A stretch of 64,000 nucleotides of DNA from Monosiga brevicollis MX1 (lineage: Eukaryota; Opisthokonta; Choanoflagellata; Craspedida; Salpingoecidae). The DNA lies in assembly GCF_000002865.3 (NCBI RefSeq), contig NW_001865040.1, positions 1,933,285 to 1,997,284 on the forward strand, written 5' to 3'. This document shows, one piece after another, positions 1 to 64,000 of this stretch. The notes beneath the pieces were generated by a model. The model was not told the DNA's origin. It saw nothing but the letters and a program-made list of their open reading frames with translations, and searched no databases. The position numbers and the translations under genes are program-made. Each line of letters starts with the position of its first letter. The stretch's first letter is position 1.

Positions 1-2578
1 TTGAAGATCCGGAAGCAACCGCAGCTGTTGTTCCAGTTTTTGCATACCCGCCTCCATGGCACGAGTTTCTTCATCTCCAGCAGTCGGAGCATCTACGGCT
101 GAGCTGGCTTGGAAAGCCGCAAAGAGGTCTTCCTCTTCCTCCTCATCAGGGCGGTGTTGGCGGAGAAGGCGAGCATAGCGTTCCACCACGCCGTTCTCAT
201 CGTAACGCTCGAGTGGCGCAGGCAACAGGGAATGGAAAACAGAGCGCAACACCTTGGCGGCCTCAGCCAGGAGGCCATTGACGGCCAGCACGTCAGGATC
301 ATCATCATACTCGGCCAGCTCTTCTTCGCGCATCGGAAGTGGAAAGGGCAGGGCCCCAAGGCCTGATTCAGAGCTGAGTCCGACCGTGGGGTCAGCTGTA
401 TCGTCGGTTGAGGCGTTTTCGGCGTCCGCAGCAAAAGGGTTGACGTCGCCACGCAGCGAACCGCGACGAAGAAAGTCGGGGGCAAAAGGGTCAGCCGACT
501 GCCCTTGCTGTAGACGGCGTTCGCGGGCTTCGGCGCGCTTACGAAAAGCTTCCTCACGGCGCTCCACCTCTTCGCGTTCCGCAGCCTCAAGAGCGGCCTG
601 AGCTTCTGCTGCACGGCGCTGCTCGGCGTCTCGCTCGGCTTGCACCTCTTGCTGGGCCAACTCGAGGGCCATGCTTGCCTGCAAAGCTTCGTGCCGGGCT
701 TTCTCGACGCGCTCTTGCTCTTCGGGGGTCAGCTCAGGCGCGGGTTGGACCTTGACTTTGATCGGAGCTGAGGGGCCCTTTTCAGCCTTGGGCGCTGGGG
801 CTTGACCGCCAAAGGGGTTCCAAGCGGAGAGGCCATCGGTGGCAGTGGTCGGCACAGCAGAGGAAGGGGTGTCGCTCGGGCTGGAGGCGTCTTGCGAGGG
901 TTCAGCGGCGTCATTTTTGGGCAAAGCGGACGCCGCCATAGCATCGTCTGACGCGTCCTCGATCACGGGGCCTGATACAGCCGACTCTGCTTGATGCGTT
1001 TCTTGATGATGGTCAGAATGTGTCAGAGGTGATGGGCTGCGGGTGGATTTGGTGCTTGAACTTGCACTGCTCTTTTTGGAGGGGTTGGCCTTGCCCTGGC
1101 GAGCACTCTGAGCCTTGGTGGTTGACTTGGTCTCGGATGCCACGGTCTTGCCTTTAACGCTGGGTTTGCGGGTCGAGGCGCTTCCGGCTGCCGTGACTTT
1201 TGCCGAATTTTGGGTCGAAGCCTTCCTGGCCACTGATGTTTTGGTGGTGGCAGAGGTCGGGCGACCTGCCGCACCCTTGGTCGACTTTGAGCCCGTCGAC
1301 GTTGTGTTGTTGGCGGCGGACTTGGTGGCTTTGCTGGCAGTTTTACCGGTGCCGGCACTGGTGGCAGCAGTCTTGGCGGTCTTAGCAGTCTTGGCGGCGG
1401 CACTGGCCTTGGTTGGCTTGGGTGCTGCGACTGTTTTTGGGGTCTTTGAGGTAGAAGCCGGTGCTTTGGTAGCAGTGGACTTGGCCGAGTTGGAAGTGGA
1501 TGTTCGTTGAACTGGGCCAGCAGGTTTGGGGGACGAACGATTGGGTGTGGGCCGTGGTGATGATCGACCCCTGGATGCGGTTCGGGTGAGGGAAGACGCT
1601 CCTGTCGTCGTGCCTTTGGCAATCTTACCAGTCCCAGCTTTCTTCTTGGAGGTGGCCTTGACGCTGGATGATTTTTTTGGGGTCGGGGTCGTTGCTGGTG
1701 TAGACGTTTCGCTGCTGGTAGTGTCCTCTGCGTCACTGCCCGCACCCGTAACTGGGTCTTCAGCAAGGTCCTCAGGCTCGTTCGCGGATGCGTCTTGGCC
1801 ATGATCGCGGTCAGCAGACGCGACGGTGTCATCGGCCGCAATCGACGCTGGATCCTCAGAGGCATCACCCTGATTCTCTGCCTCAAGCTCATCGGTTTCA
1901 TCATTGTCCTCATCCATGCCAAACAAAAGTCCGGTGGGAAGGCCTCGAGCCTGGTGTGCCGCCGCCGGTTGTGAGCTGAGATTCGCAACTAACAGATAGC
2001 GTTTGACGTGCACCACGACCATGCGCGAGGGCTCACCTGACCAGCACGGCGTTGTTCGCGCTCTCGAAGACGTCGTGCATTGTAGGCCTCTTCATCTTCC
2101 TCCTCGTGCTCAGGCGCGTCAATCTAAGGCAATGGAGGCGGAACGGGTGGGCATGGATCGGCTTGATTTGAGCGGATGGTCAAATTTCAGTGCCCAAGCG
2201 TGTTGCCGAGTGAGAATTTACGAGGCCAGTACCTGTGCAGTTGCAGCTGGTGTCGCACCTCCCTACCAAGTCACATACACAGACACAGACACAGACACGG
2301 ACACAGACACAGACACACACACAGACACAGACACAGACACGGACACAGACACAGACACACACACAGACACAGACACAGACACAGACACAGACACAGAGGC
2401 GGTGAGCTGCTGCAAGAGACGCAGTGGCATCGAGCCGTAGACCACGGGGATACAAAGTGCATGCGCGAACCATGGTTGATTTCATGTCGGCTAGGTTATC
2501 ATCAAACATCTTCATCATATCAGCAGCCTCTTGCCGCGCACGAGCAACGCGCGCAGCCTCATCCTCACTCTCCGCCAT
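1..2578 (-). CDS. Unidentified low-complexity / coiled-coil protein, 3' part beyond the window
   Basis: I do not recognise the family. Exon 1 (2578-2471) begins MAESEDEAARVARARQ and ends after MKSTM in phase 0. Exon 2 is 2123-2037. Exon 3 starts near 1950 (intron 2036-1951) and stays open to base 1. After an acidic stretch (MDEDNDETDELE) there is a long Ser/Thr/Ala/Lys-rich basic region (about 1850-1050), then a probable coiled coil rich in Glu/Arg/Ala (about 740-530), then an acidic segment. Two NPF tripeptides (SAWNPFGG, GDVNPFAAD) and a DPF are present; in known proteins these bind EH domains or adaptor appendages, so an endocytic role is possible but unproven. Intron 1 holds a CACAGA microsatellite. 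The gene is head-to-head with RAD21. The reading frame is clear; the exon 3 acceptor has a weak pyrimidine tract and is less sure. Confidence 0.7.
2124..2470. repeat. (CACAGA)n / CA microsatellite inside intron 1 of the left-edge gene
   Basis: About 2275-2396 is a compound CACAGA/CACA tract with occasional CGGACA units. A longer block of roughly 55 bp appears twice in a row. It lies wholly inside the intron between exons 1 and 2 of the minus-strand gene. Open frames through it are artefacts of the repeat. Confidence 0.85.
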
Positions 2579-3252
2579 GACTTGAGGTGTTGCTTGAGCC
2601 CAACAGCGCCTCCCCGACCTGAGTCGAGCGCGATCAGCGGGCGCACAGTCCTTGCTCGTTCACTGTGCGTCTGCGCGAAAGAAGCCAAAGACCATCATCA
2701 ACAACAACAACAACAAAAAGCAAAAAATGATCTTGATCAGAACAGGTGTTGTTGCCGACGTCCCGTCCATCCTTTCCAAAAGTTGTCGGACTACCGAGTA
2801 ACACTTGGTACCATTAAGATCGGCTGACATTCTTGGTCACAACAACTTTTCAACGGCTTCAAGCCGTCGCTGGCCTGTTGGGGGCTGGAATGCAGCACAA
2901 GCTCAAAGTGTGACATTGTCAGACTTAACAGCAGTGAACCAAAGGACGCGCTTGCATTTGTTGTAACGGCGGCGATTCGCTTGACCTCAGCCGCCCGACG
3001 TTCGCTGTTTTTTTTTTTTCTTCTTCTTCGCAGCGGCAACGGCAGCTCCATTCGACCGGCTTTTGGCTGGAGCTGCATTTGATTGCCCCCCTCTCTGCCA
3101 AGGGAAAGGCAAGGAAGCAAGTTGCATTTCCTTTTTGGGGAGACTAGGACGTGTGGTGGTGCAACTTCCCCACCGCCTTTGTCTCTCCACTCGAGCCCTC
3201 TGCTCTGGACTCTGCTCGATTCTTTGACTCGTGACCTGATTGACCCGACACC
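2579..3252. promoter_or_regulatory. Divergent intergenic region (left-edge gene / RAD21)
   Basis: 674 bp between two start codons pointing away from each other, so it should hold both promoters and 5' UTRs. I see a short CAA repeat near 2697-2715 and a T10 pyrimidine tract near 3010, but no convincing TATA box and no coding signal. Confidence 0.5.
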
Positions 3253-5611
3253 ATGTTCTACTCCGATGTGATCTTGGCCAAGCGGTGAGTTACAAACGTT
3301 TGCGAAAGATGGAGGCCGTCCGATTGTAACCTTCTGTGGGCATGCATCTGTCTCTGGCGCCCCCCTGCTTTTTTTTTTTTCGCCTCGTCAAAGGTCGCGA
3401 CGTACCCGGCTGCCCCTCATCTCCATGTTCGTCCTCGAATGCTTGTGCTATCAGCGGTGCGCTGAGCAAAGTATGGGTGGCAGCTCATTGGACCAAGCGG
3501 CTGACCCGTAAGCAGATCAGTGATGCCAATGTTGTTGAGGCTTGCAATACCATCATCAAGCCGCCAGTCGAGCTAGCCCTGCGCACTTCAGGGCACTTGC
3601 TGCTCGGCGTGGTGAAGATCCACGACGAGAAGCAATCGACCCTCGTCTCCGACTGCAACTTGGCCTTTCATCGCATTCAGGTCCGGCCGAGATCTTCCCG
3701 TTGACTGGTCTGGGACTTTGCCGCCTCGTTCTTTCGCTGTTGGTGTCGGCAATGAGGAGGATTGGCGATTCTGTCGACAAATCGTTCCCGCCAAAATCCC
3801 TCTGTGAATTCTGACACCCCAGGACGTCTCTCTAGCGTGTGCCCCACTCACAACTGCTCGTGTGCATTCCTCTGATGATTGGGTGGTGGCGTCTATGGCG
3901 TTACATAAAGGTGGTCTTTCGCCCAGATGCCGTAGACGCTCCCAACACCACGGCTGCGTATGCCACCATCACCATGCAGGACGAGCTCGTGGACTTTGAC
4001 GACAACATGTTTGACGAAGTGTGCGTCCTGGTTGTCTCATTTCTCATGCTTGCCACTTGGTGCAATTGTGATTTGGTTCTCTTGGCCATCGTGTTTCGAT
4101 TTTCACGCCCCGTGGGCGCACAAAACTCATGGTCTCATGCTGACTTGTCAAACCCCTATCATCTGATAGAGAGTTGCCACCCCACGACGAGTTTATCGCC
4201 CCTCGCGACGACCTCATGATGGAGGAAGACTTTGTCACTTCATCTCAATTCCACGCGCGGGGGGCCGCGGACGAGCTTGATGATGCTTTCCCACCATTCA
4301 TGGAGCCGGAAGTGGGTCGTCACGACACCACCGTCGAGCAGGGCCGCGATCGCGATGACACGACCATGTTTGAGGATACAATGGACAAACCCATGGAAAC
4401 CTCCATGGCCCGGCTCAGCCCTGATCCCTTCCCACCCATGTTGGAAGACATGCCCGAGCCAGATTTGGCTGAGCCAGATGCGGCCCAACTTCAGGGCGGG
4501 GATGCCGCAGCTGACACCACCATGCCTGAATTGCCGGCAGCACCACACACGGCCACAGTGTGGAACGTGGTGGAGGATGCAGATGAAATTGAACTGCCGG
4601 CACGCGCCGCAGCCGCGCCTGCGCCAACTCGGCAGGGCAATCGACTATCCAAGCGCCGTTCGCGCAAGCTCGTCATTGACGCCGTCACCACCATCACCAA
4701 TGCTGAGATGAAGGCCAATCTGGCACCTGGGGGCAACAATGACCTTTCTCTGCAACCCTGGAGTGCCGAATTTTGGTTGGCCGAGTGGCCGCAAACGGGC
4801 CAAAAGCGGCGCTTTGAGGAGCATTTTGACCTGACTGAGGCTTTGCAGCCCTCTCTGGTGGCGATTGCCGCCAACCCCACGGTCGCCGGCGTGCTGCGTA
4901 AACGATTCCGGCCCGTGCAGCGGGCTGATTACGTGCCCGAGCGCATTGTTGAGACAGAGCTTCCCTTTGTAAAGGAGGATCTGCCCGAGCCTGATGCGCC
5001 AGACTTCAACATGACCGAGGATATGCAGCCTGGAGCGGCTATCGACTTTGATTTGGAGCCACCCGAGTTTAACGACCCGCTTGTACCAGAGGCTGACACG
5101 GAGGAGGCCACAACCTCACTTGCGCAGTCAGCACGCAAGGCGGCGCCCGTGCGTGGCCTCGATGACGAGGAAGACGAGGAGGAGGATGAGATGCTAGTCA
5201 CGTCGGCGCAGTTTGAGGCCGCGGGCTGGTCCAAGCGGACCAAGAAAATGTTGAGCAACTTTCAAACATACTTTCAAGAAACTGATGAGCTCAGCTATGA
5301 GACGCTCACGACAAATCACACTCGGTATGATATGCGTGCGACGCAACAGGGTCAAGGGACGGCGGGAAAGCCTCGAACTGTTGGCTGGGGGTGTGCTATA
5401 TTTCCATGTCCTGTCTTGTACACACGCTCACGTCATTGGGTGGTGCTACTCCTGACCATGGCTGCGCTTGGTGTTGCGTTTTAGGCGGGCTGCGGCGCAG
5501 ACGCTATTGGAGGTTCTCGTTCTCAAGTCCAAGGGCTTTATTGACGTTGAACAGGCTGAGCCGTTTGGCGACATTTCCCTGACAGCGCGCCCGCTGATGA
5601 TGCAGTCGTGA
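3253..5611 (+). CDS. RAD21: Cohesin kleisin subunit RAD21/SCC1
   Basis: This kleisin closes the cohesin ring between SMC1 and SMC3 in the nucleus. Exons: 3253-3284, 3455-3680, 3911-4020, 4170-5324, 5485-5611, giving 549 residues in one continuous frame. The N-terminal domain is diagnostic: MFYSDVILAKR, then KVWVAAHW, then LRTSGHLLLGVVKI, the SMC3-binding fold of the Rad21/Rec8 family. The middle is acidic and disordered. The last exon encodes the winged helix that binds the SMC1 head (TLLEVLVLKSKGFIDVEQ ... ISLTARP). Human RAD21 is 631 residues, so the linker is somewhat shorter here. The AATG-free start context (ACACC-ATG) and the invariant MFYS leave no doubt about the start. REC8 is unlikely because the N-terminus and the middle acidic blocks fit RAD21 better. 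Confidence 0.95.
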
Positions 5612-6222
5612 TTGCACAACGTGGGACGCCAGGCCGTTACGAATGAGGGCTGGCTTATTCGAATCGGACGTGTCCGGCTCTTACCTTTGTTCTTACCCCA
5701 GAGGGTTTTTGCTTTTGTTGGTGAATCTCGGCTCGTCGCTCTGTGGCTGCCTGCTCATGGCGTCCTGCCCTGCCTAGCTATGCCCAGTATCTTGCCGCTG
5801 TACAAATGTGTACTGGCCTCTCTCTTGCGTGTTTGTTTGCTGGCTTTTTCGTGTCGTCTGCGTGTCGGCTGCGTACACGTGCATGGCGGGCCATGTCCAT
5901 TCTATCGAGAGGTTGCGAGGCACCAAAGCCGCTGCTCTTGTTGGTGTCAGCCCAATATTGTCTTTGTATGCTCTGCTACTTTTTCTTCTCAGTTTTTGGC
6001 TTGTTTTGCTGTCAACTTTCCATGGTGTCTGGGGCTTCTTCTATCCGCCACCGTGTGTGCTGCCGATTTTCCTTGGTTAATTGATGATTATGCACGACAC
6101 AATGATCATGAAATCCTTTTTCGTGAAAAAAAAAAAAAAAAAAATCTTGGAAAAACAACTGCTCTTGTTCACATGTATGTCAATCAATTTTTGCACAACG
6201 AAAATCAAAGTCACTGAGCATC
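5612..6222. other. Intergenic region, RAD21 to DUF1295 gene
   Basis: 611 bp without a supported gene. It contains the RAD21 3' UTR, T/C-rich sequence around 5800-6070, and an A18 run at about 6126-6143 shortly before the next start codon. Confidence 0.5.
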
Positions 6223-7872
6223 ATGGTAGCCAACGCAGAGGCAGCCTTCTGGGCACACCATGCCAGCGCCCTCGGCGAGGCCAAGGAGGCCCTGCTCTCC
6301 GGCAAGGCCTTCTTTGAGTCAGTAATGTTGCGTCCTGTTTTTTTTGTGCAAAAATACGGTTCGGTTGGTTTGCTTGACCATGGCTCGCTGCCGCTCTCAT
6401 TCATGCCTCGCCATGCGAAGGCCCGTGGCCTGGTATCAAGATGAGAGCACGGATCCCATGGCATCCGCCTTGATCATTGGCTTTTACTTCTCTGTGTTCT
6501 GCTGGCTGGCGGCTCCCGCTTTGGGAGACTATTCCATCGTCGACCGTCTCTGGTCGATCCTTCCGGCCATGTACACGGTCTGTGCGCCTCCCGCGTCGAC
6601 CCTCCCCTCTGCATCGTCACATCGTCCCGTTGTCTCGACGCGATCTCACCGGTCTGGGCCACCACGGCCTCAAATTGGGTGTTTGATAGTGGCATTTTGC
6701 TTCCAAAGGAGGTTATGACCAACGCCTCACCATCATGGCTCTTTGGACAACCATCTGGGGTGCCCGCCTCACCTACAACTTTTTTCGTAAAGGTAGGCGT
6801 GCTGTTGCCTTCTCCCCTCCCGGTCCGCAATGTGCTTCGATCCCTAGCACCGAGCTCGTGTACGGCTGAAAGCCTCATGTGTGGCTATTGTTCGTAGGCG
6901 GCTACAAGCTGGGGCATGAGGACTACCGTTGGCCTTATGTTCGGGCTCAGATCCCGGCCTGGTTGTTCCAGGTTCTCAACCTGGTCTTTATCGCCTTCTT
7001 TCAGAACTGGCTCCTCATGATGCTCACTGCCCCTGCCTACGTGGCCGTCTTGGTGGATGACAAGACGCTGCAAACAGCTGACCTTATTGCAGCCGGCCTC
7101 TTCATGGTCTTTTTGGCCATTGAGGTCGTGGCTGACGAGCAGCAGTGGGATTTTCAGACCCTGAAGCACGCTCAACTGGCGGGCGGCATGCCTCTTCGCG
7201 GCGACTTTCGCCGCGGCTTTCTGAGCAAAGGGCTATTTGCACTCAGCCGGTACGAAGGCGTCGCTGCTATAACTGTTTCAAGATGGCCTGCTTCTCTCTT
7301 CTGTTGAGCTCTTCCTTCTCTTTCTTCTTTTGCAGCGCCTGCGCTCATCCAGTGGTGCCCTTTTGTTTGGCTGGATTTCTTTGTTTTTCTCCCTTTTGCG
7401 TGATCGCCAGCCACCCCAACTTTTTTGCCGAGCAGGTATGATGGTGCACGCACTTCATGTCTGTGGGCAAGGATCGTGCTCTCGCTGTTCTCAACACCTC
7501 ATGACGACGGTGGTCCATATAGATGATTTGGTGGTCGTTCTACCTCTTTTCTGTAACCTGCACGGGTCAACTGATCAACTGGACCATTCTGGGCCCCCTG
7601 ATTCTCTCACTCCTTTTCCAGACCTCCACGCCCCTGACCGAATCGCTCTCTTTGCAAAAGGTGAGCCACTGGATCTGTCGTTGGCCTTTCCTTGTACAGC
7701 CGCCGGGCATACCTTGCATTGGGCAATCGATGCTCCGTGCATTTTTCTCCAACTCATGATCGTCATGGCCTGCGCGTCCCAGTACCCTGCCTACCGTGTT
7801 TACATGCAGACGACCTCGCGCCTGATGCCCTGGTGCCCGGGCCCCAGCCTCGATGAGCTTAAACTGGAGTGA
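6223..7872 (+). CDS. DUF1295 / steroid 5-alpha-reductase-like membrane protein
   Basis: Multi-exon gene for a polytopic membrane protein of the DUF1295 family, related to the C-terminal domain of 3-oxo-5-alpha-steroid 4-dehydrogenases; substrate unknown. Exon 1 is 6223-6317 (MVANAEAAFWAHHASALG). Exon 2 starts at 6421 and carries ALIIGFYFSVFCWL and DRLWSILPAMYT. The next exons give TTIWGARLTYNFFRK, GGYKLGHEDYRW, several hydrophobic helices (LNLVFIAFFQNWLLMML), and then RHPNFFAEQ. The HPNFFxEQ block and the later MIWWSFYLF and YPAYRVYMQTTSRLMPW are family signatures near the cofactor-binding C-terminus. The stop is at 7870-7872. The exon 1/2 junction was chosen because the phase 2 donor GTCAGT avoids a stop codon that the phase 0 alternative would meet. 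A role in lipid reduction is inferred from family only. Confidence 0.85.
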
Positions 7873-7882
7873 ACTGCCTGAC

Positions 7883-7884
<2 letters not shown>

Positions 7885-7954
<70 letters not shown>
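7885..7954. repeat. (TG)35 microsatellite
   Basis: An uninterrupted TG dinucleotide tract just after the DUF1295 stop codon, in the 362 bp tail-to-tail spacer (7873-8234) shared with the FN3 gene. Nothing else is recognisable in that spacer. Confidence 0.95.
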
Positions 7955-7957
<3 letters not shown>

Positions 7958-8234
7958 TTGTGCTGTGTGCCTTCAGCTGCTGTGCGCTGCACATGCCCGG
8001 TCTCGCTTGTCTTCCACGTCAGATGCTCAAGGTTGTCGAGATGGCACGTGGTCAACTCAATTGGACGCAAGTCAATAGTAACATGATGGGAGGATAAACA
8101 AATCAAAACACACCAAAGCCGCAATCGGAGCATCTAAAGTGAAGAACAGGGGTAGGCCAGGCTGTGATCAAGTCCTTGCCACGATGGGTGGTTGGCGCAT
8201 AAAACAAAACAAAAACCTCTCGGGAAGGAGGAAA

Positions 8235-10080
8235 TCAGTCCCAAGCAAAGGTCATGTACTTGGCAGTCTCAGCTGCTCGCGCCTGGGCCGCCTCGACATC
8301 AGCATCCGTAATGGCTTCGGCCTTTTCGCGCTCCTGTTCCTTGGCTCGGATAGCTTCAAGCTCTATTTCGCGTTGTGCTTGCTCCTGAAGACGCTTTCGT
8401 TCATGTTCCTCTTTCATGCGGCGACGACGTTGTTGTTCCTTTTCCGCTCGACGGCGGCGCAACTCATCCAGCTCGCTCTGCAGCTCGCCAAAATCAGGTG
8501 CATTGTCCGTATCATAACCAGTCTCATCCTCATCCTCGTCCTCGCTCTCTGCCTCCTGGCCGTCGTCCTCTTGGTCAGACTGGATGGGGCGAGCATAGCT
8601 GATATCCTCCTCGTCAAGTGCACCCAAACCAGTGCCCCGCACGTGCACGCGATGTGCACCGTCCTCTTCATCTTCCAGCTCCTCCTTTTCACGGCGGGAT
8701 TGGTACCAGAGCGGCTGCGGATTCAAGGCCTGGAAGATGCGGCTTCGCTCCGGCTCGTCGGCGTTCTCCCGCTTGAACATTTGCGTGGCTTGCCGGCGGC
8801 GCTCCTCTTGCTCTTCAATCTTGGAGGGAGCGTCGATGAAGGAGGTATCAATGCCAGCACCAAGTCGAGACTTGGTCGACTTTTTGTTGGTCTCGGGTGC
8901 CCCGGACGAGGCTGCACGCGTTGCGATGGGTGCGGCGAGGGAGAGGGCGTGTGTTGTCGATTCGGAATTGGCCTCCTCGCTACTGATTGGAGTGTTACGA
9001 TTCGTGGCAACAGCCAGCCTTTCCGTTGTAAACTCCCGGACCGCTGCCCCTACTTCCGGACCTTCATCGCGAGGGTCGTCGATGCTGGCTTTCTCTACCA
9101 GGGCCTCCTGCGCCTTGGCCTGGCCAGAGGTCTGAGTGGCAGTCCCAGGAGCATCGTGGTCCTCCACAATGGGCAGTTGATCGCCTCGCTCGATGGCATG
9201 GTCCAACGTGAGTACCTCATCGGAACCAGCGTCTTCAAACTTGCTGGACACATGAGATGCGGCCTGTGACGGGTTTGGATCCTGAGCGTCTTGTGAGGCG
9301 TCCAAGGCTTGCCCGGATCGACGTCGCTCAGCTCGGACGTCTTTGCCTTGCTGCTCAGCGGCTTCGGCCAGGACAGCACGCGAGTCGGTAATGTCTGGAG
9401 TACTGCGGCGGGGCCTTCGATCTTTGCGCCGGATAGAGCCCTTAATTTCTTCTTTGATAAGGTCACCAGTAGCTCGGGCCACACTGGGCGCACCTTCGAC
9501 AGCCCCGTAATTATTGGACACGACGAGGCGAAACACATACCAACGGTTCTCCTCCAAGCCGGATATGACTGCGCTGGAGATGCGATCACAGCCCGAAACG
9601 AGAACGGTCCGACAACCGCCAACTTTGCCTCCGAGCTCAAACTTCTTAAAGTTGGCTTTGGCCCCCGCCTTTTTAACGGGCATGGCTTGCAGGACGATGC
9701 GCCCCACGCCTTGACGCAGTGGCTTCCAGCAGAGCAATGCGGCGTTGGCCGTGACCTGGGTGGGAGGAGACCAACCGGTGGTGTGGGGTGGGGAGCGCGG
9801 TGAGTGGGCCTGTCACCCGACGAAACGAAGAAGGTGGCCCTAGGTAGAAGAGGCCGAGAGAGGCGACCAGCAAGCACGTTCCGACCTGGACAATGGGTGC
9901 CGGCGGTGGGTCTGGGGGGGCCGTAGCTTCCGAGGCCAACTTGAGCTGGATCTGGCTCGGGGTCAGCAGTTCGGAGAAGACCTTGCCACTGCTGGTTCGG
10001 CGATTAACCGGCGGTGCAGGTTGCGGACCGGGCATGCCGCCAGCGGCAGCTGGAGCTTGCATTCGAATCTTAAAGGGCAT
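8235..10080 (-). CDS. Fibronectin type III domain protein with long acidic/coiled-coil tail
   Basis: Two exons, 10080-9886 and 9809-8235, joined in phase 0, give 589 residues. After MPFKIRMQAPAAAGG and a proline-rich stretch there is one fibronectin III domain across the splice site: TTGWSPPTQVTANAALLCW supplies the B/C strands, and SGLEENRWYVFRLVVSNNYG is the classic E/F segment (L-x-P/E-x-x-x-Y-x-F-R-V). No signal peptide or membrane helix is seen, so an intracellular role is likely. The remaining ~400 residues are charged and disordered, with ESEDEDEDETGYDTD and a C-terminal helix of R/K/E heptads (ELDELRRRRAEKEQQRRRR). I cannot assign an orthologue. A long plus-strand open frame over 8139-9269 is its shadow. 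Confidence 0.8.
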
Positions 10081-11547
10081 GATGACGCTGGAGAGCGCTC
10101 GGCAGCGGCTCAGATTGGGTGCAACAGGTCACGGCAGTGTCCGGTTTTGCCGCCGATGTTTCGCCAAAACGAGGCCGAAATATCTTTGTTGTTTTGAAGG
10201 TCTGGCTCTTGACGGGCCAGCCAAGCGAGGGCGTATGGGTGAGCGAGGTGGGATGTACGGGGCCCGCGACAGGCCCAGGGAAGTGCTAGATGGTCGGTGC
10301 GCAATGAAATACCATTGGCTCAACAAGGCAGCGGCTGTTTTTTTTTTTTTGTGCCCCTTTGCTTGGATTGTCCTTGCTTGGATTGTTAAGAACAATCGCG
10401 TTGTCCGCCCGCAAAGATCTCCTTGTTTGTTGGCGAAGAAACCTGGTCTGGCCGCTGGCGTTGATGGCATGCCAGGTTACATCGGGCGGACACCAAAACA
10501 ACCCGCCACAAAGTGCATGCATGCAAAGCCCACCACATCGTCAGACACAATGTCAGACAAGGTAATGTCAGATAATGTTTATGCAAATTTATGTATGGAT
10601 GAAGCCCGGTTTATGTGCGTTGACAGATTGGTACGGGACAGCAGGGTGAGATGCTGAGCGTGCAGGTCCGCAGCTGCGAGCGAGGGGGGCCCAACAAAAC
10701 GTGTCCCAACTTGCTTGATGTCACGAAACTTCATGGCACGAATCTCCGGGAAGAGCTGGCAGGGATATGGGTGGAGCGCTTGACGTGTTCAACATGGGGT
10801 GAGCGGTTCAGATAGATGAGAATGGCAGCGGCGAAACGGAAAATGGGGACGGGGCTCGAGGCGTGGTACTGGGGGCTTTGGCCACTAGGTCCCCAAATCC
10901 ATAGGTTCACCGGCCAGTGCCGTTTGCGAGCGGGTATCAAATGGAACTTTGTCATCATGTATCGTTGCAATGAGCACGCATGGGCCTGTGCTGCTGCCAT
11001 TGCTGGTTTAGGGTTGGAAGACCCGTGCCATCCCATGCCAACCTGTGGTCAACCTAGTGCACCTGCCCACAATTCCCGTCAACCACCCACCCCTCTTGCG
11101 CTGCGCTCGACGAGTGGGCGAGTGTGACACCGGCCCGACCACCTCCCTGAAGACCCGAGGTGGGTTGTTAGGAAGAAAGAGAACAGCAAGCGGAGCAAGC
11201 AGAAACAACATGAAAGGAGTGGTAACCACCCACACCACACACACACACACACCACACACTTGAGTGTAGAGTCAAAGGGGTAAGACACGTATAAATCCCA
11301 CACCCACACGCCAACGCCTCACATGTGCTTTGATGCACATGTGACTGCAGTACATCTCTGCGGGCTGGTGGCCCGATGGTCATTTTCTTCCTGCTCCTCC
11401 CCAAGATCATCACTCTTGACTCGCCCACACCGTCGTCCACACCGTCGTCCACACCGTCGTCCACCCCTGCCTTGGACGTTGTCCACGGCATTGTTGGAGC
11501 CAAAGAGTGTGAGCTCGGCTCAATTGGATCATCAGCACCTTTCGATC
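10081..11547. promoter_or_regulatory. Long divergent intergenic region (FN3 gene / ABCG)
   Basis: 1.47 kb, the longest spacer in the window, between two diverging start codons. It holds a T12 run near 10340, a short CA tract at about 11231-11258, and three tandem copies of a 12-bp unit (CGTCGTCCACAC, about 11430-11465) in the probable ABCG 5' UTR. The open frames in it lack coding character. I see no RNA gene. Confidence 0.45.
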
Positions 11548-13897
11548 ATGTCGCAATCCCCGGCCCCCACCACGGTCATGGACGTGGACGCGGTCATCAA
11601 CCAGGCCGAATCTCAGCACAAGAGCCACTACTACCACTCCTCCTCCAATACCGATGGTGTCTTTGAGGATCCGGAGCTGGAGTTTGATCCCCTCACCCTC
11701 TCTGCCGGACCTGAAGCCAAGCATCAGCTGGATACCTTTGCCGCCACCGGAAGCGCAGTCAGCCCTGTGACGCTGGAGTTCAAGGACGTCCGCTATGAGG
11801 TGGATGTGGGCCCCAAGCGCCTTGGTGCGGTCAAGCACATTCTCAAGGGCATCTCCGGCCATGTCACTGCGGGCGAAATGTTGTCTGTCATGGGCGCCAG
11901 TGGTGCCGGCAAGACCACACTGCTCAACATGCTGGCTGGGCGCCTGTCGGATGCCGGTCACGGCCGCTCCTCCGGCTCCATCACCATCAACGGCTACAAG
12001 CGCGATTTTGATACCTTTCGCCACATCTCCGCCTACGTCCTTCAGTCTGACTCGTAAGTACGGACCATCCAGCCGACTACCGGCTCACTATGATGGTCCT
12101 TGATCCCATCTCGCTTCGACCCAGTCGCAAGGCAACCTTTTGGTTTATATAGCGGTTCTCACCTCATTTCCCGTGTGGATAGGTTTTTCCCCGAGCTGAC
12201 CGTGCGTGAGACGATCATGCTCTCTGCCAAACTGCGCCTGCCCCACGACATGCCCATGTCTGAGAAGAAGGCCCGCGTTGATGCCATCATTGCCGAGCTG
12301 GGCCTACGCAAGGTCGAAAACTCTTACGTCGGCAACGAGCTCATCCGCGGTGTGTCTGGTGGCGAGCGCAAGCGCGTCAATGTCGGCACAGAGCTCGTCA
12401 CCAACCCCAGCCTCATCTTCTTGGACGAGCCCACCTCGGGTCTGGATTCATTCAACGCGCAAAACGTCATGCAGACGCTGATGCAGCTCGCCGGCAATGG
12501 CCGCACCGTCGTTGCCACGATTCACCAGCCCCGTTCGACCATCACCAACATGTTCGACAAGCTGCTTTTGCTTTCCGAGGGCCAGACCATTTACTTTGGC
12601 GAGGCTCACACGGCGGTCGACTACTTTGCCCAGGTCGGCTACCCTTGCCCCAGCTCCTTCAACCCAGCCGACTTCTACCTTGATCTGATCTCTCTGGACC
12701 AGCGTAGCGCCGAGTCCCAGCGCATCACCACCAAACGCATCGAGTACCTGGTTGGTCGCTACGTCGATCACGCTGCCAAACACGACACCTTGGCTCTCCC
12801 TGCGCCAGCGGAAAAGAACAATGCCCCCCCGACCTCGACCGTTGCCAAGCACGGCAAGTATGCCAATTCCTGGTTTACTCAGTTCAAGCTCCTCAGTCAA
12901 CGTTCCATTCGGCTCATGATGCGCGAGAAGGAGAATAACATTGCCATGATTGCGCAAACGCTTCTTTTCGCCGTTCTCCTCGGCCTTATTTGGCTGCGCG
13001 AGGGTGATAACCTCAACGAGGAGGGCGGTGTTACGGCCATTGCTGGCGCCCTCTTCTTCATCCTCGTCAACCAGAGCTTTGGCGGTATTTTTGGCATCAT
13101 TTTCCTCTTCCCTTCCGAGCGCATCATTGTTCTTAAGGAGCGAGCCTCGCGCAGTTATCACGTTGGCGCCTACTTTTGGAGTAAAACTCTGGCTGAATTA
13201 CCTCGCACCTTTGTCACCTCGCTCGTCTTTTCCGTCATTGGCTATTTCATGGTTGGCCTCCGCGACGATGGTGACAACTTTTTCCGCTTTGTGCTCATCC
13301 TGTTCATGGTCACCTTGGCCTCGGAGGGTCTGGCCTACATTGTCAGCGCCATTGCCAAGGATCCTCAGCAAGCTGGTGCCATTGTACGTTTGTCTTGTCC
13401 ACCCGTCAGACACCGCTGCCCAACGCCCTGCTTGCCCATGCCTTGCCTTGACTTTTGATACACACCCATCCATCCACAAACACACACGACTGTTCGGTGA
13501 TAACCTTGCTGGCTTGCGCTCACTCACTGTCTGAATCCTCATCAATCCATAGGCTCCTGCTTTTGTAGTGACAAGCATGTTGTTTGGCGGCTTCTTCATC
13601 GGCTCCGACGCCATCCCCGTCTTCCTGTTTTGGCTCAAATACCTCAGCTTCCTCAACTACGGCTTTGCTGCGGCTATGCAAAACGAGTTTTCGGACCGCG
13701 TGCTGGCCAACTGCACTGGTGCGCCCGAGGATGACGTTTGCTTTACGCAGGGCAGTGAGGTGCTGGACTTTTACAAGGTCGATGAGCTCAGCTTTGCTGC
13801 CAATCTCTGGATCCTTTTGGCCCTGATTGTGGGCTTCCGTTTGATCGCATACTTGATCCTGCTGCGCAACGGTCCCGTTTACGATCTGGCCCTCTAA
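11548..13897 (+). CDS. ABC transporter half-molecule, ABCG (White/ABCG2-like) subfamily
   Basis: Exons 11548-12053, 12183-13383 and 13553-13897 give 683 residues. The domain order is NBD then TMD, the reverse topology typical of ABCG. Walker A is GASGAGKTTLLN, the signature is VSGGERKR, Walker B is LIFLDEPTSGLDS, and the H-loop is ATIHQPRS. The second half has six hydrophobic segments starting near IAMIAQTLLFAVLLGLIWL, with the ABCG-type motif SERIIVLKERASRSYHVGAY before the middle helices, and a C-terminal extracellular loop with cysteines (LANCTGAPEDDVCF). All ATPase residues are intact, so it should be an active homo- or heterodimeric exporter of lipids, sterols or xenobiotics; which one cannot be told. 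MSQSPAPTT was chosen as start; an upstream in-frame Met at 11323 exists but precedes low-complexity repeat sequence. Confidence 0.93.
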
Positions 13898-14292
13898 AAT
13901 GCCCGAGTCAATCCTGCCGTGGGTTTACAGCGCCGGCACACGCATATTTTTGCTTGCCTGCGGGCGCCTTTGCGTGAGCCCTCCATATGTCCACTCTCGA
14001 GGATATACGTGTCCTGCTCTCCAAACCCTCGAGCGGTCTGTGTTTGGCTGACGGATGCCGAGTGTCATCATCCGAGTCTTGCGCCAAAGTATCCATTGAT
14101 CCTGCTTTGGGCCATAGAATTCAATAATCGGGCGCGTGTGCCTAGAGTGTGAGTCTTTGTGTTCTTCTCCCAGCCTTTGTCCTGAGTTATTGGAATATCA
14201 CCGAATACCTAGTGTACGATAAAAAAAAAATCAAATTTATGATTAGCTGATAATGTCAACCCCAGCGGGTGCTGCCTGCGGTTCGAACAAGA

Positions 14293-14337
<45 letters not shown>

Positions 14338-14357
14338 ACAGACAGAAGCTTGAAGAG

Positions 14358-14394
<37 letters not shown>

Positions 14395-14836
14395 ACACCA
14401 TCGTGAAGAAAGCAAGAAATTGTTCGTGTGATCCAAGAGAAGGAAAGGAAGTTTGTCAACCAAGTGTCATTCGTATTGTTCTTGATGAGTCAGTCGGCTT
14501 GCTGACAGCAAAAGGTGCACGACGGCACCCACGGTCGGAAGGTGTCAGGCTGCCTTTCGACAGGGAAAAGACTCGGCTGGTGGTTGTGGAAAAGTAGCTG
14601 TAGGACACGACGGGGCGCAGGAATGCTGGCCAGTATTAGCGCCACGCATATTGATCTAATCCTGACCACACATCCGTGCTTGCTCGGCATAGAGGGCGAG
14701 CCGCTTCTTGTTCCAACCGGCCTTGAGCAGCTAGAGCTCGGACAGCTGTAGTAGTCAATTGTCGTGCTTGTCTTTTTGCTCGAGCATCAACAGGGAACTG
14801 AGAGCAAGTCATCCGCCATCTACAAAAACCAGCATC
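13898..14836. other. Intergenic region with two CA microsatellites (ABCG to UBC13)
   Basis: 939 bp with no supported gene. It contains an A10 run near 14221, a CA tract at about 14295-14335 and a second one at about 14364-14399. The last ~100 bp upstream of 14837 should contain the UBC13 promoter and 5' UTR. Confidence 0.6.
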
Positions 14837-16115
14837 ATGCCGCTGCCCAAACGCATTCTGAAGGTATGTGCGTTTGGGGACTGCACTACCACTCCTGCCT
14901 TGCCCTCCACCTTTCTGTCCTTCTTGTGTTCTCAGTACTCGAGGACACGTTCACGACGGGTTGCCCCTTTCTCACTTTCCCATTGCCCAACAGGAAACGG
15001 AAAATCTTCGCCGGGAGAGCGACGAGAATGGCATCACAGCTGCACCACACCCAAACAACCCGCGTCACTTTTTGATCACCCTTCGCGGCCCCAGTGATGT
15101 AGGCTGTCAGCGCTTGAAATCTCTGCATACTGCAAAATTCGACTCAAGCTTGAACTGACTTGTTGCTGGCTGCCCTTCCTCGACCAGTCTCCCTACGAAG
15201 GTGGTGTCTTCAACCTTGAGCTCTTCCTGCCCGCAGATTACCCGATGGCCCGTACGTCTCCATGCGCGGTGGACTCAATCTGCTGCTGCCACTACTGGCC
15301 GTGCCACGTGCCTCTTGTCAAACTGAGCACCAGCTTACAAAGCCCATGATATCTCACGGTTGCTCTGCGACTCATCTTGCAGCGCCCAAAGTCCGCTTTT
15401 TGACCCGCATTTACCATCCCAACATTGATAAAGTAAGATGGCCCATCTCAACAGTTTCCTGCTTGAGCACAACATGAACGAACCGGTGAGGCGTGCGCAA
15501 AAAGGGCCCGAGCCTCACATCTTGTGCCCACATCTTGTGCACGTGCTGTCTGCCACAGATTGGCCGCATTTGCCTCGACGTTATCAAGGGTGCGTTGGGG
15601 CTTGTCGTTTGGAAACAGTCTTTCATCTACCATGTCGTGAAGATGTTTGCCCCAAAGCTGATACCAATGTTCAAAGGCTGGGCTCACCGATACATCACTC
15701 ATCCATTTGTGTGCCGGCACGAGCAGACAAATGGTCTCCTGCGCTGCAGATTCGTACAGTCTTGCTCTCCATTCAGGTATGAGATCCTGCACAACGGTTG
15801 AATGGACCTGCTGTCACAGGGACGGAGATCCCATGCACACGCCAACGCCTCCCTGTTGTAATCATGTTATTTGTACTTTTAGGCATTGCTTTCGGCGCCC
15901 GAGCCTGATGACCCCCTGGACACCACCATCGCCGAGCTGTGGCAAACCAATAACGCCCAAGCCCTGGCCAATGGTTCGTTTGCGCCGCCCCCCGCCGGTC
16001 CAGAATGGAGCTTGCTCAATTTGCATTGTCATTCCCAATCTCAACTTACCAGCCTGCCATCGACACTGCCCTTTTGACAGCGCGAGAGTGGACTCGTCGT
16101 TATGCTCAAGCGTAG
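14837..16115 (+). CDS. UBE2N: Ubiquitin-conjugating enzyme E2 UBC13/UBE2N
   Basis: E2 that, with an MMS2/UEV partner, makes K63-linked ubiquitin chains in DNA damage tolerance and signalling. Eight exons (14837-14863, 14994-15098, 15188-15251, 15383-15432, 15559-15589, 15727-15776, 15883-15973, 16081-16115) sum exactly to 150 residues, the normal UBC13 length. The conserved core is readable: SPYEGGVFNLELFLPADYP, KVRFLTRIYHPNIDK, the active-site Cys in IGRICLDVIK, then DKWSPALQIRTVLLSIQ and LLSAPEPDDPL. The protein ends AREWTRRYAQA. The family's usual YPMAAPK reads APPK here because the exon 3/4 junction encodes Pro. The HPN motif and catalytic Cys are intact. The N-terminus MPLPKRILKE matches UBC13 better than UBE2D-type E2s. 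Confidence 0.96.
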
Positions 16116-16710
16116 TCAAGTGTTTCTATTGCCCGCATTTTTCATTCCTTTGCCCTCTTGTCATTCTTGTGCAAAACCCTTCGCGCTTTCAGCCCATGCT
16201 TACACCTCCTCTCCTTCCTCCTTGTCTCCTTAAACCAATTGAGCGCAGAACAGTCTTTGCATCTTCCCCACTCTTCTCCTGTCCGAGTTGACATTGCCCT
16301 CCCTGCCTATTCGCAGGCCACAAACGAGCGGCGCACGCACCCAGGGGCAAGAGAGCGCATTCAGGCGGGCTCAATCTTCATGAGTTTGATCAGGCTTTGC
16401 TGACGTTACATTTGTACAAACGATGCAAAAATGGACCAACACACACACAAGCATTCACACAAACACACACAACACAAATGTCATTTGCTTAACAGCAGCA
16501 GCAGTGTTTATGATTTTGCTGATGATTTGACACACTGCCTGTTTGGAGCTTTTTGTTCGTTGAGCAGCGAGTTAGCTCACACGGGCAGTGATACCAGTTG
16601 TCCGTGAAGCATCGGCATCTGCATGAGACGTGGCGATACAGAGGCAGAGCGGCGACGCAGGTGGAGTGGGGCGACCGTAGGAGAGGTCTTGGATGCGAGA
16701 CAAAGACAGC
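16116..16710. other. Intergenic region, UBC13 to ATG13
   Basis: 595 bp. CA-rich imperfect repeats lie around 16438-16475. The rest is pyrimidine-rich or unremarkable. No gene is supported. Confidence 0.45.
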
Positions 16711-19700
16711 ATGGCTGAGCGACAGAGTGACAAACGCGCCATCCTCTTCGAGGCGGTGAGTGCGGACTGCTTGCTGTCTGAAGTCATGGGTGATCAGAGG
16801 ATGGCCATCGGCCACCTCTGCTTGCCGAGTCTTTGGTTGGTTGGCATTGCCATCATTGTCTAGCCGGACACAGCAATCTGCCCATGGCTCGTAAAGAGGC
16901 TGTGTCGGCCCTGGACTGCCGTGGCTGCAAGCTTTCTGCGGTGTCAATAGATGCCGAGCAGACCGGCGCGGCGCTGGGTTCGCACAAGCTCGGGCTCACT
17001 CTCCTCCTGCTTTGGCTCGCATTAGATGGCCCAAATTATCGTTCAGGGTCGAGTTCATAATGCCGATGAACCCTCGCAGGAAAAGGTCGGTTTCGACGCT
17101 GTTAACTCGCGCCACGAAGCTTATTGCGTATCCACCTAACCGAGCATCTCCGTTTGCTAGTCCTTCGGCTCGACCTACTATCGGCACCGGAAGAGCATTG
17201 AGGTTGCCCTCGTCTTCAGATCAACCTTAATCTTGTCTGTCCCACCTACTTTATTGCCACCTGACACTGATTGATGTCTTGCGTAGAGCCGATACTTTGA
17301 GGCCAGCCAACCTCTTGAGCGCACCAAGAAGGAGGCCATGGTGCTACAAATACTTTTCCAACACGCCAACAAGGTCTCTAGACTAGACCGGATGCCGTCC
17401 AGCTCCCATGTCACACCCCACATTCACGAGCTCATATCAAACTTCTTGCCCCACTCATGCGATATTAGGCGTCCAGTCGGGTGGAAATTTGGCGCTTTTA
17501 CATGTCTGGCAACGTCAAGAAGGAAAGCATGTTTGTACAAACTTTGATGCGCACCTTGCTTCTTCATCTCCGGCTTTTGCCTGCCTACAGGTTTGTGTCT
17601 CTGGGCGGCCCCCCCATTGTCGTTTGTCTTGAGCTAATTGGGTGCAGCGCGCCTCACACAAGGTCGTCTCTTTGCGGGCACGGGGTTCATGACTCACTCA
17701 TCCTGCTTCACTCTTTCCCCTCACATATATGCAGCTACAAAACTCGACTCTCGTCCGGCATGCAGTACGTGTCCCTGTCGTGTGTTTCTTCTCATTTGCT
17801 CATCAAATCACTCACCGATGTTCGTAAACCCCTCAGAGCTGTTCAAGCCGGCGGCCACACGGGTTTTAAATATGAGATGCACTTTGAGGACTTGCACTCA
17901 CCCCCACTTACAGGTGTGGCCCCGAGCTTTTCACGCGCCTCTGGGCTTTAAGACCGTGCGCCAGCGCCTGTGCACTCACCCACCACACTATTGGTGCCGC
18001 ACCTTTGCTTATGGCACGTATAGAGGGCTGGCGGCGCTTGCGCTTGCTCGATGAACAAACAGTCAGTCCTCTCAACTTGCTTGCTGACTCAACCGATGAC
18101 AGCTTTCGCGCGGGCATTCATTCGCTGCTTGGTCTCCTCGCTGACAGCCCACCTCACACATTGTTTTTGAGTGTGACTACGTGGTCAACCTGGAAGAGGC
18201 CCTTGCGACGCCACAACCCGATATAGGTGCGCGCTGCTCCCATGTGCTTCTGTTTTTTTTTTTCTTTTTTCTTTCCATTTCAAACTCCACAAACAGGCGC
18301 AAGACATTAACCTTCTGCCCTCTGGGCGACGGTGCACAATGCAGACGTCCGCTATCGAAGCCGTAGCTATGCTGGAAGTGCCGGTGGGGTGTCTGACTTG
18401 GCAACAGACCCCCCAGCTGGATCGCCTGGATCGAGCCGTGCAGCCTCTTTTGCTGGCGGCGCGTCGAGATCTGGTAGCATGGATATTTTGGCAGCGCGGG
18501 AGCGCGCCCGGAGCCGCACGCAGTCCCTACGTCGTTCGGGTCTGGCCAATAGTGGCTCTCCCAGCGCTTCTTCGCCAGCTCATTCTGGCCTCGTGGCGGC
18601 CCCATCCACCTCTCTTCCCTATGATCGCCATCATCTTGCCGCACATCCCGGTCCGTGTTTAAAGAGTTGGATCATGACTGAGATGGCCCAGTCATGCTTT
18701 CAAATTCGGCCAAATGCTATGCGGTGACACTGCTCAATTCTCACACATTTTTGAATCGTGCCCGATGGTGCTTTTAAAAATTTCTGTATTCCTCCCTTCC
18801 ATGGCCATTCGGGGTTTATAGTCGACATCATGGGCCAATCATGGACGGGACCTCAGGTGTGTACCGTTTTATCACCAGTGCTTTCTTTTCTTTTGTGATG
18901 GCGTCCGTGATCTGGCCATCTCGCCACTACTATTGCACATCCGTCATTGCGCTATGCTCACCTCTCAATCAAATCTGGCGCTGCTTTGCTGCCAATCTGG
19001 CAGGCTATACCTCGAGTGCCTTCTGTGACAGACTTTAGCCCAATCAGCGGAACTCAAGGCATTCCCATCAGCGCCTCCAATCGCCGCACGTCTCAGCCAC
19101 TGCGTGCTGCCGATGCTTATGGTTTGTTCTCTGCTTTCCCCCACGCCCGCTGTCATCAAATATCCAACAGACTGAGAAACTCCGTTGCCCCGTTGCTTTT
19201 ATTTTTCGTCCCCCAACTTTCTTGTATCTCACGTCCGCCAGCTCTCATTCGTGCGCGGGGTGCAATGGTTCGCAGAATCCCGGGCCATGTCTCTTCCCAC
19301 ACACCTAGCAACACAGAAACCGCCCAATGGTGGTTACCCAGGCCACGTGGCTATGGCAGACCGTGAACTAAGCGCATCCACAAGGACTGATGTCGATCCC
19401 CTCTTTGAGTTTTTCAAGCAATCCACAGAAGATGTGCGTCGCGCCTTGTTGCTCTAATTTGCCCGCGTGCTGCACCAGAATATTGCGGGTACAAAACACA
19501 CTCGCCTGATATCAAAACTGTCTGAAATGTTGCAGATTCCGCACAGCCTACGAATGGGCGGCGTCACGCCAGAGGTGCCCGAGGTATCGCGAGTTGAAGG
19601 TCCCGCAGAAGAAGAGGAGCTGCCTGAGCCACCACTCTCGCCGCCGCGGATGCTTCGCCCGAACAATTTCGACCTTGATGAGAAACAGCCGGACACCGTC

Positions 19701-20320
19701 AGCGTGATGGAGCAACAGGCCATGGTTGGCTTTGACGTATGTGGTGATTTCCGCTCGTACGCCGTGGCCGTCTCCAGTACTTGCAAGCTTTATGGCGTTG
19801 AAATGAGTACTATTTGGTGAAACTTACTGAATCTCTGTATCTCCCTACGCTTCGTTGCTTGTGATCATCTGACACTTGTGCAGAATCTTCCCTTTGCCAG
19901 TCAGCGCGTGGCACCTGTGGAGAATGTTGAGGACCCCGAGCTGTTTTTCCAACAGCCTGCTACCTTGAGCATGTTTCAGTCCACCCGGCTGGAAGAGAGC
20001 GTAGCTGACATTGACCGTGACTTGCGCAACACCCGGAATGAGTTTGCCATGTTCAAACAGGTGTGTCTGCTGTCGGCTTTGCTGCTTTAAGAAGATGGTA
20101 TTGGATTTCGACCGAGCACACAGCAATAGAAGCACAACCATGAGGACGGGGGGGGGGGGGGGGGGGGGGANNNNNNNNNNNNNNNNNNNNNNNNNNNNNN
20201 NNNNNNNNNNNNNNNNNNNNGACGGGGGGGGGGGGGGGGGGGGCACCTGACATGGCGCAGGACTCTAACTATAGCTCTCGCGTGTGCTGGCAGACGGTGG
20301 GCAAGCATTTGCAATCATGA
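16711..20320 (+). CDS. ATG13: Autophagy protein ATG13 (HORMA-domain subunit of the ULK1/ATG1 complex)
   Basis: Many small exons. Exon 1 (16711-16755, MAERQSDKRAILFEA) joins exon 2 at 17026 (MAQIIVQGRVHNADEP); together they match the first HORMA helix and strand of ATG13 (human FFALKTVQVIVQARL). Later exons fit the HORMA fold: 17287-17373 (SRYFEASQPLERTKKEA), 17469-17590 (VEIWRFYMSGNVKKES, then LLLHLRLLPAYR), 17735-17768, and GFKTVR near 17945. After about 18320 comes a long Ser/Ala-rich disordered region, then acidic and LPFASQ-containing exons (19881-20060), as in the ATG13 tail. The exon at about 17161-17220 and those at 17830-18290 are uncertain. The end is also uncertain: either readthrough to a stop at 20088-20090, or a last exon at about 20294-20320 across an assembly gap. 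Orthology rests on motif order, not on a search. Confidence 0.72.
20147..20243. other. Assembly gap of 50 N inside a poly-G tract
   Basis: G-run from 20147, then N at 20171-20220, then GAC followed by another G-run to 20243. The string GACGGGG occurs directly before and directly after the gap. The N count looks nominal. It lies in the final intron or 3' region of ATG13. Confidence 0.95.
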
Positions 20321-23242
20321 TGAAGCAGCAGCTACGCTGCGCAGCTTATTGATTTCGCCAATAATGTTGACCTCGCGTCCTTTGTACAAGGCCGCAATGT
20401 CTTCCTCCAACTAAAAGCACAGTTTGAAGTGATGAATGAAACAGTGAAGATGCGATTTGAAGACAATGTGCGGCAAGTTCACCGCGTGTGTCTAGCTGGT
20501 TCTCGTATCAGAGATAGGAGAGAGCAGGGGAAACAGAGGCAGAGACAGAGACAAGGGCAGGGCAGAGAACACACTGAGGGCTCATGAGCAAATTGAATTG
20601 ACAAACCTTGGCCTTGAGCCACAAGACGTCGCGTGCCAACGCCTGAAGCTTGGGGCGTGTTTCTTCAATACTACGCACAGCCTCAAATCGCTGCGTTTCC
20701 AGCTCTCGCAGTTTGTTATCGTTCTTGGCCACAACGGCGAGTCGTTGCTGCAAACTCTCTGCAAGACGTGCCGCATAACTGACAGCAGAAATAAATGGTG
20801 AGCGCCTCACACGCCAAGCTCAATGGTTGCTTCCAACCCAAAAAAAAGTCAACACCGCCAGCAGTGGCACTGACCGCGGTGATGAAGCAATCATGATCAG
20901 ACGTTGGCTCCGCTCCGACTGCATGAGCGCCATAATGTCACCGAGGGCATGTTCGCAACGCTCAAGCAGGGCCACGTCCTGTGCACAATCATCAAGGGAT
21001 AAAAAAAAATGAGCGACACGTCAGGCCAGCGGGCAGGGCGAGTCGCAAACTCGAGCTGACAGCGTAAACTCGAGCTGACGGCGTCAACTCGAGCTGACGG
21101 CGTCATACCTGGTCACGGATGATGGTGGGGGCGTTGCCAAGCGTAGCCAAGAAGGCAGACACGGTCTGGTCTAAATGGCAGCAACATGTCAATGAACACA
21201 ACCGATGATGGGTTGTCATAAAGACGTACCCGGTCCAACTTACTTTCACTCTCGTGGCGCCGGGTGCGAAAAAAGGTCGACAGCTAAACGGTAAGCATGA
21301 TTATGAGACCGAGTCCCCACCCCCCCCACATTGGAACCCCATGCCAGTGAATGGTCGTCATACCTCTTCCACCTCATCCAGGAAAGAGGCGCGATGCGCA
21401 GGATCATCTAGAAGTGGAGTACGAATAACTTCTGGCAACGCGGGATCAACGACCAGTGAATGTGAGCGGGGAGACCGTGGCTGACAAAGCGGTGGGGGCA
21501 ACCCACCTGGGGCTGCCAAGTCATTGCCGGTGGCAGGGGCTTCATCGACAAAGTCGATGGTGGGAGCGTCACCAAAGTCGATGGTGGGAGCGTCACCAAA
21601 GTCGATGGTGGGCGCGTCGCCAAAGTCGATGGTGGGAGCGTCACCAAAGTCGATGGTGGGAGCGTCGCCAAAGTCGATGGTGGGCGCGTCGCCAAAGTCG
21701 ATGGCGGGGCCCTTGTCAGTTGCACTGTTCGTGCCTGCTTCTGGTGGCGGCGCCTCACCCTATCATATAGCAGTCATGCAATAGCAAATGTGATGTGCAG
21801 CGCACTGCCGGCCAATCAAATTCACGATGCAGTTGAGAAGGGTGATTTCCAACCGTTTGGTATTCGTAAACGGAGGTATTGCCTTTCGTTCGCAAATGCT
21901 CGAGGATGGGCATGCATGAACCCTCTGGTGTCTTTTGACTACCAAACTCCTGTTGCAAAAAGCCGGTCCATGCCTTGTAGAAGTTCAAGGCATCTTGAAT
22001 GCCCTTGCTCTCTCGCAACTGCGTGACTACACTCTGCAAGGGGGCAACATATCGCAACGATGAAGCGGGCGCGAAACACGGCCATCAATCACCTGGCAAC
22101 GAGAAGATGATGGGCACCTACTGTCCACAGCTGAGGCAAATGCTGACGCAGTGCATCAATTTCAGCTGATACATCGCGGCCCTGGAAAACGAAAGAATCA
22201 CCATTGCCATGGTCATGAATTGAGGGACGGGGTGAGGCACTTCTTTGAGGTGGTGAATGAATGACGATAGGCAGACCTCAATTTCGAGCTGCGCACAGTG
22301 GTCCCGGTATTTTTGTTGCGCGGCCTTGCTGGCCGACTGCAGTTCTCCCGAGCGACGGTCGCAATCCTGCAAACAAGCATGCCCCAGGACAGCATGCGCA
22401 GTCTTTGAGGCACGGCCCAACCGCGGCCTGTTGCAGCAGGCATAAGATATCGCCAAGCACATACCGAGATGCGATGGGTCGCTCGGTCCATGGTTTTTTG
22501 CAACGCTGTGACTTCGTATTGCACACTGCAGGGCAGTGCATTATCTGTGAGCAAGAATCGATCGCATGTGCGGGGCGCAGGGTTCGTCTTTGTTGCCTAC
22601 TTATGCTCTAGCGCCGTTGCGCAGTCGGCCAGGTGCAATCTTTGCTTATCAAGCTGAGAAAGGATGGCCGTCAAAGCCTAGGAGAACAAGGGCAACATGT
22701 CCAGGTGAGCGAGGTCTAATGCGAAGGAGAGACGGCCCATTACTCCGAGCAGCACACCTTGACTCTGGGGGAAGTCGAGAAGCCCAGGACGTTGGTTTGG
22801 CCCGCATCTACTTGCTGAGTTGGGGTGCAAGTTTGGGATGAGCAAGAGCGCAAACCTGGAAGGAAAGCACGTGCGCAGGTAACCATGGGATGAAGTCCAT
22901 ACCGATACAATGTCCAGCAGTTGCTTGAGATGGTAGTAGGAGAGCATTGGCAGAGCCAAGATACGCTGTACTTCTTCATGATCGGCGGGCAGGTCGGGGC
23001 GAAGAGCTTGGACCTGCTTGCGGACAGCGCGCAACTTGGCATGATAATCGGCCTCGATCCAGCGACGGCTCTTGAGCCAATCTAACAACAGTAAAGAAGT
23101 GCTCAGTAAGTAGTGAACCCCCCGGGCTGCCAAGAGGCCAGAGTGCCGGCCGACTGCAAGATCGATGGTGCACAGCTCGAGCGAAGATCGAACCGACGAG
23201 CTTGCTGAACTGAATATCAATGGCCAAAACTTCATCGGCCAT
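20315..23242 (-). CDS. CDK5RAP3: CDK5RAP3 / C53, UFMylation E3-complex subunit and ER-phagy receptor
   Basis: C53 sits with UFL1 and UFBP1 on the ER, regulates UFM1 transfer to ribosomes, and acts in ER-phagy. About 13 exons follow human CDK5RAP3 from end to end: MADEVLAIDIQFSKLVDWLK (23242 into the exon near 23085), PMLSYYHLKQLLDIVS, a short exon with TNVLGFSTSP, helices to GRDVSAEIDALRQHLP (about 22180-22125), then LEHLRTKGNTSVYEYQT (about 21910-21850). The next exon (about 21762-21512) holds the intrinsically disordered region with seven IDF motifs at an 8-residue period. C-terminal exons give ASFLDEVEE, LIMIASSPRYAARLAESLQQ, and finally LYKGREVNIIGEINK before the stop at 20315-20317, matching the human KRYSGRPVNLMG end. 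The stretch between exons 3 and 4 may lack an exon of about 25 residues. The gene is tail-to-tail with ATG13. Confidence 0.9.
21550..21706 (-). repeat. 24-bp coding tandem repeat: seven IDF(G) motifs in CDK5RAP3
   Basis: On the minus strand the unit encodes IDFGDAPT. Seven IDF copies are present: the first follows KGPA, the next five follow DAPT, and the last reads IDFVDEAP. Units differ mainly at third codon positions (GGC/GGT, GCG/GCT). It occupies the same place, after the VYEY block, as the IDWG motifs of human CDK5RAP3. Confidence 0.95.
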
Positions 23243-23647
<405 letters not shown>

Positions 23648-25058
23648 ATGCGAGAGATGCGCTCGCAACGTCAGGGCGTGAGCAATCGCCAAACCACGAC
23701 GATCATGGTTGTGGTGGCCGTGCCACTTCTCTTCTGGTTCGTGTGGGGCGCTCGTGAGCGGGATAGACAACGTGTGCAAGCTCGCATTAAGGCCCCGGGG
23801 GTCTCAGGTGCTCACCGTGGTTGATGTCATTAGGTTGCTTTTTGCGTCACAAGGGAGCCCGCCCGGCCCCGTGAATCTCCGTGAGATTGAGGTCAGTTCG
23901 TGCGGTCTCTCCTTTTGTGGACGAAGCTTGCGTGCAAGCCGACGCCTCCACACGCCATTTTGTGGACTTGTATTCGCCACCAGGCCAGGTCACGCCTCAT
24001 CATCTTGACCTCACCTGTTGACCTTTTGTATCAGGTTGATATGCATTGTCATACGACAGAGTCTGATGGCGACCGCACAGCCGAGGAGCAGCTTGTCATT
24101 GCCGCGAGGGAAGGCCTCAAGGCCCTATGGATTACAGACCACGACATGATTCGTGATATCCCCCGGACTCGTGAAATTCAGGTGCGCCGGACGTCTTACT
24201 GACCCACCACAGAGATTTGCCAGGCACTGCTTGACCCTGGCTATCTTGACGCCCAATGCTCATATCGGCATCGCTGTCGTCACCTCCACAACTGTGCACC
24301 ATGACTTGGTTGCGTGCGTGCAATTCTGGCTGAGGGAGGTTAGGCCAAGGCCCAGTCTCTAGGAGTGGCTGTGTCCTTCGGAGTTGAAATTACCGTTGAA
24401 TGGATGAAGAAGGAGCATCATCTCTTGGGCTACTTTCCAGACTCGGCTTGGGATGGCCCTGCTCTGAGTCCGGCAATGACCTCGCTTCAGCAGGAGGTGG
24501 CCAAGGTTTGTCCATCCCGAGGAATGGCGTCACGCCTCATGCCGCCATGGCTGTTTGCGCGACCTTTGACATTGCTTTTCGGCTGGGCCCTTGTGTTTCC
24601 TTCCACCTGTAGGTCAAGGATTCTCGTGAAAATCGAAACCAAGAGATGGTGCGTTTCCTCAACGAAATGCTTGTCTCGGAGATTGGCCGGTGCGTATAAG
24701 AAATGCTGCCACCCCCTTCTTGGCCTTGAGGCCCCTGGTCCAGTGCTGAGCGTCTTTTGCTCTTGGATCTTTAATGGCGTGATATTGGGGGCCAGCCCAT
24801 TTCTCTTCTGCTTGCTCGACTCCTCTCGTCTACCCACCTCTCTTATTGGCTTCGTTTCGCTTTGTTTTGCGATGCCTCCGTTCGAGAAGATTTTACTATC
24901 AAGATGCAGGGCGACAGGCCGCCTTTAGGCCAATCAAGGTGGACGTTGTTGCCGAATGGTCCAAGACTCATGCCAATTTGATGGAACCCACCTCGCTGGG
25001 CCGGCCTCACTTCCGGTCTGTACGAAATGGACCCAACTCAGGAGCTCGTTTTATCGAT

Positions 25059-25094
<36 letters not shown>

Positions 25095-26076
25095 CATCGT
25101 GCGTCTTGTGATACTGTTGCGTCGTTCGGGTAACCCGCTTCTGCTGGCCGCCAATATTCATAGGGCCTATCTCATTGAGGTGGTTGGCATCCGGGACGAT
25201 CTCATTTTTGGCCCGCGCAGTGGCGACGGGTTTGCTGTGGTAAGCACTCATAACCAGGGTCATACATGGATGCGTGTGCAGCAACCCCTCTTTCCATGAC
25301 ACAGTCATCTTTCCTCATTGCTTCTGGTTTCGCGTGTCTGTGCCATGTTTCTGTGCCATGTGTCTTGTCTGTGTCTGTCTATGCTTTTTTTTTCTCGAAC
25401 CAGCTTGAGACGAGTACAAACAGCATTTTTTATGACGACGAAGCAGTGGGTAAGGCGGGAGAGCGCCTCGAGGCCCTCATGCACTCAGCCACCTTGGCTC
25501 GCCGCAACATTGCCTTCCGTCCCATGGACATTTTCAGTGCTATTCAAGCAATTTCCAGCGCTGGGGGCCGCTCCGTCCTGGCTCACCCCCCGACGCTGGG
25601 CAGTTCGTGGCCCGATAAGTTTGCGCCTCGGTACGTGGCGCCAACTTGTGTCTCGGGTCTCTTACTCGAGCTGCCATGCTATTTGCTGACGTGTGCCCGT
25701 GTCTTTGATAGCGTTGAAGATTTGGCCGCCGCTGGCTTGTGGGGCATTGAAGCCTTTAGCTCTGAGATTGACGCTGACAACCATGCGCTCATTGCTGAAC
25801 TGGCCAAGCGCCATCATCTGGTCATGACAGGCGGCTCAGATAATCATGGCTCGCTCAAGGTGCGTAGACTTACAATGAGCTGCATCTCCACCACGGTCCA
25901 GCTGTTTTGCCCTGCATAGACAAAGTGTCCTCAGGCATGATATTTTCCTCTTCGTTTAGATTTATGCCCGCCTGGGTGACGTTCATCGCGCCGATAGCGA
26001 GGCGTACAAGCAACTCGAGTACTGGTTTCGCACTGGCTTGAAAGCAAGCACCAAAGTGCGCACGACTGACCTGTAG
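23648..26076 (+). CDS. PHP-domain metal-dependent phosphoesterase (TrpH/YciV-like) with N-terminal membrane anchor
   Basis: Exon 1 encodes MREMRSQRQGV and then a hydrophobic segment (IMVVVAVPLLFWFVW) followed by a basic stretch, so the protein is probably anchored with its catalytic domain on one side of a membrane. The PHP metal-binding motifs follow in order across exons: VDMHCHTTESDGD, ALWITDHD, VSFGVEIT with HLLGYFPD, NLMEPTSLGRPHF, RSVLAHP, and the C-terminal VMTGGSDNHGSLK, ending KVRTTDL at 26074-26076. All histidine/aspartate/glutamate ligands expected for the trinuclear site are visible. Bacterial relatives are 5'-3' exonucleases or nucleotide phosphatases acting on short RNAs or pAp; the substrate here is unknown. 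An intron carries a 33-base T run (25062-25094). Exon borders between 24600 and 25240 are approximate. Confidence 0.83.
25062..25094 (+). repeat. T33 homopolymer in an intron of the PHP gene
   Basis: An uninterrupted run of 33 T between the exon ending LGRPHFR and the exon beginning near AYLIEVVGIRDD. It lies on the sense strand and so could serve as an extreme polypyrimidine tract for the acceptor near 25160. Confidence 0.9.
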
Positions 26077-26620
26077 AGCATTGTCCACACGATTCGACAT
26101 TGGGAGATGACAGACCCGATCTTTTTGGTTCGGGCATGAATACAAGAAAAGAAAAGAAAAAGCGAAACCAATTCGACCGGGAAAGAAAACAGACAAACAA
26201 GACATTCAGGCAGCCATTTGGACAGTGTTGACATGTGCCATTCCAGGTCTGAGTGGGAGGCTTGGCCGCCGGTATTGCCAGAGATGTGCAAAAGACCGGG
26301 CACGTGAAGAAAAACACAAGGCAAAACGTTCACCCTCGACAGGTGCCGAGGATAACTCGATGGAAAAGTGAAAGAGTAAACAAGATTTTGAACGGGCCTC
26401 GGCATGGGGCGATGCCACCAAACGACACAGGATGCTAGAAGCCGTGCACAAATGCCGTTGCAGACTATGTGACAGACGCGATCAGAGATTTATTGGAGGG
26501 GGGGGGGGGGGCGGGCTGATTATTGAAACAGCTCACGCAAAGGGTAGTTGGCCACGGCTTTTGCTGCCTTGCAAGGAAGCTACTCCGCGCGCAAAGATGA
26601 AACAAAGAGTGGCAGACCCG
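26077..26620. other. Convergent intergenic region (PHP gene / PPP1R14-like)
   Basis: 544 bp between two stop codons. It contains an A/G-rich stretch (about 26140-26190) and a G12 run (about 26497-26511). No gene is supported. Confidence 0.5.
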
Positions 26621-27414
26621 TTAGACTAAGCCCAATTCGACGCCTTGCACGTCGGTCAAAGTCCTCTTTGACGTACGATATTCAGTCAGAAATGCCTCGA
26701 TGCGTGACTTGAGATCACCAGCAAAAGCAGGAACCTGCGCGATGGAAGGGGTAGGTTGCACAAGCGTTGTATGTACCAACAAATGAGACGGGACGAGCGG
26801 GACAATGCAAGTCGAAGTTCTGTGAGCTCGCTATCAAGCGTCACCTTGTCAGGGTTGGGAGCATCGCTGAGAATGTTCTCAATTAGCACAGCGCGTGCAT
26901 CCTCATCTTCCTCCATAACCTTGAATGAATGACAATGCCCACGACGAGAGATGTTTGGTGAGAAATCACAAGCAAGGTTGAGGCAGCTGCTTGCTGGGAC
27001 ACGCCCAAAGACGAAAGGCGGGCTGGGCAATGGTCAGGCAAACTCAAGGACAAATGTGCGGACGGGGCGGGCCAAACCTCGTCGAGGTCAATTTCGACGT
27101 CATAATCGTCACCGAAAAGTTCACTCAGCTGCTCATCCATCCAACTCTCGAGCTCGATGCGCGCACGAATGGCTTTACGATCATATTTGCCTGTTGCGAT
27201 CATCTTCTCGACCCGTGCGTCACGGTCCGGGTCTGCACCAGGATGCGTGAATTGGTGTATGTGGCGGTAGATTCGCGTCAAACCATTCAGAATGAGAACC
27301 ACAAGCACCAGTCAAGTTCTCGCCTTGCCAAAGACGTGCGCAGCCGGAAGAAAGAGGGGAGGCGAACGTACGAGACGACTCCGAGAACGAGACCCCGCGC
27401 TCTGGCTGAGCCAT
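26621..27414 (-). CDS. PPP1R14/CPI-17-like inhibitor of myosin/PP1 phosphatase
   Basis: Four exons (27414-27372, 27232-27078, 26919-26845, 26734-26621) give a 128-residue protein. The core matches the PHIN domain of PPP1R14 (CPI-17, KEPI, GBPI): ATGKYDRKAIRARIELESW aligns with human VTVKYDRRELRRRLDVEKW, followed by MDEQLSELF and an acidic turn (DVEIDLDE), then a helix ending in a C-terminal amphipathic segment (LKSRIEAFLTEY). The Thr just before GKYDR aligns with Thr38 of CPI-17, whose phosphorylation by PKC or ROCK turns that protein into a potent PP1 inhibitor. The N-terminal 14 residues (MAQPERGVSFSESS) are short and poorly conserved. Every splice phase closes exactly. The PP1 target is inferred; the gene is divergent from GCN2. 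Confidence 0.82.
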
Positions 27415-28398
27415 GGCTGATGTGTTGTACGAAGCGTGAAGGCAAGCCTGAAGCTTTGTGATAGGAAGATTTCTGGTATCATAGAGCGAAAGTAGTATAC
27501 GACGGTGAGATAAGACCGCGGGTGTGTGCGGCGCACGCCTGGCACACTGCCGACAGAGCACCACACGGCTGAGAAACACGAGACCCCCAACGCTGGACTG
27601 AGGAGGAGGGGAGCCGCCTCTACTCCTTTCATGGTCAGGCAAGACAGCAACACCATTGGCACTGCACCCAGTCGATCAACGGAACCCAAATGAGTACGCA
27701 CAGTCCTGTTATCCTCCGTCGTCGCGTCGCGCTGTGGACCAACACCGAGAGCCAAGACGCCTGAGTCGACAAGAAGAAACAGCACCAAAGGCACAAAAAG
27801 CAGAAGCAGAAGCAGAAGCAGAAAAGTCTTCAACGTGGTCACAACGAAGCGGTTAGAGGCACACAGTGTCAGCGCATCAAGAGGCAGAGATGGAGAATCT
27901 CGTCAGAGACACTGGGTGTCGAAAGATGTGGAAGCAGAGAGAATAAGCGACAAGACAGTGGGCAACAGAGAAAAGATATGCTTTCAGAGAGACATTGGAA
28001 GAGCCAAGACAAAGTCAGAGAGCGTTACAAAGCGAAGAAACAAAAGAAATGGTGTGTGTACGCTGTGGCTTTTGTTCTGACATTTGGATCGATGCTGCCA
28101 TTTTCCCGTTCTGCACCTCCACCGGATCATCGTCAGCATCATCAGCAGCAGCAGCAGCAGCATCAGCATCAGCATCAGTCCGGTCCGTCCGTGGCAGTGG
28201 GACCAGAACCAACAGGCGATACGGCCACTGGAAAAAAATATGAATCGCGGATAGGGTTGGAGATTTCACTTTTTGTCCCGGTGTGGCAAGGCCTCGGCTG
28301 CTTCAGCACCGACTGTGACGCTCCAAGTTACAGGTCATCTTGATCCTAAAGAATCTGATATAGCCTTCCATCGCTGTCGAGGGGGTGACCAGTCGAGA
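27415..28398. promoter_or_regulatory. Divergent intergenic region (PPP1R14-like / GCN2)
   Basis: 984 bp between diverging start codons. Small repeats: GAAGCA units at about 27800-27827 and CAG/CATCAG units at about 28137-28180. A minus-strand frame with a Leu-rich start near 27842 begins at GTG and runs through the GAAGCA repeat; I do not accept it as a gene. Confidence 0.45.
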
Positions 28399-31300
28399 AT
28401 GGCAGCCACCAGCTCCGATGATCCGGATCGCCGGAAACAGCGTGAGATTGAGAACCTCAAGGCCATCGTCGGTGAAGAATGCTGCCGCGTTCAGCCCACC
28501 CCGCGCACAGTCTGGAATCGTGTCGCAACCTTGCTCGAGGTGAGCACGCAACCATCACGCCCTTTGCCGCCTCTACTTGGTCCGCGATGATTTGCTGCTC
28601 CGCGTGCTGACACTGGTTGGCCTTGCAGCTGGACGTTGTACCGGCAGAGATGCCCCACCACGCGAGTCTAACGCTTCAGGTCGAATTGCCCCCCGATTAC
28701 CCCCACAAGATAGCACTCAACTTCAAAGTCCTCAAGACGGTACGGCCAACAACTGTCGCACCAACTTGCTGCACAAAGCCTGCCCGTGCAGAGAGATGGC
28801 CCAGTTCCGTGCCAGCAGATGGGCAAGAAAGTGCATTGCGTTTATCTCACGGTCACTGTATCCCACGTCCAGACGGGCCTTGCAGCTGATGCGGTCAAGA
28901 AGCTGGTGAATCTTGGCCGCACAGTGGCTCGCGAGCAGGCAGCTGAAGCCGAAGAAGCCATATATCCCTTGTATAGCGAGCTCCAGCAAGCTTTGACAGA
29001 GTACAACGTCGCTCCGGATCCCTCTTTTCACGAAGAGATGGTGGCGCGTCAGCTTCAAGAAGCGCAAGAGCGTCAGGTGCGTGAATTTGCCTGGCTCCAA
29101 GGGAGACCCCGAGGCAGCCAAGGGACTGGTGCTTGCACGCCAGACCAAATCCTCCCAGAGCTCTTGATCTCACTCACCCTCATCACCTCTTTCAAACTCG
29201 TGTCTACTTTAGGAACGCCTGCGTGAGCGGGAACAGGCCGAGCAGGCCGAGGCCGAAAAGTTGGCTGAGGAAATGCAACAAAAGGTATGACTGACCGCCA
29301 CCCCGTTGTCCTGACGCGCCCTTTTCCAAGTCCCCAATGATACTCTCGAAGTTGCTCAGACCCGACCCGCAAACTTTGGCTCGGTACACTTAGATGAAAG
29401 CCAGCAACAAGCGCCTGGCGCAAGCTCGCAAACGCATGAACAGCGGCTCAAAAGAGCGAAGCACCACCCAAGGTATGCCGTGAATATGCAATCGCCAATC
29501 GTAACATGTTGCTCTGGTCTCACTGCGACTCTCCAAACTTCTATTTCATGAATGGCTTAGCGCTGTCAACCGCCGATGTCAACAAGATCGCGCTGGCCCA
29601 ACTCGTGGAGGAAGGCCACTTCGGCCAAGCAGTGCATTTGGCCCTGCACAACAAAAGTGTTTCTGTGGTCGAGGTACGGCCAAGCCTTCAAGACCCCCTT
29701 CTTTGGTCTGATTCCTTTGTAGTTTCTTACTGCACTGTCGAGCACGAACACGAGGCACGGCCAAGCTCACTGTGTCCTGACATTCCTCCCGCACTACAAG
29801 GTCTTTGCGATTAAAACAAGTCCGGCTTTGACTCGGTGCGTTCGTTGTGGCGTCGTTCAACCTACCCATGCTTGACAAGTAAGTTCAACTCTCACGGGAT
29901 GGGTTCTGGTCTGCTTTCACATGTCCATAGCCCAAAGGTAGAGGAGGCTCTCAAAAAGGTTATGCAAGTGTGCGAGACGATTATGACTCTTCACCACCCC
30001 AATATTCGACGACTACTGGGTTGCGGGTTTGCCTTTGAAGGTGCGGTCTGATGAGAGGGAGCTGTTCCATGATCAAAGGCAGACATGTGCTTTCTCCATT
30101 TTTTTTTTTTTTGAAATGTTAATTTTATTCTATTTGAGGTTGAGAGAGACACTCCCGTTATTTTTCAGGGCTTTTTTGCCTGCATCGCTTTGCGTGTGTT
30201 TACATATTCGCGTCTACCTGCGTTGAGGATCATCAGGATGCTGTCGTTGACCATGCCCTTGTCATTGTATGATCTATCAACAGAATCAGAAGCTCGCTTT
30301 CGCATGGTCTACCCTTTCTCCCCTTCTACGCCACTCCCGGCCATCTTGGAAACCCATAAGACGCTGCCTGTCGCCAAGGTTGAAGTCATGGCGCGGACTT
30401 TGGGCGCAGCACTCAAGTACATGCGTGATCATGGCATTCTACCCTCAGATACCTCCGCATCCGGCGTGGGTATGCAAGAAAATGGCACCTTCTTCTGGAC
30501 CCACACGGGCACTCTCAACACCATTCGAGATATGATGCAAGGTCGTTCCCAGCAGTCCTCCCAGTGGACCGCAAAAGATGCTTGGAAAACGTTTGCCATG
30601 ACCCTGCTTGAATGTCTTTTGGGGACCTCATCTGTCTGCCGCCTCGAGCTGGACAGCAAGACGAAGCTCCCCATCTTACCTCAGCACGTTCTCAACTCGC
30701 GTTTGGGCACCTTTTGCTGCGGGGTGTTATCAGCTCGTTCCGAGGACGAGATGATGGCACTGCAGTTCATTGACGATAAGGCTGAATTTTCTCGGCACTT
30801 GGCTGCTCTGGAGGCACCCGCAACCCAAAGCAAAGCTTTCAATCCCAATTCACGGTCGGTGCCGTGTCACCTCTTTGTTTTCCCAGTGTGGTTTCAGGCA
30901 CTGCTTTCATTGTGCAACTCACCTCACTTTTGATATGCTGTCGACTCAGGTATCGCTCTGATTTTGAGGAAATTGAGATGCTGGGTGAGGGCGGATTTGG
31001 TTCGGTACGTGCCCACTGACTTGTTTGTCTCACTGCCTATTGCCTCCCCCCCCCCCTTTCCTATCTGTGCCCGTGCCTGTGCCTGTGCCTATACGTTTAT
31101 TTGCGAGTTCTAACTCTCACTTTTTTTTTTTTTCTTTTGTGGTCTGGCTGGCCCTTGTAGGTCGTCAAGGCGCGCAATCGCCTTGATGGATCAACGTATG
31201 CCATCAAGATCATTCCTTTTGACGTTTCGTTCCCGTCTTACAGTGCCAAGGTGGTGCGTGAAGTGACCCTGTTAGGCAGTCTCAACCACCCGCACATCGT

Positions 31301-31702
31301 ACGATACTATCAAGCCTGGACAGAGCACGAAACGAAGAAAACACGACAAAGCCAAAACAACCAGTCCACCACAGATGCAAGTACCGAGGTCTTGAGTCAA
31401 CAGATCATGGACATCAAATCACCTTCGGTGGTATTTGCTGACGAGAAGACTCGTTCGCGTAGCCAGCCGCATGGTCGCTTCTTTTTCCGGGGCGGCGAAA
31501 GCTCTTCTTCAGACGAAACATCCTCGGACGAGGATGACGAATGGTCTGAAGTCCGTCGCAGCTCAGGTGATTCCAGCAGCGCCATTGAGTTTGCCAGCAG
31601 TGGAGCCGGTGGCTCCAAAAGTCTCGAGACAAGTATCGAGCAGAACACACCCGGCGACGGGTCTGAGGGCGAGGTGGAAGATGACGATGACGATGACGAT
31701 GT

Positions 31703-31733
<31 letters not shown>

Positions 31734-34304
31734 AAACAGACTGGCGATCACGTACTCTACATTCAGATGGAGTACTGCCCCCGTGCCTCGCTGCGCCACC
31801 TAATTCGTGATGGTAGTCTTCGCATCCAAATGATATGGCGCATTCTGCGTGAGATCCTGGACGCCCTGGCCTATATTCATCAAAACGGCATTATACATCG
31901 CGATCTCAAGCCAGAAAACATTCTCCTGGACAAGGACTTACAGGTCAAGCTGGCAGATTTTGGTCTTTCCACCGCTGTCGGGGCGGCTGTGGCATCTACC
32001 GCTGGCTCGGCCTCGACACCTCACGGACAAGGGTCGCTTTCTAGCAAGCCAAATTCGATGGGCAGCCTCCCCCCTGCAGCGGCGCATGGTCATAAGCCTG
32101 AACTGACTTCTGCCGTGGGCACAAGCCTCTATGTCGCTCCTGAGGTGGATGCGGGCTCGCGCTATGACGACAAGGCGGACATGTACAGCCTGGGCGTCAC
32201 CCTTTTTGAAATGTGCTATGCGTTTGGCAGTATGCATGAACGCTACGTGGCCATTCCGGCACTTCGAGAGTCGCTCGCCTTTCCCCAAGACTTTGACAGT
32301 GAGGCGTACAAAGGGCCCAAAAAGATTGTACAAGACTTGCTGGCCCATGACCCTGCCAAGCGACCGACGGCGCAGGCTCTCCTCTTGTCATCAGATCTGC
32401 CCGCCAAGGCTGAGGACGAATTTATTCGTGAGGCGCGTAATGCGGCCTCCATGAAGGGCTCGCCTGCCTACAAGGAGATTCTTCGCACGCTCTTCAATGC
32501 CCAGGAGGGTCCGGATGTGGATTTCACCTATCTGACACACGACGTCCCCACTGCTCAGTTGGAAGCGGCCCGTGCTCGGCTCCGCCACCACTTGCTCAGC
32601 ACAGCACGCCTGCACCAGCTGCGGCCCTTTCCCCTTCCCCTGCTCAACCCCAAGACAAGCCTAGTGAAACCATCAGAAACGGCCAATCTGCTGCTGGATG
32701 CCGCTGGCACTGTCGTCTATCTGCCCACATCGCATCGGGAGCGTATGGCGCGCTTTGTTGCTCGCAGCAAGATGACGCACGTGCGACGCATGGACTTTGA
32801 TACCTATTACCTCGGACTGCCGACCAACGAGACGACGCATCATCCCGAGCGCCTGCGTGTGTGCAGCATCGACCTGGTGGGCCCTCAGCAACGTGCGCTT
32901 GCAGTGGAGCTAGCTGTTGTGTGTGCGCGAGTTTTTGACCAGATGCCTCGGCGCCTACCGGTGCGCCTGCTTTTGGGCCATGGCGCACTTCTAGCCGAGT
33001 TTGGGCGGCGCAAGGGTTTGTCACCTGTGCAGGCCCAACGCATGATGCGCAGTGTGCACAAGTCACTGGGCATGCGACACGGCTCACCCCGCACCCGCTT
33101 CAAAGCAGCCAAGGCTGCCCTCGCGCAGGCCCGGGTGCAAAAAGATGTCATTGAGCAGTTGCAGAGCCTGGCAAGCGTGACTACCTCTGTGAGCGCGCTT
33201 CGGGATCTATTCATGCCAGTGATTGACACGACAAGTGGTGCCGCTGGGGCGGCCTTTGAACTGCTGAGCCTTGTCGAAGCTTCGCTAAACGCCATGGGAT
33301 GTCAGAGCGCGTTTGTACTTGACCCCTTGCTCACGTCCGACCAAGACGGGTGCGAAGGCTTTCAGATGCGTGTAGTTTTAAGGCCAAGTGAGACAACGGA
33401 TGTTGTGGTGGGCATGGGTCAAGATTACTCGGACCTCTTGCCCGGCATGGCGCTGGGGCACAAGGCCAATGAGCTGCCCTTTGCCGTGGGGCTGGATCTA
33501 GCGCTGTCGCCCTTGGAGCGCATTTTGAGCGAACAAGAGCCCACAACCAGTGGCCATGTGGCGGATGTTCATCTGCGGATTGCTGATACCTTCCGCGGCC
33601 ACAAGCATGTCCTATGGAATCTGGCTGGACAGCTGTGGCAACGGGGCGTGCCATGCACAGTAACGGTGCCGGATCCCGATGGTGAGGGTCCAGAGGTCAG
33701 CTCGGAAGCGACAGCCGTGCACACAGTCGTGGTCAAGGACTCGTCCAAGAACCCCACGGTCATGGTGCACCACGTGAGCGGCACTACGGTAGAACAAACG
33801 TGGAAAGAGGCTCTGGCAGGGCTGACAATGCACTACGCTGGGGATCCAGTCATGGGAGGCACTGCCCCGGGGTTGACAAGTGCAGGTGCCGCGAGCAACA
33901 ACAACGGGGCCGCACCCGCCTCGGCCGCAGTTCAAATTGAGGTGGTGCCTACCGGCAGCCAAAAGATGTCGGCGGCTGCACGCAAGCGGCTGGCCAGCAA
34001 CGCGCAGCGGTCCTGTCTCACCTTTCTCGAGCAGCTCGGGGAAAGCAGTGCGCAGCACTTGATCCTGGTGCTCGAGGTGCCGGGCAAGATCTTCGACGAC
34101 GTGCTACAGCGGTGTTCCATCATGGGTGGTGAGCTTCACGCAGAGGGCCCCTTCAACCACTCGCGGTCCAAGGAAGTGTTTGAGTCACTACAACAGGCAG
34201 TCCTCCGCATCCTGCGCGCTGCCGCTGCCAAGCGCGCAGTCGTGCCGCTTGTCGTCTTCTATTGTGCAGAAACGAGCAATACCGTGCTGCTTCCCACCAT
34301 CTAA
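28399..34304 (+). CDS. EIF2AK4: eIF2-alpha kinase GCN2 (EIF2AK4)
   Basis: Cytosolic sensor of uncharged tRNA and stalled ribosomes that phosphorylates eIF2-alpha. The full GCN2 architecture is present. An RWD domain lies in exons from 28399 ([25 protein letters not shown]). A charged linker follows (about 29225-29470). A pseudokinase (about 29580-30850) has [12 protein letters not shown] in place of HRD and lacks DFG. The kinase domain (from about 30958) has [49 protein letters not shown] and GTSLYVAPE. It has a large insert with a run of 18 residues that are all Asp except one Val (31680-31732). The HisRS-like domain follows ([24 protein letters not shown]), then a C-terminal ribosome/dimer region to the stop at 34302-34304. 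The last exon, from about 31161, is over 3 kb long. PERK and HRI are excluded by the RWD and HisRS-like domains. Confidence 0.95.
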
Positions 34305-34703
34305 TTGCCAATCCCAAGGAGGGCTTTGCTTGCTTTACATACACTTTCTGTTCGTAAAAGTCTTATGTATGTCTTCACCCGTTGCGCAGCTGATAGTTGG
34401 TTTGTGTTACGGGCACGCTCGTTCAGGCCCCCTTTGTAATTGACTCGGAATAATGCTGACATTTTCCCAAGAATTTTTAGGTAATCATATTGTCGGTAAA
34501 AACAGGGGTTGAGCTATTCAAACATCCGAACAGAGCCAAGTAGGCGCCAGTTCTCTTCATCGTCTCGCAAGGAAAAAAGAAAAAAAGGGCAGCATCCCCA
34601 TCGCTGCTCACTGTCGCATCGCCTGACGCCCCCGCCCCAGCTCGCGCCCTTCCCGCATTCGCCCATTGCCAGTTGTGGTGTTGACTGCCCAGAGTCCGCC
34701 GCA
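34305..34703. promoter_or_regulatory. Intergenic region, GCN2 to ARPC1
   Basis: 399 bp holding the GCN2 3' UTR and the ARPC1 promoter and 5' UTR. I see only a short A/G-rich stretch near 34569-34590 and C/T-rich sequence before the start codon. Confidence 0.45.
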
Positions 34704-36111
34704 ATGCCGTCGCAACACCAGGTGGGTGGGTGATCGGGGCTGGACGTTGGAGAAACGATGAAGCTTGTTGATGTTATCCAGTGAGCACGATTGTGCGTCG
34801 GGGCCTTGCTGCCAGCTGTCTCGCTCACTCTGCCATTTGATGGGCTTTCCTGCCCTTTCTGGTTTGTTTGTTTTTTTGCCCGCGCAGCTCGTTTCCAACC
34901 CCACGGCACCTGTCTCCTGCCATGCTTGGAACAAGGATCGCACCCGTAGGTTTATGAGGCAACAGCTTAGAGTTGGGGTGCGGAGAAAATGGGCGATGCA
35001 CGCAAAACATGTTTTGTTTCACTCTAACCTGATGCTCTGCCGCGCACTGGTGTGTTTTGTAGAACTGGCGATCTCGCCCAACTCGACTGATGTTATCATC
35101 TTCAAGTTTGATGGCAAGACCTTTACGAAGGCGCATGTGCTGCAGGAGCACACGCAGAACGTGACCAGCATTGACTGGGCTCCCAATAGCAACAAGCTTG
35201 TGACTTGTGCTCAGGATCGTAACGCCTACGTGTGGGAGTTTGACGGTGCCGAGTGGAAGCCCACGCTGGTCATTCTCCGCATCAACCGCGCAGCCACCTG
35301 TGTCAAGTGGTCCCCAAACGAGGACAAGTTTGCCGTTGGCAGCGGCGCCCGTCTTGTTTCCGTCTGTCATTTTGAGGAGGACAACGACTGGTGGGTGTCC
35401 AAGCACATCAAGAAGCCCATTCGCTCCACGATTCTGAGCCTCGACTGGCATCCCAACAACTGCCTCCTGGCCGTGGGCAGCAGTGATTTTAAGTGCCGCG
35501 TATTTTGCGCTGCCATCAAGGGCGTGGATAAGAAGCCCGCCCCCACCTGCTGGGGCGCGCAGACCAAGTTTGGTGAGCTGGTCCAAGAGTTTGGCACCGG
35601 CCCCGTGGGTGGCGGCTGGATTCACGACGTTGCCTTTAGCGGCGACGGCAACCTGTTGGCCTACGTTGGTCACGACTCGAGCGTCTACGTCGCCGATGGC
35701 AACAACAGCTGCCAGGTCTCTCGCCTGATCACCCGCCAGCTGCCCTTCCGCACCGTACTGTGGGTCACCGGTCAGAGCTTCATTGCCGCTGGTCATGACT
35801 ACACGCCCATGCTCTTTACCTTTGCCGGTGGCAAGCTCTCCTTTGTCGGCGATGCTGACGCACGTGAGGAAAAGGCGGCGGCCAGCAAGTTCAGCGCCCT
35901 GGACAAGTTCCGCAACCTGGACAAGCGTGGCACCGACTCCAGTGATGCTCTGCAGACTTCGGTCAAGTCAGCCCATCAAAACGCCATTCTTGAGCTCTCC
36001 ATTGTAGAGGGCCAGGTGGGCAACGTGGCCAAGTTTGCCACCGTGGGTCTGGACGGCAAGGTGGTCCTCTGGACCATGGCTGACATTTCCTCGCGCTTGA
36101 CGGTCGCCTAA
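34704..36111 (+). CDS. ARPC1: Arp2/3 complex subunit ARPC1 (p40/p41)
   Basis: WD40 beta-propeller subunit of the branched-actin nucleator Arp2/3. Exons 34704-34721, 34888-34945 and 35063-36111 give 374 residues, close to the usual 370. The first coding exon has only six codons (MPSQHQ). The junction yields HAWNKDRTQLAISPN, the ARPC1 start of blade 1. Other landmarks are HTQNVTSIDWAPNSNKLVT, WKPTLVILRINRAATCVKW, SDFKCRVFCAAIKGVD, and the C-terminal AILELSIVEG ... FATVGLDGKVVLW. The loop ALDKFRNLDKRGTDSS corresponds to the exposed hydrophobic insert between blades 6 and 7 that contacts actin. No damage is seen. Confidence 0.96.
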
Positions 36112-36601
36112 GTTGTTTCTCGTTGCGAAGAATTTTCTCCTCCGTTTGCTTGTCTGTGTCTTGTGTCTGTGTCGTGTGTCATGTGCGACATGAAAAGACT
36201 GTGACCTTGTTTGCGACCCGCTGTGTCGCGCCGATGCGCCAGCAGCGAATTGTACGATTGTCTTAACCCTTGGATCCAACCAACTTTAGACGTTCATCGA
36301 CAAGCACAAACCAAACAAAAGTGAGCTAACAGCTTCTGTCATGCGCTGCCTGACCAAGGGTCCGTCGCGTGTCGGTCGCACAAGAGAAAGATTAATAACA
36401 GTCGACTGTCGATTGGTTTGGGTCGCATTCATTTGGACATTTGTGTGACAATTTGTCGTCATCATGTCACATGTCATGTCATGTCATGTCACTTTGCTCT
36501 TGACTCTTGCCGTGTCGCCTTGGACCTAATGCGAAATCTGGCGGCGGCCCGCGCTGTCTCTGCGGGCTATCGCCGAGTGTTCGGCTTCAGTGACTGGCGC
36601 A
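36112..36601. promoter_or_regulatory. Intergenic region, ARPC1 to ACR3
   Basis: 490 bp. A short tandem repeat of CATGT/CATGTCAC lies at about 36463-36491, about 110 bp upstream of the ACR3 start codon, and could be a protein-binding cluster or a simple repeat. Nothing else is recognised. Confidence 0.45.
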
Positions 36602-37867
36602 ATGGTCACCAAAATGCCAGCAGCGTACGACGCATTGTCTGAGACCGATGTGAGCCAACCATCTTCAGCGGCGATGCCGGCCGTCTCAGCCGAAGCTGGC
36701 TCCAGCGAGACGGGATCAGCCCCGCCAGCCGCCATCGACACGTTTGCACGCTTTCTCACCGTGTGGGTGCTTCTGGCCATGGCTGTGGGTGTGCTCGTTG
36801 GCTACTACGTGCCAGCCATTCCCGATGCGTTGGAGTCAGCAACCGTTGCCCAAATCTCCATCCCCATTGCCATCTTCATCTGGATTATGGTCTATCCCAT
36901 GCTGCTGCAAATTGACTTGACTGCCCTCCAGCGCGTGCGGTACAACCTGAAGCCCATCCTCGTCACCACCGGCATCAACTATCTGATTCAGCCGTTCTGC
37001 ATGTACGGCCTGGCCAAGCTATTCATTGACGTGGCTTTTGAAGACGTGATTAGCGATCAACTCCAGGAGGAATACGTCACCGGCGCCGTCATTCTCGGGG
37101 GATCCCCGTGCACCGCCATGGTTTTTGTCTGGTCAGCCCTCGTGAGCGGCGACGCGGCCTACACGCTGGTGCAAGTTGCCGTGAACGACATTCTCATTTT
37201 TATTCTGTACATCCCGACCATGATGCTCCTCCTGCAAGCCAGCAGCATCCCCCTCCCTTGGGGGACCGCTTTCCTGTCCTTGGCACTTTTCATGTGTGTC
37301 CCGGGTTTGGCGGCCCTGGGTACGCGAGCTCATGCTCGCCGGCATGGTGGTGATGCCTTGCTGCAGAGGATCGAGCGCGTTCTCAAGCCGTTTACCATGA
37401 TTGCCCTTATCGCGGTTCTCGTCCTCATTTTTATCTTTCAGGGGCAAGCCATCGTGGACCAACCGGTCCACGTCCTGCTCATCGCCGTTCCATTGACCAT
37501 TCAAACCTATTTCATCTTTGGGTTGGCGTACAGCGTGATGTGGTACCTTCGTGTGCCCTTTTGTTATGCAGCACCGGGGGCCCTCATTGCAACGTCAAAC
37601 TTCTTTGAGCTGGCCGTCGCGCTTGCCATCTCTCTTGAGGGCGCCGACTCGGGTGCCACTTTGGCCACAGTCGTTGGTGTCTTGGAAGAGGTTCCCATCA
37701 TGCTTTCCCTCGTCTGGCTATGCAATCGCACACAGCACTGGTTTCCGGAGGCACCCAAGGACACCCCGCTCTCCGCTGCCCAGCTGGACGTGGAGATGGC
37801 AGAGCAGCAAAACCAAGAGCCCAGCACAGAGCCTCGCAAGGTGCCCGTTACCGTCCTCTGCGCATGA
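36602..37867 (+). CDS. ACR3-family arsenite efflux transporter (BART superfamily)
   Basis: A single uninterrupted reading frame of 421 residues, in a window where almost every other gene has introns. About ten hydrophobic helices follow a disordered N-terminus. The family signature GGSPCTAMVFVWSALVSGD contains the conserved Cys that is required for As(III) export in ACR3 proteins. VNDILIFILYIPTMMLLL and the C-terminal SNFFELAVALAISLEG, with VLEEVPIML, also match ACR3. It probably exports arsenite, possibly antimonite, across the plasma or vacuolar membrane. The start was set at ATG 36602; an in-frame GTG 12 bp upstream is less likely. ACR3 occurs in bacteria, fungi, plants and protists, so a bacterial origin is possible but untested. 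Confidence 0.92.
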   Translation: MVTKMPAAYDALSETDVSQPSSAAMPAVSAEAGSSETGSAPPAAIDTFARFLTVWVLLAMAVGVLVGYYVPAIPDALESATVAQISIPIAIFIWIMVYPMLLQIDLTALQRVRYNLKPILVTTGINYLIQPFCMYGLAKLFIDVAFEDVISDQLQEEYVTGAVILGGSPCTAMVFVWSALVSGDAAYTLVQVAVNDILIFILYIPTMMLLLQASSIPLPWGTAFLSLALFMCVPGLAALGTRAHARRHGGDALLQRIERVLKPFTMIALIAVLVLIFIFQGQAIVDQPVHVLLIAVPLTIQTYFIFGLAYSVMWYLRVPFCYAAPGALIATSNFFELAVALAISLEGADSGATLATVVGVLEEVPIMLSLVWLCNRTQHWFPEAPKDTPLSAAQLDVEMAEQQNQEPSTEPRKVPVTVLCA

Positions 37868-38484
37868 AGGACAGGCATGTGTGCATTTGCACAAGATCAA
37901 GTCAAACAGCTTCCAGACACATGCTTCCGATTATGAACACTTGATGCGACAGCAATATCAGTTCTGAGTTCCGTGGCGTGTCAGTTACTCGCCAAGTTAG
38001 CGCAGAGTTTGCGCGCGCCACAGTTGATTGTCAATAAAGATGAATGAAACAATCGAATAAAAACCAACAAATTTTTCTCGCGCAACGGAGTCTACTTGAC
38101 GTCATGGCCATCTGGCGATACAGAGCTTCCGTGGCCAAATGTTGGTTCCAGCACCCATCTTGTATGCGCAGTGTGCACCATTTTCTAGGTGACAGATCGT
38201 CAATTATGGCTACCAGGGCGGACAGAAACATGCTAACAGAAAGAACCACGGCGAGCCACATGGCAACGGAGCAGCCGCCCAATGAGCGACGAAAGGCTGC
38301 CAACATCACACAAGTATATTGGCCGCCCAAGCCAACTGCCAAACTTTTAATGAGCAGTATCTGGACACACACAACACTCAAACATTCACACAGCCCGACG
38401 AACCCATCGGCCAACCATCGAGCCGACGATTCGGACCCCGAGGAAGCACACCGCACCGGCGTGCGTTCCTCGACGTTCATGCAC
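37868..38484. other. Convergent intergenic region (ACR3 / DCAF7)
   Basis: 617 bp between two stop codons, carrying both 3' UTRs. The AATAAA-like AATAAAGATG at about 38034 and GAATAAAAACC at about 38055 are plausible polyadenylation signals for the ACR3 side. No gene is supported. Confidence 0.45.
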
Positions 38485-39864
38485 TCAAACGCGGAGCAGC
38501 TCCAACACGTTGTCGTGATTAATGGCAATCCACTCAGGAAAGGACTCGCACCATTGCACATTGTTGATGTTGCCATCGGCGTCATAGGCCAGGATGGGAT
38601 CGGGATCCTTGCGAGGAATACCTCCAATGTCCCAGATGATGGCCTTGTTGTCATCCCCAGCCGTACAGATGTGACAGGCTGAATGTGGCGCCCACGACAT
38701 GCCGTTGATGGCTGCGGTATGACATGAGAGCGTGGCCGTCGCCACGCAAGGCATGCGAATGTCCACCAGCACAACCTCACGCGAATCCATCTTTAACACC
38801 TGAGTTGCACGGGAGGTGGGGAAACAGGGAGGATGAGTTCGCGTGACACGCTCAACTTTCAACCCAACGGTTTCCGGTGGCCCCATGAGGCGTGCAGCAA
38901 CTTTTTGATCAGAGTACCCGGCACTGCGGGGCTGACAACGAAGGACTTACAGTGAGAAAGTTTGCATCTTGTTTGTTCCAACCAAGCCGCAAAAGGGCCG
39001 TTTGCTGCGGATCTTCATAGATAATGGTGGAATGATCCAAACTGCGCAAGTCAAAGAGGCGCACCGACCCATCGGCACCCACGGTTGAAAAGACCTCCCG
39101 ATTCTGGCTACTAAAAGCCACGTCGTAGACTTCTTGGTCGTGGGCAATGAGTTGAGTGGTTGCATCGCCACTGGCGCGGCCAACATCCTTCTCGGCGCGG
39201 ATGTCCCAAACCGTGCAGGTAGTGTCGATGGAAGAGGTCACGATACGGTTTGGGTCCACCGTGCTCCAGTCAAAGGACGTGAGCGGTGCACAAAATTCTG
39301 AAGTTTTGTTCTGCGCCCGTTTCCGCCGAAAAATGAGCCCGAGCCGCTTGTCGCAAGGGGGAAAAAAACAAGCAAAAAGGAAAGCGGCACCACCACATAC
39401 ATTGTTCAGAAGGCATTCCATGCTAGTCAAGTTTTCCTCGACGCGCCAAATGCGTAGGTAGTCGCCCGTGGTCGCCAAGAGATCAGGACGAGTGTCATCA
39501 GGGTCAGGGAGCCATGCGATTTTGGTCGCTGGATAAGGATGATCGACGGTACTGTGCACTTGGATGGTGGAGGAGTCTGGATGACGCGTGACAATTTGAA
39601 TCTGCTCAAACAGTGTTTAGAATACCGTGAGACAACGCCCGATAAGAATTTTGTCCCCGTGCGGCTTCCGTTCAGGCCGCACGGGATGAATGTCGCTAAA
39701 CCCGATACCGGGTTGTGAATCGAGCGCACCTTGTTGCAGTAATCTTCGACAAAAGAGCCGATGGCAAGTCGGTAGTGTTTGTTCTTTTTCTGCGACCAAG
39801 CAGAGCTATAGATGGGCCAGGGTGCCTTGTACTGGTACTGCTCGGGTGTGGTATCCGCAGACAT
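38485..39864 (-). CDS. DCAF7: WD40 protein DCAF7/HAN11 (plant TTG1/AN11 family)
   Basis: Four exons (39864-39730, 39601-39401, 39310-38951, 38799-38485) give 336 residues with all phases closing, close to human DCAF7 (342). Landmarks match the family closely: YKAPWPIYSSAW, RLAIGSFVEDYCNKV, then DHPYPATKIAWLPD, RPDLLATTGDYLRIW, FCAPLTSFDW, SSIDTTCTVWDI, TQLIAHDQEVYDVAF, VGADGSVRLFDLR, HSTIIYEDP, and the C-terminal INNVQWCESFPEWIAI. It is a scaffold that holds DYRK1A, HIPK2 or MEKK1 in animals and MYB/bHLH complexes in plants, and a CUL4-DDB1 receptor candidate. It is one of the most conserved proteins in the window. Confidence 0.96.
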
Positions 39865-40593
39865 GGTGAGTGGTGCGGAGAACCGCGACACACAATAGGC
39901 AACAAACTGGCAAAGGTAGTCTGCTGGAAAAAAAAAAAAAAAAATCTTAAAAAACAAAAAAAAAAAGTAGATGAGTTATCAGGGGTTCTAGTATCTAGTG
40001 GCAGAGCCGTCGTGCGCACATTCTCACCGTGCAAGCGTTGGGCGCGCACGCGGCTGGAACGACCAGCGAGGAAGCCCTGCCGTTGACCAGGTCACAAGAC
40101 GTTTGGAAACCTCAATGTTTCCACGTCAAGAAGCAAAGACGCAAATAGCTCGCGTCTGGCTCACAGTACCGTCGCTGGATCGACCGGCAACACGGCAACA
40201 CCCGTGTAGGTACCCCCCAGCGCACGGGCCGATCAGCTGCGCCAGCACAATGGCCGCCGCCAAAAACTTGTTTTTCAGTGATGCGTCAAGCTGTGAGGCA
40301 GTTGCTTTTAATGGTATGCGCGATTGGCTTGCAGTTGCGTCTTTCTCTTTGGTCCGGTTATCACAAAATAACAACACAAAGGAGAACCCATCAAATGAAA
40401 GTCAGACGCGTTTGTAGCAAAAACAGAGAAAAACAAAAAGAAGGAAACAGGCTTTTCGCGCCAAGATTCAAAAATGCTATTATAGTGGATGCAAGCCAGC
40501 ATCTTTTGGTCGGCTCTGGCGGTCGGCCGCAGCGTGTGCCGCAACGGGGCTCAGACCGGGACAGAAACGGCCAGATTTGCTTGGCACGGCTTC
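39865..40593. other. Intergenic region, DCAF7 5' side to CRPPA-like 3' end
   Basis: 729 bp. It contains A15-A16 runs at about 39927-39965 just upstream of DCAF7 and an A/G-rich region near 40370-40450. A minus-strand frame at 40126-40377 includes a hydrophobic stretch (AAAIVLAQLIGPCAGG), but I see no matching exon partner and do not call it. Confidence 0.4.
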
Positions 40594-43369
40594 TTATTTG
40601 GCAAAAAAGGCTTGACCAGAAAGCAATGGGTTTGGGTAACGCACGAGGCTGACAATGAGCTCGGCCACCGCCTCGGGTGACAGGCAGTCAGCACGGGCCT
40701 GAGGGCGGGCGAGGGCAAGAAGAATGGGCCGCGCACATGAGCCCTGCGTAGCTGCTTTTGTAAAGATGATGCCGCATGATCAAGCATTCAAAAGCCCTTG
40801 TCCATCCAGAGTTTCCACTTTGGTGACCCACCTCGTAAGGAAACATGGATGTCCGCATATCCGTATACGTGCGGCGGGGTACCACGCAATAGCAGAGAAT
40901 GTTGCTCATCCGGCCCTCCAATGCCAATGTTTCAGTCAGACAGTGCACACCTGCTTTCGCTGCTGCATACGCCCCCTGATCCAGTCGACCACCCACGGCA
41001 GAGCTCGACCCCAGATTGATAATGACACCACCACCTGCCTGTTCCGACATGACTGGAGGGTGAAGCAAGGCAGCGAGCCGAGTCAGAACCCAAGAAAGTC
41101 TGAACACCCGCCCTGATGCATGCACATGAGTACACACCTCGAAAAGCAGCACGGCTTGAGAAGAACACACTCGACAAGTTGCCGTGCAGCATGCGGTTCC
41201 ACGTTTCATCGTCCTGTGTCCCCAGAGGATCGGCCCACCACCGGTGAGGGTGTGGAAAAGTTAGCCAGGCTACGCGGCCTCCACGTTTGTATAAAAACGA
41301 ATCACCAGACCGTATCGGCAAGAGAAGACAGTGCCACAAAGCCTGCCGAATTGATGACCACGTCGATGCGTGATGCTTTTGCAAGCACCTGTTTGGTGAT
41401 GCACCCAGCCCAGCGATAGCGGCTCATGAGCCTGTTTAGCCACCGACGCCCAACGCACAGCCTGTCACCAACGTCTTGAAGCAGAAGCGGGCAAGCACCT
41501 GATCGTAGACCAGCTGAAGAGTGGCTGAAGTGGAGGCATCGCCAGGCACCGGCGTCGCGCCGATCGCAGCACAGGCTGCACGCAGCTCGGCAGCGCCCCG
41601 CGCGCAAGCAAACACCTTGATGACAAAAAAAACACCCAGGTTTTAAAACAGGATGAACAGAATCACCGCTTGCGTTGTCATCGAGGAGTATCAAGCTTGC
41701 CATAGCCGTTTAACAGAGCTGGCCGGTTCTGACCTCGTAGCCTCGATCCCGCAACTGCTTTGCCACCGCCAAACCAATCCCTCGCGAGGCACCAACCACC
41801 AGCGCGTTCTGGATTTGACATGGCCACAAAGACGCTGCAAGTCAGAATTCTCCGCCGGATCTGGGCAAGGATGTCTGTCCAAAAAACAAAAAAAGGGCGG
41901 GGGGGAAGCAGATGAAGGTGCGGGTTGGCCACATACCTTTCGCTGCCCTTCCTTGATCATGGCTTCGGCCGCATAGAGATCGTGCTTGTAAGTCACCTGC
42001 GCAACCGGTGAAACATTGCATGTGTCCAATCAAGGGCCGTTGCAGCATGCAAACAGGCTCATCAATTGGTGGTGATGGGCAAAAACGCACACCCACACAA
42101 ATCAAAAATGAAAACATGTTTGCCCTGCAAGACCGCGCCCGATCACCGTACCTTCCAGACGTTGGGACGCACATCAACTAGCTTCGCACTGCACCCAGCA
42201 TACCGCTGCGCAAGCTGCAAAACCTCCGTACCATGATCGAAATCCTCTGCCGAGCAGCTGGCATAAGCCGCCTCCAAAATCGAGCGCTGAAAGGCCTTTG
42301 GTCCGTGTTGTGTGTGGAAGACATTGTGGGCGTCACCGTGAGAAAGCCGAGGAAGTTGAAGGTCAAGGCAATGGTCACTGGCCTTCAGAAATACCAAGCG
42401 CAAACAGGGCTGCCAAGACTACGCGGCTGTGGCTACGCCAGCGGGCGCTGTACAGAAGGTCGAGATGGCTTACCTGGGGCGTTTGACTTGCAAGATACTC
42501 CGACCTGGTGAGCACGTGATCCAGAAAGCCATCCGCAGAGGGCTTGACGACAGTAGACACGAGAGGAAGTGTGCAGCCGGCTGTGGTTGGTTTGCAAGAT
42601 TTTACAAGAGAGCGCGATGAGTGCACGGCAAAAAGGTATGCAACAGAAATGGACGTGGCACCGGCTGGAGCCAGAGCAAAAGCATATCGAGGATGATGCT
42701 TGAATGGATAGACTGGGCCCACTGCTCCCAGCTGACCTGCTCCATATTCGGCTGCTGCTTCAACAACGGCTTCAAGATCTGACGGCAGAACAAAGGGCCG
42801 GACCATGTCATGCACCAGGACCAGTGTCGTGGTCGGCCTCAGTGCTTTGAGACCGTTGGCAATGGAGCTGCTCGGTGCAATCCCATGACATGCCAGCACG
42901 AACCCCGTTTGAAATGCGTGGGATGAGCATCACAGCTGCCAGAAGAGCGCGATCACACAGCACATCAGCACACGTACCGATGTCTAGTATCACCACCGAC
43001 GACGAGTCGGGTTTTGACAAATCCCCAGGTCTGAAGCCAGACACGCATATCAGCCATCATGTCCTGACTGACTGGCACAATGACATCGTGCAGCCATGCG
43101 ACGCTCTCCATTGTTCGTAGCGTGTAGTATAGGAGTGGTCGTCCTTCAATCATCCAAAACTAACATACAAGATGGGCAAAGGGCCTGTCAGACCGTCTGC
43201 ATGCAGATTCTTCGCCCCTGCCCAGCAGCTACAGCTGCAGGTCCCTTCTGCAAGACACGCGCAGCACGATGTGACGACAAACCTGCTTGGCCGTGCTCGC
43301 ACCCGTGCGACTTCCCGTGCCCGAGGCCGGTAGAATGGCAGCCACCTGCCGTTGATCTTGGTCCGCCAT
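40594..43369 (-). CDS. CRPPA/ISPD-type ribitol-5-phosphate cytidylyltransferase fused to a short-chain dehydrogenase
   Basis: About ten exons encode two domains. The N-terminal IspD-like fold starts at 43369: VAAILPASGTGSRTG (CTP-binding loop), KQ-FWMIEGRPLLYYTLR, VVGGDTRHRSIANGL, LVHDMVRPFV, VVKPSADGFLDH, SQTPQAFQRSILEAAY, ending VTYKHDLYAAEAMIKEG. The C-terminal domain (from about 41815) is an SDR: NALVVGASRGIGLAVA (nucleotide-binding glycine motif), VVINSAG, MLHGNLSSVF, IINLGSSSAVGG and YAAAKAGVH. Asn, Ser, Tyr and Lys of the SDR tetrad are all visible. The last exon ends QAFFAK-stop at 40594. Human CRPPA makes CDP-ribitol for alpha-dystroglycan. Bacterial Acs1/Bcs1 enzymes combine the same two activities, ribulose-5-P reduction and cytidylyl transfer. 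I infer a bifunctional CDP-ribitol synthase; plain IspD is less likely because of the fusion. Confidence 0.85.
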
Positions 43370-43683
43370 GACTATTACTATGCTCGTGGCAAGCATGCAC
43401 CCGCTCACACACTTGTCTCACGGCCCACTCAGAATCCTGCGAGCTAGAGCGGCGGTCCAAAGTCAAATGGTACCCCATCAATCACCCTGCCTGTGAGCAG
43501 TGTCCGCACCGCCTCATCATGCATGCATGTACACATTTCTGCTCTCTTTTTCCAGCACCATCACTTCTTTCGCCAATTTGGTTTTTTTTTCGTTCTCTCG
43601 ACTCTTCTTGTGTCTGTTTTGGCACCCGAACGGCGGCGCGCTGTAGGGGATGTGGGGGCCGCAGACAAGCAGATAACAGCAGG
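43370..43683. promoter_or_regulatory. Short divergent promoter (CRPPA-like fusion / GT4 glycosyltransferase)
   Basis: 314 bp between diverging start codons. A T9 tract lies near 43581. No TATA box is evident. The shared promoter would co-express two probable glycan-synthesis genes. Confidence 0.5.
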
Positions 43684-46548
43684 ATGGGCCGATCCCGTGC
43701 TGGGTGGCGCCAGCCCTGGGTTGTGTTGGCTGGCGCTCTTGTCTCCTGCTGCCTCGTTACGTTTGTGGTGAGTGTTCAAAGTTTGTTGCTTGCAACGACC
43801 TGCCTGAACTTGCCAGCACGCTTTCACCTGACAATACCCGTGTGAGCAGCTCTACGGCATGACCTCCAGCAACGGGCCCGTTGTCCAGCATGCAGCGCGG
43901 CAAGAGCCAATGGCCAAGATCAAACCCACCTGTACACCTCAAGAACTCGTTTGCCTTGACGGATCCTTGGCCCGAACCAGCAGTTCGTTGTCCGCCCAGC
44001 CCGTTCCGCAGCCTGGGAGTGCATGAAAACACAACATGGTGGCGGCTCTCACCGACGCTCGACCAAATGATCATTCGACATCATCATGTCACATTTACAG
44101 ATGGTTCATGTCGCCTGGCTTGCCATGCCAACAATACTTACCCGATTCAGGCGCGCATTATATGGAATGCCCCGGTGCATGTACGTGGCTATCGCAATCA
44201 CGTGGTATTAACTTAATCCCAGATGCGACACTCAGACTCTGAGCGGAGCGATACACTGTGACTTGTGAGCATGATGGAATGTCCGGCATCTGCACTCGCT
44301 GCTGACGGAAACTCCTGCAGTCATGGACAGGCATCGCCTCTGAGGCCGTTGACTTTCTTGTGCCACTGGCCAAGCGCATCCCTTTACTTGGTCTTACCGG
44401 TTAGTCAAAAGCACGGCGTCATGGCTCGGTTCAAAGGGTTCAGCTCTTTGCTGGAATAAGGCTGACGGCAGCGCTGGTGTCCGTATGTCTAGGTGGCTAC
44501 ACGGCCGAATTTGTCCACGATCTGCCCAAACGTGATCAAGCCATGCTGGAAGCCCTTCGGGTAGACAGCCGCTCGCACCAATCCACCTCAACCTGAACCC
44601 TGATTGCTCGTTCTGATCTCGCGCTCATGTTGTGATCACTATACGCACCCGTAGCAAAGCTATTTGGACCATCATGGTGCCCGCGTGCAACGCACGATGC
44701 GGAATCTGCCAGAGGAGCGCATCACCATCTTTATCACGCAGTATGATCCCGCCACTTACCACGACGACCTTCAGCGGTGCGTGGTGGTGCAACATCTCCA
44801 TTTGCGCTCCATAGGACGTGCCCCGAGTTTGTCGAGACTTCCGCCCGCGTACACCGGCGCCTTGTCACTTGTACAATGTACCCGATGCTCTTAGGTATGA
44901 AGCGGACCACCCACACTACTCAATCGGACGAGCCATGTTCGAGACAACCTCCTTGCCTCCAAACTGGGTTGTATGTTGTTGCAGCCCGACTCGAACATGT
45001 GAGCCCTCATCTTGTTCGGTCCAACCTGACAGGCTTGGCTCTGTTTTGTTTTGTTTTGTTTTTTCCTTTGGTCTGGCACACCCTGCATTCTCTAGACTGG
45101 CATAAAGCTCGTGGACGAGGTGTGGGTCCCTTCGCAATGGGGACGCAATGTATTTATTCGTGAGGGTGTGCCTGCGCACAAAGTCGTGGTGGTGCCTGGT
45201 AAGACGCCGATCATGCCGCCCTGTCTGTGAAATTCAACCCGATGTCACTGCTCATGGCACGTGATGCTTGGTCCGGTTGCCATCCATGAGAGCAGAGGCC
45301 GTGGATACGGACACCTTTGACCCAGCCAAGACCCGGGCCAAGCCTCAGCTGCTGCCTGAAAGTGATGGCCGCTTCACTTTTTTGAGCATCTTTAAATGGG
45401 AAGATCGGAAGGTGCTGTGCATGGCTCAAGCGCACACGCGCAGGCACACGCCCGTACAATGTTTTCAAGTCCACGGGGGCGCTCACGGAAAGCCTCGTTT
45501 GTGCCGCTTCAGGGCTGGGACATTCTTATCGAAGCCTTCCTGCGCGAGTTTTCGCATGACGACAATGTGGCTTTGTACATCCGATCGGGCCGTGACAAAG
45601 ATCGCCCCGAGGTTTGTGCACACCGGTGGGATGTGTATAATCTGGATAGCAAGCCCTGAAGGGACTGATTTGAATTTTTCTTTTTTGTTGATCGTAGCGG
45701 GATGTGCTTGAGTTGATGCGCCGCGTCAACCCACGCAGCCCGCCGCCCATAACTTGGATCCCTCCAGTCGCGACGGCAGACTATGCAGCGCTGTACAAAA
45801 CTGCCAATGCCTTTGTTCTACCCACCCACGCCGAGGGCTATGGTCGTCCCGTTTTAGAGGCCATGGCGATGGGTCTACCCACCATCGTGACAAATTGGTA
45901 CATGATGACCGCCTCTGCTGAGAACGTTTTCCAACTTGCCCACCCTTGTTAGCATTTTGCTCGTGACTTGCACCTCATGAAATCTCGATCTACCTCGCCT
46001 CATTCGCAGGTCTGGCATCACTGAGTTTACTTCTGCAAGCACAGCCTACCTGATTCCCGTTCATGGTCTCGAAAAGGCTTTCCCTCGAGAACCTCAGATT
46101 ACAGGCTGGGATTTTGAAGGGCGACACCAGTAAGTAGGCGCAATGTCAGCACCACCCAAAGAAGTTGGTGGTGCATCAGCGCTTCCTGTTCCTGTTGGTT
46201 TGCACTTTGACGCGCTCGCGATGAGGGCCAACTGAAGCCTGTTCGTTCATGATTTTTAAACTCATCAATTACTTCTCACTGCAACTCAATCTGTTGACTT
46301 TATTGTTACACACCAAATATAGATGGGCCTCAATCAACGTCTCAGACGTTCAGAGACTAATGCGGGAGGTCTATGCACAGCCTCACGCCGCGCGCCGAAC
46401 GGGTCTAAGAGCAAAAGCCCATGTACGACGCCATTACTCGCGCGATGCTTTGGCAGACCAAGTTCAAGCCCAGCTACTCCGGATTCAGCGTCAACTGGCA
46501 GACACTAGCCTTGCCAAGGTAGCCAATGGGCTTGACTTGCTCGATTAA
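43684..46548 (+). CDS. GT4-family glycosyltransferase, type II membrane protein
   Basis: Exon 1 (43684-43767) encodes a basic start then a hydrophobic signal anchor (WVVLAGALVSCCLVTFV), implying an ER or Golgi lumenal enzyme. A stem-like Ser/Gln/Pro stretch follows. The catalytic part is spread over about ten exons: ARIIWNAPVH, SEAVDFLVPLAKRIPLLGL, GGYTAEFVHDLPKRDQAM, PEERITIFITQYDP, RYEADHPHYSIGRAMFETT, VDEVWVPSQWGRNVFIREG, TFLSIFKWEDRK, GWDILIEAFLREF, and the GT4 donor-site motif FVLPTHAEGYGRPVLEAMA with the E-x7-E acidic pair, then GITEFTSASTAYLI. The stop is at 46546-46548. Donor and acceptor sugars cannot be read from the sequence. Its divergent neighbour makes an activated sugar alcohol, so the two may act on one glycan; this is inference from position only. 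Several small exons between 44200 and 44900 are approximate. Confidence 0.85.
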
Positions 46549-46885
46549 GTTGCCATCATCGTCCCCCAACGATCCAAATGGCGGCGAGCAGCCGCTAGTG
46601 CTGTTGCCTCATCCACAGCAGCCACGTCGCCTGGTCGTCTAAATGAGGCAGCGCGCAAACACGTTCTCGAGTTTAAAGCATAGCTAGCCGTCGCCGAGCG
46701 CCGGTGCCAAGTCGACCCCAACCCCTCCTTTCTCAGTTGACTCTCTTTTTTTTTTTTTTTTTTCTTTGGTTTAACCTTTTTTTGACTTTTCTTTTTCAAC
46801 TTTCACGGTACACTCTGCATCACCGCGGATCCCTGCGCCAAGCGCATTCACGCTACCCTCACAGCAGAGCAGAGCCCAAACATGT
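46549..46885. other. Convergent spacer (GT4 / FBF1-like)
   Basis: 337 bp between two stop codons. A T18 run lies at about 46747-46763. A minus-strand frame abutting the GT4 stop at 46545 seems to be chance. Confidence 0.45.
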
Positions 46886-49800
46886 CTTACCCGAAGGGAC
46901 CGTCACGATCGGATTCGGTTGGGGGTGGAGTTGCGACCTCCGCTGCACCATGCGAACGCATCGCGTCACGACGCAAGCCAAGCAGCTCAGATTGTGCCTC
47001 CTATTGCATCAATGCGCACGCGAATCTCAGTGGCAGGAAGCAAGAATACACATTGTGTGTAGGTAGCATCACCACTCGTGACCATCAAACCTCTTGAACA
47101 TCGTGTCTCGCGATCCGAGAGCAATGCGAAGCGCAATGCTCACACTGACACGTACCTTGAGGCGCTGTTCACGCTCCACAAGCAAGGCCCGCTGCTGTGC
47201 AGCTTGCTGCAATGCCAAACGTGCGTCCTGGCATGTCACCCACCACCAAATTTGAGTCAAAGCTTGCCAGAGTGATTTGCTTCGTTGCTATCTACAGTCG
47301 TACCTCTTGCTGCTCGGCAGCCTGATGTTGGGCCTCTTGCACCTTGCGATACAGAGCCTGCACCTCCTTGGCCTTGCTTTCCGTCTACCCATTCCGTTGC
47401 AAGAGCAAAGACATGCAAAATGATAAAAATGCGCTGGGCCCTCCAGTGCTAAATTGACACCCACCCACCCACCTCCCGTGCAACCTGAAGCAAGGCTCGT
47501 TGCTCCTGCTCCATGGCCCGGCGCTTGCGCTTGAGATGCTCCTTGTACTTGTCCAGTTGAGTCTAAAAAGGAAGTGACCAGTCTGAGAGCACTGATGCCA
47601 TGAGAAAGCAATGTGGCCCAACATCCGCACCTCGTCTGCCTGTAATTTGGCTTTGCGAGTCGCTAAACTTGTCAGCTCGTCCTGGGCTCGTTGCAAGGCC
47701 GACTGCACCTCCTCACTGCTCTCACCCAGCTAGGCACAATGGCAATCGAAGGCGGGATGGAACAAGCAGAGTAAGCCTTTGGAAGGGTCTCAAATGTACG
47801 AAAGAACAAGTCTCGCGCAAGCCTCTTTGCCTTGTCTGTTTTGAGCCGCTCGCGCAATAGGAGGTCACGCTTCTCTTGCTTCAGCTGCGCCTTTTCGAGG
47901 TAAAGTTCGCGGCGCATCTCATTAATCTCTTGCAGTTGCTTGTGACGATCTGCAGCCATTTCACGACGCTGAAGACAGGTCAAAAAGGAAAATCCATAAC
48001 CATATCGTCGACAAGGAGCAATACGTGCAGAAGGTGAGCGCGCGCTGGTTAATTTACAACGCAACACCCAAATCCGAGCGTGCCGTGGTAACGAGCAAAC
48101 GGCATCCCATTGGTGTGGGGATGCAACCCCTGCCTACCAATTCGTCAATTGAGGCACGTTCAGCAGCTTGCATCTCCGCAAGAAGCTGACGCTCTTGCTG
48201 CATGGTCTCTTGCTGCATCAAAGTCCTGGTCGTGCCAAGATTGGAACTCTTGTTGAGCACTCACACACCGCAAAGCAATAGATAGCACAAGGCATGATAT
48301 GAACCTTGAGAAGATGAGGAAAACTCACTTTTGTTGCCACTCCTGCTGTTCGCGGATTCGATTCTCCTGCAGACGCCGCTGCTCCAGGGCCGTCAGTTCT
48401 TGCTCGGCCTTTTGCCGTAACAGGTCTTGCCGCAGCTGTTTTGCAAGGAACGTTGGGGCAAGACCCAATTGAGGCATTGACCGTTTTAAAGTCTTCACCA
48501 CAACCCAATGCCCAGCGGAGTTTGGCAAGAGCAATAGAAAACAAGGGCTAGGCTGCCTGACCTGGTCTAGCTCTGCTCGCCCGCGGCGGAGTTCTTCGAG
48601 CTGCTCCTGGACATACTATCCCCGTCCCCGCCCCCCACATTGAAATGACCGGTTGCGATACAGCGGGAGGAATGCAAACCCAGTCTCTTGTATCTTTCCA
48701 ACGTGACTAACCTCCTCTCGAGTCGTCAACTGAGCAAGCTTGTACTTGAGATCTTCATGGTGTGAACTGCTAGCCTCGGCCTGGAGGCTTGCCAGCTCCT
48801 GCGATGAGGCTTGCAGCTATGCCAACATCAAAGAGGAGAACAGAAACGAGGTTCCAATGCAAAGTAAGAGCATCTGCGCCGTCTGCGGCTTGGCAAGGCC
48901 AGGCAGGAACGTTGCGCCTACCGACTGCGTAAGCTCGGCAATTATACCGGCTTGGTCTTTTGCATTTTGGAAAGCCCGAAGCTCAATTTGGTGAGCTGCA
49001 TGCAATTGCTCCAGCTCGTGTTGATGGTCGTTTCGCAACTGCTGTGTTGTGGTGGCATGAGCAGTCCTAACTTCGCGCAACATTGCCTAAGGTGATGCAC
49101 ACCGAACATTTTTGTAAAAGCAGAGGTAGGCCGGTCGGAATGTAGCGGCGTCAAGAAAAGCGGGCCGATGCACTTTGCTCTTGTGGCGCCAAGACGATGC
49201 GGGAGCTGAATCTATGTTTACACATCAGTCAGCTCGTTTCTCACCTCATAATGGGCTTTAGTGTCGTCAAGCATCTGCTGACTGCGCGCTGCTTGGAGCT
49301 CCAGTCGTTGCTCCCATTCGCTGTTGACCTATGCGTGCGCAAATGACATCTCAGCAACGCATCTCATTAACCGTAAAATCACCTTTGCGGCGGCACGCTC
49401 AGCAACACACCCGAGCTTGCTGGGCACGATGAGTGTCCGAGAGTTCTTCAAGCTTGCTTTGCAGCTGACTGTCAAAGGCCTGTACTCGTGCTTGCAACGA
49501 GGACACAAGGTGGTCGCGACTCTCTGCATCTGTTTGCGCCAGCTGCTGCGAGTTTTGCAAGGCAGCCTGGGCATTTTCACGAGCCGTATTGGCTGCGGTG
49601 AGCTGCGATTGAAGGTCAATCACCTCGGCACGCAACCGTTCTGTTTCAGCCGATAAAGCTGTGCGTTCGGTTTGAGTATGCTGTAGTTCTGTTTGGTAGC
49701 GGAGGCGTTCAGTCTCAGCTGCCGCGAGCTGACGCTGAAGTTCCGCGACCTGTGCAGTCAGGGCCTGATTCTGAGCCTGAAACTGTGGAGAATGAGCTGC

Positions 49801-51415
49801 CACGGAGTCCAGTTTGTTTTGGCCAGCGAGGTGAGGGTTGGGCAGGAGTTGCGCAGATGGCCCCAGAGTGCGCTGATTAGGTTGCACTCCTGTTGAATCG
49901 CGCTCAAAGGTGAAGGGGAAGGCCGTGGTAGCAGTAGCAGAAGGAGTGCCTGGCCCAGCACCAGGGCTTTTTGGTGCGACTGGACGATTTCGGGTTGATA
50001 GCAGGGGACTGGTTGGGACAGGATTGGAGCTTGCAGGTAGAGCAGATGTGGGCTTGGACGAGCCAAATGAGTCAAAGAAGTCGAGCGCGCTGGCACCACG
50101 CGATTGGGAAGCCAGAGGCGGCGTGGGCTGGTTGGAGCGCCCTGAAGCTGTTCGGGGCCGTTCACGGACCGCCGGTGGGTGAGCGGGATCATTGCGCTGA
50201 GCTTCACTAGGAACGTCGGCAGCTGGGGGAGCGCGGGCGGTCCGTGCACCGAGCGTCGAGTCTGCTCGCGTTGCAGCAGTGCTTTCGGCCGCCCACGTAG
50301 GGCTGATGGGAGGCACATCATTGCCCGCAGATCGGGGTTGGGGCTGCTGTATCCCAATGCCGCTCGAAGATTCACGAGGCCTGGGGATTTCGACTGGCCC
50401 CGTATCGGCACCCCAATCGTCATCGTCATCCTCATCTAGCTGGGCACGGTGCTGAATACCAGCCTTTTTGGTCTCGGCTTGGCTCTTTAACATATCACGA
50501 GGAGGATCAGGTACCGGTTGCTTGGCGCTATTGCGGCTGCTGGCGGAGCGTCCGTTGGCATCGGCACCATCAGAGAGATCCCAACTGTCATCAAGCTCGA
50601 GGCCCTCACTATCGGGACCATCGTTTCTGCCCAAATTGGGATTGGCCGAAGTTTGGAACGAGACGTGGTTGCGAGCAGGGGCAGACTCAGAAGAATCCTT
50701 GCCACGCGCAGCACCCCGGCCTCCATTGGTGCCCGATGGGGTGGGCTTGGCGCCACTGGATGTGGGTGCGGCGGCTTTCTTGGCGGTAGGTGTCACCCCA
50801 ATGGAAGCAAATAGCTCGGCATCCAGGTCCTCGGCGTCTGGCTGAGTCTGGAGTTTGACCAAATCGGCCGAGGAAGAAGCGAGGCGGCAACACACTTGTC
50901 AAGCGGCTGCTAGTTATTTCAAATTGAATGGATGCAATCGGAGCACAGTCCGCCGAGGCACGTTTGACACGAGACTCACCCAGTGTGCGCCAGGACTCGT
51001 GGGGGCTGAAGAGAGAGCGCTTTGGTCGTTGCTATCAAACTGAGCACACACAAACATACACACGGATCACAGAAGTCAGATCGCCTCGGCTGCAACATAT
51101 GTATGCGATGAGAGAAGCGCCCGCCTTGACGCACATCAAAATCATCGAGCGCTTTCTCCATGTCGGCATAAAAGCTGTCTGCCGCAGGTTTGCTGGCTGC
51201 GGGCTTCTTGGCAGTTCCACCGCCGACCGGCCCTTGGCGGCGAGGCGCTTGCAAATCGCCTGAGGGTTGGGAGACAAATTCGGCGCATGAAGCAACTGGC
51301 CGGCAAGTCAGGCTGGCAGTTCCAATGTATTTTCATCAAACTGACCTTCATCACTCAGAAGAGAAGAAAGGGCCTTGTCCAGGACAAAGCCGCTTACTTT
51401 GCCCCGCCTGGCCAT
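46886..51415 (-). CDS. FBF1-like centriolar distal-appendage coiled-coil protein
   Basis: Many exons, from ATG 51415 (MARRGKVSGFVLDKALSSLL) to a stop at 46886-46888 (TESDRDGPFG). The N-terminal half is disordered with DSFYADMEKALDDFD, ELFASIGVTP, DSWDLSDG and DDDDWGADTG; the acidic-Trp motifs and the DSFYAD block resemble vertebrate FBF1. From about 49800 onward it is almost continuous coiled coil (QNQALTAQVAELQRQLAAAE; LRNDHQHELEQLHAAHQIEL; REMAADRHKQLQEINEMRRE; ERQLLAEMQAAERASIDELV), like the FBF1 tail. In animals FBF1 docks centrioles and gates cilia; a flagellated host fits this. Introns are short and frequent in the coil region. Coiled-coil similarity can mislead, so I give no gene symbol. 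Confidence 0.6.
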
Positions 51416-51789
51416 GCTCCCGTTGACCCTAAAGATGCAGCCACCCCGAAACGAGCAGGAGCCCCAGCAACGATTGATGGAAAAGCAAAAAAAAAAAAAA
51501 TTTGTTGGTCCAATTTTTTTTCGAAAAATAATTTTTCGCTTTGTCTGACATTATCCCAGCATTTTACTTCTTCCGAGTGTGTTCAGAACCAAGTTTGTGT
51601 TGAAGTCAATCGGTGATTCACTGACTCGCACTCGATGGCTCGGGGCTCTGGCAGAGCGCCTCGTCCTTACCGGCATGGTGGATGGACCGGGGTGCCTTTT
51701 TTTTTTTGGATCAGCTTGCCTCGATGCGATGCTAACGTGGTTACAAATGTTTTGCTTGATCTAGAAACCCAAACCTTTCAACCATCATC
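51416..51789. promoter_or_regulatory. Divergent intergenic region (FBF1-like / GSTZ1)
   Basis: 374 bp between diverging start codons. An A13 run lies near 51488-51500, followed by AT-rich sequence to about 51560 and a T10 run near 51700. The AT-rich block in a GC-rich region is a plausible shared promoter. Confidence 0.5.
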
Positions 51790-53506
51790 ATGTCGACGCC
51801 AGTCTTGTATTCGTACTTTCGATCCTCGTGCTCCTTTCGCGTGCGCATTGGTGAGCAGCGGGGAAGAGACAGCCCTAGGGGGGACAGCCCAATGTGATTA
51901 CGTGCCATCAATCTGTGCCTGGCATTGTGACTTTGCCTCGGATGGTTGATGTGACACCAAACCAAACGACAGTTGCTTTGCTGCGTGCTGTCGTCTGTCA
52001 GCCGTTTGATCTTTTGGGAAGCTTGGGACTCGCGCCGGAATTGCTCACGATGTCTTGCTCGTTAGCACTGAATCTGAAGGAAATCCCTTTTGAATACAAG
52101 CCCATCAATTTGCTCAAAGGGGAACAGGTCAGCAACGAACCCCGGTCCGCAATGTAAAGGCCACGTAGCTTCCGCCTCCCTCGCCCAGCAGGTAGCCATG
52201 TTGCTCAAGCATGTTTCCATGGACAATGTATCTCTGCATTAGCGTGGCGAGGAATATCTGGCCGTCAACCCCATGGGTGAAGTTCCCGCTCTGCAGATTG
52301 ACAGTAACCTGCTCACCCAGTCGGTATGTCAATCGTGTGCTCACTTTTTGAAGTTTCAAGGGTGGCGGATCTACACTGCCAGTCGTGGAACCTTCGTGCA
52401 TGTGCAGTCCTGCTCGATCCCTCTCACTCTTGCTATGGGATGCCTGGCGTGTACACAGGTGAGCATCATGGAGTATCTTGAAGAAACGCGGCCCGAAATT
52501 CCAATTTTGCCCCGTGATCCCGTGCTCCGGGCCAAGGCAAGTCGTGCTGTGTTGCTATGCATCTCGGCTGTGAATATCCGCCCGAGCCAACCCCTGATGG
52601 ATTGAACCCAGATCAGCTTCTCCGCTGATCTGCAAGGCCTGCACCCAAAGGCGTTTCTTGAATCGGGCAACTCGTATGGACAAGGGGAGAAAAGCTTAAG
52701 TCGCGCGGTGTGTACCTCATAGGTCCGCATGTTGACGGAGATCATTACCTCTGGCATCCAGCCGGTGCAGGTACGGTTTGAGCACCCAAGACTCGAGGGC
52801 ATTCTTTTGATATCCTGAGACGGGGATGCCCTTGTCATGCCTGGTTACATCGCGCCCTTGCATAGAATCTGCGCGTCTTGCGCAAGCATGGCTTAGAGCA
52901 CAAAATGGAATGGGGCAAGTGGGCCATCACGCACGGATTTGATGGTATGTTTTGTTGCAGCTTGCAGCTTGCCTGCTCGTTTCAGCCCTGCACAGGGCTC
53001 AATTTTGCGATTCCACTCACTATCGACGGGCCCTCAGCCTTTGAGCTCCTCGTGTCCAAGACCGCTGGCAAATATTGCGTGGGTGATGAGGTAACGTGGC
53101 CTGCAGGTGCTGCGTACGTGACGGCGCGCAAGTTGGCGTACAGTCCGACCTGACGCGCACATTGCATTTTTAGATTACCATGGCCGATATTTGCCTGGTC
53201 CCACAAGTCTTCAACGCTGAGCGGTATGCACCATGACTTGGGGGGGGTGGGGGGGCGCAAAGGGCTCTAAGCATCGCTGTTGAATACCAAACACACCCGC
53301 TGTTGACCTGCCATGGTGGAACTGGCCATGATGTTTTGTTTGTTTGTTTTCCACCAACCATCCATAGCTTTGACGTGGACATGAAAAAGTATCCAACCAT
53401 CACCCGGATCCACCAGGCTCTTGCGGAGCACCCGGCCTTTGTCAAAGCTGCCCCAGCGGCCCAGCCCGATTGTCCGGACGAACTCAAGGCGGATGCCACC
53501 AAGTAA
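51790..53506 (+). CDS. GSTZ1: Maleylacetoacetate isomerase / zeta-class glutathione transferase
   Basis: Converts 4-maleylacetoacetate to fumarylacetoacetate in tyrosine and phenylalanine breakdown, using glutathione. Exon 1 starts MSTPVLYSYFRSSCSFRVRI; the SSCSFRVRI run is the zeta-class active-site signature (SSCSWRVRI in human) with the catalytic Ser/Cys. Further exons give ALNLKEIPFEYKPINLLKGE, EEYLAVNPMGEVPALQID, SIMEYLEETRPEIPILP, the zeta motif EIITSGIQPVQ, NLRVLRKHG, GKYCVGDE, ITMADICLVPQVFNAER and a C-terminal segment ending KADATK at 53504-53506. The exon between about 52520 and 52790 is the least certain. The gene is divergent from the FBF1-like gene and upstream of profilin; no functional link is seen. 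Confidence 0.93.
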
Positions 53507-53933
53507 AATGACCAGACATCAACCCGTCACTTTTTGTTGACAAATTTTGAATAATCCAATCAGTTGAATCAGTCTGACATTAGAGTGGCCAAACCGTCTG
53601 ACATCGATGATGACGTACAGGATTGCTTGCGCCAACTGTTGGCTGACCAATGAGGGCAAAAACAATCGAGTTTCCACCAAGACTTGAATAGTTTTGGTCG
53701 AATTTTTTAGCTCGGCTTATAGCATTTCTTATCAAAAGTAGCCGCCCCTTTGCCCTGCACCAAGGACCAAAGTCAGACCAAAAGAACAAAGACAAAAGGT
53801 TTGAGTGGTCAAAAGGAAACATCGCCGTTCAAAGCCTGAACACCTTGAGGGGTGATTCAGCAACAAAGCCAGCACTGCCATTTGGCTTCGATCACTACCA
53901 GCTTCAACTCCCTCCCGACGTCAACCTTCCATC
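53507..53933. promoter_or_regulatory. Intergenic region, GSTZ1 to profilin
   Basis: 427 bp with the GSTZ1 3' UTR and the profilin promoter and 5' UTR. Nothing beyond a pyrimidine-rich stretch before the start codon (about 53895-53930) is recognised. Confidence 0.45.
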
Positions 53934-55257
53934 ATGTCTTGGCAAACGTACATTGATCAGAGCCTCCTTGGCTCGGGCCACGTCTCCAAGGCTGCCATTC
54001 ACGGCCACGACGGCAACCCCTGGGCCACCTCGGCTGGCTTCAACGTAGGTAGCTAGTTCACTTTGCCACCGCGCTGCCACTTGGCACTCTCTTTGTTTCC
54101 ATGCCACTGGCACAAACGCAACACCTGAAGCTTGATACGCCAGATCATGGTGCAAGCACACACATTCCTGCGCAACACGTCAACACTGCAATGCTACCAA
54201 CTTGTCTGACGCCCAGTGGGGTTGATGTACACGACTGAGTGCCGTGTGCGGGACACCGCCCAACGGCTGCCGTATGGTTGTGTTTGTCTGTTGAATTGTT
54301 TGTCTGTTGAGGGGATGACAAGCTCTTTGTCAGTTCGGCTCGAGCGGTCCTTGCTATTTTGATGTGAGCTCAAGTCTAGAGCAGATTCAGGCCACGCGTT
54401 ATCAAGACCAAGAGAGCCATGCGTTTCAAGACCCTGGGAGAGTGTCACTGATTTTCCGTGTTGGCGCTGAATTGTCCTGTTCTTCTGCCGACCGAATAGT
54501 CTTGTTTTGCGTGTTCTGCGTGAGCGTCTTGTTTTTTCCCCTTTGACACACCGCCCATCCACAAAATCATGTTCTGTTGTTGTTGTCGTTGTCGTTGTCG
54601 CCGCTGATGGTCCTGCTAGTTTTGTTGGTGGAACAACTTTTTTTTTTTTTTTTGATCAAACAAGAGGCGGTGTTGCTCAACGGCTGGGTTTGCTTTACTG
54701 CTTTGGTATTGTAGGTCACTCAGGAAGAGGCTGTGGCAGCGTTCCGCGGCATTGCTGACCCTGGACCTCTGACCATGTCGGGCATCAAGCTTGGTGGCCA
54801 GAAGTACATGTTCCTCCGCAACAACGACGGCCGTTCCGTCTATGGCCGCAAGGTTGGCTCACCTGTCCGCTCGATCTTTTGTTTGGTTGTTTTGACCGTG
54901 TCGTGTTACAGACACATGCAGGCTATTGTGCTTCAAGGTCGCACACAAGGCTGAACCGAGGTCTTCCCTCTCATTGGATTTGCTGAACGCTCGCAAACAT
55001 TGCGTAGGGTGGTGATGCCGGCTGTGTTGTTGTCAAGACTGGCAAGGCCATTGTCATTGGTATCTACGAGGGTGGTCTCCAGGTATGCAACGCGTGTGCA
55101 TTGATCCGATGTATGGTTGGTCTTTTGAGTATCGTCTGTTGTATGGAACAGATCTTACCTCTTTTGGCTCTGCCAACACCTGTTTTGCTTTCAGGCTGGT
55201 GCCTGCGCCAACGTTGTGGAGTCGCTCGGTGACTACCTCATCAACGCCGGCTTTTAA
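53934..55257 (+). CDS. Profilin
   Basis: Actin-monomer- and poly-proline-binding protein. Exons 53934-54044, 54715-54852, 55008-55082 and 55195-55257 give exactly 128 residues, the normal size. The N-terminus [20 protein letters not shown] carries the invariant W-x-x-Y poly-Pro-binding pair. The rest shows [25 protein letters not shown] and the actin-face strand [17 protein letters not shown], then a C-terminal helix ([17 protein letters not shown]). The first intron is unusually long here (about 670 bp) and includes a T15 run near 54639. All landmarks are intact. Confidence 0.95.
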
Positions 55258-55707
55258 ATTTGATTGACCTCTCATCCCACCTTGCCCCTATCCCCTTTGA
55301 TTGTGTTTTTACCTCGCGTTGCCCAGTGCTTCCATCCCCTTTTTGAAAATTTCCAAAGAAACTTGCTTCTTCTTTTCTGTCAGTCATACCTTTGCCGATA
55401 TCAGTCCACTGCTTCTGTTGGGTCAGCCCTGCTTTTCCTAGCTGCCAGTGCTGAATGCCATTTTTTAGCTGGTTGTTCCGGTTGAGTCAGGTTGCGACAG
55501 TTTGATTTCCAAGAATTCGAAACCGATGTATTTTTAGTCGAGAAAAAAAGTGAATGAAAAAAACCAACTGTTCGACATTGCACTCGAAAGACGAGGAGCT
55601 TCTCGGTGCTTCCAAACCATGATGACGATAATGATGCTTTTGGTCGAGGCAAATAGCATCTCGGCAAACCAGCCACATCGCTTTGCTCTGGACCTAAACG
55701 ACCGGCA
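55258..55707. promoter_or_regulatory. Intergenic region, profilin to CRELD
   Basis: 450 bp. T/C-rich 3' UTR sequence follows the profilin stop. No coding or RNA signal is recognised. Confidence 0.45.
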
Positions 55708-57236
55708 ATGGCGGCGTCCAGGGGCTGGGCCGTTTCAACCCTGGCCCTTTGGGCCTTGCTCCTTATTATCTTCTCAGTCCACTCATCCACGGCTGCAAAG
55801 TCTCATCGGGCCGCCTGTGCCACTTGCCGGAGGCTAACATCTGATCTCGCCGCGCACATGCTCAAAACTGCCGATTCAAACTTTGGTACGCTCATGCCGC
55901 GGCGGCCAATCCCAGTGGCTTCGGTGTACTCTCCTCTAGCTACCCTCCCCCCTTGACTTGCTGGGCTCCCACATTGCCTCCCCCGCTGCTGCGCCAAAGC
56001 TAACGGTTGCTCACACGCATGGCAGGCGGGGGTAACAGCGCATGGGAAGCTCGCTCTCTAGGATCTTGGGCCAAAAGGTGTGTACCAACTTGTCTCCGCA
56101 CCTTACCATCCACAACCAAACGTCCTCTGCCCGAAACGTGTCTTGCAGTTGACGTCCAGGATCCAACCATGTTTGATCTTTGTTCGTGGCTGCAGCGAGA
56201 CACGGTTTGAAGAGGTCCTGGAGCACGCCTGCTCCTCCGGCGACTACAAGTGCCACACCATGCTGGAAAAGCACGAAGACTTTCTTGGCGACTGGTGGCG
56301 CGAGCGGTCCGTTTGTGCCATTTCTTGCACCGACAGATTGCCATATCCGAAGACAGCCGCGATGATGTCTGACGAAACTCGTGGGGGCCTTGTTTGCCAA
56401 CCATCTTTGACATAGAAACGCGAGCAAGGACGCCCAGGCTGACAAAATGCTCGAGCGCCTTCTCTGCATCGATGAGCTCAAGGTCCGGTACCCCATGAGC
56501 AACGAGATTTTGCACACATACAGCTTGGGCCTGTTGGCAAAGAACTCGCCCGCCTCCAAATTTAACGGCCATGCCTTGCCTTGCCTTGCTTGTCATGACC
56601 ATGCCTTGCCTGGTTTAGGTATGCTGCGCAAGCGATGCATTTGGGGCAAAATGTAGGCCATGTCCTCGCGTGGGAAATGCCGTTTGCAATGGTCATGGTA
56701 CTTGCCAAGGAGCTGGAGAGCGCCAGGGCTCGGGTATCTGTACCTGTGAAGCTGGTTATACTGGGCCGAGCTGCTTGGAATGCGCACCAGGGTACTTTGC
56801 CGGCAATGGCGCTTCCTGTGAGCGCTGTGCCACAGCTTGTGCAAGCTGCTCGGCGGCCGGCGCTGAGCACTGCCTTGAGGTGAGCACTTTTTGGGCTTTC
56901 GTCAGCCCAAGTGTTTCAGATCCCCCAACTCATCTAACCCTGTGCCTACATTAGTGTGCCACTGGGTTTCAACGTGCCGAGGGGGCTGACTTGTGTGAGG
57001 ATGTGGATGAATGTGCGAGTGGCACGCCCTGCCAGGATAGGCCTGCCACGTTTTGCCGAAACACCGCCGGACACTACGAATGTGCTGCATGCCACGCCAA
57101 CTGCCATTCCGAACACGGCTGCCGTGGGCCCTCGGCTGCTGATTGCGAAGCGTGTGCCGAAAACTTTGGGCGTGTTGAAGAAAATCAAGCATGTGAGCCC
57201 GTAGATGCCAACGATACGAGCAAAGAGGAACTGTAG
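55708..57236 (+). CDS. CRELD-family ER protein (cysteine-rich with EGF-like domains)
   Basis: Exon 1 (55708-55885) encodes a signal peptide (VSTLALWALLLIIFSVHSS) and then a CATC motif; CxxC at this place is the CRELD family's candidate thiol-disulfide exchange site. Exon 2 begins at 56025 with GGGNSAWEARSLGSW, the family's GGGNTAWEE block, followed by ETRFEEVLEHACSSGDY and DWWRER. The exon starting near 56618 gives VCCASDAFGAKC, then EGF-like and furin-like repeats: CNGHGTCQG, GICTCEAGYTGPSC, CATACASCS and the calcium-binding EGF start CEDVDECASG. The protein ends KEEL before the stop at 57234-57236, an ER-retrieval-type tetrapeptide like the REEL of mammalian CRELD2. No C-terminal membrane helices as in CRELD1 are seen, so it is a soluble lumenal CRELD2-like form, expected to help fold client proteins. 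Confidence 0.9.
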
Positions 57237-57623
57237 CCACACCGTTCCTTTGTCCAGAAGAAAAAGAATTGATGGCTTGTTTTTGAGCCCTCAAAAACGT
57301 GCTTTCCTCGCTCTCCCTGTCTGCCGAGCGGCTTCAATCGCCAGCTTATGCCCGATCGTCCAACCTATTTGGCCGAGCGTGGGTCTCACAGTGTCACCAC
57401 GGCTAATTCGAGAGCAAAATCGACACGAATCGAAGTCATTGAATTCAGCCCGCGCTGCACGACACGCACACGTACAACAAACGAGGGCAACACAAAGCGT
57501 CAGCAACATCCCCCAGTGAAAATCCTCTGCGCCTGTTTGGGGAATTGCGCGCTTGAGAAAGCAGACAACCAGTGCGCTGTTAAGCACGTCAAGGCCAGGA
57601 TGCGAGGTAAAGACCCCACGGCC
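57237..57623. other. Convergent intergenic region (CRELD / Rab GDI)
   Basis: 387 bp between two stop codons; both 3' UTRs. No further feature is supported. Confidence 0.45.
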
Positions 57624-59247
57624 TTATTCTTCCGCTGCCGGCTTGCGAGGAGTGTCCAAGTCTGGGAATAACAACAAGATGGGCGCAAGAAAGAGTACGG
57701 ATCAATGAGCGTCAACAAGTCCCTGTCGGCGAGAGGCCCAATCGACTGTTCCCATGCGGCTGTGCTACACACCAAGTTCCTCGCCCATGCAACGCTTGTA
57801 CACATCAAGAATGTCAAGGCAGGTCGTCTCAAAGTGCGAAGAAGCGTCATAGGACTTTGTGACAAAGATGCCCGAGTCCTTGCCATCACCAGTGGGGACA
57901 AGGAGAGGATCAACGCTCACAAACTTCTCGAGCACTGGACCAATCGTCTGGAAAGCTGGTGCAAGCTCTGCCTCAGGATTGCCTGGACACGCGCAGCGCA
58001 AGTGTTTCCAAAGATATCGAGGTACCAATTGTAGGTTAGCTGATTCCAAGCATCAAGATCAGCGGCAGGAGCTTTGTAGTCACTTACCAGTTTCGACCAT
58101 GGTGGAGCAAATGGCAATGTACTTGCCCTCGGCAGCAACGTGATGCGCAGCCGAGACGCAGGCAATGTAAATGTCTACATATCACAAGAGCCAAAAGAAT
58201 GCAAGGATGACGGTACAAGATAAATGGCGCGCATGATGATGGCGAGGCGGTCGTGTGCTTGTGACATACCATTCTTGCGGTCAACCTGGTTGCCGGGAAG
58301 GATGATTTGGCAAGAGACGGCATTGTTGGTCTGAGGGATGGGGTGGTCCATCAAGCAAATGGCACGGACAACCTCTCCCTCCTTCTTGACCTGGTCCGGA
58401 AAGTAGGATGGGTCACCAATAACCAAAGGTGCCTTGGCCACCTCGCCCTCCGACTTGACGCCCACGACCTTGCCACCCTCCATGACAACTTCTTCGATTG
58501 GCTTGGCCAGCATGTAGGTACCACCGTAGATAGCCGAGAGGCGAGCAAAGCCTTGAGGCAGCTCGCCGAGACCATAGAGAGGGTAGAGGTAAGGACTCTT
58601 GGTGCCCTCGTAACGGGCCACTGAATCACGGTACAGCTTGATGCGCTTGACCGTCTCGAGCAGTGGTTGCTCCAGGTAATCCTCAGTGGTGTAAAGCGCC
58701 AAGGCATGGCCTGCAGAATAAAGGCGCGAGTGCCGTGTGAGCTGTTCGATGCGTGTACATGCACGCGCAGAGAAGCCCCTGCTGTCGACGCAAACCTTCC
58801 ACCCCCGACCCCATCCCCGATTCTGACGTGTCCTCCGGGCTCTTGGCAGACAGTCCAGACAGCAATGCCAAAGATCGTAAACATGTAATCAACACTCACC
58901 GGTAAAGTCCTGAGTATTGCCGTCGCAACCGAACTTGGCGTAGGCCTCCTTCATGGGCATGTCTGGAGACAAACCCTTCCAAGTCTCTTGGTCATCAGCG
59001 TCGTAGCCCATGACCCACACCAAAAGGTTGCGGAAACGACGCTTTTCAAAAATACCCATCAAGCCGCTGGTCAGCGCTTCCGACTCGGTCGAGGGGACCT
59101 ACTCCAACCCAGCCAACGTGCAAAGATAGGGCAAGCAAAGAATTGACACGGCACGAGTGGCGTGAGATGATATCCTGCACATGTCAGGCAAGAATACCCC
59201 AGGCCACTGCATTCAAGGATTCAAGAAGGAGTGCGCCAAAGGAGAAG

Positions 59248-59290
<43 letters not shown>

Positions 59291-59984
59291 CGGGAACGCA
59301 AAAGACGAGAAATTGGAAAAAAGCGACAGTACCTTGTGCACCTTGCCGCCCTTCTTCCAGACAAAGCTGCCCTCAATGTTCTTGAACTCGAGGTAGCGGG
59401 TGACATCCGTATGCAGGAGCATCTTGACTAGCAGACCATTGGCCATGAGAAACTTGGGCACAAGGTCAACATTCCAGTCGCGGCCTCGACCCATGCTCTC
59501 AGGAGGTGAATTGGGCTTCTTGAAGGCCTCGTACAGCTTCTCCAAGGGCGTCATGGAGGCTGAGGCACCGCCATAGTAGTCATTGCGGTCCATGTGCAGC
59601 ACCTTCTTGCCGTTGACCGAGAGCAGGCCCGAGAGGACGCACTCTTTCAGGCCAGTGCCCAGCACGATCGCATCATATTGCTCATCCTAGATGGGACCAG
59701 CGTTGCGTGAGGCCACATCGCAAGAACGCCGTGCCTCTTTCACAATCAGACCAACTTCTACCGCCCTCACATTTGCCAACCAAGCAAAAACGGAGACCGA
59801 GAAGAGAGCGCAAGCAGAAGAGGAGAGAAGCAACGCAATGATGGTTTCCTTCCCCCTTTGCCCCATCAGCGGAATGGAGTCGAATAGATTCAACCGCCAA
59901 AACGCGCTGTTGCGATCTCGCCATCGCCCGCCAAAAAACCAATGCATCTCCGACCAGGGACACCAGGTCGCGTCGACGTACCAT
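57624..59984 (-). CDS. GDI: Rab GDP-dissociation inhibitor
   Basis: Extracts GDP-bound, prenylated Rab GTPases from membranes and recycles them. The protein begins [20 protein letters not shown] (exon start 59686), which needs an initiator Met; the upstream ATG at 59984-59982 is followed at once by the donor GTACGT, so exon 1 seems to supply only the start codon. Other family blocks: [15 protein letters not shown] (dinucleotide-fold-like start and Rab-binding platform), [81 protein letters not shown], and ENP-type C-terminal sequence ending [11 protein letters not shown] at 57624. The Rab escort protein (REP/CHM) paralogue is excluded by normal GDI length and the lack of insertions. One intron (59334-59685 region excluded; it is the next one, about 59099-59332) holds a CA microsatellite. 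Confidence 0.93.
59251..59284. repeat. (AC)17 microsatellite in a GDI intron
   Basis: A 34-bp AC tract in the intron between the exon ending KGGKVHK (59333) and the exon starting at 59098. Confidence 0.9.
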
Positions 59985-60310
59985 TGCGGCAGATTTTGTT
60001 GTCTTGGAGAAAAACGCGACACAGGGGCACAGAAGCTCAGTCACCAAAAAGAGCCAAAGTCAAAAGCAGACAAAAGAATACGAATGCTACAACCTCTTGG
60101 AGCCGTGACAGTGGGCGTGTGTTGAATCAGTGGCATGAAAACAAAACAAAGGAGAACAAAAGGGAATGCAAGCTGTGGCTAGCCAAGTGATCTTGTAATA
60201 ATAGTTTGAATGACATAATCAGTGTGAATGTTATTCAGAACGTCGCGCGTGAAATCTTGTTGAGACAAGTTATCTGCTTGGAGATTGTCAGCAATCTCTT
60301 GTCTGTGCGC

Positions 60311-60352
<42 letters not shown>

Positions 60353-60458
60353 TTTGGCGGAACTGAATCATTCACTGGTCGTCGGGGCACCTGCCTTGAT
60401 CCTGGAACGCAGGCGTACATTCATCGATATTAGGCCGAGCTTCAATCCGTCCGTAATC
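59985..60458. promoter_or_regulatory. Divergent intergenic region with a T37 homopolymer (GDI / right-edge gene)
   Basis: 474 bp between diverging start codons. An uninterrupted run of 37 T lies at 60313-60349, about 110 bp before the next gene's start. AT-rich flanks (about 60120-60250) could hold the shared promoter, perhaps as a nucleosome-excluding poly(dA:dT) tract. Confidence 0.6.
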
Positions 60459-63400
60459 ATGACGGAGCAGCTTCAGTTTGTTCTCAAACATGGCTACAGT
60501 CCGACTGAAGGAGTGGCCTTGCCGACCCAAGATCTGGCCAGCCTCACGGAGGTACCACCGACATGCTACATCGGCGGCCAACGACAACGCCATGATGCCC
60601 TGATGCTCACAACATTTACCCAACATAGGCAACCGGTACAGACGCCCTTAACTTCATCGTTGCTGCGAGCCCTGATCACCCTGCCAATTGGGAGCAAAGC
60701 TCTGCTGGCTTACTCGATCTGGTGCGTTGAACCTTTGCTCAAAGCTGCCTCCTCCAATCGAAGCCATGGAGCTCATATACCTCGCCACTTGATATGATTG
60801 ATGGCACTTGCCCATTTGCCAGCTTCAAGATACTGCTCCCCCGCTAACCTGGGTGGCGGTAGCCACCTACTTTACCAGATTGGCCCTTCACGATGTTGAC
60901 CTCCGTGCCGGGTATGCTCAGGATGGCAGGACCTGTCCTCCAGGATTTTGTCTCCGAATCCTCACCTGTCCACTGGCTGCCATAAACATGACTATCAAAT
61001 AGCTTGGTGCCAAAACTCGAGGCCGTAGCCCAGGGACCTTTTGGACAGTTGAAGGGGGCAACGGCCCTAGAGGTCAGTGTCACCGACTGGCCATTCCACC
61101 TCGCCGCAGTGCGTCTGCATAATGTCAACAGCCCGGCTGTGAATTTCACCTTAAAATGCCTTTTCACAGTGTCTTCGAGTAATCACACTTTACAGCGTAG
61201 CTGACGCCGAAACCCAAGAGGAACTACGTCCAGGCCTTGGCAATGTAACAGCCGGCGGCCTTGTCACTCAAGCCAACATCCTTTACGCCCTCGCCAACAC
61301 ATGCAAGCCCCTCCCACCTACAACAGATGAGACCACCCTGGCCAATAATCTCGAAACGCTTCAAGTCATGGTTCAAAACGCTTTGGCCCAATGCCACCCC
61401 CACACCATTGCCCCCGCGGCACTATACCTCGCCCGCCAATCAAACAGCGGCTTGCATGTACGCCCATGTGCTGCAAATCTGGCATCACAGAAACCAGACT
61501 TGATTTTGGATTCGGTCCCCTTATGGCCCGCCTACCCTCTTTTTCTTGGTTTTTTTTTGTCCATTCTTTACCCACCCATCCCCTCACGCCCCCTTTTCTC
61601 ACTGTTTTCCCCGGGTTTGGCGTCGCAAGTTTGTGCGCCGAATGTATTTTCGGCTTGTGCATAGCCTTGCGCCCATGGATATCACGCTCAGCGTGTTGCT
61701 GTTCCACAATGCCAAACGTGTGTTCCTGCGTCCTCAAGAGCTGGCGTCCTGTGAATCTCGATACGGCCGTGCCGTGAGCGTCATTCGCCACCAGGTTTGT
61801 CACAAATTTTTTTTTTTTTTTTCCTTCCGGTGGCATCTGCCTCCTTCGTGCCCCCGTCTCCCGACTTTCTTGTTGGTGTTCATGTCAACGGTTTTGTGCC
61901 AGTTCGATGGGCACATGAAATACATCATACCTCACACCTCTTGGCGACTATTCACATGCTAGCCCGTCAGTCTTGTTTTGGCTCACACTCTCAAGCATTA
62001 CCCAGCCCAGTCGTCCACATGCGCCCTAGCTCGTGTGGGCGACAGCACCGAGGTATGTCGCGCTCTGCCAATGACACTGGCAGGGTACTACAACAGATAT
62101 TGCACAAGCTCGGCCCCTGATCACCCAAATGGAATAAATAGTTGATGGCTCTGCGCCTCGGAGCTGGAACTCGTGCTTGCATACTATTGGGAGCCACAGA
62201 TGCCCGAGCCTCCTCGACATGGCTTGACACACTCTCCCAGGTGTCCATGGATGTGACTTTTGAGGCACCGGACAAGCAGATGGACCGAGATGCTCTGCTA
62301 CACACCCACTTGATCATGTGTGGGCGTCTAGCCTCGATGCTGCAACAAGCGTGAGCTCCCCATTTGCAACGCCACTGATTGGCCTCATTTACCGCATCTT
62401 TTGTGCATGCTTCTGACCCGCCCTTCTTTCTCCTCTCGTGTGATAGGACGCTGGCATGCACTGCATCCCCCCACCCAATTCTCTTGCTCTTGCTGGCCAT
62501 CGCTGACTTGGATTCAGTTGCTGAGGTCAAATTAATGTCTGGGCTTTGGTGTTTTGAAGCTGTTCTTTCGTTGTTTTAGTTTTATTTTATTTTCACTCTC
62601 ACTATTGTTCGGAGTTGTTTTGACTCTATGCTCAGGTTATGCATGAAGTGGTGGCCTATTTGGTGGACCACTCACCATTGTTGACGGATGCATTGCTCAT
62701 CCTCACTTCGCTCGGGGCAGATGCTCACATCCAACTCCTGCAGGTGAATATGCTTCCCGACCACAAAACCATCTTGATCCAAGTGAACATGTACGGCACG
62801 GTGTTGATGAAGCGTCTGACCATCAGTCGTTTGTTCTCTCTCTGTCAAGCGTATGCTAGCGACCGTTGTTGTCAAACAAAGACCCGATGCGCACATTGTC
62901 GCCTTCATCAACTTGTACGTTTGTATGCGGCTGTCATTGACCGGTCTTCTCGATGATTGCTGGACTCTCAACAACGCTACACCTCAAACGCCGGTTTCTG
63001 GCTCACCTCTCGTGCAGGCTTGCATTGCTTCAGCATCCCTTGCATTCGAACTTGACAAATGCCGTTACTCGATGGCTCGGCTTGGACTGGTACAGCGACA
63101 ACGTTATTCTTCGCTCCAACGTCAACATCCGGCGACAGGTTAGATTTCATCAAAATCAACTCTGCCCACTTTGATCCCACGTCCCCGCGTATACACTGAC
63201 CTACCTGCTACTCATTCGTTTTCCTGTTGCGCCACTTTATAGGAGGTGCTTCGAGGCCGATCCATGTCGATTGACATCGCAGACCTTGGTACGGCACGTC
63301 TTGAACTCCACATGATTGAGAATGCCGTTATGTGCTCATGTGAATTGGTCTGCTGTCCCAACGCACGCAGTCCGATTACAGTTTCTAATTCGCCAGCAAA

Positions 63401-64000
63401 TTGCAGGTGGCACACTCGCCTTTCAGGCCATCCCCAGTGACTTTCTTCAAGTATGATAATGTCGCCCACTTATACCTAATCATTAGCACGTAAACCCCTC
63501 AAACCCCCTTGGCGTTTCACAGGGCGTCTTTTCGAAAGAGGTCAAGGCCAACCATAACGAGGCGGCTCAACTGGAGCCCCTTTTGCAGTCCATGCTCAAG
63601 CTTCGTCCTTTGGACACGACAACTGCCCTGGCAGTTGCTCCACTTTCTGCCGTACCGTTGACGCCCCTCGGTTCTGATAAGACTATGGTTTGTGCGCGAA
63701 TCAAAGCGTGCACGGCCTGCTCGCCGCAGTCAAGACTGATGTGCGCTCATTTGCGGCATTCCATATGTGCTTTGTTCACCTAGACGGATACCTTTGTGCT
63801 GCAATGCAAACTGATTGGACAAGTACGCGCGCTCGTAAAAGGGCTGGTGTTTGCCTTCTCCCTGCTGGCCTCATTCGGTTCCCAAGCATTCACTCATACG
63901 TCTTCTGGCATAGTCATCTTTTGATTCCTCGCCGCTGAAGGGACGATCGCTGATTGGGGTTTCCATTTCTCTCCGCCATATTGACACATCGGATAATTCT
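60459..64000 (+). CDS. Unidentified large helical protein, truncated by the right window edge
   Basis: I do not recognise the family. Exon 1 (60459-60551) is MTEQLQFVLKHGYSPTEG to LASLTE and ends in phase 0. The next likely exon starts near 60630 (ATGTDALNFIVAASPDHP). Later coding-like segments in consistent style are LVPKLEAVAQGPFGQLKG (about 61005), GLVTQANILYALANTCKPLP (61255 on), DITLSVLLFHNAKRVFLRP (61679 on), VLAHTLKHYPAQ (61975 on), QMDRDALLHTHLIMCGRLA (62279 on), VMHEVVAYLVDHSPLLTDAL (62637 on), HSNLTNAVTRWLGLDWYSDN (63040 on), MSIDIADLGTARLELHMIENAV (63264 on, listed here only in part by position), and VFSKEVKANHNEAAQLEPLL (63524 on). The segments look like alpha-helical solenoid (HEAT/ARM-like) sequence without enzyme motifs. 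Exon joints are not resolved and the 3' end is missing. Confidence 0.55.

Follow-up and report, generated by a model that had tools for sequence, protein, structure and literature searches.

The 64,000-nucleotide stretch of Monosiga brevicollis MX1 DNA analysed here (the window; contig NW_001865040.1, 54.5% GC) carries a gene for CDK5RAP3/C53 on its minus strand. C53 is one of the subunits of the UFM1 ribosome E3 ligase and also acts as an ER-phagy receptor; it links UFM1, a small ER-stress tag, to the self-digestion of cell membranes. The gene model was predicted from genomic sequence and homology, with exon borders placed by hand, and comprises the following features.

20315..23242, minus strand: CDK5RAP3/C53 gene, 14 exons, 538 aa, hand-set AG/GT borders
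23242-23194, 23081-22909, 22814-22758, 22677-22601, 22525-22465, minus strand: exons 1-5, hand-set borders
22366-22277, 22181-22122, 22033-21854, 21759-21364, 21283-21244, minus strand: exons 6-10, hand-set borders
21170-21109, 20978-20875, 20778-20607, 20410-20315, minus strand: exons 11-14, hand-set borders
21854..22033, minus strand: exon 8, whose 3' end encodes the conserved GNTSVYEYQT (GNSTVYEWRT in human); matched by PF05600
21364..21759, minus strand: exon 9, 132 codons, phase 0 at both ends, encoding the whole arm and the first part of the C-terminal domain (TPLLDDPAHRASFLDEVEE)
21535..21702, minus strand: IDF array of seven 24-bp units, six encoding IDFGDAPT and then one encoding IDFVDEAP, protein residues 269-324

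Judged by its sequence, this gene is an orthologue of CDK5RAP3/C53, as the original prediction held. Family PF05600 matches residues 6-525 of the 538 at E 4e-96 (323.3 bits against a cut-off of 22.6; profile positions 4-502 of 502), and all four matches of that profile in the genome lie inside this gene. Human C53 (8ohd_B) matches the model over residues 6-525 at E 5.2e-45, and the two flanking domains show identity at 68 of 235 and at 50 of 162 aligned positions. A PDB search with a 78-aa stretch alone returned nothing, whereas the full-length protein did match. A search for C53 in a prokaryote collection found none among 36 candidate stretches, and one in a viral collection gave two loci whose match (65%, residues 75-103) is confined to the query's repeat end. 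Exon 9 begins and ends in phase 0 and so could be skipped in frame.

Several other features lie in or near the gene. A 19-bp tandem repeat (21048-21105, 3.1 copies) occupies the intron between exons 11 and 12, a 50-base N gap between G runs (20171-20220) lies about 95 bases downstream of the stop codon, and a perfect (CA)49.5 microsatellite (23407-23505) lies about 165 bases upstream of the start codon. On the plus strand, at about 24035-24200, a frame with VDMHCHTTESDG...ALWITDHD resembles a PHP-type phosphoesterase.

Structure and origin of the IDF array

A 24-bp unit giving six IDFG motifs and one IDFV motif at an exact 8-residue period had been predicted, and this was borne out at 21702-21535 on the minus strand. 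TRF reported a 24-bp period over 21549-21708 (6.7 copies, 94% matches), and the array also fits a 72-bp period with 2.3 copies. Across units 1 to 6 only two of the 24 sites vary, each in the third position of its codon (GGC/GGT and GCG/GCT), and the 72-bp halves formed by units 1-3 and units 4-6 are one base apart. Because the units are so nearly identical in DNA and the halves so close, the array has grown recently, in agreement with the expansion first proposed; the doubling of a three-unit block would be its simplest history. In unit 7 the I-D-F core is intact and divergence starts 3' of the core. Over the whole array, I, D and an aromatic residue are present in all seven units and G in six, and ID[FWY] occurs seven times in the 113-aa stretch, against a maximum of three in 100,000 shuffles.

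Third-position changes had also been offered as a sign of selection on the protein sequence. Both variable sites are indeed third-position and synonymous, but with two sites only the chance of this is about 0.056, and the pattern was dropped as proof of selection; it hints weakly that the protein sequence may have been maintained. A DNA search of the 39.47-Mb genome, which skipped simple repeats, found one match of the array's kind. A protein search of the genome with six array units found five, namely the array itself and four segments belonging to another array, on contig C50. A dispersed repeat was ruled out on these grounds, and so was a location outside C53 or in non-coding DNA, as exon 9 of the complete gene model carries the array in frame.

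The array on C50, at 290062-290592 (L038 1479-2030, about 290040-290590), also has an in-frame 24-bp period, with 20.7 and 22.8 copies in two registers, and encodes QAIGDTPT and a repeated TQ. Its open reading frame is 552 aa long, and the two Pfam matches there look like repeat artefacts; we take its TQ repeats to resemble the FHA-docking TQxF arrays of MDC1.

Since such an array exists elsewhere in the genome, growth of a 24-bp unit needs no C53-specific cause. Neutral minisatellite growth would leave one or two IDF motifs to do the work, the extra 24- or 72-bp copies having arisen by slippage or unequal exchange and been tolerated in a disordered arm. The near identity of the units and of the 72-bp halves, which makes the growth recent, suits this history, as do the longer in-frame array in another ORF on C50 and a count of variable sites (two) that does not demonstrate purifying selection. 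However, the repeated unit is built on the very motif that defines the region, and its I-D-F core is intact in all seven copies, even in the diverged unit 7. We consider neutral growth a serious contender that is nevertheless unlikely.

Position of the array and class of its motifs

Exon 9 starts just after the VYEYQT codons (VYEWRT in human) and ends at FLDEVEE (FLDELME in human). From the VYE(Y/W) block to the LL...FLDE helix, the C53 arm has 113 residues, against 98 in human. The IDF motifs stand at offsets 19, 27, 35, 43, 51, 59 and 67 in this arm, and the human IDW motifs at offsets 23, 48 and 66 between the same anchors. In the alignment to human C53, the array sits in the interval of the three human IDWG motifs, so that the predicted placement in the region of the shuffled AIMs (sAIMs) withstood the comparison; the motif number is likewise raised, to seven against three. 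The array had been described as following right after the VYEY block. It does lie downstream, but the block ends exon 8 and, after splicing, 19 residues lead to the first IDFG.

Three (PMC7515635) or four (PMC10183829) sAIM regions are reported to be conserved in C53, with the consensus IDWG. By its location in the C53 arm, the array belongs with them. By the strict consensus it does not: the expected replacement of Trp by Phe is found in all seven units, and Gly is kept in six. Because Phe occupies the Trp position in every unit, the array is classed here, on its sequence, as a Phe variant rather than a strict sAIM. No canonical AIM/LIR ([WFY]xx[LIV]) occurs in the arm, and four occur elsewhere in the protein. 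FoldIndex values are borderline (-0.04 for the array and +0.01 for the whole arm), and the alignment to human C53 would fit two helical domains joined by a disordered arm.

Four Trp residues of human C53 lie outside the sAIMs; one of these is kept in the protein described here, two are Tyr and one is Leu. Trp is thus not consistently kept in this C53, and the Phe of the array may be drift. The seven Phe probably represent one ancestral change that preceded the duplication.

UFM1, ATG8 and a matching change in UBA5

The proposed partners of C53 are encoded in the genome, as anticipated for UFM1 and ATG8. Besides ThiF, all eight Pfam families sought match above cut-off (C53, UFM1, ATG8, UFL1, UFC1, RPL26, DDRGK1 and C78 peptidase, the last at three places), and C53 co-occurs with UFM1, UFL1, UFC1, DDRGK1, C78 peptidase and UBA5; UFL1, UFC1 and C78 peptidase are known from profile matches. 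Absence of UFM1 was ruled out, since a UFM1 identical to the human protein at 68 of 82 residues was found; its sequence was read from Val4 on, earlier residues not being found, and terminates in VG plus two residues. Its changes include Ala31His, Phe35Tyr and Ala36Val in the C53-binding patch (the 18 residues that PMC10183829 names for signals shifting when C53 binds). Clustering of changes in this patch was dropped as not significant (5 of 18 against 8 of 62 elsewhere, Fisher P 0.15).

ATG8, compared through its main exon only, has an Atg8 (3m95) and GABARAP/GABARAPL1 as its best PDB matches, among the best 60 of 112 listed, and keeps the lysines at GABARAP 46-48. A second ATG8-like gene (C47:60453-60593, L011) has, by eye, KNK for KKK at GABARAP 46-48 and Phe at the Tyr49 position. 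RPL26 has KGK at the UFMylation site, with lysines on 132 and 134 by a numbering taken, without a printed alignment, from equal ranges (query 1-62 against 77-138 of the 145-residue L26 chain 22tu_LY); we take this chain to be mammalian. Lys134 of RPL26 is the main UFMylation site (PMC10937380). In DDRGK1, followed via its open frame only, the FVVEE strand is unchanged; this is the strand reported to bind UFM1 (PMC9772183).

UBA5 was reached via ThiF profile matches (C55:1609842 to about 1611900, L050/L053), and the assembled protein matches human UBA5 at E 1.7e-134. Its LIR/UFIM reads HTETFGICLV, against HEDNEWGIELV in human: Trp341 has become Phe, with one residue fewer before it, and three of the four contact-site residues (His336, Ile343 and Leu345) are kept. 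For Leu345 the comparison was made by eye, against WGIELV with the human LV taken from PMC7615515, as the printed alignment stops just past Ile343. A Trp of the adenylation domain (TWMES) is also kept. In human UBA5, His336, Ile343 and Leu345 contact UFM1 while Trp341 lies at the base of the U-shaped peptide (PMC5428781), and on GABARAP it occupies HP0, an additional pocket (PMC7615515). The change in UBA5 is new and had no place in the original prediction. Both of the Trp-based dual motifs that were checked, those of C53 and UBA5, carry Phe in their sequences. Two events, one in each protein, do not prove a linkage between them.

Interpretation and comparison with known systems

We favour, at a probability of roughly 0.62, the reading that the C53 arm is a polyvalent sAIM region of Phe type, docking both UFM1 and ATG8. 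In the known proteins, sAIMs bind both UFM1 and ATG8, and those of C53 are reported to bind like the UBA5 motif (PMC10183829). Closely spaced copies can add up, because an Arabidopsis two-sAIM peptide bound UFM1 (148.2 μM) and ATG8A (26.5 μM) better than single sAIMs did (PMC10183829). Each IDF(G)D unit would dock weakly to the hydrophobic groove of UFM1 (beta-2/alpha-1) and to the LIR site of ATG8, and seven such units, one every 8 residues, would form a landing strip on which a bound UFM1 or ATG8 hops among neighbours. The summed affinity could then be high, though a single site with Phe probably binds less tightly than one with Trp. In the resting state the strip would hold UFM1; upon ER-ribosome stalling, ATG8 would displace or join UFM1, and the autophagy step would start. 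We infer the binding, the avidity and the switch between rest and activity, taking C53 of human and Arabidopsis as the analogy. An extended stretch of eight residues measures about 27 Å, nearly as wide as a single partner, and perhaps three or four partners would be held at once; because of this spacing, seven folded partners could not sit on the array simultaneously. In this way the array could carry UFM1 and ATG8 at the same time.

It is also conceivable, although we consider it rather unlikely, that the Phe form shifts the balance, so that the strip serves mainly ATG8 (or mainly UFM1) and not both. In UBA5 the Trp lies in HP0 of GABARAP while Ile343 and the following Leu dock on both partners (PMC7615515; PMC5428781), and on that model a change of Trp only, as in UBA5 and C53 here, would hit the GABARAP side most. 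However, the work on Arabidopsis C53 points the opposite way: the sAIM1 Trp was required for UFM1 binding, while the ATG8A shifts were undiminished in W276A (PMC10183829). The two bodies of work thus conflict over which partner depends most on the aromatic residue. The ATG8 described here, moreover, keeps lysines 46 and 47, which are tied to HP0.

A still more tentative proposal, which we regard as a long shot, is that Trp changed to Phe in concert in C53 and UBA5, and that C53 made up for the weakness of its sites by a gain in their number, giving a strip long enough to hold UFM1 (for instance on UFMylated RPL26) and ATG8 together. If this were true, C53 would be a coincidence detector, in contrast to the either-or switch that has been put forward in plants and animals. 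A concerted change would also show how the parts of a two-partner linear-motif code can drift together.

Loss of function, with the array reduced to an acidic P/D/A/G spacer around a fossil core, seems improbable. The strict IDWG is not present, one unit reads IDFV, and the composition would suit a plain spacer. Apicomplexans are reported to keep UFM1 while sAIMs are absent (PMC10183829), so the presence of UFM1 is no guarantee of working sAIMs, and this also counts against our favoured reading. However, species without UFM1 are also without sAIMs, sAIM loss mostly accompanies UFM1 loss (PMC10183829), and the UFM1 found here is near the human one; UBA5, too, made the same change while its other contact residues were kept. 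An assembly error in the copy number, with a real array that is shorter or longer, is very improbable: near-identical short repeats are easily mis-assembled and the N gap lies 1.3 kb away, but an array of 168 bp fits inside one Sanger or long read, and its units can be put in order by two third-position variants.

The array bears on the question of how UFM1 and ATG8 share one weak C53 motif. Seven near-identical motifs at fixed spacing, with a matching change in UBA5, amount to a ready-made titration series, in which unit number, Phe versus Trp, and competition versus co-binding can be varied on one construct family. Choanoflagellates are the sister group of animals. In a search of the main texts of open papers, we found none joining CDK5RAP3 or C53/UFM1 with a choanoflagellate. 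Among the matches listed, no paper contained IDFG, and no title for shuffled AIM, tandem repeat and UFM1 concerned repeats in C53; Monosiga and IDFG were absent from the main text of both principal C53 papers. A survey of 153 species in PMC10183829 spans Opisthokonta, and its figures may hold this C53 sequence or other Phe-type motifs.

Among known systems, RTN3L is similar in being an ER-phagy receptor with six LIR motifs, each reported to be functional (PMC5517149). It differs in that its motifs are classical LIRs and it is a reticulon; UFM1 binding goes unmentioned in the passages covered from PMC5517149. The UBA5 LIR/UFIM is likewise a dual UFM1/GABARAP motif and has Phe for Trp here as C53 does, but it is a single motif with another core (WGIELV). 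In Arabidopsis C53 (IDWD, IDWD, ISWD and a cAIM), the W276 and W287 motifs, 11 residues apart, bind UFM1 or ATG8 better jointly (PMC10183829); that protein differs in its Trp motifs and its canonical AIM, and it is not described as a tandem repeat. The disordered region of human C53, with sAIM1-3, has these features in common with the arm here: the protein, the interval, the I-D-aromatic-G core and the acidic surroundings are the same, and the human region is reported to be without a cAIM (PMC10183829), as is the arm here. Human C53 has three Trp motifs, 25 and 18 residues apart, whereas the gene described here has seven Phe motifs exactly 8 residues apart; the gene is an ordinary C53, and its motif array is a marked variation on it.
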